A DNA stretch of 64,000 nucleotides, taken from Gossypium raimondii. Taxonomy: Eukaryota > Streptophyta > Magnoliopsida > Malvales > Malvaceae. Positions 1 through 64,000 of this stretch are shown one piece after another. The position numbers were made by a program, and so were the translations under genes. The DNA is taken from the NCBI RefSeq assembly GCF_025698545.1, contig NC_068565.1:496001-560000 (forward strand), read 5' to 3'. The stretch's first letter is position 1. Every line of letters starts with the position of its first letter. Below the pieces are notes generated by a model. The model had not been told where the DNA came from. It ran no database searches and worked only from the letters and a program-made list of their open reading frames with translations.

Positions 1-186
1 TTTTTTTGGATTTTTTATATTTTTTTCCTTTCCATGAAAATTGACTCTGAAAATCTGCTTTTTTTTTCTTTAATGGAACCAAAAGTCGTTGCATCATTTT
101 CTTTTTTTGCTTGAAGTTGGTGGCAGTTAAGTAAGACCCGCCAGTCTTGAAATTTTGGACACAATTTTATATATAGTTGTGATAAA

Positions 187-218
<32 letters not shown>

Positions 219-2238
219 CCCCTAAACTTGTTAATTATTTCACTTTGGTATTTTTTTTAATCCATTGTAATATTTTAATTCGACAATTAAACCCATTTTG
301 AACAAAGATCCTCCCAAAATATTTATAAGGGGCGGATCCTTATGGGGCCTAGGGTCTTGGGCCCCCAAAATTTTTTAGAAATCTTGATTTTTTAATTTTA
401 AAAAATTTTAATTAGGCCCTTATATTTTTGAAAATTTTCATTTCTCCTTTGAAGTTATTTAAAATTTTTAATTAGGCCCATTTAATTTTGAAAATTCTCA
501 TTATTCTTTTTTATTTTTTTAAATTTTAATTAAGCTCTTTTTTTTTTTGAAAATTCTCATTAATCTCAGGAAACATTAAATTAGACCCCCAATTTTTTAA
601 CTATCAAATTTTGTCCCAATTTTTTTTGTCACTTTCAAACAAATTTTGAGTTAATCAGTTCAACCCCTTTGTTCGAACCATTATATTAATTAATTTTGAG
701 TCCTTCCGATCTAGCCTTATTCCAGTAATACTGGTTACATCATCGAATCTTGACAGAATCCAAGTTCAAGGACCAAACTGGATCTAGTTGCCAAGTTCAT
801 GGAACAAAGTAGAACAAAAAAAAGTACAAGTACCCAAGTGGACCTACTTGCCAATTTCAGGGCCAAAAACTATATTATCCCTAAAAAATAGGTTTCATTA
901 TTCTCTATAAAAAGGTTTAATTTTGATTTTACTCCTTTTACTATGTTAACATTTTAGATTCAATATTTTGACTTTAATTTTGCATAATTTAATTCCCTTA
1001 CTAGTGTTATTGGTAGATTACAAATAGGTAACATTGTTAGTTGTCGTTCAACTATGGTTAATTTTTCACATAAATAGTTAAGAATGGACAATTGTTCTTC
1101 TAGCCTCCTTAAAATAATAAAATTTTAAGTTATTTAATGGTAAATTACATTTTGACCCATTAAATTTGAAAATTCAATTTCTCTCTAAAATGAAAATTTA
1201 TAGTTTAACCCTCAAGAAATTACAAATTTTATGTTAATACAATGATAAACTATATTTTAGCTTTATAAATAATTTATAAATCAATTCCCAATCAAAATTT
1301 TTTGACTTCACCATGTGTAAGTTTAATTAATGAGATTCAACTAATAATAAATTTATATATTAAATGGTAAACCAATTTTTTAAAAAAATCACATCACCAC
1401 TTTTACGACAATAACCAATAATAATGTTATCGGTTTAAACCTAATAATAACATTACAAAAATAGAATAATAGAATTATATCAAGTTAAACCGAATACATT
1501 AAATCTCAAATTTTAGTAAAACGAGAGAGACTAAATCTATAAAAAAGTTAAAATTATATCTAGAAGGTTAAAATATGCCATAAGTCTCTATACTTTTTGA
1601 AAATTTTGAAATTTAGTCCCTATACATTTATTTTTAGAAATTTATCCTCTACTTTTTGATTTTAAAATTCAGGTTCAACTATTAATAATGTTAAAATTAT
1701 TTTGTTAAATTTAAGTTTATTACAATGTTATTTTTTTAATTATAATAGCTACCTATTGAGTATTTCTTTTATTTCAAAATTTCATGATAAAACTTTAACA
1801 AAAAAAATTATACTATTAATAGTTATACTTAATTTTGAAATATAAAAAATACATAGATTAAATTTTTAGAAAAAAAATATAGGAGGTAGGGTAGATATAA
1901 CTTATCTAGAAAAGTTATAATAAATGTTCTTTTCTTCAATTATTGATAATTGGAATTTGGGCATCTAGATTTGACGTATGTTTCAATTATCAATAATTGA
2001 AATGATTTAACTAATTTATGTTTGATTTTTAATTGCTTTTTAGTGTTTTTTTTCCTTTCTAATTTTGATGGTTTATTTATCTACTTTTTGATGTAATAAA
2101 GATGTGCCCCTTATCTAGAAAAAAGAAATATTGCAGACTATAATTACATGGTGGTAGACTTTGTAAATTGACCGTGGAAAAATATGAAATAAGAATTTTT
2201 GAACATAATTATTATTTTTATTGAATTTGAATGAGCTG
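1..2238. other. Intergenic AT-rich DNA without a gene
   Basis: I see no coding signal on either strand. The stretch has a short TA run near 187-210 and phrases typical of small plant transposon relics, such as alternating 'tagtcc' and 'ggacta' tracts around 600-1000. One recognisable element begins at 1566 and is listed separately. Confidence 0.6.
1566..1912. repeat. MITE family C, copy 1 (degenerate right end)
   Basis: The left end reads GGTTAAAATATGCCATAAGT, the same terminus as the better-preserved copies at 23945-24312 and 53966-54560. The right end near 1890-1912 is decayed and its exact limit is uncertain. Element type is inferred from the shared terminal inverted repeats of the other copies; there is no coding capacity. 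Confidence 0.5.
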
Positions 2239-2246
2239 GTTCCTAA

Positions 2247-2685
2247 TAGAGGTGCTCATGGGTCGGGCGGCTCGGCCCGGCCCAACGGCCCGTCCAAAAC
2301 ATGGGAGGGTTTGGGTAAAAATATAGGCCTGAAATATGGGCTTAGGCAAAAAAATGAGACCCGTTTAGAAAACGGGCCGGGCCTTGGGCACCACTTTTTT
2401 GGCTCGGGCCCGGCCCCAAATATAATAAATATATATATTTTATTTTTAAAAATATTTTAAATTTTTTTTTATTTTTAAAATATTTTTAAAATATATTTTT
2501 TAATTTTCTAATTTTTTATTGTGTTTATTTAAAAAATGGGTCGGACCGGGCCGGGCCCAGACTTAAAATTTTTTCCCCGGGCCGAGCCTGAATAAAATTT
2601 TAGTCCCATATTTTGGGCCGGGCCCGGGCCTAGGACACGGGCCCAAATTTTTTTATGGGCCTGGCCCAGCCCATGAGCACCTCTA
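2247..2685. mobile_element. hAT-type MITE, GC-rich ends, 8-bp target duplication
   Basis: The element starts TAGAGGTGCTCATGGG and ends with its inverted repeat CCCATGAGCACCTCTA. It is flanked on both sides by the 8-bp direct repeat GTTCCTAA (2239-2246 and 2686-2693), the target duplication size of hAT transposons. The arms are rich in GGGCC/CCGGG words around an AT-only centre. A second copy with its own 8-bp duplication lies at 35483-35970. No transposase is encoded, so it would depend on a hAT transposase supplied elsewhere. Confidence 0.88.
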
Positions 2686-2693
2686 GTTCCTAA

Positions 2694-4426
2694 GGTTGAC
2701 TCTCATAAAGTAGAAATTTGGGAATAAATTTGAGATAAATTTAATATGTAAATTTTGATTTAATATGTAATTTGATATATATCCAAATATTATATGAAGG
2801 TATAATTTTTAAATATATAAAAATCTTGAAAAAATATTGAATATATTTTGTATCAAATATGCATATAAAAGTGGACTAAATAGCTTGACTTGCTTTAGGT
2901 CTAGTTTGGGTTTTATAAATAATAAAATAATTTTATATTAATATTGATATTTTGTAATTGAATTTAAATGAAAACATTTTTAGTAAGACGATGTGAAATT
3001 TTAAAAGGTTATTTTGAAATTAGGTTTTATCTTGACACTGCCCAACTAATGAACATCTTTACTTGACTTATTTGGTTAAATTAAATGATACGATTTCATT
3101 TTTAATCTTATAAAATTAATAATTTAATTTAATCCTTTTTAATCATTGGTTAAATAAAAAATATCAATCTCAAAAATTAATAATTCAATTTAAATTATTT
3201 TTAATACAAAAATTTTAACTTTAAACCCTTAATTTTATCTAAATGCCTGATATAAAATTTTCGATTTCACCTTTGTTTGTTTATATATTCGAGTCTCACA
3301 ATCCAACCCGAATAATATAAAAATAGGGGAATGGTGGGGATCGAAGAGGAGTGTTCCTTACGATCTGACTAATTCAACGGAAGAAACATTCTTTTTTCTT
3401 TGTACAAAGTTGACAAGTAACCCTTTTTCTTTATTTGCCTTAATGATTTGCCCTAACAATTGCTTTTAAATTTCTCGAAAGTTGACTATTGACTTACTAT
3501 TTCTTTCTTTTGCCTTATTTTTTTATGTAATTATATTTATTCATTATTATCGGATACAATAAATTATTAATATACTATTCGTAAATCAATTAAGAGACAT
3601 CGGATAAATTGATAATAGCTTATTTTAAGTTAGAAATATTTTAAGTTCGGATAATTTTCTAAGTTTAACTACATGGCCTTTTAAGAACAAATTGAATTGG
3701 ATCAGGTTTGGATTTTAGTTTCTAGATTTGGAGATATTTGAAAAGTCCACTTAGATGGTCATGACTCATATTTAGACTTTATTATGGGCTGTGCTACTTG
3801 TGGTTGCCTAAAAAGTGAAAGGATTTGGAAAAAAAATGGGAACCAGTGTCTAATTGATTCAACTACTAATCTGGTTATTAAAACACTACCATCGAACTTT
3901 TATATTTTTTAAGTTTAGGGACCAAAATAAATCTAGTTGCTAAGTTCATATATTAAAGTAAATAAAAAATGTACAAATATAAAAATAAACCTAATTTTCA
4001 AGTTTCAAGTTTAAGGCAGAAAATAATATTATTTCTATAAAAAAATGTGTATAATTAAAACACACACAAACAGTAATCAAAAGAGCAAACAGTGAAAAGA
4101 ATGCACATGTCATTCTTTCATATCAATAATGTCATTACAAAGCTAAAGACCAATACAAGAAGGTGGTCAATGCCACCAAGCAATATCTTTGTGCACTATG
4201 ATATATGGTATCATTTAGCAGTACATTTTTCTCAGAATTTGTCTCATACAATAAAGAAAAAAGCCAACAACAACAACAGCAATTCAATGCCATCTATAGT
4301 TCCTTTATTCTAGATGAACATAACTTCTGCTATCTATGTATAATAATATTTCGAAATAAGATGCAAATAGTTTAAGATTGTACCCGGTAGGGATGAACAA
4401 TGAACGATAATTTCATTGGCTTCAAA
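2694..4426. other. Intergenic region and 3' flank of the NQR-like gene
   Basis: AT-rich sequence without a supported gene. The last few hundred bases before 4427 probably hold the 3' UTR of the minus-strand oxidoreductase gene. The open frame at 4092-4313 has no recognisable protein features and I treat it as chance. Confidence 0.5.
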
Positions 4427-7400
4427 TCATAACTTAGCCATTTGATGTTCAAAGCTTGGATCGATGCAAACGACAACCTACAGAATTTTGACAGTAATAT
4501 AAACACATTAGAGGTCTAGGTTGGTTTACTTGAATGCTCCCAATTTATTGAAAATTTGTGCTCACCTTGCCAGTACTTTTACCCGAATGCAGATACTCAA
4601 CAGCATCCGCAACCGAATGCAAACCTGAAAATCTTTTCTGGTCTATTACAACCTGTTACAGCATGTTAGGAAAGGTTTCCTAGAAGTATATCAAACACAG
4701 AACAGGATATATGTATTACCTTAAGCTTTCCTGAAGAGTAAAGATGAAACAGTCTAAGTAGGTGTTCCTTCCATAAATGGCCATACTGTACCAGGACAAA
4801 GCCAGACTGAAAAACAAAAGCTATTTTCAATTCAATCGAAGTATCAAACCACAAGATTTGAAATGCCAAAGTGCGAAGATGTATAAACATATACGATAGG
4901 ATAGAAACCACAAAATTCGCGATAACCGGAAAATGGGAAACATTAGCTCAATGAATTATCCTAAATCTATATGTATTTGGCTACAATATTGGCTTTTTTT
5001 TCATATTCTCTGAAGCTAGTCGTTTCTATCTCCAATGATACACAAACACCGCATGGATACACGAATCTTGAGGTTATAACGAAAGTATTTAAGACAAAAA
5101 TGTCAAACACAAATAGTTTAAGAGAAATGAAGAGTCACATGCGCAAATTTTACCGATTACATACCACATTTTGGCTTTTGGACAAAAGCTTCTCAAGTCT
5201 TGGGTAGTTTAATGGCGTCCACCCATTTTTCCTTTTATACTGTAAATACGAATAAGAAGTAGAACATCAGAAGCTGTAAATGATGTTAAAAACTAAAAGT
5301 TAAGGTCAAAGGCAACAAAATAAGAACAGTAACTTCCTTTTAAAATTTTAATCTCATTAGTAATAATAATAACCTGAGAGATTAATCCTATCACAATAAG
5401 TCGTCCACGGATAGCCAAAGCATCAAGACACAAATCAAACATGTTACCACCAACAGATTCATAAACAATGTCGACTCCTTTAGGAAACTCCTTGAGAGCC
5501 TGAAAGACTAAAAGTCAGATGTTCTTTTCACGAAACCAACCAAATGCAGAAATTATGCAAACTGTGGTGGGATCAGTCTCCAGAAGATTGGACATTGTAT
5601 GGATGATGATAAATGATGGCAGCTGAGATCTTTAGTCATGGAAGAGAGTGTTGAGATTAATCTCAGAAGTTTGGCCATGGATGATGATTAAAAGGATGCA
5701 ATAGTTTGAGAGTTCCAACTTCCAATCTATGTTTACTCGAATTCGGTTGTGAGTTTCAATGTAGGTAGGTGTCTGAAAAAAAAGCAGAACAATTGAAAAG
5801 AATTTCAGATACATACAGTTTTGACATCTTCAGCTTTATAGTCTATGACTCGATCAACCCCCAATTCTTTCAAAAGCCTTGCCTTTTCTTTTCCTCCGCA
5901 CGTCGCAACAACCTTATTTCCTGCAAGCTTTGCAAGCTGCAAATGTCTCTCTTATTAAAAGATGCTATAAAAAAGCAAACAGAAAAGATAAATCCAGGGG
6001 GGAAAATCTTGTTGAATCCATGAAACAAACCGTATTATCATGAAATATATCTTTGAAGATGTAAAATATGGTCATATAAAATATATAATTGAAGATGTTT
6101 TGGAAAATTAATGAAATATCATAATTCAGTATGAATAAAACTAAGACGAGTATAGAATAAAGCCTATGTTAATAGGATTCAATATGAGAGTCAGATACTT
6201 GTACGTGTTCAACATAAAACTGCTGAATTTTAAATTTTTTATATATTTAGAGGATTATATTATGTACCATATTCGAATATGTGCGAAACATTAAATGAGT
6301 ACTTCAAGACGCTTAGACTTTATTAAACAAACGATATGATAAAACACATTCACGTTGTGTTCAAATTAACTTTTGTATTGTAATAATACAAAGAGTTATC
6401 TGTTTATGTAAATTTTTATATGCTCATAGTTTCTTACATATACAAATTCAGCTACTGGAGAAATATCACTGAGTTCAAAACAAACCTGGACTGCAAATTG
6501 CCCAGTCCCACCTGCAGCAGCAGTTACAAGGACAACTTGTCCGGATTTCATCTGACCAACCTATAAGATAAAAAAAGGGGATCGGTAGTTAAGTTACTCG
6601 AATCTGGAAGTGTGTATTGGAAATGGTATATGTTTAATATGGATATGTTGATTTCTTTTTAAGTCCTTTTATATATTTGGAAAATTTTTAGAGGATCATA
6701 TTCTTATAACCATGATGTTATATGCACCAAATATGAATGTTTACATACCTTCAGAGTTAAACTTTTCATAATTAGGTGACCAAAAAAAATTTACTAATAA
6801 TTGGATGACTACTAGTGTAGTTTACTTAAAGTAATCATCTAAAGTAAGAAAAAAATTGCTATAGAAACGTACTTTTTCTAAAGCGACTGATGCTGTTAAT
6901 CCTGAAGTAAGCAAAGCAACAATTTCTGGATCAGGTCTTGGAATGGGAAGTATGTGCTTTGAAGGAACCTATGTTTAGTTGCAATATCCAATAATTATTG
7001 AACAATATAAATATGGTTTAAAAAGAGATTGAAATAGATGATGAAACAAGACCTTTATAAACATAATAAAAATAAAATTGATTTATACCTTCACAAATTC
7101 AGCATAACATCCAAAACTCATGAGAGCAGCAGGAGTTCCAACTTTCAAATTTCTTACAGAATCTCCAATGGCAGCAATTATTCCCACTGCCTGTAACAGC
7201 AAAATTGAACCATAATCATAGGATATCTGCTTAATTCAACATTAAATTAACATTTTAATGCGGATATCCAGTCCACTACCATTTCTAATTTTTGACATTT
7301 AATTAATATTTTATTTCTTCACCTCAAATCCAGCGTCAAATGGAAGAAGGGAACTAATTTCTTCCTTGGTTCCTTGAAAATACCGACCTGCGCTAAAGTT

Positions 7401-10400
7401 CACCTGTGTGTAACATATTATTCAAAAAGCACACAAATAAGAACATTGTCTACAATTTATATATCAAAGAGACGTACAATTATACAGGATTCTTATACTC
7501 GGGATTAATGAGATCAAAAGTTGAGTGCAGAGAAGAAATTAATTAAAGAAAAGGGTAAAGGGAAAATCAAATGAATCATAAATGAAAAAGCATAATAAGA
7601 AAACTTACATCACCTGCGTTTACACCAGCATAAATGACTTTCAGAAGAACTTGGTCTAATTCAAGAGGAAGTTTCAATGGTGCACTTATTATATGGGTTG
7701 AATCACGAAAATGGAAACTCAATGTATGCACAACACTGAAGAGGAAGAGCAGAAAGGCCCAGCTCAGTATCTTTAATAAACCAATAAACAAATATCCTAT
7801 ATTTATTAAATTTGTTACTCGGGATGAGTACTGCTAACGAATATATGTTGCAGACGAGTATACTCAATATTTTTAAAATTTTCATACATTTGAATATCAT
7901 ATTCTCGTACCAATGTTCAATTTTAAAGATCATGTCCTTATTAACCTGATAATAAATTGCTCCCAAAACTTCGAAGCTACGCTTTCAAGACTCTTACATG
8001 TTGTCCTAAAACCGTAGCTTTCTGAAACCATGCAAGAACTGAATCTATGTTTAAGCTGGCGAAGAAATTATGAGCTTTTTTTTACTTACAGTTTCTTGAA
8101 GTTGTGAGGAAGTCGGAAACCTAAAGGAGCTTGGAACGAGATCATGTCGTTCCTGGAACTTGAGGAAGAACGCACAGTGTATTTTGCTTCTTCAGCTGGA
8201 GTAGGCCAATACTCCAGTCCTCGGCGGTTTGTAATCCATAGGCAAGAACCAGCTCTGCTTTCATCAGTGATAAGCTCGAAAGCACCTAGAAATATTATGC
8301 ATAAGTGCATAGAGAGTTAACAGAAATCATTAGAAGGGCAAAATCTAGATTTTGATTTCATTATTATACCAATGTTTTATATAAGTATATTATACCTCAA
8401 CTACAATTATAGTATGAGAAGTTATATTAATAAGATCAGGATATACAAAATTTTCTAAGTTTATTTTTATACAATATTAAGGGTAAGAAATTGAGTAACA
8501 CAGTTCAAATTTATACCAAATAAATATCTAATAAGAGTTTTAACCATCTTCATTCAAGTCAAGATAAATTTATTTTAATTTAGTATATTAGTTATGGTAA
8601 TATTGTATTAAATTAGAGTAATGGAAAAAAATTCATCGTTTCTAGTGCAATATATGAAAATATTATTACATAACAATTTTAAAGATGCCCTTTGAGATAG
8701 ATGGCAAAGAACTTATTATAATTTTATAGTATATAATCTAAAATTGTTTGAAAATATCCGTTGCCCAAATCTCATTTGGACTAAATAAAAAGTTTATTTA
8801 TTATTTCAATAATAGATTGAATGTAAAACTGGCTATCAATTATAAGTAATTTTTTTCCCAAAAGTGATATTAAAATATTAATTTCCTTTCATTCTACTCA
8901 AAACACAATGTCAACCAATAAAGATGTGACACATGGCACATTATTACGGGACATCATACACTTTTGGGGAAGAATGACGAAATTGAAAATTTAAATACCT
9001 CATTTGTCAAAAAAATTAGGTTTCTAAGTGAAACATGGTATAGTTTAAAAGTCAATTTTGTAGTTAATCCATTTAAAATAATAAAATATTAATAATTTTA
9101 AAGAATAATAATAATTTATTATTGAATAATAATTCAAACTAGATCAAATTGGTTAAAATAACAAATTATTTAGCCCGGCTCTTAAATAGATTTATTTTGA
9201 GGCACTTATTAGCAAAACCCCAAAATATATACCTTTCACCACCATTTCCATTGGCACAAAGCCTCCCATTAGTGAAATCAATTTGGGGTCCATTTTTTCT
9301 ACCATCTCTGTTCGAACAAACTACATGAAAGTTCAAAGGCAAATCATATTAAGAGAAACAGTTTTCGGAAGGCTAATGCTAACTATGAACACCGAAAATC
9401 TTAAAATTAACTAAAGATTTTTTACCTCAGGGCAAAGAACATTAACACGTATTCCTTGACGTTTGTAAGGAGTTAGTGACCTAGTAAACATGATAACACC
9501 TCCTGGAAAACAAATATTTTAAGCAGTTCGTCAAATTTCATAAATGTGTTATACACATAGACCCCTTTCGTTAAGATATTTATTAACACCAACTCATTCT
9601 GAATATATGCGTTTTCCCTTTCTCGTACTAATCTCTGCAAATAATCTGATAAATTTATTAGAGCCGAGGATTTAAATAAGACAATAAATAAATTATGAAG
9701 GTGTTGTCTTTAGAGTTATATTATATTATATTATATTATTTATATTTAAAAATAGATAAATTAGTCTTTTAAGTCAAAAATAAATCAATTTTTTATTAAA
9801 AGTTTCATCCATTTTATGGTTAAGAAATTGATTAATGTGCATCAATATAATGTGCGCATGACACACCATATAGCATTATCCAATTATTTCATCAGCTACA
9901 TAAATTTTTAATAGTACAAATAGATAAATTTTTTAATAAAACGGACTAATTTATTTTTTGATCTAACACACAAGATTAAACTGTTTTTTTAAGTAGAGAT
10001 ACTTTTACCAAATAAAATATTGAACCGAATGACAAAAATGAATGCAAACCTTTTGAGGCAGAGTAGACGGGGCCCAAAAACAATGGATAAAGACCAGCAG
10101 AGGACGCTACATTGATGATCACCCCTGGCTTTTGCTGAGCTTGCATAGTTTTAATCTGTTAAAAAAAACTCGTAAACAATCAATCCATTGCTGCAAATTA
10201 GGATTGCTATCAAAGCAAAAACTGCAGAAAAATTAATCATAGTGGAAACATTACAGCGAGTCGAGTACAATCAATAACTGCTACAAGGTTGACATTAATG
10301 GTGTGCCTCCATGTCTTGGTCCCATCTGTTTGATCATCCTTAAATGGCACTGGATTGCCGATGCCGGCGCTGTTAATACAAATATCCAGTCCTCCAAATG

Positions 10401-11312
10401 TAGCCACATGCTTCTCAAATGCCAAAGTTATATCTCCTATTTATGAAAATAAAAATCAAATGAATATATATTTTTAATTATGTATTGGATAGGAGTACAT
10501 TGAAGAAAATGATCGAGCAAGTTATAAACAAAGGATCAAATTGGTTTTTCTTGGATTAGTATCTATCATTTTCTCAAACACTAAAGTTATACATTTTATT
10601 TACGAAAATTGAAATCAAATGAGTATATAATAAAAATGTACCTGATATGAATATAAATAAATATCAAACGCATATGCTTGAATTAGAAATTATAATTTTC
10701 TCAAATGTAAATTCCTATTTGCCAATGAATGTATGTTTGAATATGAGATATAAGACACTTAAAAGAGGAAAGAATTTATTTGGATTAGTAACACAATCAT
10801 TTTCTCAAATGCTAAAGTTATACCCCTATTTGCAAAAATCGAAATCAAGCGAGTGTATGTTAAAATAAGTACTTTGAAGAAAATGATCAAGCAAGTAATA
10901 AACAAAGAAAACTTCAAATCGAACTTACTTGGATTTGTAACATCACATTTAACAAAAATAGCAGAATGAAACTCTAACTTTTCATGGAATCCGGAATTCT
11001 CTTTCTCAACTAAACAAGCAACTTCCTTCCCTTTCTCTTCAGCGAAATCTACGATCGTGACAAATAATCCTTTCCTCGCCAAAGCTAAGCTCAACGCTTT
11101 ACCTGCAAAAAATTCAATAAAATCAAACGAGTTACTTCATTCGATCCGCTTTACAATCGATCACATCGAATCAAGTTCATAGATCCTCCGAAAACAAATA
11201 TGATACTGAATTTTTTTTTTAAAAGGAAAAAGAAAGTAAAGATTTCAAAAATTTTACCGATGCCGGAAGCTCCGCCGGTGACCAAAGCTGATAAGCCAGG
11301 TTTAAGCTCCAT
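4427..11312 (-). CDS. NQR: Fused short-chain dehydrogenase / zinc-binding-type quinone oxidoreductase (NQR-like), 18 exons
   Basis: Exons in transcript order: 11258-11312, 10929-11102, 10255-10436, 10050-10155, 9426-9502, 9233-9320, 8090-8285, 7609-7735, 7323-7403, 7089-7190, 6873-6968, 6486-6560, 5817-5936, 5374-5499, 5165-5239, 4720-4806, 4566-4652, 4427-4477. All junctions are GT-AG and the 1905 nt encode 634 residues. Residues 1 to about 290 are a short-chain dehydrogenase: the cofactor loop TGGASGIG is at 12-19, INSAG replaces NNAG, and the catalytic YSASK has Tyr168 and Lys172. Residues from about 293 on are a medium-chain (quinone/enone reductase type) domain with its nucleotide loop AAAGGTGQ at 442-449. 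The protein ends in AKL, a known peroxisomal PTS1 tripeptide. The fusion and length match Arabidopsis NQR (At1g49670, from memory). Substrate is not deducible; an NADPH-dependent carbonyl/quinone reductase in peroxisomes is inferred. Confidence 0.93.
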
Positions 11313-11405
11313 TGTTTCTTTGTAAATCAGTATTGTTAAGAGCTATGAAAATGCTTAACGGCCTTGTTTGACCGCTATGCTTTGATTTTCAAGGTAATGT
11401 TAGAT

Positions 11406-11413
11406 TATTTATA
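11406..11413 (-). promoter_or_regulatory. Candidate TATA box of the NQR-like gene
   Basis: TATAAATA on the minus strand lies 94 bp upstream of the start codon at 11312. Position and sequence fit a plant core promoter, but the transcription start was not determined. Confidence 0.45.
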
Positions 11414-11440
11414 GTAAATATAAAATTATTTATTTGGGTA

Positions 11441-11442
<2 letters not shown>

Positions 11443-11480
<38 letters not shown>
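11443..11480. repeat. (TA)n microsatellite
   Basis: About 19 uninterrupted AT/TA dinucleotides, 130 bp upstream of the NQR-like start codon and therefore in its promoter region. Length is likely polymorphic. A similar run sits at 25507-25547 in intron 1 of the CGI121 gene. Confidence 0.8.
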
Positions 11481-11486
<6 letters not shown>

Positions 11487-12074
11487 TGAATCCAATTCAC
11501 TTGTCATTATGTTTTGTATTTACTGAATATTGGATGGCGCCAAAGGGTGGAGGAGGAATCAAAATGGTATAATAATATTTTAGTCTCTTTAAAATTTTAA
11601 AATTATATAAGTTAATGTAATGGTAAAATTGCATTTTATCGCTTAAGATGATGAAATTTCAATTTAATCATTTTAAACATTGTTAATATACTATTTGGTA
11701 TCTGATTTTAATTTTAATATTCAATTTGATACTAGAAGTTTTTTATCTCAATTTGGTACTTGAGTTTAGATTTAATATTCAAAATGGTATCTGAGTTTTT
11801 TTTCCATGGACAAGTCTAGCAACCCATCAAAAATACCTTTATATGATATAAATTACGTAGTATATACAAATCTAGGGTAAACTACAATAGTAGTCACCCA
11901 ACTATGTCTTTTTCTTTTTTATCACTCAACTATGAAAAATTACAAAATGGTCACTCATTATTCAATTTTGTCTTTTTTGGTCATCAACCAACACAAAATT
12001 TAAAACACCCAGAATTTCAAGATAAATAAGTTTCTTTTTGTCTAAGTACATTTTCCGGACCTAATTTCTTTTTA

Positions 12075-13970
12075 TCAAAAATCTCATAAATTTTAAACAC
12101 ACATTCCGACCTTTGAACAGGTTTAATAGGTGATATTAAATATTTGAATCAAACTCTCATACTATACTCTATGATAATCTTGCCACTAAATCCTTTGAAA
12201 AATATGAAATAAGAATCTTAGAAAAGTTAATTACTATATCCTTTGGAAATTTTTTCCTCAGCTTTGGAATTTAAGTTCAACCTGTGGAATAAAAAATTTA
12301 TGTTGTTTCGATTTTCATTTATTTTTGAATTATTTATATTTAATATTCGTTTTCGATATAGTCAATTATAATTATATAAATATACTATTTTAAAAATATA
12401 TATATATTAAAAATTAATAGACTCACATGTAACACATATCTATTTTCAATCAAGGAAACTATAGGTCCAAGATGGAAAATACCTTTTTCTCTTTGGAAAA
12501 AATGGACAAGTCTCTATTTTTTTTCCAATAAAAATAATTTTTCTTGTTGAATATTGACTATTGACTTACATTTTATTTGTTGTAATTATTTTCCAGATCA
12601 TGTAATTCTATTATTTTTTTCTATAAAATGAATATGAATTTATTATATAATCAGACGTATTTCGATTATATTAGGGGTGAGCATTCGATCGAATCGAATC
12701 GAATCGAATCGAAAATTTTTGAATTAATCGAGGTTTCGAATCTCATTTTATCATCCTAACTTTATTTGAAGTTTTCTCGAATCGAGTTGAGTGAGATGGA
12801 TTCGAATCCAATCCAATCGAATCGAATATATTTGTTCGAGTTAAATTTTAAAAAATAATTTTGGGTCCTTATAACCACTGTCACTCATCGTAATAAAATT
12901 TGTCCACCTTAATCAAGTTTTTTATTAACTTTCATCACCTCATAATTTATTTATTAATTTTTTATACTGGTTAGCTTCTTGCTTAGTTGTTTTAATTATC
13001 TTCAGATTCTTGTCACTATGTATTTTAGAATTAAAAATATATTAATGTAAAAATATAATTTTTTTAATAAAAGTTATTTTAAAAATAAAATGTGAAATTG
13101 ATACCAATATAAAATTTTAACACGAATATTTTATGGCATAATATTAAAAAAAAATTGGAGGGAAAATATTAAAAAAAATTGGAGGGGGGAGGGTTTGGGG
13201 TAGATGGGAGGTGGGAGGTGGGATGGGAAAGGAATAAAAGTTTTAGGGGAAAAGTGGGAGGGAGTAAAAATTTTGGGGGAAAATAAAAGGTTTTGAGGGT
13301 TTTTGGGAGTAAAATTTTGAGAAAAAGTAAATGGGAGAGTAAAATTTTGGTGGGAAAGGGAGGGGAGTAAAAGTTTTGGGGGGAAAGTGGGAAAGAGTAA
13401 GAGTTTTGAGGGAAAAGTAAAAAGGTTTGGGAGTTTAGGGTAAAAATGTAAAATATTATAGTTTGATATTCAAATTATTCGAGTTATTCGAATTCGAAAA
13501 CTCAACTCGATTCGAACTCGAAATTTGAAAAAAAATCGAGTTGATTCGAATAACTCGATTCGTTTAACTCGAAATTCGATTTTTTTTCGATTTTTTCGAG
13601 TCGAATTGAGTTTTGCTCACCCTTAGATTATACAATGCGGATAGTAACTAATATCGATTATATTATGTATTAATTATCTATGTGAAATAAACGTGAATTA
13701 TCATGTAAAGTTAGTAAATATTAATTTTTTTTATTTGGTGTTTTGACTAAAAACACTAATTTAAGGGCTAAAAGATCTTAAAATTTAAAAAAATAATTAA
13801 AATAATTTTTTTTATAAAATTATCTATTATGTCAAAATAAAATTGTGAGTTTAAGTAATTCTTACAATGTTTACGCAAGTAGACTTGCTTTATAGTAAAC
13901 TCCATTCTTTTCTTAATTTCCGTCCACATTACTATTTGATAATAATGAAATTTTATTTAAATTTAATCAT
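12075..13970 (+). repeat. Tandem duplication, copy A (interrupted by hAT element)
   Basis: From the words around 'aaaatctcataaatttt' at 12079 to 'tttaaatttaatcata' near 13965, this segment repeats almost base for base in copy B. Copy A is longer because it contains the element at 12672-13625; without it the unit is about 0.94 kb. No coding frame is shared, so the unit looks like duplicated intergenic DNA rather than a gene. Confidence 0.85.
12672..13625. mobile_element. hAT-type non-autonomous element inserted in copy A
   Basis: The ends are inverted: it begins TAGGGGTGAGCA and ends TGCTCACCCTTA. It is flanked by an 8-bp direct repeat, GATTATAT on the left (12664-12671) and GATTATAC on the right (13626-13633). 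Sub-terminal arms carry many copies of TCGAATCGA / ACTCGA words. The centre (about 13150-13440) is a purine-rich, G-run minisatellite. There is no transposase. Copy B of the host duplication keeps the unoccupied site GATTATA at 14572-14578, which confirms both the insertion and its boundaries. Confidence 0.88.
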
Positions 13971-13977
13971 ATATTTT

Positions 13978-14900
13978 ATTAAAAATCTCATAAATTTTAA
14001 ACACACATTCCGACCTTTAAACAAGTTTAATAGATGATATTAAATATTTGAATCGAAACTCTCATACAATACTCTATGATAATCTTGCCACTAAATCCTT
14101 TGAAAATATGAAATAAGAATCTTAGAAAAGTTAATTACTATCCTTTGGAATTTTTTTTCCTCAGCTTTGGAATTTAAGTTCAACCTGTGGAATAAAAAAA
14201 TTATGTTGTTTCGATTTTCATTTATTTTTGAATTATTTATATATAATATTCGTTTTCGATATATTCAATTATAATTATATAAATATACTATTTTTAAAAA
14301 TTACATATATTAAAAAATTAATAGACTCACATGTAACACATATCTATTTTCAGTCAAGGAAAGGAAATTATAGGTCTTTTCTCTTTGGAAAAAATGGACA
14401 AGTCTCTATTTTTCCAATAAAAATAATTTTTCTTGTTGAATATTGACTATTGACTTACTTTTTACTTGTTGTAATTATTTTCCATATCATGTAATTCTAT
14501 TGTATTCAAAATTATTAAATATATTTGTTCTATAAAATGAATATGAATTTATTATATAATCAAACGTACTTGATTATAAAATGCGATAGTAACTAATATC
14601 GATTATATTATGTATTAATTATCGATGTGAAATAAACGTGAATTGTCACGTAAAGTTAGTAAATATTAAATTTTTTATTTGATGTTTTGACTAAAAACAC
14701 TAATTTAAGGGCTAAAAGATCTTAAAAATTAAAATAATTTTTTATAAAATTATCTATTATGTCAAAATAAAATTGTGAGTTTCGTAATTCTTACAATGTT
14801 TACACAAGTAGACTTGCTTTATAGTAAACTCCATTCTTTTCTTAATTTCCGTCACGTTACTATTTGATAATAATGAAATTTTATTTAAATTTAATCATAA
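13978..14900 (+). repeat. Tandem duplication, copy B (carries the empty hAT site)
   Basis: Near-identical to copy A across its length, including the stretch 'cacacattccgaccttt' and the block near 14600-14870. It keeps about 25 bases near 14493-14520 that copy A lacks. At 14572-14578 the sequence passes without interruption through the site that is split by the hAT element in copy A, so duplication came before the insertion. Confidence 0.85.
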
Positions 14901-15637
14901 AATATAAAAGTATTAATTTTATAAAAATTTATTTTTTTGAATAATGAAAACAAATTAATTTATTTATTTGGGGTTAACTTAAACACGATTTAACTCAAGT
15001 TCAAATAAAAAAAATAAGATTTTTCGGACTAGAATTCCACCATCTTAAAAATTAAAAAAAAAATTTATAATCAAATCAAAATTGAATCATAAAATTTAAA
15101 AAGGTCAAAGTGTAGTTTTATCTAGGAGCGAATGCAATGGAGGGCAGATAGGAGTCTTGGACCTCGTCCCCAAGATGGTAAAACTGTTTTTAAGATCCTT
15201 CGAAAAATTATAAAATTATAAATTAGTATAATAGTAAAATATGCTTTTTAGCCCAAATAATTTATAATTCAATTCTGCCCTTAAATTTTCTTTTCTATCT
15301 TAGCCCTTGGTTTTATAATATATTAACTTATGATTCATCATTTTGAAAGGACAAAAAATTAATTTGTTTTTATTTTGAAGGGGTTGAAATGCAATTTTAC
15401 TATATAATATTAAATATTATATAATTTAAGTAACACAATTTCTGGAAATTTTAATATTATATAATTTAATATCTGGTATAATAAATAATACTAAATATTT
15501 GAATATTGTATTAAAACATTTATTTATGTAGATACAATATTCCATTGAGCTGGATTTTAATATCATTGCTTGAAAAAGAAAATTACATCATTTGTTGGGT
15601 GATGAGACTTTGGTAGTTGTTTTAGATCCATTTTCAT

Positions 15638-18600
15638 TCATTTTGAAAGGTGATTTCCAGGAGACACCCTGAAAATAGAAAGCACAATCAATGAGGCTCA
15701 ATACTTTGTTATAAGCTTTGGATGAAGTAAGTCGGATTGGTTCGAGATTTTCGATTACTCGGATTTGAGTGTGATTATAAAATGAAAATGAGCATATGTT
15801 CGATATGGGTATTTCTTAGAAGATCCTTAGAGTAGACTGGTTAATCGGGTGGGTTGGGTCAATTTTGATGTTAAGGTTTCAGGTTATTTTGAGTTCAGAT
15901 CGTTTTTTGTTCTGGTCAATTTCAAGTTTAGGTCATTTGGTTTTAGATTCTATCCATGCGTCGAGTGGTCTGCCCGACCCAATAGGCTTATCTCAAATTT
16001 GGTCAAGTATTTTCATGCCTCGGACCAGGCCAAAAATAATCTTAGGATTGATTTCTTTTTTGGAACTTGACCACAACCCAGCCTAGCCTATGGACACTTC
16101 TGTATGTGTGTTGGATAGTTCGAACTTTTTAAGTTTTTTTTTTTTAATGTATTTGAAAGGTCTTTGGAGAGTTATATCTCCATGTTCATCCTCAATTACG
16201 TGTCAAATACAAATATCGAATATAAAACTGAAACAAGATATTCTTACTGAAGTTTTAGACCCTGCTTCGTTGCAAGTTGATCAGGAACTGAACCATCAAG
16301 ATTATTGTTCTGAAGTAACCTGTCAAAATATCAATAAAATCAAACTGTTTATTAAGAAATTACGTAAGAATCAAATAAGATTTTGGTTGAAATTATAAAA
16401 TTGAAGGTCCGAATATTATATTATTTTAGGGTCAAACCTCACAATATGAATATTTTTATTAATTTTATATAAAAAAAATATAAAAAAGAAAAATATATCT
16501 TTATAATAATATAATTTACTTCATAAAAAGATTTCTATTTATTTTTTTAACTTCATGCTCGAATGACTCATTATATTAACACAATTAGCGGTTTTACATA
16601 TACTTACACTTCACGAAGAGAAGGAAGTTTCCCTAATGATTGAGGGATTTCCCCAGTAAAATTGTTGTTCTCCAAATGCCTTCCGCGGAAAACAATGTGC
16701 AAAATACATAGATGTCAAATGCAATCAAATCAATTGAAGAAAAAAAAAAGCTACTCAAATTACGGTTTTGGTTCTTTTACCGTACTTAAATTTGAAATTT
16801 AATCTCTGTATTAATTTAGCATAATTTGATATTTCTACTTTTATATATAAATTTATTAGTCAATCAAAATAGTTAAAACCGTTAATTATTCTAGTTAAAA
16901 TATTGATGTGGATTTTTTTTCTTGAAAACACCATTTTCCAGTTCATACGTTGACTTGAATTTTCTTTTCTGATCCTGGAAGGTGTGTTTTCGAAAAAATT
17001 CACACTATCATTTTGACCGGAACAATTAACATTATTAAGTATTCGGCCCAATTGATAATATTACTAAAATAGAGAAATTAAATTATGTCAAATTAAAATA
17101 CAAGGACTAAATTAAAATTTTGAGTATAGTAAATGGATTAAAACATATTTTAACCAAATAAGAACATATAAGAGGGGGCATTTTTGTCAAAGAACATACA
17201 AAGTTTCAAGCTTAAGCAACGAATTCATTTCGGGGATCGAACCAGAGAATTTATTTCCCCCTAACCAACTGCAAACAAAAAAATTCAGTTAATGAATTAA
17301 TGAATATGTGAAACTGGTGAGTCAAGACAAGTACTAATTGATTTACTTGATTTAATCGGTTGTTTTTCTCAATTAAACAAATTTACTAATTTTTTTTGTT
17401 TTAATTAATTTCCAAAATTTTAAAACCGAACCAAACGAATGCGCATCTCTAACATAATGGAAGAAGCTAGTCTACTTACAGATGGTGGAGTGTAGATAAA
17501 TTGTCTATAGTTAGAGGTAGAGTGCCAGATATCCCAGCATTTGTAAGATCCCTTCATATCATCAAGAAATTAAAAGGAAGTTAGCACATTTTTTTAGATA
17601 TTATGCTTATTTATACTCAAATACGAGTGTTGAATATAGGTATGTGTCTTCGTGTTTGATATAAGTATGTTCAAAATTTTTGAGATAATATAAAGTTTGA
17701 CCTCTGAACTTGATAACTAGGTTCACTTTGGTACCTATGTTTTTTTATTCAATTTGGTATTTGAACTTGACAACTAAATCTATTTTTGGTCTCTAAACTT
17801 GTATTCTGTTAAGATTTAATGACATGACTAGTGCTTTTGGAATGAGACTAGATTGATTGGTTGGACTGATTGAACCAAGAACCAATAATATACTGGTTCA
17901 ATCAAAGGGGTTGAATTGATTTAATCAAAAACCGTTCAAAATTAGTAAAAAAAAAAAGGGACAAAAACCAGTAGTTGAACCAGTTTAATATTTTTTTATG
18001 AAATTTTAATTAATTAATTATTATCAGTTTAGTAGTTGAACTGATCAAACTAATTGAATCGAGAACCGATAGTCTAACTGATTCAATCATTGGTCTAGTT
18101 ATTAAAACACTAGTCCCTCTAGGTTTATGTCACATCATCACTTGAAAATTAGGCACAATCTCATAGTGTAATGCCGTCAAACTTTTATACTTTCAAGTTC
18201 AAGGATCAAAATAAATTTAGTTGTCAAGTTTAGGTACCAAAATAGATAATAAAAAAATTACAAATACCAAAATATACCTCATTACCTAGTTGAGTAACTA
18301 AAAATTAGATATGAATGTTAGAAACATTACACTCTCAAGAAAAGAACGTAAGTTCGAATCTTCAAGATAATATGAGAGGTACAACTACGAACCCCAAACA
18401 TGAAACGTAAAACAAACATGCATAATATAAAAAAAAAAAACAAATGAAAACTCGAAATAACTTACAAAGAGATAATTCTAGCAACGGTATCTTTTATGGA
18501 ACAAGAAACTCCGGTCCATGAGTTTTCTTGGGGCAAGCATGGATCACCTACCCAATCAAGTGGAGGGTTGTCGAGGTTTCTAGCCAGTTCCTCCATTACT

Positions 18601-21600
18601 GCCACTAGGAAATCCAAAAAGGCATTCATATTATTAAAATCAGTAAAAAAAAATATCATTAAGTTAAAAAAAAAACTCGACTTATCGTGTTTAAAAGTGA
18701 ATAAAAGAAAAATCAGCAAAAAATAAAGTATCATGAAAATCTTTGTATTAGGAGTTACAGATTGTAATTTTTGCCATCCACTAAAAAATAGACAAATTAG
18801 TCATGTATGTTGGATCAAGGAGCAAACCGGTTATTCTATTAAAAATTTCATCTATTTTTACTATTAAAATTGATCCTTGTATGCTAGAATGAGTAGAATC
18901 CACGTGTAACTGTCTAGTTATTCTTTCCATCACGCCAATTTTTAATAGTAGAAATAGATGAAATTTTTAACAGAAAGAACCAATTTACACTTTGGTCTAA
19001 CGCATAAGGACTTATTTGCCTATTTTTAAAGTAAGGAACAAAATGCAATCTAACTCCTAATACAAAAACCTCTATGATACTTTTACCAAGAAAAATCAAA
19101 ATCCAAAACAAGACAATGATTAAATTGCTAAATTCTTTTTCATATCACTTAGAAATACGTTACGCATTGCATTTTGGATGCTACTAACGTGTTTATGTTA
19201 ATTGGGTGGATACGGTTGATTTTGGATTGGATCAATTTGGGTATTGAATAATCATTTCGGTTTGGGTTGTTTCAAGTTCAGGTAATTCAAGTCAAAGGCT
19301 CGAAATTTCGAGTTGAAGTCATTAAGGGTTTAGATCATTTCATATTCTAATCACTTCATATTTAGATTGTTTTGAGCTCTAGTCGATTTAGGTTTGGACT
19401 AGATGGATTTGAGTTATTGACAAGTCAATTTTGAGTTTAGGTTAATCAAGTCAAGTTCGGATTTGAGTTAGAATTGATAGGTTATTTATTTGTAAAAGTA
19501 TCATAAATGCTCTTATATTAGAAGGCAGATTGCATTTTGCCTCCTCTACTAAAAAAATAAGCAAATTAGTTCATGAACGTTAGATCAAAGAGTAAATTGG
19601 TCATTTCTATTAAAAAATTCATCCCTTTATACTATTAAAGCAGGCATGATTGATAGAATAACCAGATAGTGACACTTGGTGTGCCACGTATATCTCATGC
19701 TGAAGTATAGGGACCAGCTCTTAACAGTAGAAATAGATGTAACTTTTAATAGAATTGTTGATTTGCTCTTTGATCTGATAAGATTAATTTGCATTTTTTT
19801 TCTAGTAGAAAGACCAAAAAATGCAATTTGACTCCCAAAACAAAGACCTCCCTAATACTCTTACCATTTTTGACGAGTTTTTTTGAAAAATAATATCTTC
19901 GTATCCATATTCAACTACTAAAAGTAGGGGAAAAAAACTACCATCTTTTGCAAGAGTCCTTGTACCAAAAGGCAGAATCTGGTAAACTTCACCGGCATTG
20001 ATCAACGGCCCGGCGGAGCTTTTAGCGTCAGGAGTCAAGGTAATTTTAGTCGGCCCTGACAATGGCCATTCCGCTGAATAAATAGTCACGCCGCCAGTTG
20101 AGACATTAAGATTATTGTAAAAAGTCTTCCCATTTACCGCAACACTGAACACTCTCCAAGAATTGGCGCTCGCCGCCCGATTGTCTTGGAAATACAGTGA
20201 AACGTAGTATCTAGTGCTCTGAAGTGATCCTGACGGCCATTGAATCTCGAGTTTCTTCCCCACACCTGCGGCGATCGCCTTTGAGAACGCTTTCTCCGGT
20301 GGCTTGTTCCAAAAATCCGAACTGCTTACACTTGTTTGGGTCGAAACGACTTCGTTCTTGTCTGTGAATGGTTGCCATAATCGGTAGTATGGATCATCTG
20401 GAAAGCTAGGTTCAAAAGATAACACACTTAACCACAAAAAAAAATCTTTTGGAGCCTATAATATTATCTTTCATGTGCAGTACAAAATCAAAGTGTGAAA
20501 TTAACATGAGGATTTGTAGTAGTAGTTGGATTACATTTTGCTTCCCTTACTCAAAAAATTGGATAAATTGGTCTCTATACATTAGATCAAAGAACAAACT
20601 GGTCTTTATGGTAAGAACTCCATTCATTTCTACCATTAAAAACTGGTTTTTGTACATCAACATAAGATACACATGGCACGCTACACCAGTTTTTGATAGC
20701 ATAAATGGATGAAATTTTTAACAGAAATAACCAATTAACTCTTTGATTTAACTTATAGTGACTAATTTGTCTATTTTTTTTTTGTAGAGAGGACAAAATG
20801 CACTCTAACTCTTATTACAATGGCCTCCATGGTATATTTACCAAATTAAAGACTATATAAATTCAAATATAAGATATTTTTGTGTAAATGACTAAAAAAT
20901 TTTCAAATTCAACTATCATTGTTAAGTTAAGAAAATTGAATGCATCCTAGTGCTTGACTCGAGCAGTTTGCAAGCTTATTCGAAAACTTTTAAAATAAGT
21001 ACAACTTGAGCTCAAGCTATTTTAAAACTTAGTATTGAATTTTGACATAATCATTATAGAGTCAAGCTCAAGCAACTTGAGTGTCTTAATATTTGACTCA
21101 AGTAACTCTTGAGCTTAATCTATCTTTTCTTCATTTTCAATTAATAGTATTTAAAAATCTCAAGTTGAACTCGAACTCAAGTTTAAAAATGGGTGAACAT
21201 ACATTTGGCACCTAATTTGGTTTCAAGGTTCAAATTGTACATAAGGTTTTTTGGAGGTCCAATTAGGTACTTGAATTTGACTTTAAGATTCAATTTGGTA
21301 TCTTTTTTTTTTTGTCCAATTAAGTACCTAAACTTGGCTTTATAATTCAAATTGGTTGAAATAAGTCATTTACTATAAGTACTAATTTGGACAGAAAAGT
21401 CAAAATTTAAGTATCAATTTGAGCCAAAAAGCCAAGTTCAGGTATCTTACTGGACCAAAACAAAATTTAGGTACCAAATTAAACCTTAAAGCCAAATTCA
21501 AATACCTAATTAGAAAAAGAAAAAAAAATTTATATACCAATTTGAACCTTGAAACTAAATTTAAGTACAAAAATATATATTTACTCACTGAAAATTAACT

Positions 21601-23593
21601 CAATCATTGTGGAATCAGGCTTAAGCAGCTCAAGTATACCTCTTGAGCTATTCTATATTGAAAATGGTCAATTCAAACTCAAACTCGAGTTTGAGCTCAA
21701 GAACAAATAATAAAGCTTAAAATCAAACACAAGATTTAAGCTCGTTTTTGCTATGTAAATGAGCTTAATTGAATGAGTCCAAGCAAACAAGCTAGATCTT
21801 TAAAAGTAAAATTCAATCACAACCTAAACTTCAAGCCTCAAAATCTAAGTTGAGCTTGAGTTTCTTGCTGCTTGAACTCGACTAGATCAAATTAAACCCG
21901 AAATTGATTGTCCATTACCATGATTTTTATATTGGACCGATGGTCGAACAGGACAGACCATCGATTCTTAGTTCAATCGATTTAATTAAATAAATTATTA
22001 AAAAATTAAAAATTAAAAAAATAGAGAAAGCCAATTCAATCAATCTGACTCCTTATTCTAAACCGATACCCCGGTCGGTTCTTGGTCCAACCGACTGGTC
22101 CTTTCCGACTCCAAAAATACTGATCATTACCTTATGCTATCTTCATTCCCAAACGCACTTCTCGCAACAGCGACCAACGCTTCGGTACGAAAATCAGTAG
22201 AATTATACATGGAATCCTCTAACGAGAGAACTTCAATGGCGGATATAAACGGGCTTGAATTCGCCGCCGTTTGATTACTTCTCGCCACACAAACACTCAA
22301 CGTCTTCGCATGAGCTCCGATGATAATCTCATAATACGACGACATCCCGTTGGCGTAATCCTCCGTCGTGTTCACCACGCTCCATTTTGTTCCTCCGATG
22401 ATCTGATCAAACACCGGCGGCTGTTTCCCTCCATCGAAACCTCCGTAAAAATAAATCGTCCTCACTAAGTATTTCCCTCCCCTTATCACTTGGAACGTGT
22501 AGCAATATTTCCTCGCCGATTTCTGGGGAAAATATCGTAGCGTGGATAGGATCGGCAGCAAATCATTGCTTTCGAGAGTTGTTTTGTTCCCAACGTTTAT
22601 AAAGCCGTCGTCGGGGATGTAACTGAGGCTGGTGTCGGGTATTGACTGTTTCGTCGACGAGCCGCAGCTTACCAACGTGCCTGCGTATATCAATGTCGGC
22701 CATGCATGAATGCATGTACGGGAGAATTAAAAAGGCACACAAATATTTGCATAAATCAAGCTTTCTTACTTGGTCTTGGGTGTTAGTGTCCAACACTAGT
22801 ATGATTAGACTTTTTTTCTAATTAGCGGTAGCAAGGGGTGAAAAAAATATATTTTAGGGGACTAAAATGAATAATAAATTTTTTTAGTGTCAAAAATAAT
22901 TTTATCAAAATTTAACTTGTGATTTAATAAATTTTGAAGGTATTATATAATCAATTTACCATTTTGGGGGCTTTGGCGTCCCTTAGTTCAAATGGTTAAA
23001 TAGCTCTTTTAGTCCTTTAAAAAAATTATATTTTAGTTTCATTGTTTTAAGTATAAAATTTATGCCTTTGCCCCCAAGAAATTTTAATTTTATTTCGAAC
23101 CCTAACACAATTTTGGCTTTGCCCCCAATCCTAAAGAGATTTTGCATAACGGATGAAGCCAAAATTCAGTGTTGAGCGTCAAAATAAAAATGTTAAAGCT
23201 TGGAGAGACCAAAAGTAAAAAGAATTGTGTAAAAAGGGCTTAAATTGAATACTTTATAACTGAAAGGGACTAAAGTTAATATTATACCACTTTATAACTC
23301 CAAGCCAATTGCCTACCCCTTAACCAAGCCTTTGCTTTGCATGTATTATTAATTTTCTCAACCATTTCTTAAGAAATATCTTAAATTTCAAATATTAACA
23401 TCCCCAATCTATTTCTCTATTAACAATGGTGCCATTAGTAAAATGTGTTAATATGTACAAACATATGTTATATATGTATGTATGCATGCATGTAATGCTT
23501 ACCTCTAGGCTGAGAAGGGGCTGAATGGGCCAAAAAGGGAATGCTAACCAGCGAGAGCAGGACGATGGGGAGAGACATATTTGTGAAGGGCAT
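15638..23593 (-). CDS. Malectin-like domain plus leucine-rich-repeat protein without kinase, 9 exons
   Basis: Exons: 23503-23593, 22131-22680, 19942-20405, 18466-18604, 17480-17551, 17200-17268, 16608-16679, 16248-16319, 15638-15668; 1560 nt, 519 residues. An N-terminal hydrophobic signal peptide (Met1 or Met6 start) is followed by a malectin-like region at about 33-365, with CGSS near its start and the typical YGGFDG and FISAIEV segments. Next come DWVGDPC (Asp385-Cys391) and four LRRs, each LRR on its own 69-72-nt exon of the same phase, as in LRR receptor genes. The chain stops at PGNHLSK with no membrane span or kinase. It should therefore be secreted or apoplastic. Length and layout match Arabidopsis At3g19230 (from memory). 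Introns 2 and 3 carry three copies of one MITE family. The ligand is unknown; related ectodomains bind peptides or sugars. Confidence 0.92.
18722..19088. repeat. MITE family B, copy 1 (intron 3 of malectin-LRR gene)
   Basis: The right end CTATGATACTTTTACCA is the inverse of the left end around AAAGTATCATGAAAAT. The interior shares phrases about 'caaattagtc' and 'aaatagatgaaattttta' with copies at 19491-19866, 20505-20843 and 35257-36126. The best-preserved copy (35257-36126) has an 8-bp target duplication. Confidence 0.65.
19491..19866. repeat. MITE family B, copy 2 (intron 3 of malectin-LRR gene)
   Basis: The ends TGTAAAAGTATCATAAATG and CTAATACTCTTACCA are imperfect inverted repeats of the family. 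It lies 400 bp from copy 1 in the same intron and just downstream of exon 3 in transcript direction. No coding capacity. Confidence 0.65.
20505..20843. repeat. MITE family B, copy 3 (intron 2 of malectin-LRR gene)
   Basis: The right end CTCCATGGTATATTTACCA matches the family terminus; the left end is eroded, so its limit is approximate. The rest of intron 2 (20406-22130) holds further decayed repeat arms rich in AGCTCAAG/CTTGAGCT words. Confidence 0.55.
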
Positions 23594-25147
23594 GAAGATA
23601 AACCCTTCAAAAAAGATTCTTTTTTTCTAAGGCATAAAAAAGAAAAGGTGAGGGGGGTATTTGGATGATTTTGTGTTTTACTTTTTGTTTGTTTGGTGGG
23701 AAAGAAAGAGAAAAAGAAAAGGAGGTATGCATGAAGATAGAAAATTTTCAATTTTCAAAAGAATCCATGGTGAAACATGGTTGACCAGGTCAATGTCATC
23801 CTCAGTCCACTAATTTTGAAGTAATATTGTTGTTTTTGCATTTAATCCACCCATTATTAGTAGTTTAATGAGGTTATAAATAGAACAGGTTTATGTTCAC
23901 AGAAAAACCGAAAGGTAAAATTAAATTGTAAAAATATTTTTTTTGTTAAAATATACCATAAGTCCCTATATTATTTAAAATTTTAGAATTTAATCTTTGT
24001 ACTTTTGTTTATAGGAATTTAGTTTTTTTTATCTTTCATATTTCAATATTTAGGTCAAATTGTTAACACTTTAATTTTTATTAAATTCAAGTTAACTATA
24101 ACATCATTTTTAATTGCATGACTACCAAGTGAGTATTTTTTATTATTTCAAAACGTCATACTAGCAAATTTAGCAAAATATATTTAAAAGTATTAATAAT
24201 TGGACCTAAATTTTAAAATCAAGAGTAAAGAAGCTAAATTCCTAGAAAATAAAAGCATAGGGACTAAATTCTAAAACTTCAAAAGTACAGATACTTATAG
24301 CATATTTTAACCTTTTTGCATTTAATGAAATATCAATGTTGTAAAATTGGATTGGTGATTGAACCGACCACATCATCAATTCAACGATAATTAAAAATAA
24401 AAATTTACTAAAATTCATAAATTGATTAAATCGGTTAATCACTAATTTTTATTTTGCTCTATAAATTTAAAATCGATCAAATCAATTGAATCGTTGACTC
24501 AATTGATTGGTCTAGTGAAATTAAATTTACATTTACTCAAACCTTATTCCTCCTCCTTTTTTTTTAAGTCTTAGTCATTCGAATTAATTACACTAAATGT
24601 CTCTCAATTATCGCTAAGATTTTAAATTGATCATTAAATTTTAATTAAGTCTTAAAATGTTTTTATTGTGTTAATCATGCCATTCCGTTAACCTAACCTT
24701 AATTTAGTCATTAAATGTCAATTTAGGTATGAAACGGGACATATTTAAAATACATGAATCAAATCGTAAACATGTATGAACCTATCTCATGGTCAAATTG
24801 GATTTGAGTAGATACATACATGTTTACAATTTAATCCACGTGTGTTAAATATGTCATCCATATTTGAGTTGTCATTTAATGCTAAATCTAATTGCTAGGT
24901 TGGCAAAAGGACTTCACCCATATGATATTGATACTTTAAGGATTCAATTAAAACGTTTTGAAGTTTTTGGATCAATTTAGAGTTTGAATCATAGTTTGAG
25001 GTCGTATAATGGTATTAACCCTTTCCTTTCTTTTTTCCATATCAAACGCACCGTATTGGTCTTATAATGCAGATTTGACGATGAAGCTAAAACCCTAGCT
25101 TCCATTTCCAAGCTTCTCTAGTTGTCAAGTGTTTTTGCAGAGCAGAA
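23594..25147. other. Divergent intergenic region (malectin-LRR promoter side and CGI121 promoter side)
   Basis: No gene apart from the flanking promoters and 5' leaders. A family-C MITE lies at 23945-24312, and relics of a family also seen near 28080-28450 and 40020-40330 fill 24590-24980. Confidence 0.5.
23945..24312. mobile_element. MITE family C, copy 2 (best-preserved, about 370 bp)
   Basis: The left end GTTAAAATATACCATAAGT and right end CTTATAGCATATTTTAACC are inverted repeats of roughly 28 bp. The arms remain self-complementary well inward ('agtccctata' against 'tagggacta'). Flanks are T-runs, so a target duplication cannot be read clearly. Confidence 0.75.
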
Positions 25148-25502
25148 ATGAAGGTCTTTGAAATCAATGGCAACACTCTCTCGCTTGCCCTCTTCGCTGA
25201 TGTCACCAACTCCAAGTACTTTCTCCCTTTCTCTATCTCAATGCCTTTATTTTGTGGTTTAATGAAAGAATTATGCACTAGTTTCCAAATTCTTCTTTTT
25301 AAAAAAAAAAATACGGTTTTAAATCTTGCTAAACTCTCGAATTTTGTTGATAATTGAATGAAATCATGAATTGTTTGATCTGTTTTAGCCAATATGAGAT
25401 ATTTTTGGGTTTCAATTTCATATTTCCATTGGCCTGTTTAGAGTATTTGGGAATTTTCTCACTCCATGAAGCTCTTTGTAATGGGAATTTTTAGAGAATA
25501 CT

Positions 25503-25549
<47 letters not shown>

Positions 25550-27019
25550 CATTGACTGATTGATAATGGTGTAATTGAGTGGAGTTGAGCTAAAACTATA
25601 AGAAAGCTCAAGCTCATTTTGAAATTTGAGCTTTGAAGCTTGTCTAATCGAGCTTCGTTTTTAAATTTCGAGCTTAATTCGAGATAAAATATTCGAGTTT
25701 TTTTTATATGCTAGCATTGGATGATTGATAACAGTGTAACTGAGTCTAGCCAAGCTAAAACCGTAAGAAACTCGAGCTCATTTCAAAATTTGATGTTAGA
25801 ATCTCGGCTTCAGTTCAATTAGAGATAAATATCGAGCCACTTGAGCTCACTCGAGTAGGTTTGCTTACCTAGGAAAAGATGAGCTTGATTCCCTAGCTCG
25901 ACTTCAAGCTCGATTATTTATACTCGAGTTTGAATTTGAGTTGAAATTTTTCAATACTAATTGAAAAATAAAACATATATAATAACAATAATAAAAGCTC
26001 AACTCTAAGAAGTATCAGAATACTTGAATTTGGTTAGACTCAACAATGACTGAGCCGAGTTCAAGTTCTTTTGAGAAGACACGTAAATAGTTTGCAAGCA
26101 GAATTGTCTCATTGATGCAAAATGCCTTGAGACTTCGTTTATAAACTGAGTTCCTAAATTTTGTTTGTGATCTTGCAGGGAACTCCTAGACTCTATGCAA
26201 GCCGGAACGCTTGATCCTGAAGTTGCGTTTCTTAATGCATCACTTGTATGAATCCCGAGTTTATAGTTTCTGTCAACTTACAGATATATATATGCATATA
26301 TGTATATTCATATAGTTTCACTGATTTCACGTGTATGGATGATCGACACAGATTCCGGATGTTTTTCCAGTTCTAGCAGCAGCGCATAAGACACTTATTT
26401 CCAAGTCACGTGAGTCGTTGACTACACGAACACTCCATTCCGAACTTGTTTACAATTACTCTGGGTCTAAGCATGTAATCTTCTTGAACCATTTCTGACT
26501 CTGTAGTTCATTACCCGATTTTCTGTTATTTCAATATTTAACAACTGAGAAAACGATGATTGTTTCCAGATCACCGAATCCCTGAAACGATGTGGTATTT
26601 CTGAAAGTTCAAGGTATGTCCTTGCCGCTCGATTTAACGCTTCTCCCGATGAGGTAATACTACATCGTATGCATCTTTTGTGTTGAGCTATTCACTCATT
26701 TTCTTTACGTAGATATATCCCATTGACTCCATGTTAACGATTTACTAAAATTCTCATAGATGAAAGCTGTGGAGAAGCTTATCAATGGAAAAGAGATCGA
26801 TTTAGATGAGTTTGAAGGAAGAGCAGACCAAGCTCAGATACAAAAGGTTTGCGACATCGATCTCAATGTTTTGTTGCTCTCCTCACATTTATCTTTCTGA
26901 TGGTCGTTTTATCATTTTCGGGTTTTCTTCAGCACTACAAAATATCCGGCCCCGAGCTAGGCATATCCACTCTTGCAGACGCCATAACATGTCGAATTGC
27001 TGCTCGAGATGCTTTATGA
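25148..27019 (+). CDS. CGI121: EKC/KEOPS complex subunit CGI121/TPRKB-like, 6 exons
   Basis: Exons: 25148-25215, 26179-26245, 26352-26474, 26570-26653, 26760-26846, 26933-27019; 516 nt, 171 residues, close to the roughly 175 of human TPRKB. The protein starts MKVFEINGNTLSLALF and contains HKTLISKSRESLTTRTLHSE, VYNYSGSKHI, and the C-terminal GISTLADAITCRIAARDAL, all typical of the CGI121/TPRKB fold. In yeast and human the family binds the Bud32/PRPK kinase within KEOPS, which makes t6A at position 37 of ANN-decoding tRNAs. A cytosolic/nuclear role is expected here too. Intron 1 (963 bp) contains a TA run and AGCTCGAG-rich repeat arms. A MITE with a clear 9-bp target duplication lies 100 bp after the stop, probably in the 3' UTR. 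Confidence 0.93.
25507..25547. repeat. (TA)n microsatellite in intron 1 of CGI121 gene
   Basis: About 20 TA dinucleotides, intronic and with no effect on the coding frame. Confidence 0.8.
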
Positions 27020-27117
27020 GATCAGTGAGTTCCCATATTTTTTGTTGTTTTTCCGTTTCGTATATGCATCTCCTCTGTGTCATTTCACCACGGAGATTAG
27101 TGTTCTATGATTACAAT

Positions 27118-27378
27118 CAGAGGCGTAGCCAGAAGGGACAAGCCCCCCTTGGCCAAATTGTAGAATTGCAATATAAGGCCCTCTAATAAGTAAAACATTA
27201 ACTTTAAGCATTTTAAGCCATTAGTAAATAGAAAATTTTAACTTTCGGCCCCTCTAAAAAATAAATAATTTAATTTAAGTATTTTTAGCATAATAGTTTT
27301 AACTTTGCCCCTCCCTCCCAAAAAAAAAAATTATAGTTTTATTTTGGCCCCCTAAACAAAATTCCGGGCTTCACTCCT
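27118..27378. mobile_element. Mutator-like MITE (family D) with 9-bp target duplication
   Basis: A 261-bp element begins CAGAGGCGTAGCCAGAAGGG and ends TTCCGGGCTTCACTCCT, imperfect inverted repeats of each other. It is bounded by identical 9-bp direct repeats GATTACAAT (27109-27117 and 27379-27387), the duplication size of Mutator-type transposons. A related copy is nested in another MITE at 54170-54404. It sits just downstream of the CGI121 stop codon. Confidence 0.85.
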
Positions 27379-29848
27379 GATTACAATGCAGATTTCAGCA
27401 GGCATTGCTTCTTAGACAAAAATGGAGCAGAGAGCAAAGAAATGTAAATGCCAAGGTATTTATTGTTAAAACTGTTCTTATTAGTTAGAATATGATAAAG
27501 GCTTGGAGAATAATAGTTGGAAATTATGGTAATGTAATTCAATGTATTCTAAAATTCAAACTTATGTTATTCGGATTTTTTTCTTTAAATATTTATGTTC
27601 GTATTCATGTTCAATAAATATTTAGATATAAGTATGGTATGATCCTTCGAATATATAAAAGAATTTAGGGAAAAGACCTGCATTAGATACATATTTGTAC
27701 TTGATACCATCAAATCCACGTTGTATAGTAGAAAGGGTTAATTGCATCAAATATCTCCTAGCTATTGTCCAAGGGTGTAATCAAGCGAAGCCCCGAATAG
27801 TGGCAAGCTCATGCTGGACTTGAACATCAATTCCTAGCCTCGAGCTTGTCTCAAGATAATCAAGCTCCTCAAGCTCGAACTCAATTAAGCTCGTTCATAT
27901 TCAAGCTCGAGCGTGTTCATAATTAACCTCTTTCTATATAATAAGAATAAAAATGTCATAATATAAAAATATATTAAAATGAAGAGCTCGGATGGTGCTA
28001 GCTCAAGTTTAGCTTGATAATTATTGAATCGAATTTGAAATTTTTTTTTTAGTGAAACTCGAATAACTCGGAGCATCAATGTCTCATTTACACACCTAGA
28101 TTTTAAATTGGTTCTTAAATTTTAAAACATTTTAATTGTGTCTTCAAAGTATTTGTCAGTCTAGTCATTAATTTAGGAGCTAAATGTTGGTTATGTATGT
28201 GTACCTATAACATGGAGGACTTGACTATGGCAAAGACGGTGTCGATAAATTAGTAGTAGTGTTATTTTTTTAACGCGTCAATTTCAAACTATCTATACAA
28301 AAGTTCACACTAGTTTTCAATTAGATTTACGTATTTTAAATGTGTTTTATGTTAAATTTGAGTTGGAATTTAGTGTCTAAGGATTTAATTGTTACGTTAC
28401 TAATGTTTTGAGGACTAAAGACCAAGGATGCTCTCATGCCATCTTTGAGTCTGATTGTTGGATGTTATTGTTATCATTTATTCCCAAATTTCTTTAATGA
28501 GAAAATCGAATTTTTTGAAGGTTGATACTAATTTAGAATTTGAGTCATAAGTTAAGGATATTGATGTAATTAATCCTATTTTAGAGTTAAAAGAAGGAAA
28601 GGGTAAAAATACACCTAAAGTTACTAAACTATTAGTAAGTTTACATTTTGGAACTTCAAAAAGTTTTTTTAAAATGGTTACCGTCTTATTAAACTATTCG
28701 AAAGTTTTTATCTAAGTTACTCGATTAAAATTGTTGATGTATGACTTTCCTTGTATCGTCTTCATCAATTCAAAGCTCTTTTTTTCCTTTTCCTTCTACA
28801 GTTTAATTTTTCTTTATGAAATAATTTTGAACGTCACAAATTTGTAAATTAAAATTCAAGTAGTTTTTTTTTCAATCTTCGACATTGATTGTCAAGTCAA
28901 TTTGGATCTAAGATATATTTTACTTGCCAATAGGTGTTACTTATTTCGTCATACCAATTGTTGAATTGTCTCTTAGAGCTTGCTAATAGAGCTTTTTGGT
29001 GATTTAAATAAAACTTTTGAATAATTTAAGGACTCAAATGAAATTTTAGAATAGTTTAATAATCATTTTGTAATTTTAGAATAGTATAGCAACCTTGAGA
29101 GTAATTTACCCAAAGGAAAATCCAAAGCTTTCATCATGTTTTGGAGTTTCTCTAAACGCGATCCAAACGCGTATTAACTGCTAATTTTTTGACATTCGGC
29201 CTTTTTGTAACGCGACGCGGTTGCCTACATTTGCGTACTATCCAAAGTTTCCAGCGTGGCATTTTACTTCGCTGCTAAGATTTCGCGCCACGTTATATTA
29301 ACGCTAAGTAGCTAACCGCTAACCGATAATATCCGGTTACTTTCTCAACTACTCAAAAGCATGGTGCATTAATATTAATTATATTTTTATTTATAATTAA
29401 TTTTATAATTTTTAACTCCATTAATATCATTAATTTGTTAGTTTTAATTTTATTAGATTATTTCCGAAATAATAAAAGATAAAAATATATTATTTTAATA
29501 TTTATTATTTTAATAAAATTTAATTAATTTTTAATTAAATTGTTATTTTTTTACTTGTGAAACTAATTCAATTAATCGTATTATATAAGTGTAGTTTTAA
29601 TATCAAATTTAGCTAATCCTTTTGCTTTTTACTTATTAAAAATAAAAAATACCACCAATAATATTTCAAATTCAAATTCCTTACTTTTTTTAAATTAGTC
29701 CCTGTTATTTTAATAAATACAGAAAAGAACAGAGGAATCTAATAATTTATTCACAAATAAAATAATAAAAAGCAAAATAAAATAAAGAAAACAAGAAAAA
29801 GATGTATTAACCGGTACTAGCCAGTGACTAAAGTGTCAAAGTCGGATC

Positions 29849-29856
29849 TATAAATA
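29849..29856 (+). promoter_or_regulatory. Candidate TATA box of the VID27-like gene
   Basis: TATAAATA lies 123 bp upstream of the start codon at 29979, leaving room for a 5' leader of roughly 90 bases, with pyrimidine-rich CTCTTTCC sequence just downstream. The position fits a plant core promoter. Confidence 0.55.
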
Positions 29857-29978
29857 CAGTAATCGCCTCTTTCCTTTTGTTTGAAATGTGCCATCGGCAA
29901 AATCATAAAGCTATTACAAGTTTCGAATTTTGCTCTTTAGTCCCTCAATTTATATTTGAAATTCACTAAGGTCCTAAA

Positions 29979-32638
29979 ATGGGCACTGCTCAAAGCAGGG
30001 AAGATCGGATCACCGATTCAGAATCCGATGAAGGCTATGAAGAAGAAGAAGAGGAGGAGGAGGAGCAATACGACGACGCTTTAAGCGATCATCAAAACAC
30101 TCAATCTTCATCTTCAACTTCAACTTCTTCAGGTACTCAGAAAAGCCTCGACGATATCGATGCTAAGCTCAAATCCTTGAAATTGAAATACAATTCTCAG
30201 CAATCAAGCCATAATCTCAAAAACCCAGTTAAGCTTTACCTTCATACAGGCGGGAACACACCCAAAGCGAAATGGGTAATCTCTGAAAAGCTCACTTCTT
30301 ATAGTTTCACTAAGGAAAATGGTGATAATGATGAGAATTGTTGGGTTTTGGAAGTAGGAACGAAAGTTAGGGTTAGGGTTTCGACTGAAATGCAATTGAA
30401 AATGTTAGGGGATCAGAAGAGAGTCGATTTTGTGGATAAAGCTGTTTGGGCTTTGAAGTTTTTAAGTGATGAAGAGTATAGGAATTTCGTTACTCAATTT
30501 CAGAATTGTTTGTTTGAGAATGTTTATGGTATGGAAGCTAGTGAAGAGAACAAGGTTAAGGTTTATGGAAAGGAATTTATTGGGTGGATGAAACCCGAGG
30601 TGGCCGATGATTCCATGTGGGAAGACGCGGATGATCTGAGCTCGGGTTCAATTCCGGTTAAAGGGAATCGAGAGTTGATGGAAGAGTTTGAAGAAGCTGC
30701 TAATGGAGGTGTTCAAAGTTTGGCTTTAGGTGCATTGGATAATAGTTTCTTGGTTAATGATTTGGGTGTTCAAGTTTATAGGAACTTTAACCGTGGGATT
30801 CATGGGAAAGGAATTTGTGTTAAGTTTGATGCTGGTGGTTCGAGAATCGGAGGAAGTCCGTCGAGTTCGACTCCCAAAAAGGCTTTGTTAATGAGGGCCG
30901 AAAGGAATATGATGCTTATGAGTCCAGAGAATGAAGGGAAACCGAATGCAACAGGGCTCAAGCAGGTTGATATCGAGACAGGGAAGATTGTCACGGAGTG
31001 GAAATTCGAGAAAGACGGTGCCGATATCACAATGAGAGATATCACTAACGATACCAAAGGGTCGCAATTGGATCCCTCGGAATCGACATTTTTGGGTTTA
31101 GATGATAATAGGCTGTGTCAATGGGATATGAGAGATAGAAAAGGGATGGTTCAAAACATTGCAACAAGTGGTTCACCTGTTTTGCATTGGTCTCAAGGGC
31201 ATCAATTCTCGAGAGGGACAAATTTTCAGTGCTTTGCGAGCACTGGAGATGGGTCAATTGTGGTCGGATCACTTGACGGGAAGATTCGGTTGTATTCGAA
31301 GACATCAATGAGGCAGGCCAAGACTGCATTTCCCGGTCTCGGTTCACCGATCACTCATGTGGATGTTACCTATGATGGGAAGTGGGTTTTGGGCACAACT
31401 GATACGTATCTGGTCCTCATTTGCACTCTGTTTACAGATAAAGACGGGAAGACAAAAACCGGGTTTAGTGGTAGAATGGGGAATAAAATTCCAGCACCCA
31501 GATTGTTGAAGTTGACTCCTCTGGATTCACATCTAGCTGGGAACAATAATAAGTTCCATGGTGGACATTTCTCATGGGTAAACATCGAGACTGACCTTTA
31601 TTTAATTGCTTTCTGCTACATCGTTTTTCACTTTCCAGTTTTGTTTAGGGTTTACAGTTCTTGTTTAGGACTTAAGATTCACATCTATGCTCTAATTTTT
31701 GTTTAGGGGTTAGGTTTTTGGGATCTGATGTTTAGTGTATTAGGTTTTATTTACCTTTAACGCTTCCGACCACTTCACCTTTAAGCTACTAAGGAACGAT
31801 CAGAGATTAGATCTTGTAGAGTTCAATTTCCGTTCTTGATCCATGACCAATATGAATGGTCACCTATGAACTCGAATTTCCTTTTCTAAGCTATTGAAGA
31901 ACGATTGGATATTAGATCTCGTAGAGTTCAATTCCCGTTCTTGATTCATGACCAATATGAGCAGTCACTATAACTCGGATATCTGAGCTATATAGTCACA
32001 ACAGGAGATTAGATCTAATAGAGTTCAGTCTCCGGGATATGAAACGGTCATTATGAACTTGAATTTTCCTTTTCTAAGCTATCGAGCGACAATGGGAGAT
32101 TAGATCTCATAGTTTGATTCCCATTCCGAATCCATGACCTCTAGGACTGGTCACCATGGACTCAAAGTCGCTCTGGCTAGGCCTTTGTGCATGCTTTATA
32201 TTGAGTATAAAACATAGTCTCCCTTGGACGTGATTCATTAACGTTGGATAGTTTAAATGATCATTTACGTTGCTTCTTTTCGATTTTCGTAACTTCAATA
32301 CTACATGACATTCATAACTTTCGGAACTGACCCACTAATTGAACTCTCTTTCTCAGGTCACCGAGAATGGTAAACAGGAGCGACACCTAGTTGCAACCGT
32401 GGGGAAATTCAGCGTGATATGGGATTTCCAGCAAGTGAAGAACAGCGCTCACGAATGCTACCGGAATCAACAGGGTCTCAAGAGCTGTTATTGCTACAAA
32501 ATCGTATTGAAGGACGAATCTATCGTAGAGAGTCGATTCATGCACGACAACTTCGCCGTTAGTAACTCACCCGAAGCTCCGCTGGTTGTGGCAACTCCGA
32601 TGAAAGTCAGCTCTATTAGCCTCTCTGGCAGAGGATGA
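29979..32638 (+). CDS. VID27-domain protein, DEM/CYPRO4-like, 2 exons
   Basis: Exons 29979-31577 and 32357-32638 give 1881 nt and 626 residues. The start MGTAQSRED has Gly2, a possible N-myristoylation site. An acidic run of nine Glu at about 22-30 follows, then a Ser/Thr-rich linker, and from about residue 75 the conserved DEM/CYPRO4 region. The C-terminal half is the VID27 beta-propeller-like domain, with segments such as [32 protein letters not shown] and [11 protein letters not shown]. Exon 2 completes it ([30 protein letters not shown]). Family knowledge: tomato DEM is needed for shoot apex and embryo organisation, and yeast Vid27 was linked to vacuolar import and degradation; the molecular activity is not established. 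Arabidopsis counterparts are At3g19240 and At4g33400 (memory). The 779-bp intron contains a tandem of about 120-bp units near 31780-32160. Confidence 0.93.
31780..32160 (+). repeat. Degenerate tandem repeat in the intron of the VID27-like gene
   Basis: The phrases 'gattagatct', 'agagttcaat' and 'ccgttcttgat.catgacca' recur about three to four times at roughly 110-130-bp spacing. The units have diverged. No function can be read; replication slippage or an old minisatellite is likely. Confidence 0.6.
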
Positions 32639-34255
32639 CATTTGCCCAAGTAGAGGATTTTACTTTTCATATACGTAAAGAGAAACTTATCCATATCTGA
32701 CATTCGCTCACATCATATGCTTTGTGTTTGTATTAAGAAAATTTTTTTTTCGATTCTGCATCTTGTAATTGGTTAAAAAGCTTGGATTGTTGAACAACAG
32801 TGTGATTGTTTTTCTTTTCACGCACTTGTAAATAATATATGGTACATGAGTTTCTCTTTTATCTCTTTCAAGCCTTGTCTTAAATATAACTTAGTTTTTG
32901 TTATAGGAATTTTTTTATTGTTAATTATATTACTGACATTAGAATAATAATTTATAAATATTATTATATGATAGTAATAAAAGTAATGTTAATTAACATG
33001 ATAGTATATTAATGTGAAATTAATTAATTTAGTTATATCTTTCAAAAATTCAATTTAAATAAAATATTATTAATTAATAAAATTATAATTTATAAAATCA
33101 TTTAATATAATTAGATAAATTAAAAATAATAAAATTCAAGTTTTTAATTAAATAAATATAATATATATAAATATGATTTTATTTTAAATATAATAATAAT
33201 TAGGGATAAATATTAAATTTATATATAAGCTTTGGTCTAATGTATAATTTGATACATAAATTTTGATTTGTTGAATTATATGTATGAAACTTGAATTGTG
33301 GTTCAATTATATACCAATTAAAACTAATATTTAATATGATAAATATATGCATTAGCAATATACTTTCATTCGAATAACATCTAAAAATTATACGGAAAAA
33401 ATCATATTTTAGTGTTATTTAATAAGTCTTGTTTTCGACACCAAAAAAAATATGATTATATTATGTCAATGACAATGAAATATTAAATAAATAGTTCTTT
33501 GTAGGTAAAATTTTGATTCAGTATTCGAATAATTAGTTATTTTATCTAATTACTTAATATTTTATGATCGATTATTTTTATTTTTTTATTTTTTTACTTC
33601 TAAAATATTATTTATTCTCTTGATTATTTATCAAAATTAATAGACTTAATACACAATTAATGATGCTATGAAAATTTTGAAGCTAAAACTTAATGGTACG
33701 AATCATAATAACTGATCATACCATTTAATATATGTTTTAATCCTAAATTAGTACTAAATAATTTATGTTCCGTTTTGATCAAAACTTCGACCCGTTTTGG
33801 TGCATTTTAACCTATTTTGACCGATACCAATGCGTACTATGTACATTTTCACGTACTGATTGATACAATATTTTAATATTTTAAATTAATTTTAAATTTT
33901 ATAGTTGCATATATGTATATAATATATATTAATATATATATGAAAAATATTTAAAAAGTACCGACAAAAACTAACACGATATACCAAATTGTACTGGTAC
34001 CAAAACAATACCGATACATTCACCAATACGGTACTGATTAATACCAGCCAAAAATTTTGATCATTGCTCATCAACTATAACTTGGCAGTTTATCAATCTA
34101 AAATGAAAACATAATTCAAAAAGAAGCATTGGATAAAATTCATAAGCTGCATGAGGCTGCCTTTGATCTTTGAGGAAATGTTCCTCAGCAAACCGTCATC
34201 GATATCAGGAATCCATCATCGGTGCTCGAAGATGAGATAACGGAAACCACCGGTC
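32639..34255. other. Convergent intergenic region (VID27-like + and FUT-like -)
   Basis: Two gene ends meet here, so 3' UTRs are expected at both edges. The centre is very AT-rich with no reading frame of note. The 33760-34060 part repeats 'accgatac' and 'gtactg' words of a decayed inverted repeat. Confidence 0.5.
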
Positions 34256-37200
34256 TTACACGAATATAACTTCGAACTTCGCGCAAGGGTTGTTTTCGAT
34301 ATGGTTCTTAAGATCAGCATCCCCTTTGAACTTGAATGTATATAAAGCCTGTCTTTGTGTCAACCCAAGAGGATATATTCTGTGTACTTTTAGTTCATCT
34401 CCACCTCGAAGGCTTTCTGGCCTTTCCGGTTTCCAAATAGGAACGTGTTTCCGAAACTTGAAATGCGTAAGAACCGCAACCTCCAAGGCCTTTAAGGTCA
34501 TATTGCCGGACCTGCTCATCGATATCGGAAAAATAAGGATTTCGTCTTGTTTTGTCATCAGTAATAACAGTTTTGCAAACATTTTACTTGTTAAGGGGGG
34601 TCGGCTCTTTTTTGGTGAGAAGTTTTTGAATTATTATGTGTTGAGAAGCCGACAGAACTCTTAAATGGAGGTATTGTTCCTATTGTGTTTATACTCGATT
34701 TAGCCTTAAGTTTTTGTCTCCCTATTTCGAGAAAGGGCGGTAGTCTTCTTATCCACTAAGACCCTTTAAGGGTAGGGGTTCGAACCCCCTCCGTGAACCC
34801 CTTTAGGCTTTTCTCGGAGTAGGGAGACAAAAACCCAAGGCTAAAATCGAGCATAGACATCTCAGGAATAATACCTCTGTTCGAGGGTTTGATCGGCTAC
34901 TTAGTGGACAACACTTCAAAGACTTCTCTAAAAACGAGAGCCAACCCCCCCTTAACAGTACTAATATTAGCTAGAGTACAAGAGCTATACTACCTTAAGA
35001 AAATTGAATCCATCTCGAACCTCCCTCGTTCCCGTACGTATAAATGATATACGGTTTCTAATCCTTTGTTACACTTGCAGGGACGTTTCTTGGCATCGGA
35101 ATCCTTTTCTTCTTTTTCCCAAATGGTGGTTGCTATGTGAATGCACAAACGGCACGACGAATGAACCGCAGCCATATCGACAAGGGCCTTGAAAGTATCG
35201 GTCGGGCCTTCTTGCTTCCACCTAAACCCATTCATATCTCATTGTTAACAAGATTCTGGTAAAAGTACCATGGATGTCCCTGTATTAGGAGTTAGATTGC
35301 ATGTTATCCCCTTTACTCAAAAATGGAATCAATTAGTCCTTATACATTAGATCAAAGAGCAAGCTAATTATTTCTGTTAAAAATTCCACCTATTTCTATG
35401 GTTAAAAACTAGCATGACTGACAAAATAATCAAACAATTACATGTGGTGTGTTATGTGTACCTTATTTTGATATATTCTGACTAGAGGTGTTCATGGGCC
35501 GGTTCGGGCTGGGCTCAGAAAAAAATTTTGGCCCGGGTCCTAGGCCTGGGCCCGGCCTGAAATATGGGCCTAGAATTTTGCCCAAGCCCGGCCTGGGAAA
35601 AAATTCATAAGCCCGGGCCCGGGCCGGCCCGTTTTTTAAATAAATACCAAAAATTTATTTTAAAAATTAAAATAAAAATTAAAAAAAGTATTTTAAAAAT
35701 ATTTTAAAATTAAAAAAATAAAAAAAAATTATTTTAAAAAAATTTTTAAATTAAAAAAAGTATTTTAAAATTAAAAAAATAAATAAAAAATAAAAAAATT
35801 TATTATTCGGGCCGGGCCCGGGCCAAAAAAGTGGTGTCCGAGGCCCGGCCTGTTTTTTAATCGGGCCTCGTTTTTTTGCCCAAGCCCATATTTCGGGCCT
35901 ATATTTTTACCCAAACCCTCCCATATTTCGGACGGGCCGGGCCGGGCCGCCCGGCCCATGAACACCTCTAATTCTGACGTATAGAGACCAATTTTTAATA
36001 GTAGAAATGGATCAAAATTTTTAATAAAAATACCAGTTTACTCTTTAATCTAACGTATAGGGACTAAATGAAATTCGACTGCTACTCCTAATATAAAATA
36101 TAAGGACCTCCATGGTACTTTTACCACAAGATTCCTCGTGAAGAAATCATATTATAATTCTGGCCATCAAAGAAACAATTTCCGTATGGTAAAGTATTCA
36201 CCTTAATAATCGATTATAAGCGTCCGGGTTTCCTGCAAGGTACTTCATTTGTTCTGCAATGGATCGAACATCCTTCAAGTCCTTAATATGTAAATATGAA
36301 TCGGAAGAAGGAGCAAAATCTTCGATATTTGGTGCACCAATCACCACGGGTACGCTTCCTACAAAATTTACCATTTCCATTAATCTGACGATGAAACTAA
36401 AACCAAACGGTATCGGAGCGTAATGTTCATACCTGCAACAAGAGATTGGAAAAACTTCTCCGTGACATAATCTTCCTCGTTCGAGTTCTCGAAAGCCAAG
36501 CTAAACTTATATCGTTTCAGAATTTCGACTTTGTCCACTGCAAATTTAAATGAAATATAAACACGGATTCATATTTGAATTAAAAATATACTAAGTTTAA
36601 TACTTCAATTCACCTCTCTCGTCACGATTTTTATGGCAACGACCATAAGAATCTATCTTGATATTCTCCTTTTCGAGCTCCATAAGAGCTTCCAAACGAA
36701 AGTTGCTAGCCATACAGTTAGAAATGAAAGCAGCTGCAAGAGCCTTCTCAGACTTCGGGATCACCGGTGCCATGATATCATACTCAGCCCAAGAAAAATA
36801 TCCGACAGGTACATCGGACGAGAGGCTAGTTGTCATTACAATCTCAAAACCATCCCTAAATTCATAGAAAAAGAAAACCATTAGTTTTACACCAATATTC
36901 AATAGTTCGATGGGGGAATATCAGGTTCATTTATACCAAACATGTCCAAAAGAAAAGCACATTAGAAGTATGTGTTAAATCTCATAACGGTCAAGCCACG
37001 TCAACGAGCCTAGATGCTTGGAACATGTTTTCGTTGAAGCATCACATTGAGTTTATTGTCCATAGATTATAGCTTCTAAGAGTAATCACAGCAAATATCA
37101 CATTTAACTAGAACCCACGTCGGATTATGAACATATTCAACAGTTTGAAGGGGGAATATCAGGTTCATTTATTCCGAACATATCCGAAAGAGAAGTACAT

Positions 37201-39366
37201 TAGAAGTATGCGTTAGAATCTTATAACAGTAAAGCCATGTCAATGAGCCTAGATGCTCGGAAACATGTTGTTGTTGAAGCACCATCGAGTTTATTGTCCA
37301 TGGATCATACCTTCTAAGAGTAATTCACAGGAAATATCGCATTTAACTAGAACCCACTTTGGACTAGTAACATATTCAACGGTTTGAAGGGGGAATATCG
37401 GGTTCATTTATACCTAACATATCCAAAAGATAAGCACATTAGAAGTATAATGGTAAAGCCATGTCAACGAGCCTAGGTTCTCAGAAACATGTTAGTTTAT
37501 AGTCCACAGATCATAAGCTTCTACGGGTAATTCACAGCAAACATCGTATTTAACAGAATTGAGCAGCACGAGTAAGGCAATATTAACGGTAAAATCCATG
37601 ATCATTTCAAATACAACCAAAGCCATCATAGATTGTGCTTACCCACCGTCGTGCCTGAGTAATATTATTCTCCTCATAGTAGGAAGCCGATTCCATAGAA
37701 CGATGCACGCTAGGTGCTTTAGATTTTTTAGGCAATTTAAAAGTAGCATCAGCTTTCCTACTCCAATTGGATCTGAAGCTACAATTCACGGCACAAGTTT
37801 TAAAGTCCTACAATACCAAGAAGTTGAAGTCAGTAATTCAAAAAGGATATAACGACTTAAATCGGATTTTAAGTCCCGAAAGCCAACTAATAAGTTCAAG
37901 TTCTAAACATCATCAAGCTTGAAACAATGATATGCAGAATTAGGAGAACATTTAGAGGGAACTAGCAAAATAATATACAAGTTTCCTAATGTACTAGATT
38001 AGAAGAAAATATAGAAAATGTCAAGGATAAACTTATATATACACATATATATAGGAAACCACTAGGATTAATATATGTATATATATATGACTTCCAAGAT
38101 AGTTCCGCTAACGGATACTATAAAGATATATTCATATAGGCAATGCGATAAACTTATATATATTGGAAACCTCTAGGATTAATATATAAATGTATATGAC
38201 TTCCAAGATAGTTCTTCTAGCTCTAACAAATGCTATGAAGACATATATATATTATATAGACAATGTCTAGGATAAACATGTATATATAAGAAATCTCTAG
38301 GATTAACCTATATATATATATATGCATGTAAATATATAGACTTTAATAGTAAATTGGTCACTAAACAATACCTCAATTCTCAGATTGGTCCTTAAAGTGT
38401 TTCTTTTTTGTTGACACCTGACATGTTTTTATTGGATGCCATACACATTTCAGGTAAAATGGAACAGAATTGATAGTTTAGGATCACTTTTGACAAAAAA
38501 TAAAACTTTAGGACCAATCTTAAAAATGGGGTCTAGTTTAAGGACCAATTTACGAATAAAGCGAAATACATATATGTCTGACTTCCAAGGTTATTCCTCT
38601 GCAATTAACAGATACTATGAAGATACATACATGCATGCATGCATACAGCCATCCATTCATCCATGCATCCATCCATTCATACATATACACACAATTAAGA
38701 CAGGCTATGAAGACATATATACATACATACATGATGCATGCATGCATGCCTGCCTGCCATAAACAAATGCAATGAAGACATGATCTTCACTCAAAAGCAA
38801 AAATACCAAAAAAAGAACATTATATCACCTGCATTTCATGTATTATGATAAAAATAAACAAACAGAGCTTATTAGTAACCTCGGAATTTCACAAACAAAT
38901 CACTAAAAGAATCACAATCTTAAAAGCTAAAGGTTAAAAAATCTAAACGAAAAATAATAATAGTAATAGTAATAACCTCCTTATCACCAGAAATCAAAAT
39001 CCAGATTGGATCCTTGTTAAAATCCCTTGAATAAACCAGTGTATCTTCTCTCTCAAGCCACTCCTCACAGGTTTCCACACCTGAGTTACGATGACCACCC
39101 AAACCTCGAATCCCGGAATTTCGAACGCCGGCGACTTTCACACCACTAGAAGAGTGCTGTGTACGGAACAATTCCGGCCACGAATGGAAAAACGTGGCGT
39201 TTTTGGCGTTCCCGAGACGACCCAGAAACGCGAGTTGAGCAATGACGACGAGGGCGATGAGCCATGGCATCAAAGTGGACCATCTTTTCTTGTTGGAAAC
39301 GGATATGGGAGATGCATCGGAAATGGGCAACCCTTCATGGGTTCTTGATCCTCTTAGATTTGGCAT
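34256..39366 (-). CDS. Glycoprotein 3-alpha-L-fucosyltransferase (GT10; FUT11/FUT12-like), 7 exons
   Basis: Exons: 38977-39366, 37647-37807, 36614-36855, 36433-36537, 36202-36358, 34994-35221, 34256-34511; 1539 nt, 512 residues (Arabidopsis enzymes are about 500-513). It is a type II Golgi protein: a cytosolic tail of about 32 residues and a membrane anchor [18 protein letters not shown] precede the catalytic part. GT10 hallmarks are [39 protein letters not shown], and the donor-binding block [17 protein letters not shown] followed by [14 protein letters not shown]-terminal CRLC motif and [11 protein letters not shown] complete it. The enzyme adds core alpha-1,3-fucose from GDP-fucose to the innermost GlcNAc of N-glycans. 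Introns 5 and 6 host nested MITEs and a foldback element. Exon 2 has a competing GT donor 4 nt downstream of the one used. Whether it is the FUT11 or FUT12 lineage cannot be settled here. Confidence 0.95.
34588..34958. mobile_element. Foldback-type MITE with full-length inverted arms, in FUT intron 6
   Basis: The left arm begins GTTAAGGGGGGTCGGCTCTT and the right arm ends GAGCCAACCCCCCCTTAAC. Inner parts also pair, for example GAGGTATTGTTCCT with AGGAATAATACCTC and TTTTTGTCTCCCTA with TAGGGAGACAAAAA. Most of the roughly 370 bp would fold into one long hairpin with a short loop near 34735-34820. It fills most of a 482-bp intron. Superfamily is unclear because no convincing target duplication is visible. 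Confidence 0.75.
35257..36126. mobile_element. MITE family B, copy 4, with 8-bp target duplication, in FUT intron 5
   Basis: It begins TGGTAAAAGTACCATGGA and ends CCATGGTACTTTTACCA. It is flanked by the identical 8-bp repeats CAAGATTC (35249-35256 and 36127-36134), which suggests a hAT-like transposition mechanism. A second element (35483-35970) is inserted inside it, so the native length is about 370 bp, like the copies in the malectin-LRR introns. Confidence 0.88.
35483..35970. mobile_element. hAT-type MITE, copy 2, nested inside family B copy 4
   Basis: It begins TAGAGGTGTTCATGGGCC and ends GGCCCATGAACACCTCTA. It is flanked by identical 8-bp repeats ATTCTGAC (35475-35482 and 35971-35978). 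It is the same family as 2247-2685. Because it interrupts the surrounding MITE, it is the younger insertion. Confidence 0.92.
38626..38760. repeat. Tetranucleotide-rich microsatellite (CATG/CATC/CATA) in FUT intron 1
   Basis: Runs of CATGCATG, CATCCATC and CATACATA units alternate over about 135 bp in intron 1 (37808-38976). Several copies of a 'aggattaatatata...gacttccaagatag' unit precede it at 38050-38330. Both look like slippage products. Confidence 0.75.
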
Positions 39367-40962
39367 TTCTCGATTTAATTCGAGTTTTAAGGGGAGAAAT
39401 CACGAAATAATTAGAGAAATAAAGACTTCGACGTCAATGAAAAATGAAAATTTGAAGATAAAATTTGAATAGTAATGGCTTGTTTGTGAATTAATGGACG
39501 GACGAACATTTTTCGTCGTTCAAAAAAGGCATTGACGTTGGCATGGGCTTCCCGTTCGAGTCGGATATTCCGGTTTTCGGCTTCGGCTGCTGGCGAGCCG
39601 TAGCAGCGAATAGACTTAGTTAGGGGTGGTGGCGGGAGAGGATTAAATAAAATTACGAAAGAATAACACTTTGAGAAATCATATTTATAGTATTTTATAA
39701 TACTTGTATATTAATATGGGATAAAGTATAATTTAGTCCTCAAAATTTGATATTATTTTTAATCTTGGTCCATATTTCTTTTTGAAGGATTGGTCCATGA
39801 ATTTTTATTTGGTCCACATTCGTCCCGAAACTTGGCCGTTTTTTCAATTTGATTCTTGAACTTGGATTTCGTTAATTATTATAATATATTTTTAGGGATG
39901 ACATAATATAATTTGGAGTGCTATATCATCACACCTTAATTGAGTTTAAATTTAGGGACCAAGTTGAGAAAATGTACCAAATACACATACTAAAGGTTCC
40001 TTTTATCTTTATTTATAATTTATGAAGGGTCAATTACATGGAACATCTTAAAACCATGATTCAAAATTACAAAATCATCCTTTAACTTCAAAACACTTTT
40101 AATTGAGCTTCGAAGTATCATCATCTTATCCATCCGACTATTCCATTGCCTAACATGACGTTAAATGTCAATTTAGATTTGATTTGGAGTAAATTCAAAA
40201 TATGTAGATTAAATTTTTGAACTTTCCCAAACTATGATTCAAATTTCAAAATGATTCTTTAACTTCAAAATATTTTAATTGAGCTTTCGCAGTATCAACA
40301 TCTTATCAATCAAACCATTTCATAGCTCATTTTCAAAATATGTAATGGACTCAGAACACTCATTTTCCATCTATTATCATGTTACTCGGGCTCGGATGTG
40401 AGTTTCAAATACCAAACTCAATGCATCCACTTTTATCTAAATTTTTCTTTCTATATTCTCGTACATATAACTAGCTATGCATCGGAAACAAGCGGAAGTG
40501 CGAAACACAAACGTTTTAAAAAACTGATGAATTGGAGCATCCGGATCTAAGGTATATATTCATTGTGCCTATCTAAAGCATAAACAGATCACTAATAGCC
40601 AACCGGCTTGCATAATATCATAAACTTCGGATACACGGCAAATGATAGCTTAGAATGCAAGTTAGGTATAAAATTGCAGCGCGGATCTAATAATGAAGAG
40701 AAGAAAAAGAACAAAAGAATTCTATCTTAAATCTATGCAAAATCTTCTAACTGCAAAATCATCAATCAATTCTTTGCACTGTATTCTCTCCCAGCGTTTT
40801 TCGGCAACCGAGCACTGAGCAAGAAATTGCCGAATTTATTCACGGCCAAAAATAAGTATCATTGATTTTTTTTCCCTGTTCATTAGTAGAAATTGAACTC
40901 TCCATTAGGAAGTATTGTATGTTGGACTTTCGGCAGGTGAAGCTCTTGGTGTGGCCTGACAG
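39367..40962. other. Intergenic region: FUT promoter side and COR27/28-like 3' flank
   Basis: The first roughly 250 bases upstream of the FUT start are GC-richer and likely carry its promoter. Decayed repeats fill 39720-40450, including two tandem units around 40040-40140 and 40210-40300. The 40450-40962 part is the likely 3' UTR region of the minus-strand gene. No further gene seen. Confidence 0.5.
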
Positions 40963-43962
40963 CTATTTCTTTTTTATTCCTCTTTTTGCAGATGTATGGC
41001 TTAAGATTGAGTCATCTACCGAGTTTAATTTTCCTAGCGGCGAAACCTGAACAAGAGTTTCATGGATAATAAATTTGAGGTTCCTAGACATCTTCTCAAA
41101 CAGTTAAGCTTTTGTAAAAGGCAGAGACAGTTAAAATTTTTAACCTTACTTGACCGTTACTTGAAGCATCAAGCATCGGCATCATCTTCAAGCGTTTTGC
41201 CCCGGAAACACAGCTGGTTTTTTCTCTTAGCTTTTCATCCACAAAATTCTGATCTGAGACCTCTATAAAAGACCAAATACTTCAGTTAAACAAAAAAAAT
41301 ACAAGCACCATTCCAGATTAACTCGGAAGTAAATAATTTCTCTCGGGGCAAACAAAAGAAAATACAAAACAAGTGCCTCTTGATCTTAAGGAAACATGAC
41401 ACCACACATGGCATTTCTCCATTTCAAGTCTATTCGAAAGTGGGTTTTGGTGTGGTGGGATACCTTCCAAGTCCCCACCGTGCAGCACCACCAAGCCAAA
41501 TGGGCACTTCATCCAATCTCACATCGGTATTCCTCCACTGGTTGTTAAACCAATCACATAACCCAAAAGGCTCATTCAGATAAACGTTTATGTCAAAAGC
41601 ATACTAGGAGAGGAAAACAAGTTTGTTTACAAAGATCTCCACGAAAATGATGCATTTTCATGGAAAGAGCAATGCATTAAGTTAAAAAAGGTATGCACCA
41701 AATAGCATGGAATGGGGAAGCTCATAACAGAAACGCTTGAAGGCAATAAGAAGAGGAAAATATGCTAGCAGATTAAGCCTAGATGTACCAGTAGTGCAGG
41801 CACCCAAATTCGTATTACTTCTCGAGCAGATTCTGACATTGGGAACCGCAGTTTTTCTCGAAAAAGGAAATGTTGCTGAGCTGCTTTTGGCTGCAGATGT
41901 AGAATAATGTAATGGATTCGCCAGGATATCACTAGAATCAGCAGTGCTATCCAACAACGGGTCATTGCTCTTCAGGTAGCAGCCATCTTGGAGAACCGAA
42001 AACTGAAAAGACAACCAAGATAACTTATTGAAACAAGGCAATTAATTGAGTTAAAACCATAAGGTGAAGATGGCAAGCAGGTTAAGTCTCTGACTTGATG
42101 AGAGGAATAACTTACTTTGGCAGGCAGTTGTGGGGCTGGACATGGCTCCCACATTTCCTCCCGTGGATAACAGCCTCGCGATCTCATAGAATAATGCAAC
42201 TGCTCGGCAAATGATGTTTCTAAGAACTCAAGATACGAGTTGTGCTTCTCGTTGGTCCAAACCATAGTTTGACCCTGCTAAGTTGAAAATAAAAAATAAC
42301 AGAAAAGATTTAAGCTGCATACACGATGAAATGGGAGTTCTATGATAAATTAACCTCAGGAAAAAAAGTTAAACCATTTGCACGAGATGAACTAATAAAG
42401 AAATAAGAGTTTCCTCAATAAGAGGACATCCTTTAACTTACCATCCAATCCACAGTGATATCAAATAGCCGAAGGACCGTTCTGGTAGGTTTACCTTTTT
42501 GGATTTCTTGGATAGAATTTATCGGGACAAACAGAAGGAAAAGGTGCTCAACAAAACATAATCTATGATGGAAGAACTAGGTAGCGCATGAGGAAATTGC
42601 ATTACTAACCAAAGGAATCCAGGATTACAATCCTAGAATCTAAATGAGGAAATTGGAGAGGACCAGAGAATTAAAGCTGTTTATATACTGATAGCAAATG
42701 AAAAATAAACAAGACATTTATAAGGCTTTCCTAATCACATCCAGCAGAAAGCCATCTTAGGCACTAAATGAATGAAGTAAATGGGGGATATTCTACTTAA
42801 ATAGAGGGAATGAAGGGTGCTATGTTTTGAGGCTGTGATTGACAGAGAAACCCTGTTTTGAGCTTGCCTTTTCTGGCGATTTATTGAAATTATATCTCAT
42901 TTTTCATTAATATTGGAGACATTAAAAAAAAGTTCGTTCCTCGCAAATATATCAAGTATAAATCAGCGTATAAGAAATTAAAAAAAAAATTCTCTATGAT
43001 GGTCATCTTAAGAAAGCCATAGAGTTCATTTACTTGAAACTACAATATTTAGCAGTAACAATGCCCCCATTATACAATTGATTCAAACGACTAGTATTTA
43101 ATTGGTGCTAAATAAAGAAACTAGTCATGATTTTACAGTGAATCTTCCATCTCTCTATTCCAAATAAACTAAATCATTTAAACTCATTGAGCATTATAAA
43201 ACTGAGATTCTCCGTTCTCAAGTTAAGATCAATAGACGCACAAACAGAAAAAAAACTTATAAAATAAAATGATTTATAATCATCATTTTTTATCAACACA
43301 ACATCATCACTGCAAAATGAAAATGGAAAAGAAATAATTCATTAAGCGGTCTCTTTTCTCTCTGCGATTCCCTAATTTTACTGTGAATTTCCACTTCTCT
43401 ACTCCAAAAACTAAATCATATCAATTTATTAAGCATTATAAAACTGAGATTCTAATATACAGATCAAAATATGCACAAAGAGAAAACACACACACACACA
43501 CACATAAAACAAAATGATTCATTATAATCTTCATTCTTTTAACAACAAAACATCATCACAGCAAAATTTGAAAAGAAACAGCAACAGTAATAAAATCATT
43601 ATCATGCAATCCTAAAATCAACCTAGTCGTCTTAAATGAACCGATCTCCTTTTCTCTTTATCGTTCCCTAATAACTTGAAATCAGACCTCCATGATTCAA
43701 ACATCACTAAAAAAGTAAAGACTAAAACTTAACGGATAAAGAATAACGCATCAAGCTACAATTCAAAAATAAAAAAGGAAGTTAAATTAGAAAATAACTA
43801 AATTACCGGTGTGGCATTTGCAGTAGGATCTCGGAAGCTCTCAATGGTTACACCAGAGGAAGAAGAGTCCGAGTTCAACTGAGTGAACTCATTTAGACGA
43901 TCCAATAACGGATCCGAAGACGGAACCGGTACCGGAAAATTCCGCCGGAGATTATGTCCCAT
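40963..43962 (-). CDS. COR27/COR28-like cold-regulated, clock-linked protein, 5 exons
   Basis: Exons: 43807-43962, 42116-42274, 41789-42002, 41150-41262, 40963-41046; 726 nt, 241 residues (Arabidopsis COR27 is about 246, from memory). Family blocks are MVWTNEKHNSYLEFLETSFAE near 55-75, ending in QLHYSM, and EVSDQNFVDE near 178-187, a strongly conserved C-terminal motif created by the exon 3-exon 4 junction. The protein has no catalytic domain, is Ser-rich, and ends in basic KRGIKKK. In Arabidopsis COR27/COR28 are nuclear, night-phased regulators that link cold, light and flowering, repress clock genes, and are targeted by COP1 and controlled by CCA1 and HY5. Start ATG 43962 was chosen because the upstream in-frame codons contain no ATG. 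The upstream region carries an exact evening element and ACGTG boxes. Family assignment rests on remembered motifs, so orthology to 27 or 28 is open. Confidence 0.85.
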
Positions 43963-44148
43963 TGTTGACCTTTTTTTCTTGGCTTTCAAATCGGAAAAAT
44001 AGGAAAAACGTGAAGATTGTTTTGAAATTTATAAAGAGAAAAAAAAAATTAAAATCCTTAAATTTAGCAGAGAAAATAGAGAGGCGCTGTTGTTTATTGT
44101 TGTTTGTTTGAAGGGCCAGTAAAGAAGGTCCACAAGGTGACGCTTTTG

Positions 44149-44177
44149 CACGTGTCAAAATCAGGTAGGTGACACGT
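44149..44177 (-). promoter_or_regulatory. Paired G-box/ABRE motifs upstream of the COR27/28-like gene
   Basis: CACGTGTC at 44149-44156 and its inverted core GACACGT at 44171-44177 lie 187-215 bp upstream of the start codon. ACGTG cores bind bZIP (HY5, ABF) and bHLH (PIF) factors. Binding is inferred from sequence only. Confidence 0.55.
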
Positions 44178-44190
44178 CAACAGGTGCGAT

Positions 44191-44222
44191 AATATCTTGG
44201 GCCAGTGTCAACCAGATATTTT
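44191..44222 (-). promoter_or_regulatory. Evening element and a second EE-like site
   Basis: On the gene's own strand, 44214-44222 reads exactly AAAATATCT, the evening element bound by CCA1/LHY/RVE factors. On the other strand, 44191-44197 reads AATATCT, an evening-element core. They lie 230-260 bp upstream of the start codon. This agrees with the clock and cold control known for the Arabidopsis family. Confidence 0.7.
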
Positions 44223-45067
44223 TGTTTTCCCTCTTCCGGCATTGAAGCATTTAAGCTGTTCGCACGCTTTTAACGGTACACGTGAAAAATATATGTATAT
44301 TTAAAATATGGGTTAATTTCATTAAACATCCTCAAGATATGACCAATATTTTAAATTAGTCCTTCAGTTTTAAAGGGAGTATTAATATTGTATCAATTAT
44401 GTCTTTTTTACATTAGATTAATCGTGAATTTAGGTGCTAAATGCAATCTCAATCTGACATAGAAGATATTTAAAACATTTGGATTAAATTATAAATATGC
44501 TTGTATCTATTACATAAACTAGTGGGATCTGACGTACTAAAAACAAATTGTGCCAAAAATTAGAATGATACTCATTTTCCTTTGATATCATATATCTAAG
44601 TTTCATATGTTATTATTTCATATCCATATATGGCAAAATTGTATTTTAGTCCCTAAAAATAAAAAGTTTCTATTTTTTTTCAAAAGTGATGAAGTCGTAA
44701 ACTAATACAAGATAAAATTACACTTTAATCTCATAAAATTATAATTTAATTCCGACTCTCTAAACTTTTTTTTGAATTCTCTGATAAACTGCTTAATGTT
44801 ATTTAAGTAAGTCTTGAGCTTAATTTTTGTTGATGGAAAAAATAATTTTAAGAGAATTTTGCCTAATGTTTAAAGATCAACTTAACTCGAATTTATATTT
44901 GGTCGAAACGTAATGTAACCACCGGATGTTGGGAAGGTTTAGGAGCAAAGGATAAAAAATTAATTATGCGAAGTAAAAGTAACAAGTTTATGGCTAGGAA
45001 AGTAGTTTTCTTAAAAGAGAAAGAAAGTAATTATTAATCTTATCCATTTTATAACAAAATTCTCTTA

Positions 45068-45217
45068 GGGTGAGTTTGGATGGGCGGTGCGTTTACCTGC
45101 GGTTAGTGTAAAAACAGCGGTGGCGGTGAGATTAGATACTGTAGCGATACTGTAGCGTGAGACAAAAAGTAACCTAAACGCACCGCACCACACTCAATCG
45201 CTCATCCAAACCCACCC
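45068..45217. mobile_element. Tourist-like (PIF/Harbinger) MITE, copy 1
   Basis: A 150-bp element has ends GGGTGAGTTTGGATG and CATCCAAACCCACCC, flanked by the 3-bp repeat TTA (45065-45067 and 45218-45220). The TTA duplication and G/C-starting inverted repeats are typical of PIF/Harbinger. A near-identical copy is at 60040-60189. Confidence 0.88.
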
Positions 45218-45578
45218 TTACTCTGTCATTTTCATCCTCCTCGAGTTTTATATCACATGCCAATATTAAAGATGTAAATGAGTGATTTATGCTACTTAAG
45301 TTTAAAAAAAAAACAATCTCAAATTTAATCGATCATTGTTAAGTTCGGTTAAAACTCGAGTTTCAATAATTTCAATTCAGTCTCAAATGTAAATAGTAGA
45401 ACTTGAAGTTAAATAAGAGAATCATCAAGATTTCTAAAATCGGACTGGTAATAGTCAAACCATGGATTCTTCAGTCAAACTAGTTGAACTGATATGTCCA
45501 ATTCTATTAAATAAATTATTAAAAAATAAAAATATATAGCTAATTTGAATTAATTTTTATGCCAGAGTAACATCATTG

Positions 45579-45651
45579 GCGCTCGTGGCCTAATGGATAA
45601 GGCGCCTGACTTCTAATCAGGCGATTGTGGGTTCGAGTCCCACCGGGCGTG
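45579..45651 (+). tRNA. tRNA-Arg (anticodon UCU)
   Basis: The 73 bases fold as a full cloverleaf. The acceptor stem GCGCTCG pairs with CGGGCGT (two G-U pairs), and the D arm GCCTAATGGATAAGGC contains the A box. The anticodon arm CCTGA-CTTCTAA-TCAGG has UCU at the anticodon, and the T arm is GTGGG-TTCGAGT-CCCAC with the B box GGTTCGAGTCC. There is no intron and no encoded CCA. A T-run 13 bases further on can stop RNA polymerase III. Confidence 0.96.
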
Positions 45652-47515
45652 TGTAAGTTTTTAATTTTTTTTATCTAGTATTATTGGGCAGAAGTCTGGG
45701 CTCATTGTATTAATGACCAAAGTGAGCCTATTACGGCCCATTGGCTGCAGCAAACTAACGGGCCCAGTCAAAGGCCCAACCTTTGGTCCTTAATCCTCTT
45801 TTCTCGACTTTTTATATTTATTTTGAAAGGGATAAAGTAAGATTTAGTCCTTGAGCTTAATAACTTTTCTCATTTTGGTCTCTGAACATTTTTTGTCCAT
45901 ATTAGTCCTAGAACTTTACATCTTTTCCCAATTTAGTCCATCTTGGTTCTGGAACTTGGCAACTTTCTAAATTTGGTCCCTGAACTTGGAGTAATATGAA
46001 CAAAAACAATTACTAAGCTCAAGGACCAAACTAAGAAATGGTGTTAATTTTTAGGACTAATATGAACAAAAAAATTTTGGAGACCAAAATGGGAAAGACT
46101 AACTCTTGCTTTCACCCTTTAAAAATAAATAAACGTGGAGAAAAAAACAAAGGACAACGTAATCAAAGGATTAATGACCAAATGTGATGACGTCGCTCAT
46201 AGATAATATCATGTCATCACTTGAAAACTTATAAAAAATTATAATTCTTTTATTTTTTGTATTTTTTAAAAATTTTATATAAATTTTAAATTTTTTTCAA
46301 GTGATGATGGGACACTCCACGTCATCACACCTTAAATGAATTTAAAGTCATAGACCAAATGGAGAATAGTTATCAAAATTTAAGATTATTGTGGACAAAA
46401 AAAAAATTCAAAGACCAAAATGAAAAATAATTGTAAAGTTCGAGGACAAAACATTCATCCTTTTTAATAAAGGAATAAACGTTATTGGATAATCAATCAC
46501 GAGATGAGTTGTAATTAAATACTAGGAATAATACCCGCCATGTGGGGTTTGATTTTAATAAATAATATATATTAATATTAGTTATTGATGTATTTATTCA
46601 ATAATGAATTATTTTGTTTTGATCCTATAATATATTTTATATATAATTGAAATTTCAATTAAATTTTCAAATAAATATGTTTTATTTTTATTATCGGACT
46701 TAATATTAAAAATTAATCAAAATTAAAAATATTTAATATTTAAATATTTTAAATATTTGTAGAATTTAAGGAAAACAATTAATTTAATCAAAACTTTATC
46801 TAACCTCAACTTTTAAGATATGTACATTTCGAAGGTTAGTTTTCAAATACGGTAATCAATGGGCAGATAACCACACCACACATACATCATGTCCAAAGAG
46901 AACTTTCCGAATAAATACCTTCCACTTGCTCCCTTAAAAGGTTAGTTTTATATGTATTTCACTGCTAATGAGAATGACAATTTTATAGCCATAAATGTTA
47001 ATATCATCCTATCCCAGTAATGGAGGATTTTACTTGTAAAATTGCCCAAGAGCCGAACAAATTGCTCGACTTAAGCTGAATTTGAACAATAATTTTTACA
47101 TCCCTTCATTGTAAATACTCTTCAAAGATATAAACAGTAAAATTATATTTCATTCTCATAAACGAGGATCAATCCACCAATAATATGATCAAGCGACACA
47201 AAAAGTACTTGCACTTTTCAATGATGTTTGAAAAAGACAGGGCACCATTTCATTAAATGGTATCGAATGACGGATTGAATGAACGATTTTTATTTTTATG
47301 ATTTTTTAATCCAAACGGTCGACAACTTCAACAAGAATATTAGAAATCAACAATAATTTAAGGCCAATTTCAAAAGATTCAAGCAATGAATTTAAATAAA
47401 CATAAAAAACAAAAATTCAAAATTCTGAAACTCAGTAACATCTTAAAATCATAGATATTTATGAGAAAAAAAACGAAAATCCAGTTTATTTGGCCAAACA
47501 AACCCTGAAATTTCA
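45652..47515. other. Intergenic DNA with decayed repeats
   Basis: From about 45835 to 46465 a decayed inverted element has 'agtccttgagctt' facing 'aagttcgaggac', with inner arms of the same kind and 'gatgacgtcg'/'tgatgatggg' words. The rest is AT-rich. No gene seen; the final 100 bases should contain the 3' UTR of the ribosomal protein gene. Confidence 0.5.
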
Positions 47516-47953
47516 TCAACGGTAACTCTTCTGGAACCTTGCCCTAGCACCTCTTCCACCGAATTTCTTCGGCTCACACCTCCTTGGATCAGCCACCAGC
47601 AAAGTCCGGTCGTACGTCACCAAAACATCCTTAATATCCTTCTTGCTTTGCTCGTCGACATACTTTTGGTAGAAGGCAACGAGGGCTTTCGCTATGCTTT
47701 GACGGATAGCGTAGATCTGAGAAGTGTGACCTCCGCCTTTGACTCGGATTCTCATGTCGACGCCGGCGAAACGGTGGCGGCCTAAGAGAAGGATCGGTTC
47801 GACAGCTTTGAATCGGAGGATCTCCGGCTCCACGAGCTCGATGGGACAGCCATTGATCTTGATCAAACCACGGCCTCTCTTGCAGTGTGTTACAGCTACC
47901 GCCGTCTTTTTACGGCCGAAACACTGTACGGACTCGACTGCTTTTTCCGCCAT
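47516..47953 (-). CDS. RPS16: 40S ribosomal protein S16 (uS9)
   Basis: A single uninterrupted 145-residue frame covers the whole protein. It begins [20 protein letters not shown] and carries the uS9 core ([34 protein letters not shown] in two adjoining segments). It ends [15 protein letters not shown], the conserved basic tail that reaches the tRNA decoding region of the small subunit. Length is the usual plant length. The start is the only ATG with full N-terminal similarity. A TATA-type box is just upstream. It has no intron in the coding part. Nothing suggests a processed pseudogene: no poly(A) tract or flanking duplication was noticed, and the frame is perfect. Confidence 0.97.
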
Positions 47954-47998
47954 TGTTCTTTTTTCATTAGGGTATTCAAAAAATGAAGGCTGAGAGAT

Positions 47999-48006
47999 TT
48001 ATATAG
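47999..48006 (-). promoter_or_regulatory. Candidate TATA box of the RPS16 gene
   Basis: CTATATAA on the minus strand lies about 46 bp upstream of the start codon, which implies a short 5' leader, as is common for ribosomal protein genes. Confidence 0.5.
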
Positions 48007-48071
48007 GGTGGCTATGGCTTAGGTTTGTTCTTTTGTAAGGGTTAAATTGTCATATCATTGTATTTTCTTTA

Positions 48072-48602
48072 GGTTATATTGTGTTATTAGTCCTTGTACT
48101 TCACGAAAGTTGTAGATTTGGTCCCTATACTTTAATTTGATCAGTTTTAGTCTCTATATTTTCAATTTTCAAATTTTATTCTTCACTAAATTATAATTTT
48201 AAGTTCTATTATTTTCAAAATCCAATAGAACAAACATATTATCATATGCTTAATACTATATTAGCTTGATACACTAAAACACTAATTAATGGAATAACAA
48301 GCATTATTTGTATCAAGATTGAAATTTTAAAAATGAAAGTATAGGAACTTAAAATGATCCAATTGGAGAATATTGACTAAATCTATAACTTACGCGTAGT
48401 ATCTACGATTGGTAATTGAATTTAGCCAACAAATTTAACTATTATTGTTTGGTCCATGACTAAATTTTGAAAATTCATAAAGTATAATGACTAAAAGCGT
48501 ACTAATTTGAAAAGTACATGGGATAGAATTTATCAAATTAAAGTATAGAGACTAAATCCACAACTTTCACAATGTACGAGGGATCTATGTCATATTTTAA
48601 CC
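48072..48602. mobile_element. MITE-like inverted-repeat element (family E)
   Basis: The left end GGTTATATTGTGTTATTAGT and the right end CTATGTCATATTTTAACC are imperfect inverted repeats. The arms continue to pair inward ('gttgtagatttggtccctatac' type against 'gtatagagactaaatccacaac'). A shorter relative is at about 50485-50695 in NAC intron 2-3 territory. It has no coding capacity. Confidence 0.65.
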
Positions 48603-49299
48603 ATCCTTTAGTCTAAATAACACGAGTAAGAAATGGTCTATTATAAAATTAACACCCAAAATATACCTCTTTTTCATTTAAATACCTACATTTTATTCTA
48701 TTTCATCTCATTTTACCTAAAATTTTTATGATAGATTATTTTAATTTTGAAAATCGAAATAAAATATCAAACGTAACTGAAGTTAAATCCATTGAAACCT
48801 GAAATTGTTTAAACTTAAAATTAACATATAATAAATAAAATTTAAATTTACCAAACTCAAATCGACTACGAGTTATTTTTTTTTTTACTTTTGTAAAATA
48901 TTCAAATATAATATAAATACACGAATTGAAATATTTACTCTTAAGACCTTAAACTTGATTATGATACAAAGATATTATATATATATATGTATATATATAT
49001 GAATATACTAACGGTGAATTCTTGGTTAAGAAATCATCATAATGTAGTGATCTTAAATCTCATTGAGCTTAATGAATCTGTGAAAAATAATCATGCAAAT
49101 GGTGGTATCGAAATTCCGAAACACTCAAAAAAGGTACAGAATTGGAATTGGCTCGTATCTGACTAATGATGTGGCTTATTCGGACTCAGTAAAGAGGACA
49201 CTACGATGGTGTTTAAGGAGACGAATCGGTAAACTATGTAGCATGCATTTGGAACTCCAGAGACGAGGTCGGTTGATCAGCCGCACCATCGGCTTGTTA

Positions 49300-49656
49300 C
49301 TGTTGAGAAGCAACCTGCAACATTGGGTCTTAGAGCTTCGACAAGTGGATAGTGATTCTCCCCCTGTAAATTGGCCTGATGTAACCTTTTCGGTTAATCG
49401 GAATAAAGAAGTAAAACAGAAGGACGCATATCGTTCTTTGTTGATCCGGAGTAGCATTTGCAAGAGAAGAGACTAAGGCTCATATAGGAATCGGCTGAGA
49501 ATGTTACGCATCGCGCATTGACAAATCGTATGAAACGAAAAGCACGACACCGACAATATTAAGCATTATAACTCATCCTCGAGGTAACATAATGATTTTT
49601 CCTCGATTTCCACCCCTTCGAGAACCTCTTTGAGCTTCACCCCTACCTCTAGACAT
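49300..49656 (-). pseudogene. Broken poly(A)-binding protein C-terminal fragment, copy 1
   Basis: Read on the minus strand in shifting frames, this segment shows the end of a plant cytoplasmic PABP in the right order. QRGSRRGG and MLPRG come first (the linker motif before RVYRYPPG). Then come a decayed SYDLSMRDA (normally PYDMGGMPMRDA), SQPIPI, SLANATPDQQRT, and ENHYPLVEALRPNVA, the start of the MLLE domain. Stops and frame breaks separate the pieces, and the RRM part is absent. Its first about 80 bases are read in frame as the last residues of the NAC gene. A second, shorter copy lies at 53265-53410. Confidence 0.85.
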
Positions 49657-52525
49657 GGTGTTACTCCTACTTGCTGCCATTGAATGATCTTCACTGTTCG
49701 GTCCGCCATTATTAACAGTTAGCTGAGTCATTGCTGCATTTGGAGGCCGAACTTGAAGGGCACGAACATTATTATCGATGTAATTTCCAGCCACTGTTGA
49801 TGTTGATGCTGCGTTATTAACACCTCGATGTAACAACAAACCATTCGAATAATAAGGATGATATGGCGGCCAAGTCGTGTCCGAGTTACGATTTCTAAAC
49901 ACGGTATTATTTCTATTGGCTGCTGGTACAAAAGCTTCATTGTTTAGTGCCCCATCGACGGTAGGTTGAAACCATGTATTCGAGTAATACTCGTAATTGG
50001 GCATCGGGGAAGTGGTCAATGGATACAGTTCGCTATCAGGTTGTCCAGCAAAACCCGTCATCGGATATGAAACGTTTGTTGCCTCCGAGGATGCTCCGGC
50101 ATCAAAAATTTGCGAGGAAGAACTAGTGTTGGTATTTTGATCACAACTTGCAATGTAGTTTTCGTTTTGACCCTTCCTTTGGGTCTTGTACACCTTGCAT
50201 AGAACACATGTATCAAGCTACAAAATGTAAAGTTAAATTTATTAGTAAATTAAAATAACAGTAACAACAATGGTGTATTTAAAGGTTAAATATGCTATTA
50301 GTCAAATACAAAAGAAGATCCAAAACAGCAGATAACCCAGGTGAAACCCAATAAAACATGAAAAAACAAACGAAACATGGGAAAAAAATAAAAGATAACA
50401 AAACAAAAACCTAGAAGCTTCACACAGACCCCTGCAAAATCAACAGACCCTAAACGGCAGAAAACTTCCCCTTGTTTCCGGTGAGTTTCTACTTTGTAAA
50501 AATTTTGAATTTAGTCATTATACTTTAATTTGATCAACTTTAGTCCCTATAATTAATTAATTAAAAGTAATCATTTGGTAAGGACTGAAATTTCAAAATC
50601 TTAAAAGTATAGGGACTAAAATTAATCGAGTTAAAATATAAAGACTAAATTCACATATATTACAAACTAGAGGAACTAATAACATAATTTAACCTATATT
50701 TAAACAACTTTTTAACATTCAAAGACAACATACTGCTAATTAAAATGTAAAATCATGATAAATTTTAATAAACAGTAAATGTTTCACTAAATAAATTCTT
50801 ACCATTCTTTGTAATAATAATTAAATAAAAGTAAAATTACAAAAAATATGTAAATTAATATTTCTAGAATCAATATTAAATTGACACAATGTACAAATAT
50901 TAAGGGTTAAAATTATTATTATGCTAATTTTAAAAGCTATCAAGCTATACTCCATTAGTAATTTAACCTTTGTAACAAAAAAGAAAATTTGAATAGTTAA
51001 GTCATGTTTTGTAATTTTCATAATTGTATGACCAATTTTTACTATTAAATAAATTTTATTTGATAATACAAACTAGAGACATATTAGATTATTAATTAAT
51101 AATCATATATTATATATAAATATTTGAAAAATTGAAAAAAAATATTAAAATTAAATTTGAAAGAATTTACCGTCATGCCATCCTGGGGTTTGTTTTGGGG
51201 TTTAATCAGGCTAGGATCAACTTTGTATTCATGCATTTTCCATTCAGTTTTGTGACCAGAAGGATGTCGGCCGGTGTGAAATTCAAGTGTCTTTTTGGAG
51301 CCTATAGGTTTCAGACCGCCTTCAGGGATGCTTTTATCCATTCCGGTCGGCTTCCAAAAGCCATTCTCTGTCGAACGATCTGGCCTTCCTCCGTTTGGGT
51401 ATTTTTTTCTCCTCGACGTGAAGAAATACCATTCGCTTTCTCCATTTGGTTCGTAGGACTCTAAGAGAAATATTATAAAACTTAAATTAAAAAATATAAT
51501 AAATATTTAAATAAATATAGAATAATTTTAATTTTATATCTAAATTTGAGTAAGTTGGGTCCAAGCAACTGCTCCTGGTTGCAAGTCAAAGTTAAAAATT
51601 ATTTATTAAAAAGGATAATGTAACATTTAATCCCTGAGTTTTAGAATTGTTTTCAATTTGATCCCTGCACTTTTACCTAAAAAAACTAATACGAATATAA
51701 TAGGAATAATTAAGGTTTAGTTAGGTTACCAGTGAGTTTGGCAGGTTCTGTTCCATAGAGATCAACCTCCCAAATAAGGTTAGAAGGTAAAAGTTCATTG
51801 TTAACCTTCTTCAACAAGTAATACTGAATCAATTCCTCGTCGGTAGGGACGAATCGGACTCCAGGAGGAAACGATTGGATATAGTCTTTAACTTCAGCAA
51901 CGGTTCGGCCGCCGTGAGAAGCAGTTGAGGAATTCAGCATGTTGTTTCGGTTATTGGCATTCTCCGCTGTTGTGACGGTTTCACCTCCTTCAAAAGCGGT
52001 GGTCTCGATGTTCGAAGCAACCGTGGAACTTAGAACATTGATTTGATCATAAATATTTTCCTCCTGCGTGAAGAACTGACCACCTTCAAAAGCTGTGACG
52101 TCGATGTTCGAAGCAACTGTAGAATTTAGAACGCTATTTAGGTTATAAATATCTTCCTCCTGCGTGAAGAATTGACCAACTTCATAAGCGGTGGCGCCGC
52201 CATCCGCAGCAGCAAAGCAACTTAGCGTGCTGTTTTGATTAAAAACATCTTCCATCATTGTCGCGAATTCGCTGTCTTCATAAGCGATGGCACCACCATC
52301 CGTAGCAGCTGAGTAAATTAGTATGTTGTTATAATCCTCATTCTCCGTTGTTGTGACGATTTCACCTCCTTCAAGAACGGTGGCGCCCATGTTCGAAGCA
52401 ATTAAGGGATTTGAAATATCGTTTTGGTTTTCAATATTTGCTGCCATTGTGACAACTTGATGGCCTTCAGACGCGGTGGCGCCGCCGTTAGCGGCAGCTG
52501 AGAAATTTTGCTCTTTGTTTTGCAT
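49573..52525 (-). CDS. NAC-domain transcription factor with repeat-built N-terminal extension and PABP-like tail, 3 exons
   Basis: Exons 51730-52525, 51171-51460 and 49573-50217 give 1731 nt and 576 residues. The NAC domain begins only at about residue 220: A PPGVRFVPTDEELIQYYLLK; B NLIWEVDLYGTEP; C EWYFFTSRRKKYPNGGRPDR with GFWKPTG; D KKTLEFHTGRHPSGHKTEWKMHEY; E VLCKVYK. Exon borders are at the usual NAC positions. The first 219 residues hold six tandem 31-32-residue units (9-199) related by an ATAFEGG...TxxEN...NxxL pattern. NAC proteins normally start with the domain. The region after the domain is rich in Asn, Ser and Tyr, as in NAC activation regions. The last 27 residues (SRGRGEAQRGSRRGG to MLPRG) match a PABP linker and run into PABP debris. 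A later Met at 194 is an alternative start. Nuclear DNA binding is expected; targets are unknown. Confidence 0.85.
51929..52501 (-). repeat. Six tandem coding repeats of about 96 bp in NAC exon 1
   Basis: Units cover residues 9-40, 41-71, 72-103, 104-135, 136-167 and 168-199 of the NAC protein. Units 4 and 5 are the most alike (both with GQFFTQEE), and units 5 and 6 share TVASNI and TAFEGG. The reading frame is kept in all units, one of which lost a codon. The units are acidic, Asn-rich and likely disordered. Confidence 0.88.
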
Positions 52526-53264
52526 ATTTGAGGAAAATACGATGGTACGGTAAGGAGCGATAAAATAGTACTAATTTTGGTTATCTGGGAAAAATTTTAA
52601 GCTTTCTATATTTAAATAAACAAATATTAACAAAATCAGACTTGTAGTAGGGTTAGATATAGAAATTTTAGGAACAAAAATTAAATTATTTAAAAATAAT
52701 ATATTTTAATAAAAATTAATGGTAGAAAAATAGTTTAAATAAACTTTTATAGACACTTCCGAAGCCTCTTTCAAACTTGATTATGTATTTTTTTTAATTT
52801 ATAAGTACAAAATTTAATTATTTAAATCCCATTATTATTTTTTAAATATCCTTCTAAAGTTAATTAAAAAACTGTCTTCATTAAAAATTTTGGTTATCTG
52901 ATTTTTTTCGACCATTAAGATCATATATTAATATAAATATTTATTATTTATATAAAATATTAATTTTTTGTATAATAAATATTAATTCTTTAATAAAAAT
53001 TTATAAAATTAGAGCTCAAGTTGAAGTGAATTTTTTATTTAGGAGGAATCCCTATAACACTAGGAGAGAATTTTTATTTATTTATTTAGGATGAATCCCT
53101 ATAATACTAGGAGATAATATACATTAGAGACCAACAAAATGGGAGAGAATTTTTAGGAATAAAAATAATATTATTTTAATTACCAAAAAATATTATTATT
53201 TTTAAAGAATAATTTTTAAATTTTAAAAAATAATGAGATATTGTATGGACCCGCTCCTATAGGA
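52526..53264. other. Promoter side of NAC gene, AT-rich
   Basis: Very AT-rich DNA with no gene. The phrase around 'aggaggaatccctataacactaggagagaattttta' is repeated once at 53041-53120. Confidence 0.5.
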
Positions 53265-53410
53265 ATCGGCTGAGACTATTATGCATCGCCTATTGACATA
53301 TTGTATGGAACGAAAAGCATGGCACCGACAATATTAGGCGTGATAACAACGGGTAGACCATGTCCCGGTGGATAGCGATAGACTCGTCCTTGAGGTAACG
53401 TTTTTCGTTT
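53265..53410 (-). pseudogene. Poly(A)-binding protein fragment, copy 2
   Basis: On the minus strand one open frame reads LPQGRVYRYPPGHGLP, then PNIVGAMLFVPYNMSIGDA and a stop, followed by SQPIPI. This is the plant PABP linker (RGRVYRYPPGR...GGMLSVPYDMG..MRDA...QPMPI), better kept than copy 1 but shorter. It is in the same orientation as copy 1, 3.8 kb away, with the NAC gene between. Shared non-PABP details (ATATTGTCGG, the SQPIPI with CTATA afterwards) indicate the two copies arose from one fragment. Confidence 0.85.
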
Positions 53411-53782
53411 AAGTGAACCATAGGATGAAGTATTAACGAATCAAAGATGTCATAAAATTCGAGCGATGATACAAACCAGCTGCTGTATTGACAGAACTGT
53501 TGCTGTCATAACAAAAGGAACTATTATCATATGCTACTTGGACTCGAGTAGCGACAATTTTAATCAACTTATAGCTCGAGATGCTTTCTTCGGAGACGAA
53601 AGCACAAAAAACTCCGATCCTTTACTCATTCCACTAAGGTCTCACATAATATGTTATATGCATACGCTTTAGCCACATGATTGCTAGAACTAATCGAACT
53701 TAACCAAGTACGATAACCGATCTAGCATGACGAATGGTAATATATTGAGAATAACCCCTTAAGCTTTCCATTGGATATGCTC
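53411..53782. other. Unassigned, GC-richer gap between two gene fragments
   Basis: On the minus strand a short frame contains VATRVQVAYDNSSFCYDSNS and then NTAAGLYHR before a stop near 53432. I do not recognise it. It could be a remnant of another exon carried with the neighbouring PABP and LRR fragments. Confidence 0.35.
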
Positions 53783-53958
53783 TCATCCAAATTTGAGAAC
53801 ACCATTAGTAGTAGTAGATGATGAAGAAGAACCAGAACCAGTAGATTCTTTTTTCTCAGATTCTTCAATGGAATTCGAATTATATCCATTTTCCCCTTCC
53901 ATACAAGGAAACCATTTGAAAGACTCTTTCCTCTCATAACTCAATTTTCTCGAGAAAA
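53783..53958 (-). pseudogene. Truncated duplicate of the 3' end of the proline-rich LRR gene
   Basis: On the minus strand it reads ESFKWFPCMEGENGYNSNS, then EESEKKESTGSGSSSS and NGVLK before a stop. This is a diverged copy of the last about 55 residues of the intact gene at 54581-56086 (ESFKWIPCMAGKNGFHSNST...). The match also covers the preceding 'ttttctcgagaaaa' and stops abruptly at about 53960, next to a MITE. The rest of the duplicate gene is missing. Confidence 0.88.
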
Positions 53959-53965
53959 AATTACC

Positions 53966-54560
53966 GGTTAAAATATGCCATCAGTCCCTATACTCTTCCA
54001 AAATTTTATATTTAGTCTCTAGATTTTTATTTTTAGGAATTTAATCTCTCTGCTTTTTAAATTTCAAATTTCAAGGTCAATTGTTAAAGCTATTAAAATT
54101 ATTGATGTGATATTTTGAAATAAAAAAAATCTTAGTAATCACATAATTAAAAAAATAACATAATGAACACAGGCGACGGTAGGAGCTTGTAGGAGCCCTG
54201 ACTCGTTAAATTAGAAATTTAAATTTTGGCCATTAGTACATAGTAAAATTACACTTTGACCTTTTAAAAATGATAAAATTTTAATTTAGTCATTTAAAAA
54301 ATCATGAAGATATAAGCTATTAAAATTGTGAAATTCTATTTTAGCTCATAAAATTACACAACTTAATTTCGCCCCCAAAAAAAGATTTTGGCTTCACTCC
54401 TTCTAATGAATCTGAATCTAATAAAATAATTTTAACAGTATTAACAATTGGTCATGGATTTTTTAATCTGAAAATAGAGAGATTGAATTTCTGAAAATAA
54501 AAGTAAAATGACTAAATTTTAAATTAGGAAAGAGTACAGGGACTTATAACATATTTAACC
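53966..54560. mobile_element. MITE family C, copy 3, split by a nested MITE
   Basis: It starts GGTTAAAATATGCCATCAGT and ends ACTTATAACATATTTAACC, inverted repeats as in 23945-24312. Its length above the usual 370 bp is due to the family-D insertion at 54170-54404. It sits between the LRR gene stop (54581) and the truncated duplicate. Confidence 0.8.
54170..54404. mobile_element. Mutator-like MITE family D, copy 2, nested in family C
   Basis: It starts near AGGCGACGGTAGGAG and ends GGCTTCACTCCT, as in 27118-27378. The flanks share TAATGAA (54161-54167 and 54405-54411), a partly eroded 9-bp target duplication. Confidence 0.7.
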
Positions 54561-54580
54561 TTATTATATTTTCGTTTTGT

Positions 54581-56086
54581 TCATAACCGATGAGGTTTAA
54601 GAACACCATAAGTAGTAGCTGACGGCGAAGAAGAACTAGAACCAGTAGATTCTTTTTTCTCAGATTCTTCAGTGGAATTTGAATGAAACCCATTTTTCCC
54701 TGCCATACAAGGAATCCATTTGAAAGATTCTGTTCTATCACAAATCAGTTTTCTCGAGAAAAACATAGCACAATCGGCTTTTGATCGTTGCTCCGGCAAA
54801 TCCAAGATACAGTTGTTCTTAACGTTGAGCTTCTTCTTCATTACCAAATCCCGGCATGCCGGTCCGACTTGGGTGAAATAATTACTCGACAAAGACAAGT
54901 TTTGAAGATTCGATAACCGGCAAACGATTTCCGGTACTTCGCCGTAAAATTCATTGCCGGCTAAATTGAGTTGCTCCATCTTTTTCAAACAACCGAACGA
55001 ATGTGGTATCGGCCCGGTTAGTTTATTCATTCCGACGTCAAAAACGGTGGCGTTTTGTAAGTAGCCGATCTCGTACGGTAAACAACCAGTGAGTTCGTTG
55101 TTGAGGAATAGTACTTCGAGGAGGTTTTTAGCTTTGCCAATACTTGGCGGGATCCGACCGGTGAACTTGTTGTTTGCAAATGTTATGTATAACGCCGGTG
55201 TATCGCCTAAATTTTCCGGTAGACGTTGCCTGAAATTGTTGTTGTTGATGAAGAGAACGTCGAGGTCTAATTTGAAAACTGTCGCCGGAACGACGCCTTT
55301 GATTCGGTTGAACCTTATATCGAGGAAAGTTAATTGTGTGGCACGGAGGACTTCCATCGGGAAATCGTCGGTGATCTTGTTGTTACTGAGATCAAGTTCG
55401 TAGAGGTATTTGATTTTGGACGTTCCGATGAACGGAACGGTGCCGGTGAAGTTGTTGGAATTGGCATGGAAAATGGCTAAATCTGTTAATCCGTCGATGA
55501 AATCGTGGAGTGGAAGGGAACCATTGATGCCGGAGAGCTTAGCGCCGTTGAAATCGACGGCGGCGACTGCTTTTTTTTTCACGTCCGGTCGCACATCACA
55601 ATTGAAGCCTTTGTATTTGCAAACGTTGGGACCGTTCCATGTTTTTGTGTATCTTTTGCCATTTTCGTCTGGTTTGATTAGCTTCTTGAACTTTTGGATT
55701 ACTCCATAAGATGTTGCGAGCAGTTCGTTTTCGAAGCAGAGGTTGCTGCTCCGGTAACCACATTTCGACGGTGGTCTTGGCGGTGGTTTTGGTGTTGGTG
55801 GTGGTGGTGGTGGTGGTGGTGGTGGTGGTGGTGGTGGTGGTGGTGGTGGTGGTGGTGGAGATGCTGGAGGTGGACATTCAGGTTCAGGTGGCGGAGGAGG
55901 ACAATCTTCAGGCGACGGAGCAGGAGCTTCACCGCCGCCGCCGCCGATAATGATCTCTAACGTTTCCCTGTTAGTCCCAATGAACGGATACAGACCACCA
56001 TCATCATTGTCACTAACCACCTCGTGAGACCAACAAGAACCAAAAATGGCGATCAAAACTAAAATCGAAAGAGAAAGATTACCCAT
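54581..56086 (-). CDS. Secreted proline-rich LRR protein (LRX-related, At4g06744/At3g19320 type), intronless
   Basis: One 501-residue frame. A signal peptide (1-20) is followed by an acidic/Gly stretch and a proline-rich region at about 55-106 that includes some 20 consecutive prolines. Then comes the LRX-type N-cap with conserved Cys (CGYRSSNLCFENELLA, TWNGPNVCKYKGFNC). About ten plant-type LRRs follow (165-430, for example NKFTGRIPPSIGKAKNLLEVL, and NKLTGPIPHSFGCL), with a C-cap of paired Cys and a Ser-rich tail. In true leucine-rich-repeat extensins the proline domain follows the LRRs; here it comes before them and lacks SPPPP extensin modules. It is expected in the cell wall, where LRX relatives bind RALF peptides; that is inference. 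A TTATATAA box lies about 41 bp upstream of the start. A truncated duplicate lies 600 bp downstream. Confidence 0.93.
   Translation of the reverse strand: MGNLSLSILVLIAIFGSCWSHEVVSDNDDGGLYPFIGTNRETLEIIIGGGGGEAPAPSPEDCPPPPPEPECPPPASPPPPPPPPPPPPPPPPPPPPPTPKPPPRPPSKCGYRSSNLCFENELLATSYGVIQKFKKLIKPDENGKRYTKTWNGPNVCKYKGFNCDVRPDVKKKAVAAVDFNGAKLSGINGSLPLHDFIDGLTDLAIFHANSNNFTGTVPFIGTSKIKYLYELDLSNNKITDDFPMEVLRATQLTFLDIRFNRIKGVVPATVFKLDLDVLFINNNNFRQRLPENLGDTPALYITFANNKFTGRIPPSIGKAKNLLEVLFLNNELTGCLPYEIGYLQNATVFDVGMNKLTGPIPHSFGCLKKMEQLNLAGNEFYGEVPEIVCRLSNLQNLSLSSNYFTQVGPACRDLVMKKKLNVKNNCILDLPEQRSKADCAMFFSRKLICDRTESFKWIPCMAGKNGFHSNSTEESEKKESTGSSSSSPSATTYGVLKPHRL
55795..55859 (-). repeat. (CCA)n coding microsatellite for the polyproline run
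   Basis: About 20 perfect CCA codons on the minus strand encode the polyproline block of the LRR protein. Length changes would keep the frame, so allelic length variation is likely. Confidence 0.9.
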
Positions 56087-59000
56087 TGTTTTTCTTTGAG
56101 AAATTGAGTGAAAGGCTATGGTGGATTATATAAGATTTAAAAAATGAGGGCAATAGGGGTTACCATAATTGAAGGGAAAGTCAAGGTTCACGACATGGTA
56201 CAAAGTTGGATCGTACTGTTTTTGTCTTGGAAAATGAAAGTTTTGTTAACAACTGCTTGCTTTGTTACTCGATTCCCTTTGCATAATTGCACCTTAATAA
56301 CTTCTTCTCATAATTTTTTTGTTTTTCTTAATTATTTTTAATTATAAGTTTAAAATTTTCTATTTTAGTCATTAATATTATCAAAATTTAATATTTGGAT
56401 TATTAATCACTGATAGTAGCTCTTTTTCATTAGTGTAATAATAAATATAGTCCTTAAATATTTCTGATTCTATCAATTTAACCTTAATCTTAAAAATTAA
56501 ATTTAATCCTCAACTTTACACCTACTATTACTTCTTAAAAATTCAAAATAAAAATTTATTTAAATATTTTTATAAAAGTACAAAAGATTGTATAAAATAC
56601 ATACAAATTTATAAATGAACGAGTATCCATTTTCTCTTTTTTCCTAACATAAAATTTATTTATTAAAATAAAACATTTAAAAAAAATCCACAAACAATAC
56701 TTGAACTAGATTCAAAATTTTCCTTTTTTTTAGTTTATTTTATAAATACTAAATTTTATTATACATCTAGCATTGCTTCTTAGTCATCGTCAAATTTGTC
56801 AAGCATTGGGCAACGCCTTCTCCCACAACCACAAGCACCAATAACCTTTACTCTAGACTACTTGATTTCCATATTCTCCATCATCGCACCATCGAACTAG
56901 GATTTGGTAGTGGAGTTGCTCTCATGGCCTTCCACCTACTGAGTTCATAAGACTTCATCCCCAAATCATGCTCGTCCTCAACTACGACCTCAAACGCAAC
57001 AATCCCATTCTAAGCAACAACCTAAAGCATTGATTCTCACCCTTTTTGACTTCAAGTTATAGCTTTTGACTCAACTTGAATATGGTGATCGTTAATGTTG
57101 AAAAAAGGAAAATTTTGAACTTGCATAAGTCATCTTCGTGGTTTTTCCCTTAAATTGTTTTATTAATAGTATTATTTTATATATATAATTATTATTTAAT
57201 AAATAAATTTCATGTTAGAAAATGAGTAAAATAACATATTCATTTATTTACAACTATTTTGTATGTATGTTATTGAATAAGAAATTTTAAATAATTTTTA
57301 TATTTTTAAAGTTTTAAAGTTTTCAAGAATCAAGACTAAATTGACAAAATCGTGTAAAGTTGAGGGTTAGATTTTCATATTTAGAACTAAATTGATAGAA
57401 TCTATAAACATTGGAGGGCTAAAATTGTTATTATGCCCATAAAAAGCCATCGTTAGTGATTTTAATAGAGAAGTTATCAAAATATTAAATTTCAATAACG
57501 TTGGGGACTAAAATATAAAATTTTAAACCTAAGTGACCAAAGCAAGAACACATTAATAACTGGGTGATTATTTATTAAAGTACCAGTCTCGAGTTTAATC
57601 TGTACAAAAAGATCTTATTTAAAAGGATTTGGATAAAAGTATTAGTTTAATTGGCATAGTTGACATTACAACAACTTAGAGACTCTAGTTAGCATCAATC
57701 TCGAGTACAATCTTTACGAAGAGATCTATTTGATATTTGAAAGGACTTGAATAAAAATATTAATTCAATTGGTATCATTAATGTTGTGAAAATTTAGATG
57801 AATTTAAACACCAAATATCTTTCACTTTAGCAATAGGGGGATTGTGGGTAATTTAAGCAAATATGAACCCAAAAATTTGGTTTAAATAAAAAGGGTGAAA
57901 GTGCCTATGAAGTCCCTCCATTAAAGGGATTTCATCAAATTAGTCACTCTACTATTAAATGCATCAATTTGATATTTGTTCTAAAAGAAAAATTAAATAA
58001 TGTCAAAACCTAACAAAGTTAACATTTATAGATGAAAAACTCAAATGAAAACATTTTATTTTCATTTGCAATCTCCTAGCAAAAAAAATCATTTGCAGTC
58101 GAATAAAAAAGTTACAAAATATAACTTAGTTAAACTTGTTCGTAGATTGGATCAAAACTCAAAATCTAAGAAAAAAACGTTGACCAAATTAAAGATTTAC
58201 TCTATGTATTTAAAAAATTAGAAATTAAGCCCTTCAACAGTTTTGATTTAAAATTGTCAGTCCAGACATTAAAACCGTAAATATTTTTTGTAAAAATTTG
58301 TCAAATTAGCATATTAATTGAGCTGCCCATGTATGATCTGTTGATGGAAAATAAACATGATGGCAAATTTTAACAGTGACTATAAATCATGTCGACGGTT
58401 GAATTAAAATTTTTAAATTAAAAAGTAATATGATTAAATTTTTAACTTTTAAATTACAGAGAAAATCTCGAATTCTATAAAAAATATAAAAACTAATAAA
58501 GTGTTTTAATCAAATGAAATCTATATCTATCCAATCAAGTAGCTTGAAATGTCACACTAATTGCTTTTTTTAAGAATAATATCCAACTAGCTGAAGACAA
58601 CTTAAAAAAACCCTTTTTAAAAAGTTATTTTAGAAGAAAAATACCAAGATGGGGACAAAACACAACGTTGTCGTTTTGCATGGAATAGTAGCCAAGCCAG
58701 TTAAGAGTAGGTTCACATGCATAACAAAACCAAAAGGAAAAAAATCAAATCCACTTTGCTTTTAGAAATTTCAAAATGGGCCCTATACTTTTTAACCCTT
58801 TGCAACCTAAGCCTATCTCTTTTGAATGGTGGCAGAGTAGCTGGTCGTGTAGAGATGGGCCAACGCCGACGGTTTTGTTTGTTTTATTGCTATTCATCGG
58901 CGTCTTGGGGGTCAAGTTTTGCTCTCATGAGCCCCAAATTGCCATGTGCATTTCGGCATCTATAATGTCTATGTCATATTACGCTAAAAAAATATCGAGT

Positions 59001-60039
59001 ACGGAAGTCGATTTGAGTAGTGGTATTATTTGAAATTTTTTATTAAAATTTGGGTTCAAGTATCATGGAAGTTATTATATTAGTAAATAAATAGTATTTT
59101 ATCTTTTTTTTAATAAATAAGTAAATTAATTTATGTGCATTAGAAAAAAAAGTAATTTATTTTTTTCTATTAAATACTAATATTTAATATTAAAAATAAA
59201 TAAATTTTTTTAATAGAATGGCGTATAAAGAATAATTAAAAAAGTTTTATATAAGGGGAAATGGACAGTACCAAATTCTTTTCCTTGTTCCCGGTCCAGC
59301 AGGAAATTGACGTGCTAACCTTCCTTTGACATGACAGACACGGGCAATTATGTGTTTAGGCGTGTAGCAAAGCGGATACCCTAAAACTATTCTATTTGAC
59401 CGGTTCAAAAGCCCAATTGCACATTTTATTTCAAATATTTTATATTATGAATCAGTGTATGGATTAAGTTATTTGTTTAAGTTTAAAAATTTGTCTAAAT
59501 TTTGAAAAGATTTAAGTAAAAACATTTAAAATATGAGTCGGATTTAAGCTTAAGAATTCAAGATTTAAGCTCAACCCAAACTAACTATTTTAAGTTTATA
59601 ATGTTTTATATTATATTATTTTTACATATTATGTAATTTATAACATATAAAAATAAAATCTATAGTAATATATAATATTATTGTAATGTAAATATTAAAA
59701 AGTGTTAAGATAACTATATGTAAAATTTTAATAAATAAAAATATATAAATTTTTAAATATTGAATTAAAATAATATAAATGTATATATATGTTTAAATAA
59801 TATGGGTGGTCTTAAGATAGGTTTGAATTAGTTATTTACAAATATGAATAGACTTTGATAAAAATTTAAGCTTATATTTCGGGTTAGATTAGGCTTGGGT
59901 AAGCATAAAGTATGCTAATATCATACTTAGGTCCAGCTCGAACCTAGTTTGGCCCGTGAATACCTCTAGTTGCAAGCTATTCGAGTTTGACTTTAAAAAA
60001 ATTCAATTCGATAGTTGTCAAGTTGAACGTGAGATATTA
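56087..60039. other. Gene-poor intergenic region
   Basis: The LRR gene promoter occupies the first few hundred bases. Decayed repeats and AT-rich DNA fill the rest. 56760-57060 and 58780-58970 are less AT-rich; the latter has an 85-codon frame at 58776-59033 with one hydrophobic stretch, but I see no family, intron pattern or promoter that would make it a gene. Confidence 0.45.
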
Positions 60040-60189
60040 GGGTGAGTTTGGATGGACGGTGTGTTTACTTGCGGTTAGTGTAAAAACAGCGGTGGCGGTG
60101 AAATTAGACACTGTAGCGATACTATAGCGTGAGACAAAAAGTAAACTAAACGCACCACACCGCACCCAATCACCCATCCAAACCCACCC
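60040..60189. mobile_element. Tourist-like (PIF/Harbinger) MITE, copy 2
   Basis: It has the same length (150 bp) and ends as 45068-45217, with TTA on both sides (60037-60039 and 60190-60192). The two copies agree at nearly all positions, including the inner CTGTAGCGATACT, pointing to recent activity of the family. Confidence 0.88.
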
Positions 60190-61056
60190 TTATATCCATA
60201 TGATTTTTAACAACAATAACTATTAGTATTATTAACTCTTATATGCGCCAATTGAGTTTTAGCTCGATTGGTATAGGTATTTGTTACCAATACAAGAGGA
60301 CGTGGGTTCGAGTGCGTTAGGTATTATGTCAAGAAGAACAGATTTGATCAAAACATATAAGATTATTCCAAAAATAAAAAAACTCTCTTATATGCTAATA
60401 GTACTATAAAAGTTTGGGTAACACATTATGCATGAGTAAAATAGAGAGATTAGATCATAAATTTTAAAATAATGGAGGGATTAAAACCATAAATAAACTT
60501 AAAATAATAGATATACAAATTAGAAATGATAAAAAGTGACGTTTAGTCCATGAACCGACAATTTTTGTTAAACATAATCCTTGATTTTTTATCTACATTA
60601 ATCCAAAACTTGGCAATTTTTTCTCAATTTAGTCAATTCAAGAGTGATGATGTGGCATTATGAGATTGTGGCATGTCATCACTCGAAAAATTTTAGTATT
60701 TTTATATAAAATCAAAAAAATTATTAGAAGTTAATTTTAAAAGATTAAAAAATTAAGATGTCATATTATCATATATTACCAATTTAGCTTATAATTTTTT
60801 TTAGCTCTTTAGGTGGAAGAATTCGTAAAGAAAAGCAAAATAAAAAGAAAATAAATTAAATTACACAATATGTAAATATTGAGGGTAAATGTTGAGGGTT
60901 ATACTTTTTAGAATCAAGCCTTAATTAACATAATGTATAAGTGAGGGTTAAAGTTGCTATTATGCCAAATTTAAAACTATCATATCATTTTTTTGTTAGG
61001 CATTTAAGGACTGGTGACAAAAAAAAAAAGACAGAACATAATAATTGGATGAGCAT
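60190..61056. other. Intergenic AT-rich DNA with decayed repeats
   Basis: Includes a decayed element at about 60530-60790 related to that at 45835-46465 ('tgatgatgtggca', 'catgtcatcactcg'). No gene seen. Confidence 0.5.
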
Positions 61057-63753
61057 TGTAATAGGCCCAATTTGCCCGGGCCCAAAAGCACAAATAAAAA
61101 AACCAAATAAATAAAAATATAAAAGTCCCGTAAATTAATGTCCAAATTTACAAAAAAACTCATCAGACCCAAAACACTAGCCTAGCCCAATATCCCCAAC
61201 CCAATTAACCTAGCCCAAACACTAAACCCAATTAGCCTAAACCTAAACCCAATACCCCAGCCCAAAACACAAAACGACACATGGAAACCCTAGCAGCAAG
61301 GGTTCCCAGCGCCGCAGCAGTGACGTCCCTTCGCTCTCCCTCTGCACGTGACGAGCCCTCGTACGCGCGCGAGCCTCCGTACGAGCACACCTCTCCCTAC
61401 ATACACTGTGCCACGCAAGCCTCCGTACATGCGCACCCGCGCACCTCCGTACCCGTACCTGCAAGAGACGAACAAATGAGCAGTAAAACAGACAACAACG
61501 GCATACAAGAGAGAGAAAAAAGCACAGCAAAGAAAAACAGAGGGAAATTTGTATTCTTTTGTTTTTTTTTTAGTTTAGTTTTTCGGCCTATAAAAGAAAA
61601 AAGGCGAAGGCTTTTGAAAACACACACTTCGAACACACACGCAGATTGTATACAAAACATTCAGAGAAATCGAAAAGAAAAAGTTCTTGGAAAGGTGATC
61701 CCTCTTTGATTTTTTAGTGATATTTCCGGTCACTTTTCGATACTCGTCTTTTTTTTTTTTTTGTAAGAAGAAAGTAAAAGGGGAAGAGAAGAGAAACTCA
61801 CCTGCGAGGTGGGAGCGCCGATCTTGGTTCACTCCGCTGTAATCGGAGTTCGGACCGGATAATGAGGGGTCTGACACGGCGCGACTCTTGCTTGGCCAGA
61901 GAGTAGTTTTTTTTAGAGTTTTTTTTTCTTTTTTTCTTTCTGGTTTAGGGTAACTAATGTTAGTTTTAATGTAGGCTTAGAGGGAAATCATGAAACGACA
62001 CCGTTCGGGCCTGATTTAATGGCTCTGAAAACGGTGCCGTTTTAGGCCGCGACCCGATGACCCGACCCAGACGCGGTTAGATCCGCGTGTTCTGGCGTAG
62101 GGAGGGATATTTGCACGGCCAGTCCCCCTTTTCTCTGGTGTATTCTAATCAGTTATTTCCCTTCTTTCTGATTTTCCCCTGCATTTTCGTTTTTGTTTCA
62201 TTCCGACCCAGCTTGCAACGCTGCGTTTTGGGGAGCGGGATATTTCCCAATCAGGCCCCCCATGTAATACGTGTGTTGCAGCATGGTCCCTCACTTTTTT
62301 TTAATCTTAGTTGTTCCCTGTTAATTCGATTTTGTTTATGATTTAATCCTTTTATTATTTAGTTTTTTTTATTTAGAAATCTACTGTTATTTTATTATCA
62401 TACTATTATTATTTTTTATATTTGTTTTCTATAAATATAATCAACTTTATATTTTTATAGAAAGGTAATTTCTAATAATAATACTTTATACTATTATATA
62501 TATAATATAGATTTTTCTTACTATACGTACATAATATATTATTATTTTCAAATGATTTTTTGGAAACCTTATTTCTTTTAAATTTGTTATCTTATTCTAT
62601 TTACTTAACTTATATATTATTATTATGTATGTACTATTATTTTTACTAGATTTTATTTATATAAATCAAAATGTAGGTATTTCTTTTAAGTTTTTCACTT
62701 TTATTTTTATTTATATATATAAAATCTTTCATTAAAATTAATTCAAACCTTTTATTTGCTTTCTTAGTTCTATTACCTAATTGTATCAAATATTTGTACT
62801 ATTTATTGTTATTGTCGTCTTTTGTTGTTTTAAATTGATTATGAATGTGTGGGTTGCTTAAATTTTAATGTGGATGTTTTTATAATGATCAAAGTTGATG
62901 TTTGTATTTGCCTATTATTTGTTTAATTGTTTCAAGTTTAAGTTTAAATTGTTATTTATCTTCTACATTATGTGTATCGTCATTTAATCATGTTCCTTTG
63001 TAAGAGTCGAATTTTTTTAAAGCTTCATAATTGTTTTATTAATCTTTAAAAAGGGCTTGGCGTTCATAGGTTCTCGAGAGAATTGTGCCCTAACTTACTG
63101 GGCTTCGATTCGTCTCGATGAATTTAGATAACCAAGCGCCCATTTTATTAAAACCATGCAATTATGAAATGGAATTCTTAAGGTTTCAAAATGTTTGATT
63201 CTAACTTACTGGATACATCATTTTGTTATCCCAATTTCGAAATAAAGGCAATATTTGATATTTAGGAATTTTGAGAAATCGAACTCTAACTTACTAGGTT
63301 TTAATTTTCTCATTTGACCCAAATAATTGGAAATCCTTCTCGAAATGCATAGGTTTTAAAAGTCAAGAGATAAATTTAATTTTGAGGATTTAAAATGTTG
63401 CACTCTAACTTACTGAGTGTGACAATTTATTTATTTGAAATAAGTGAGTCTCATCATCCAATTTATCTTACTCAAATTTTCTTTTCAAAGGATCGTATTT
63501 TAAAATATTTTCAAAATTTCGACATTACGACATTAAACAATCGATTCGGAACCAATTTTGGGCGTTACGAGAGTGCTAACCCTTCCTCGTGCGTAATCGA
63601 CTCCCGGACCTATTTTCTCAAATCTCGCAGACCTAAAATTGTTTTCAAGGTGATCCGATCACATCCTACCCCAATAAAGGATTGGTGGCGACTCCCACTC
63701 CATTTTCAAAAATCGATTCCCTTTTTTAAATACATTTAAAAATGGTTTCGACA
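61057..63753 (+). mobile_element. Solo LTR of an LTR retrotransposon (about 2.7 kb)
   Basis: The segment begins TGTAATAGGCCC and ends TTTCGACA (TG...CA). It is flanked by identical 5-bp repeats AGCAT (61052-61056 and 63754-63758), the duplication size of LTR retrotransposon integration. A TATAAAAG box at 61589-61596 would serve as the LTR promoter. The 3' third carries four spaced copies of a CTAACTTACT phrase. No gag-pol region is present, so this is what remains after recombination between two LTRs. Long LTRs suggest a gypsy-type (Tekay/Del-like) element, a guess. The intact duplication suggests moderate age. Confidence 0.8.
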
Positions 63754-63758
63754 AGCAT

Positions 63759-64000
63759 TTTGAAATTTTTCATAATTGAGTGATTAAAAAAACTTATGAA
63801 TAATTGAAGGACTATCAATAGAATTTACCCATAAAAAATTCAAATTCCAAAATAAAAAATTACCAAACTCAAATATTAAATCTTTATCACAGACGAAGTT
63901 TATATCATTTACGAAACATATTTTGATCTAAGCTTCTACCAGATCAGCGGTCCACATTCATTGACTGTGAAATCACGTGAATTGACGCTAAAACCCCTTG
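63759..64000. other. Right edge, AT-rich, no feature seen
   Basis: About 240 bases continuing the repeat relic that the solo LTR interrupted. No gene or motif recognised. Confidence 0.5.

Follow-up and report, generated by a model that had tools for sequence, protein, structure and literature searches.

A question raised by the NAC gene described here is why a protein of this family would carry an array of tandem repeats ahead of its DNA-binding domain, and whether that array is translated at all. The gene lies on the minus strand of the window (the whole 64,000-nucleotide stretch of Gossypium raimondii DNA that was analysed) and looks complete, with three exons (52525-51730, 51460-51171 and 50217-49573) that are separated by GT/AG introns and read as a single continuous frame of 576 codons. 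Exon 1 (51730..52525) begins with the ATG at 52525, contains the array, a partial further unit and the start of NAC subdomains A/B, and ends at a donor GT after 51730. Most of the remaining NAC domain is encoded by exon 2 (51171..51460), and exon 3 (49573..50217) supplies the end of the domain (LDTCVLCKVYK), followed by a C-terminal region that is divergent and rich in Asn/Ser and runs to the stop codon at 49573-49575. The arrangement that the original prediction had described, in which six in-frame repeats of about 96 bp are followed by a NAC domain within one exon, is thus present in the sequence, with an open frame and a NAM match.

The gene is a member of the NAC family, as established by the conserved positions of its domain and by a Pfam NAM match (PF02365) at residues 220-345 of the spliced protein that exceeds the curated cut-off (137.1 bits versus 27; E 5.6e-40). 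Over nearly its whole length the NAC part can be aligned with domains of known structure, those of SNAC1 (3ulx, E 1.3e-40), ANAC019 (1ut4, E 6.3e-38) and ANAC092 (7xlj, E 9.1e-37). Where a position is counted as near-invariant if at least 90% of 45 other rows of the same genome share one residue, the gene keeps 37 of 42 such positions and has changed five, including an A to P substitution that turns WKATG into WKPTG. Other loci deviate as much or more, namely L013 (12 of 41), L054 (8 of 42) and L022 (5 of 36). In a tree of 46 rows, comprising the array gene and 45 other loci with both exons, the gene has a long branch (2.29) and no neighbour with support, and its highest identity to any row of the tree is 57% (L038, 118 columns). 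If translation starts at 52525, the domain does not lie at the N-terminus, which is otherwise a criterion for the family, and begins instead from about residue 220; the 219-residue extension that had been predicted agrees with this position.

Several other repeated sequences occur in and around the gene. A 95-bp direct repeat flanks it (49478-49572 and 53253-53347, 81 of 95 positions identical), the lower copy beginning right after the NAC stop codon and the upper copy lying about 730 bp above the ATG. The upper copy is overlapped by an open frame of the minus strand (53279-53440), which resembles the end of the NAC gene's frame across the stop codon (43% over 37 columns, E 2.5e-4 within the window), and thus the last NAC codons may sit in the duplicated segment. 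The intergenic stretch above the gene also holds a 47-bp tandem duplication with 90% matches (53030-53118). Farther up, a proline-rich, leucine-rich-repeat frame at 54584-56125 on the minus strand is extensin-like by eye, and what seems to be a fragment copy of its tail, with the similar ending SEKKESTGS, is found on the same strand about 0.8 kb below (53783-53980). Intron 2 of the NAC gene contains an imperfect palindrome (50488-50671, 73% over 192 columns), to which pieces at 48070-48202 and 48504-48602 are related; it has the look of a small inverted-repeat element.

The array itself opens exon 1 as six head-to-tail, in-frame units that extend from 52525 to 51953 on the minus strand. Unit 1 (52430..52525) starts at the predicted start Met and is followed by unit 2 (52337..52429), unit 3 (52241..52336), unit 4 (52145..52240), unit 5 (52049..52144) and unit 6 (51953..52048). 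Unit 2 encodes 31 residues and each of the others 32, so the six 32-residue units proposed earlier were correct in number, but the second is one residue short and about 21 codons of a partial seventh unit have to be added. This seventh unit (51889..51952, minus strand) adjoins the NAC domain in frame, and it was matched at 51951-51889 with an E of 3e-7 by a DNA profile derived from units 1-6, which recovers those six by construction but from which the seventh had been left out. The same array had been placed at 51929..52501, which is 24 bp out of phase with the units delineated here. With E≤10, the profile found no further unit in the intergenic stretch from the ATG to its upstream limit, and its sole other row in the window was 55053-55032 (E 1.7).

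Chance repetition is ruled out as an explanation for the array, since self-comparison of residues 1-212 at an offset of 32 gave a BLOSUM62 score of 290, versus a mean of -21.5 and a maximum of 31 among 3000 residue shuffles for which the best of offsets 10-106 was taken each time. Being head-to-tail, in frame and beyond chance, the copies fit a coding tandem repeat of the minisatellite-like kind. The units differ in length by one codon only, and no stop interrupts the 212 codons. Tandem Repeats Finder reported a 96-bp period in two overlapping rows (51983-52253). A gapless direct-repeat finder with default settings did not report the 96-bp family, because most unit pairs are 54-75% identical and one codon is missing from one unit, which points to a limit of that program. 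No Pfam entry matched the array, and the search for a known fold among PDB sequences returned only a Cas1 chain (E 1.2), which was taken as chance.

Such a layout is rare in its genome. A genome search with exon 1 as the query (E≤0.001) gave at least 93 matches, which comprised the array gene, one relic of the array discussed below and at least 91 other NAC exons. Fifty-two other loci were read, 47 of the 91 with their flanks and five more that were picked for long open frames. Their same-exon leaders, counted from the first Met up to where the match begins, span 0 to 59 residues, the longest being that of L010, and none of these 52 loci has a similar leader in the same exon. In the remaining 39 loci no open frame exceeds 143 residues in total, and since NAC sequence takes up at least about 44 of these, a same-exon leader of 212 residues does not fit.

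How the array grew can be approached from the similarities among its units. At the nucleotide level units 2 and 6 are 75% identical, units 4 and 5 74%, units 3 and 4 70%, units 5 and 6 69%, and units 4 and 6 60%. The earlier suggestion that units 4-6 are the most similar is correct only in part, as the highest value belongs to units 2 and 6, units 3 and 4 rank third, and units 4 and 6 are well below. The closest relationships also change along the unit. Over codons 22-32, units 4 and 5 are 94% identical and units 2 and 6 are 87%, with the other 13 pairs at 48-61%; over codons 1-12 the highest pairs are units 5 and 6 (72%) and units 3 and 4 (69%), and over codons 13-21 the same two pairs again rank highest (both 81%). 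The array is thus a mosaic of the kind that unequal crossing-over or gene conversion among units would give, and this pattern contradicts plain stepwise growth of units 4-6, which had been proposed and which is too simple. From the partial unit beside the NAC domain, it would seem that the NAC gene's own leader gave rise to the array. A segment of about 96 bp directly before the domain would have been tandemly duplicated in frame, and the copies would then have diverged and swapped pieces to leave six units and a partial seventh.

The assembly contains a relic of the array at another site (G000 C6:11526839-11526967, which is 4840-4968 of locus L009). It came from the search with exon 1, whose query included the NAC part, and was the sole repeat-only match among the matches listed (DNA-profile E 3e-17). 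Over 82 bases the relic matches the junction of units 2 and 3 at 72 positions (88%), the one-codon deficit included, and its second half is nearest to unit 1 (78% over 74 columns). Since the order of the halves differs from that in the NAC gene, an array with a different order must once have existed, either here or in a relative that has been lost. A second gene of the same layout in the genome was considered and rejected: at least one repeat-only match is listed, and the 9.9 kb that surround the relic contain no NAC match.

The composition of the array is one-sided. Residues 1-212 contain 30 D+E versus 3 K+R, for a net charge of -27, and are 12.7% Ala, 12.3% Asn and 10.4% Thr; the description of the repeats as acidic and Asn-rich is therefore accurate. 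Windows of 39 residues with a net charge of -5 or below and at least five W/F/Y/L residues start nearly without a break from residue 33 to 151. The same rule, with its home-made cut-offs, is also satisfied by windows that begin at 228-244, within the NAC domain, and at 400-423, within the C-terminal part, and is thus non-specific. A charge-hydropathy rule put the array barely on the ordered side (0.127 vs 0.151), yet it wrongly put the folded NAC domain on the disordered side, which makes it uninformative for the array.

It is possible, although we consider it less than probable, that the array is translated but functionally idle. On this account a minisatellite-like leader grew neutrally under relaxed selection and was tolerated since the DNA-binding domain remained undisturbed. 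Weak constraint between the units makes this a serious rival. The pooled pN/pS of the six units is about 0.78 (0.349/0.447), and differences between units fall on the three codon positions in nearly equal numbers (166, 185 and 177), with no excess at the third. Selection on the unit sequence consequently looks weak, and of the evidence against a sequence in tight use this weighs most. The long branch of the NAC domain itself and its five altered near-invariant positions, the change in WKATG among them, fit the same account. It is opposed by the 37 near-invariant positions that the domain has retained, by the charge of the array, which has remained one-sided, and by the intact frame. After about 131 substitutions the array has acquired neither a stop nor a frameshift, whereas in a neutral simulation that placed 131 substitutions on a consensus unit all six units were stop-free in only 43 of 3000 runs (mean 4.1 stops), a crude estimate based on a star phylogeny and a simple model of mutation. 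Moreover, an acidic arm may need its composition alone, which would be compatible with a pN/pS of about 0.78.

An alternative that we regard as improbable is that the array is not translated, and that transcripts start within or below it and are read from an internal Met to yield an ordinary NAC protein whose short leader has about 24 residues ahead of the Pfam match. Such a Met is present in frame, at residue 196 rather than at residue 194 as had been predicted, and a short leader would follow the family rule seen in the 52 other loci. Translation from Met196, however, must bypass Met1, four further in-frame ATGs and 9 out-of-frame ATGs, a bypass avoided only if transcripts begin below almost all of these codons. 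Nothing interrupts the frame within the array, its first ATG is Met1, and the 200 nt upstream of Met1 are free of any ATG. From the ATG at 52525 onward the GC content is exon-like: units 1-6 have 44.7%, the remainder of exon 1 43.9%, exon 2 45.9% and exon 3 43.6%. The two introns, by comparison, have 22.3% and 21.9%, and GC jumps to about 22% directly upstream of the ATG, where two stretches have 22.0% and 14.9%. GC by itself is no proof of coding, since the stretch past the stop codon (49200-49572) also reaches 43.7%. A TATA-like string, TATTTAAATATAG, is located 81-93 nt upstream of the ATG (52606..52618, minus strand), but it is weak, lies in a very AT-rich stretch and was given no weight. 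The neutral simulation described above, crude as it is, also favours translation. Taken together, the open frame, the exon-like GC and the position of the first ATG indicate that translation of the NAC factor probably takes in the array, most likely beginning at the ATG at 52525. They strongly suggest that the protein carries an acidic stretch of about 212 residues before an essentially complete NAC domain.

An assembly artefact or a false joining of two unrelated sequences is highly improbable, given that the units differ by 25-45% at the nucleotide level and so represent neither collapsed nor duplicated reads, that the partial seventh unit continues in frame into the NAC domain, and that a diverged relic (88% over 82 bp) occurs elsewhere in the assembly; nothing was found in its favour in the single assembly examined.

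The reading that we prefer, and to which we would give about an even chance as a whole, is that the array is a real, translated N-terminal region of a fast-diverging NAC factor, that it originated by duplication of the leader, and that it serves as an acidic contact arm beside the dimer interface. If the array has a working mode, such an arm would be the most likely one. Subdomain A and the N-terminal strand of the NAC domain serve dimerisation according to the available portions of two reports (PMC3654982, PMC7147800), and acidic activation domains are described in an excerpt of a third as combining acidic with hydrophobic clusters (PMC7767404). Like the solved NAC domains, the protein would bind DNA as a dimer, and two acidic arrays would then leave the domain beside the strand used in dimerisation. 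Each array could offer repeated contact segments of low specificity that combine acidic with aromatic or hydrophobic residues (e.g., QFFTQEEDIY) to co-activators or other partners, a role that would be TRD-like but on the N-terminal side. An extended version, in which the array is a modular acidic arm that varies in copy number and in which gain, loss and exchange of units tune the factor's strength or choice of partners between lineages, so that a coding minisatellite at the N-terminus would set the output of the NAC protein, is improbable.

Regions ahead of the NAC domain are already known, and the original prediction that no NAC with such a layout had been described does not stand in the form given: N-terminal regulatory regions have been reported, but no NAC headed by a tandem 32-residue array was found among the matches listed from the open-access literature, as far as the text of those sources was available. 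In the portions of two articles that could be consulted, some NACs have an N-terminal regulatory region and a C-terminal NAC domain (PMC10651149, PMC12175250), and an extract from another describes SiNAC129 as having an AT-hook before a C-terminal NAC domain (PMC3654982). NACs of the SOG1 type have N-terminal extensions of about 40 residues (PMC7767404, in part), and chimeric NACs include one with 13 PPR repeats ahead of the domain (PMC7147800, in part). For cotton, the figure legend of a NAC layout scheme (PMC6057059) has no such array, nor is one mentioned in the available passages of two other cotton papers (PMC5797638, PMC10744133).

Comparison with these systems helps to place the gene. 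It shares the whole-length NAC domain and the common three-exon split with canonical NACs of the SNAC1/ANAC019/ANAC092 type, but differs from them in the 212 residues of tandem array ahead and in its fast-diverged domain. Like the atypical NACs of PMC10651149, PMC12175250 and PMC3654982 (SiNAC129), as partly available, it has a long non-NAC region before the domain; unlike them, it also has a C-terminal region of about 200 residues, and its N-terminal region is a tandem array, of which the consulted portions of those articles make no mention. The SOG1 sub-group, as outlined in the accessible part of PMC7767404, likewise has an extension before the NAC domain, the extension of the array gene being repetitive and about five times longer. 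Peach ppa008301m provides a smaller parallel, in which, from the available part of the report, a 9-bp in-frame tandem duplication of three residues co-segregates with maturity date (PMC3854093). In both genes an in-frame tandem duplication alters a region that does not bind DNA, but the cotton array has a 96-bp unit in 6.6 copies, is old and diverged, and lies N-terminally instead of C-terminally.

These observations concern one gene in one assembly, and the general picture of the family is so far unchanged whichever account is correct. An idle array would show how much freedom a NAC protein has to lengthen its N-terminus. If the array is translated and active, the gene would represent a natural experiment on how a plant transcription factor gains a regulatory arm by duplication of its own leader, and the arm would flank the DNA-binding domain on the side away from the usual regulatory region of NAC proteins.
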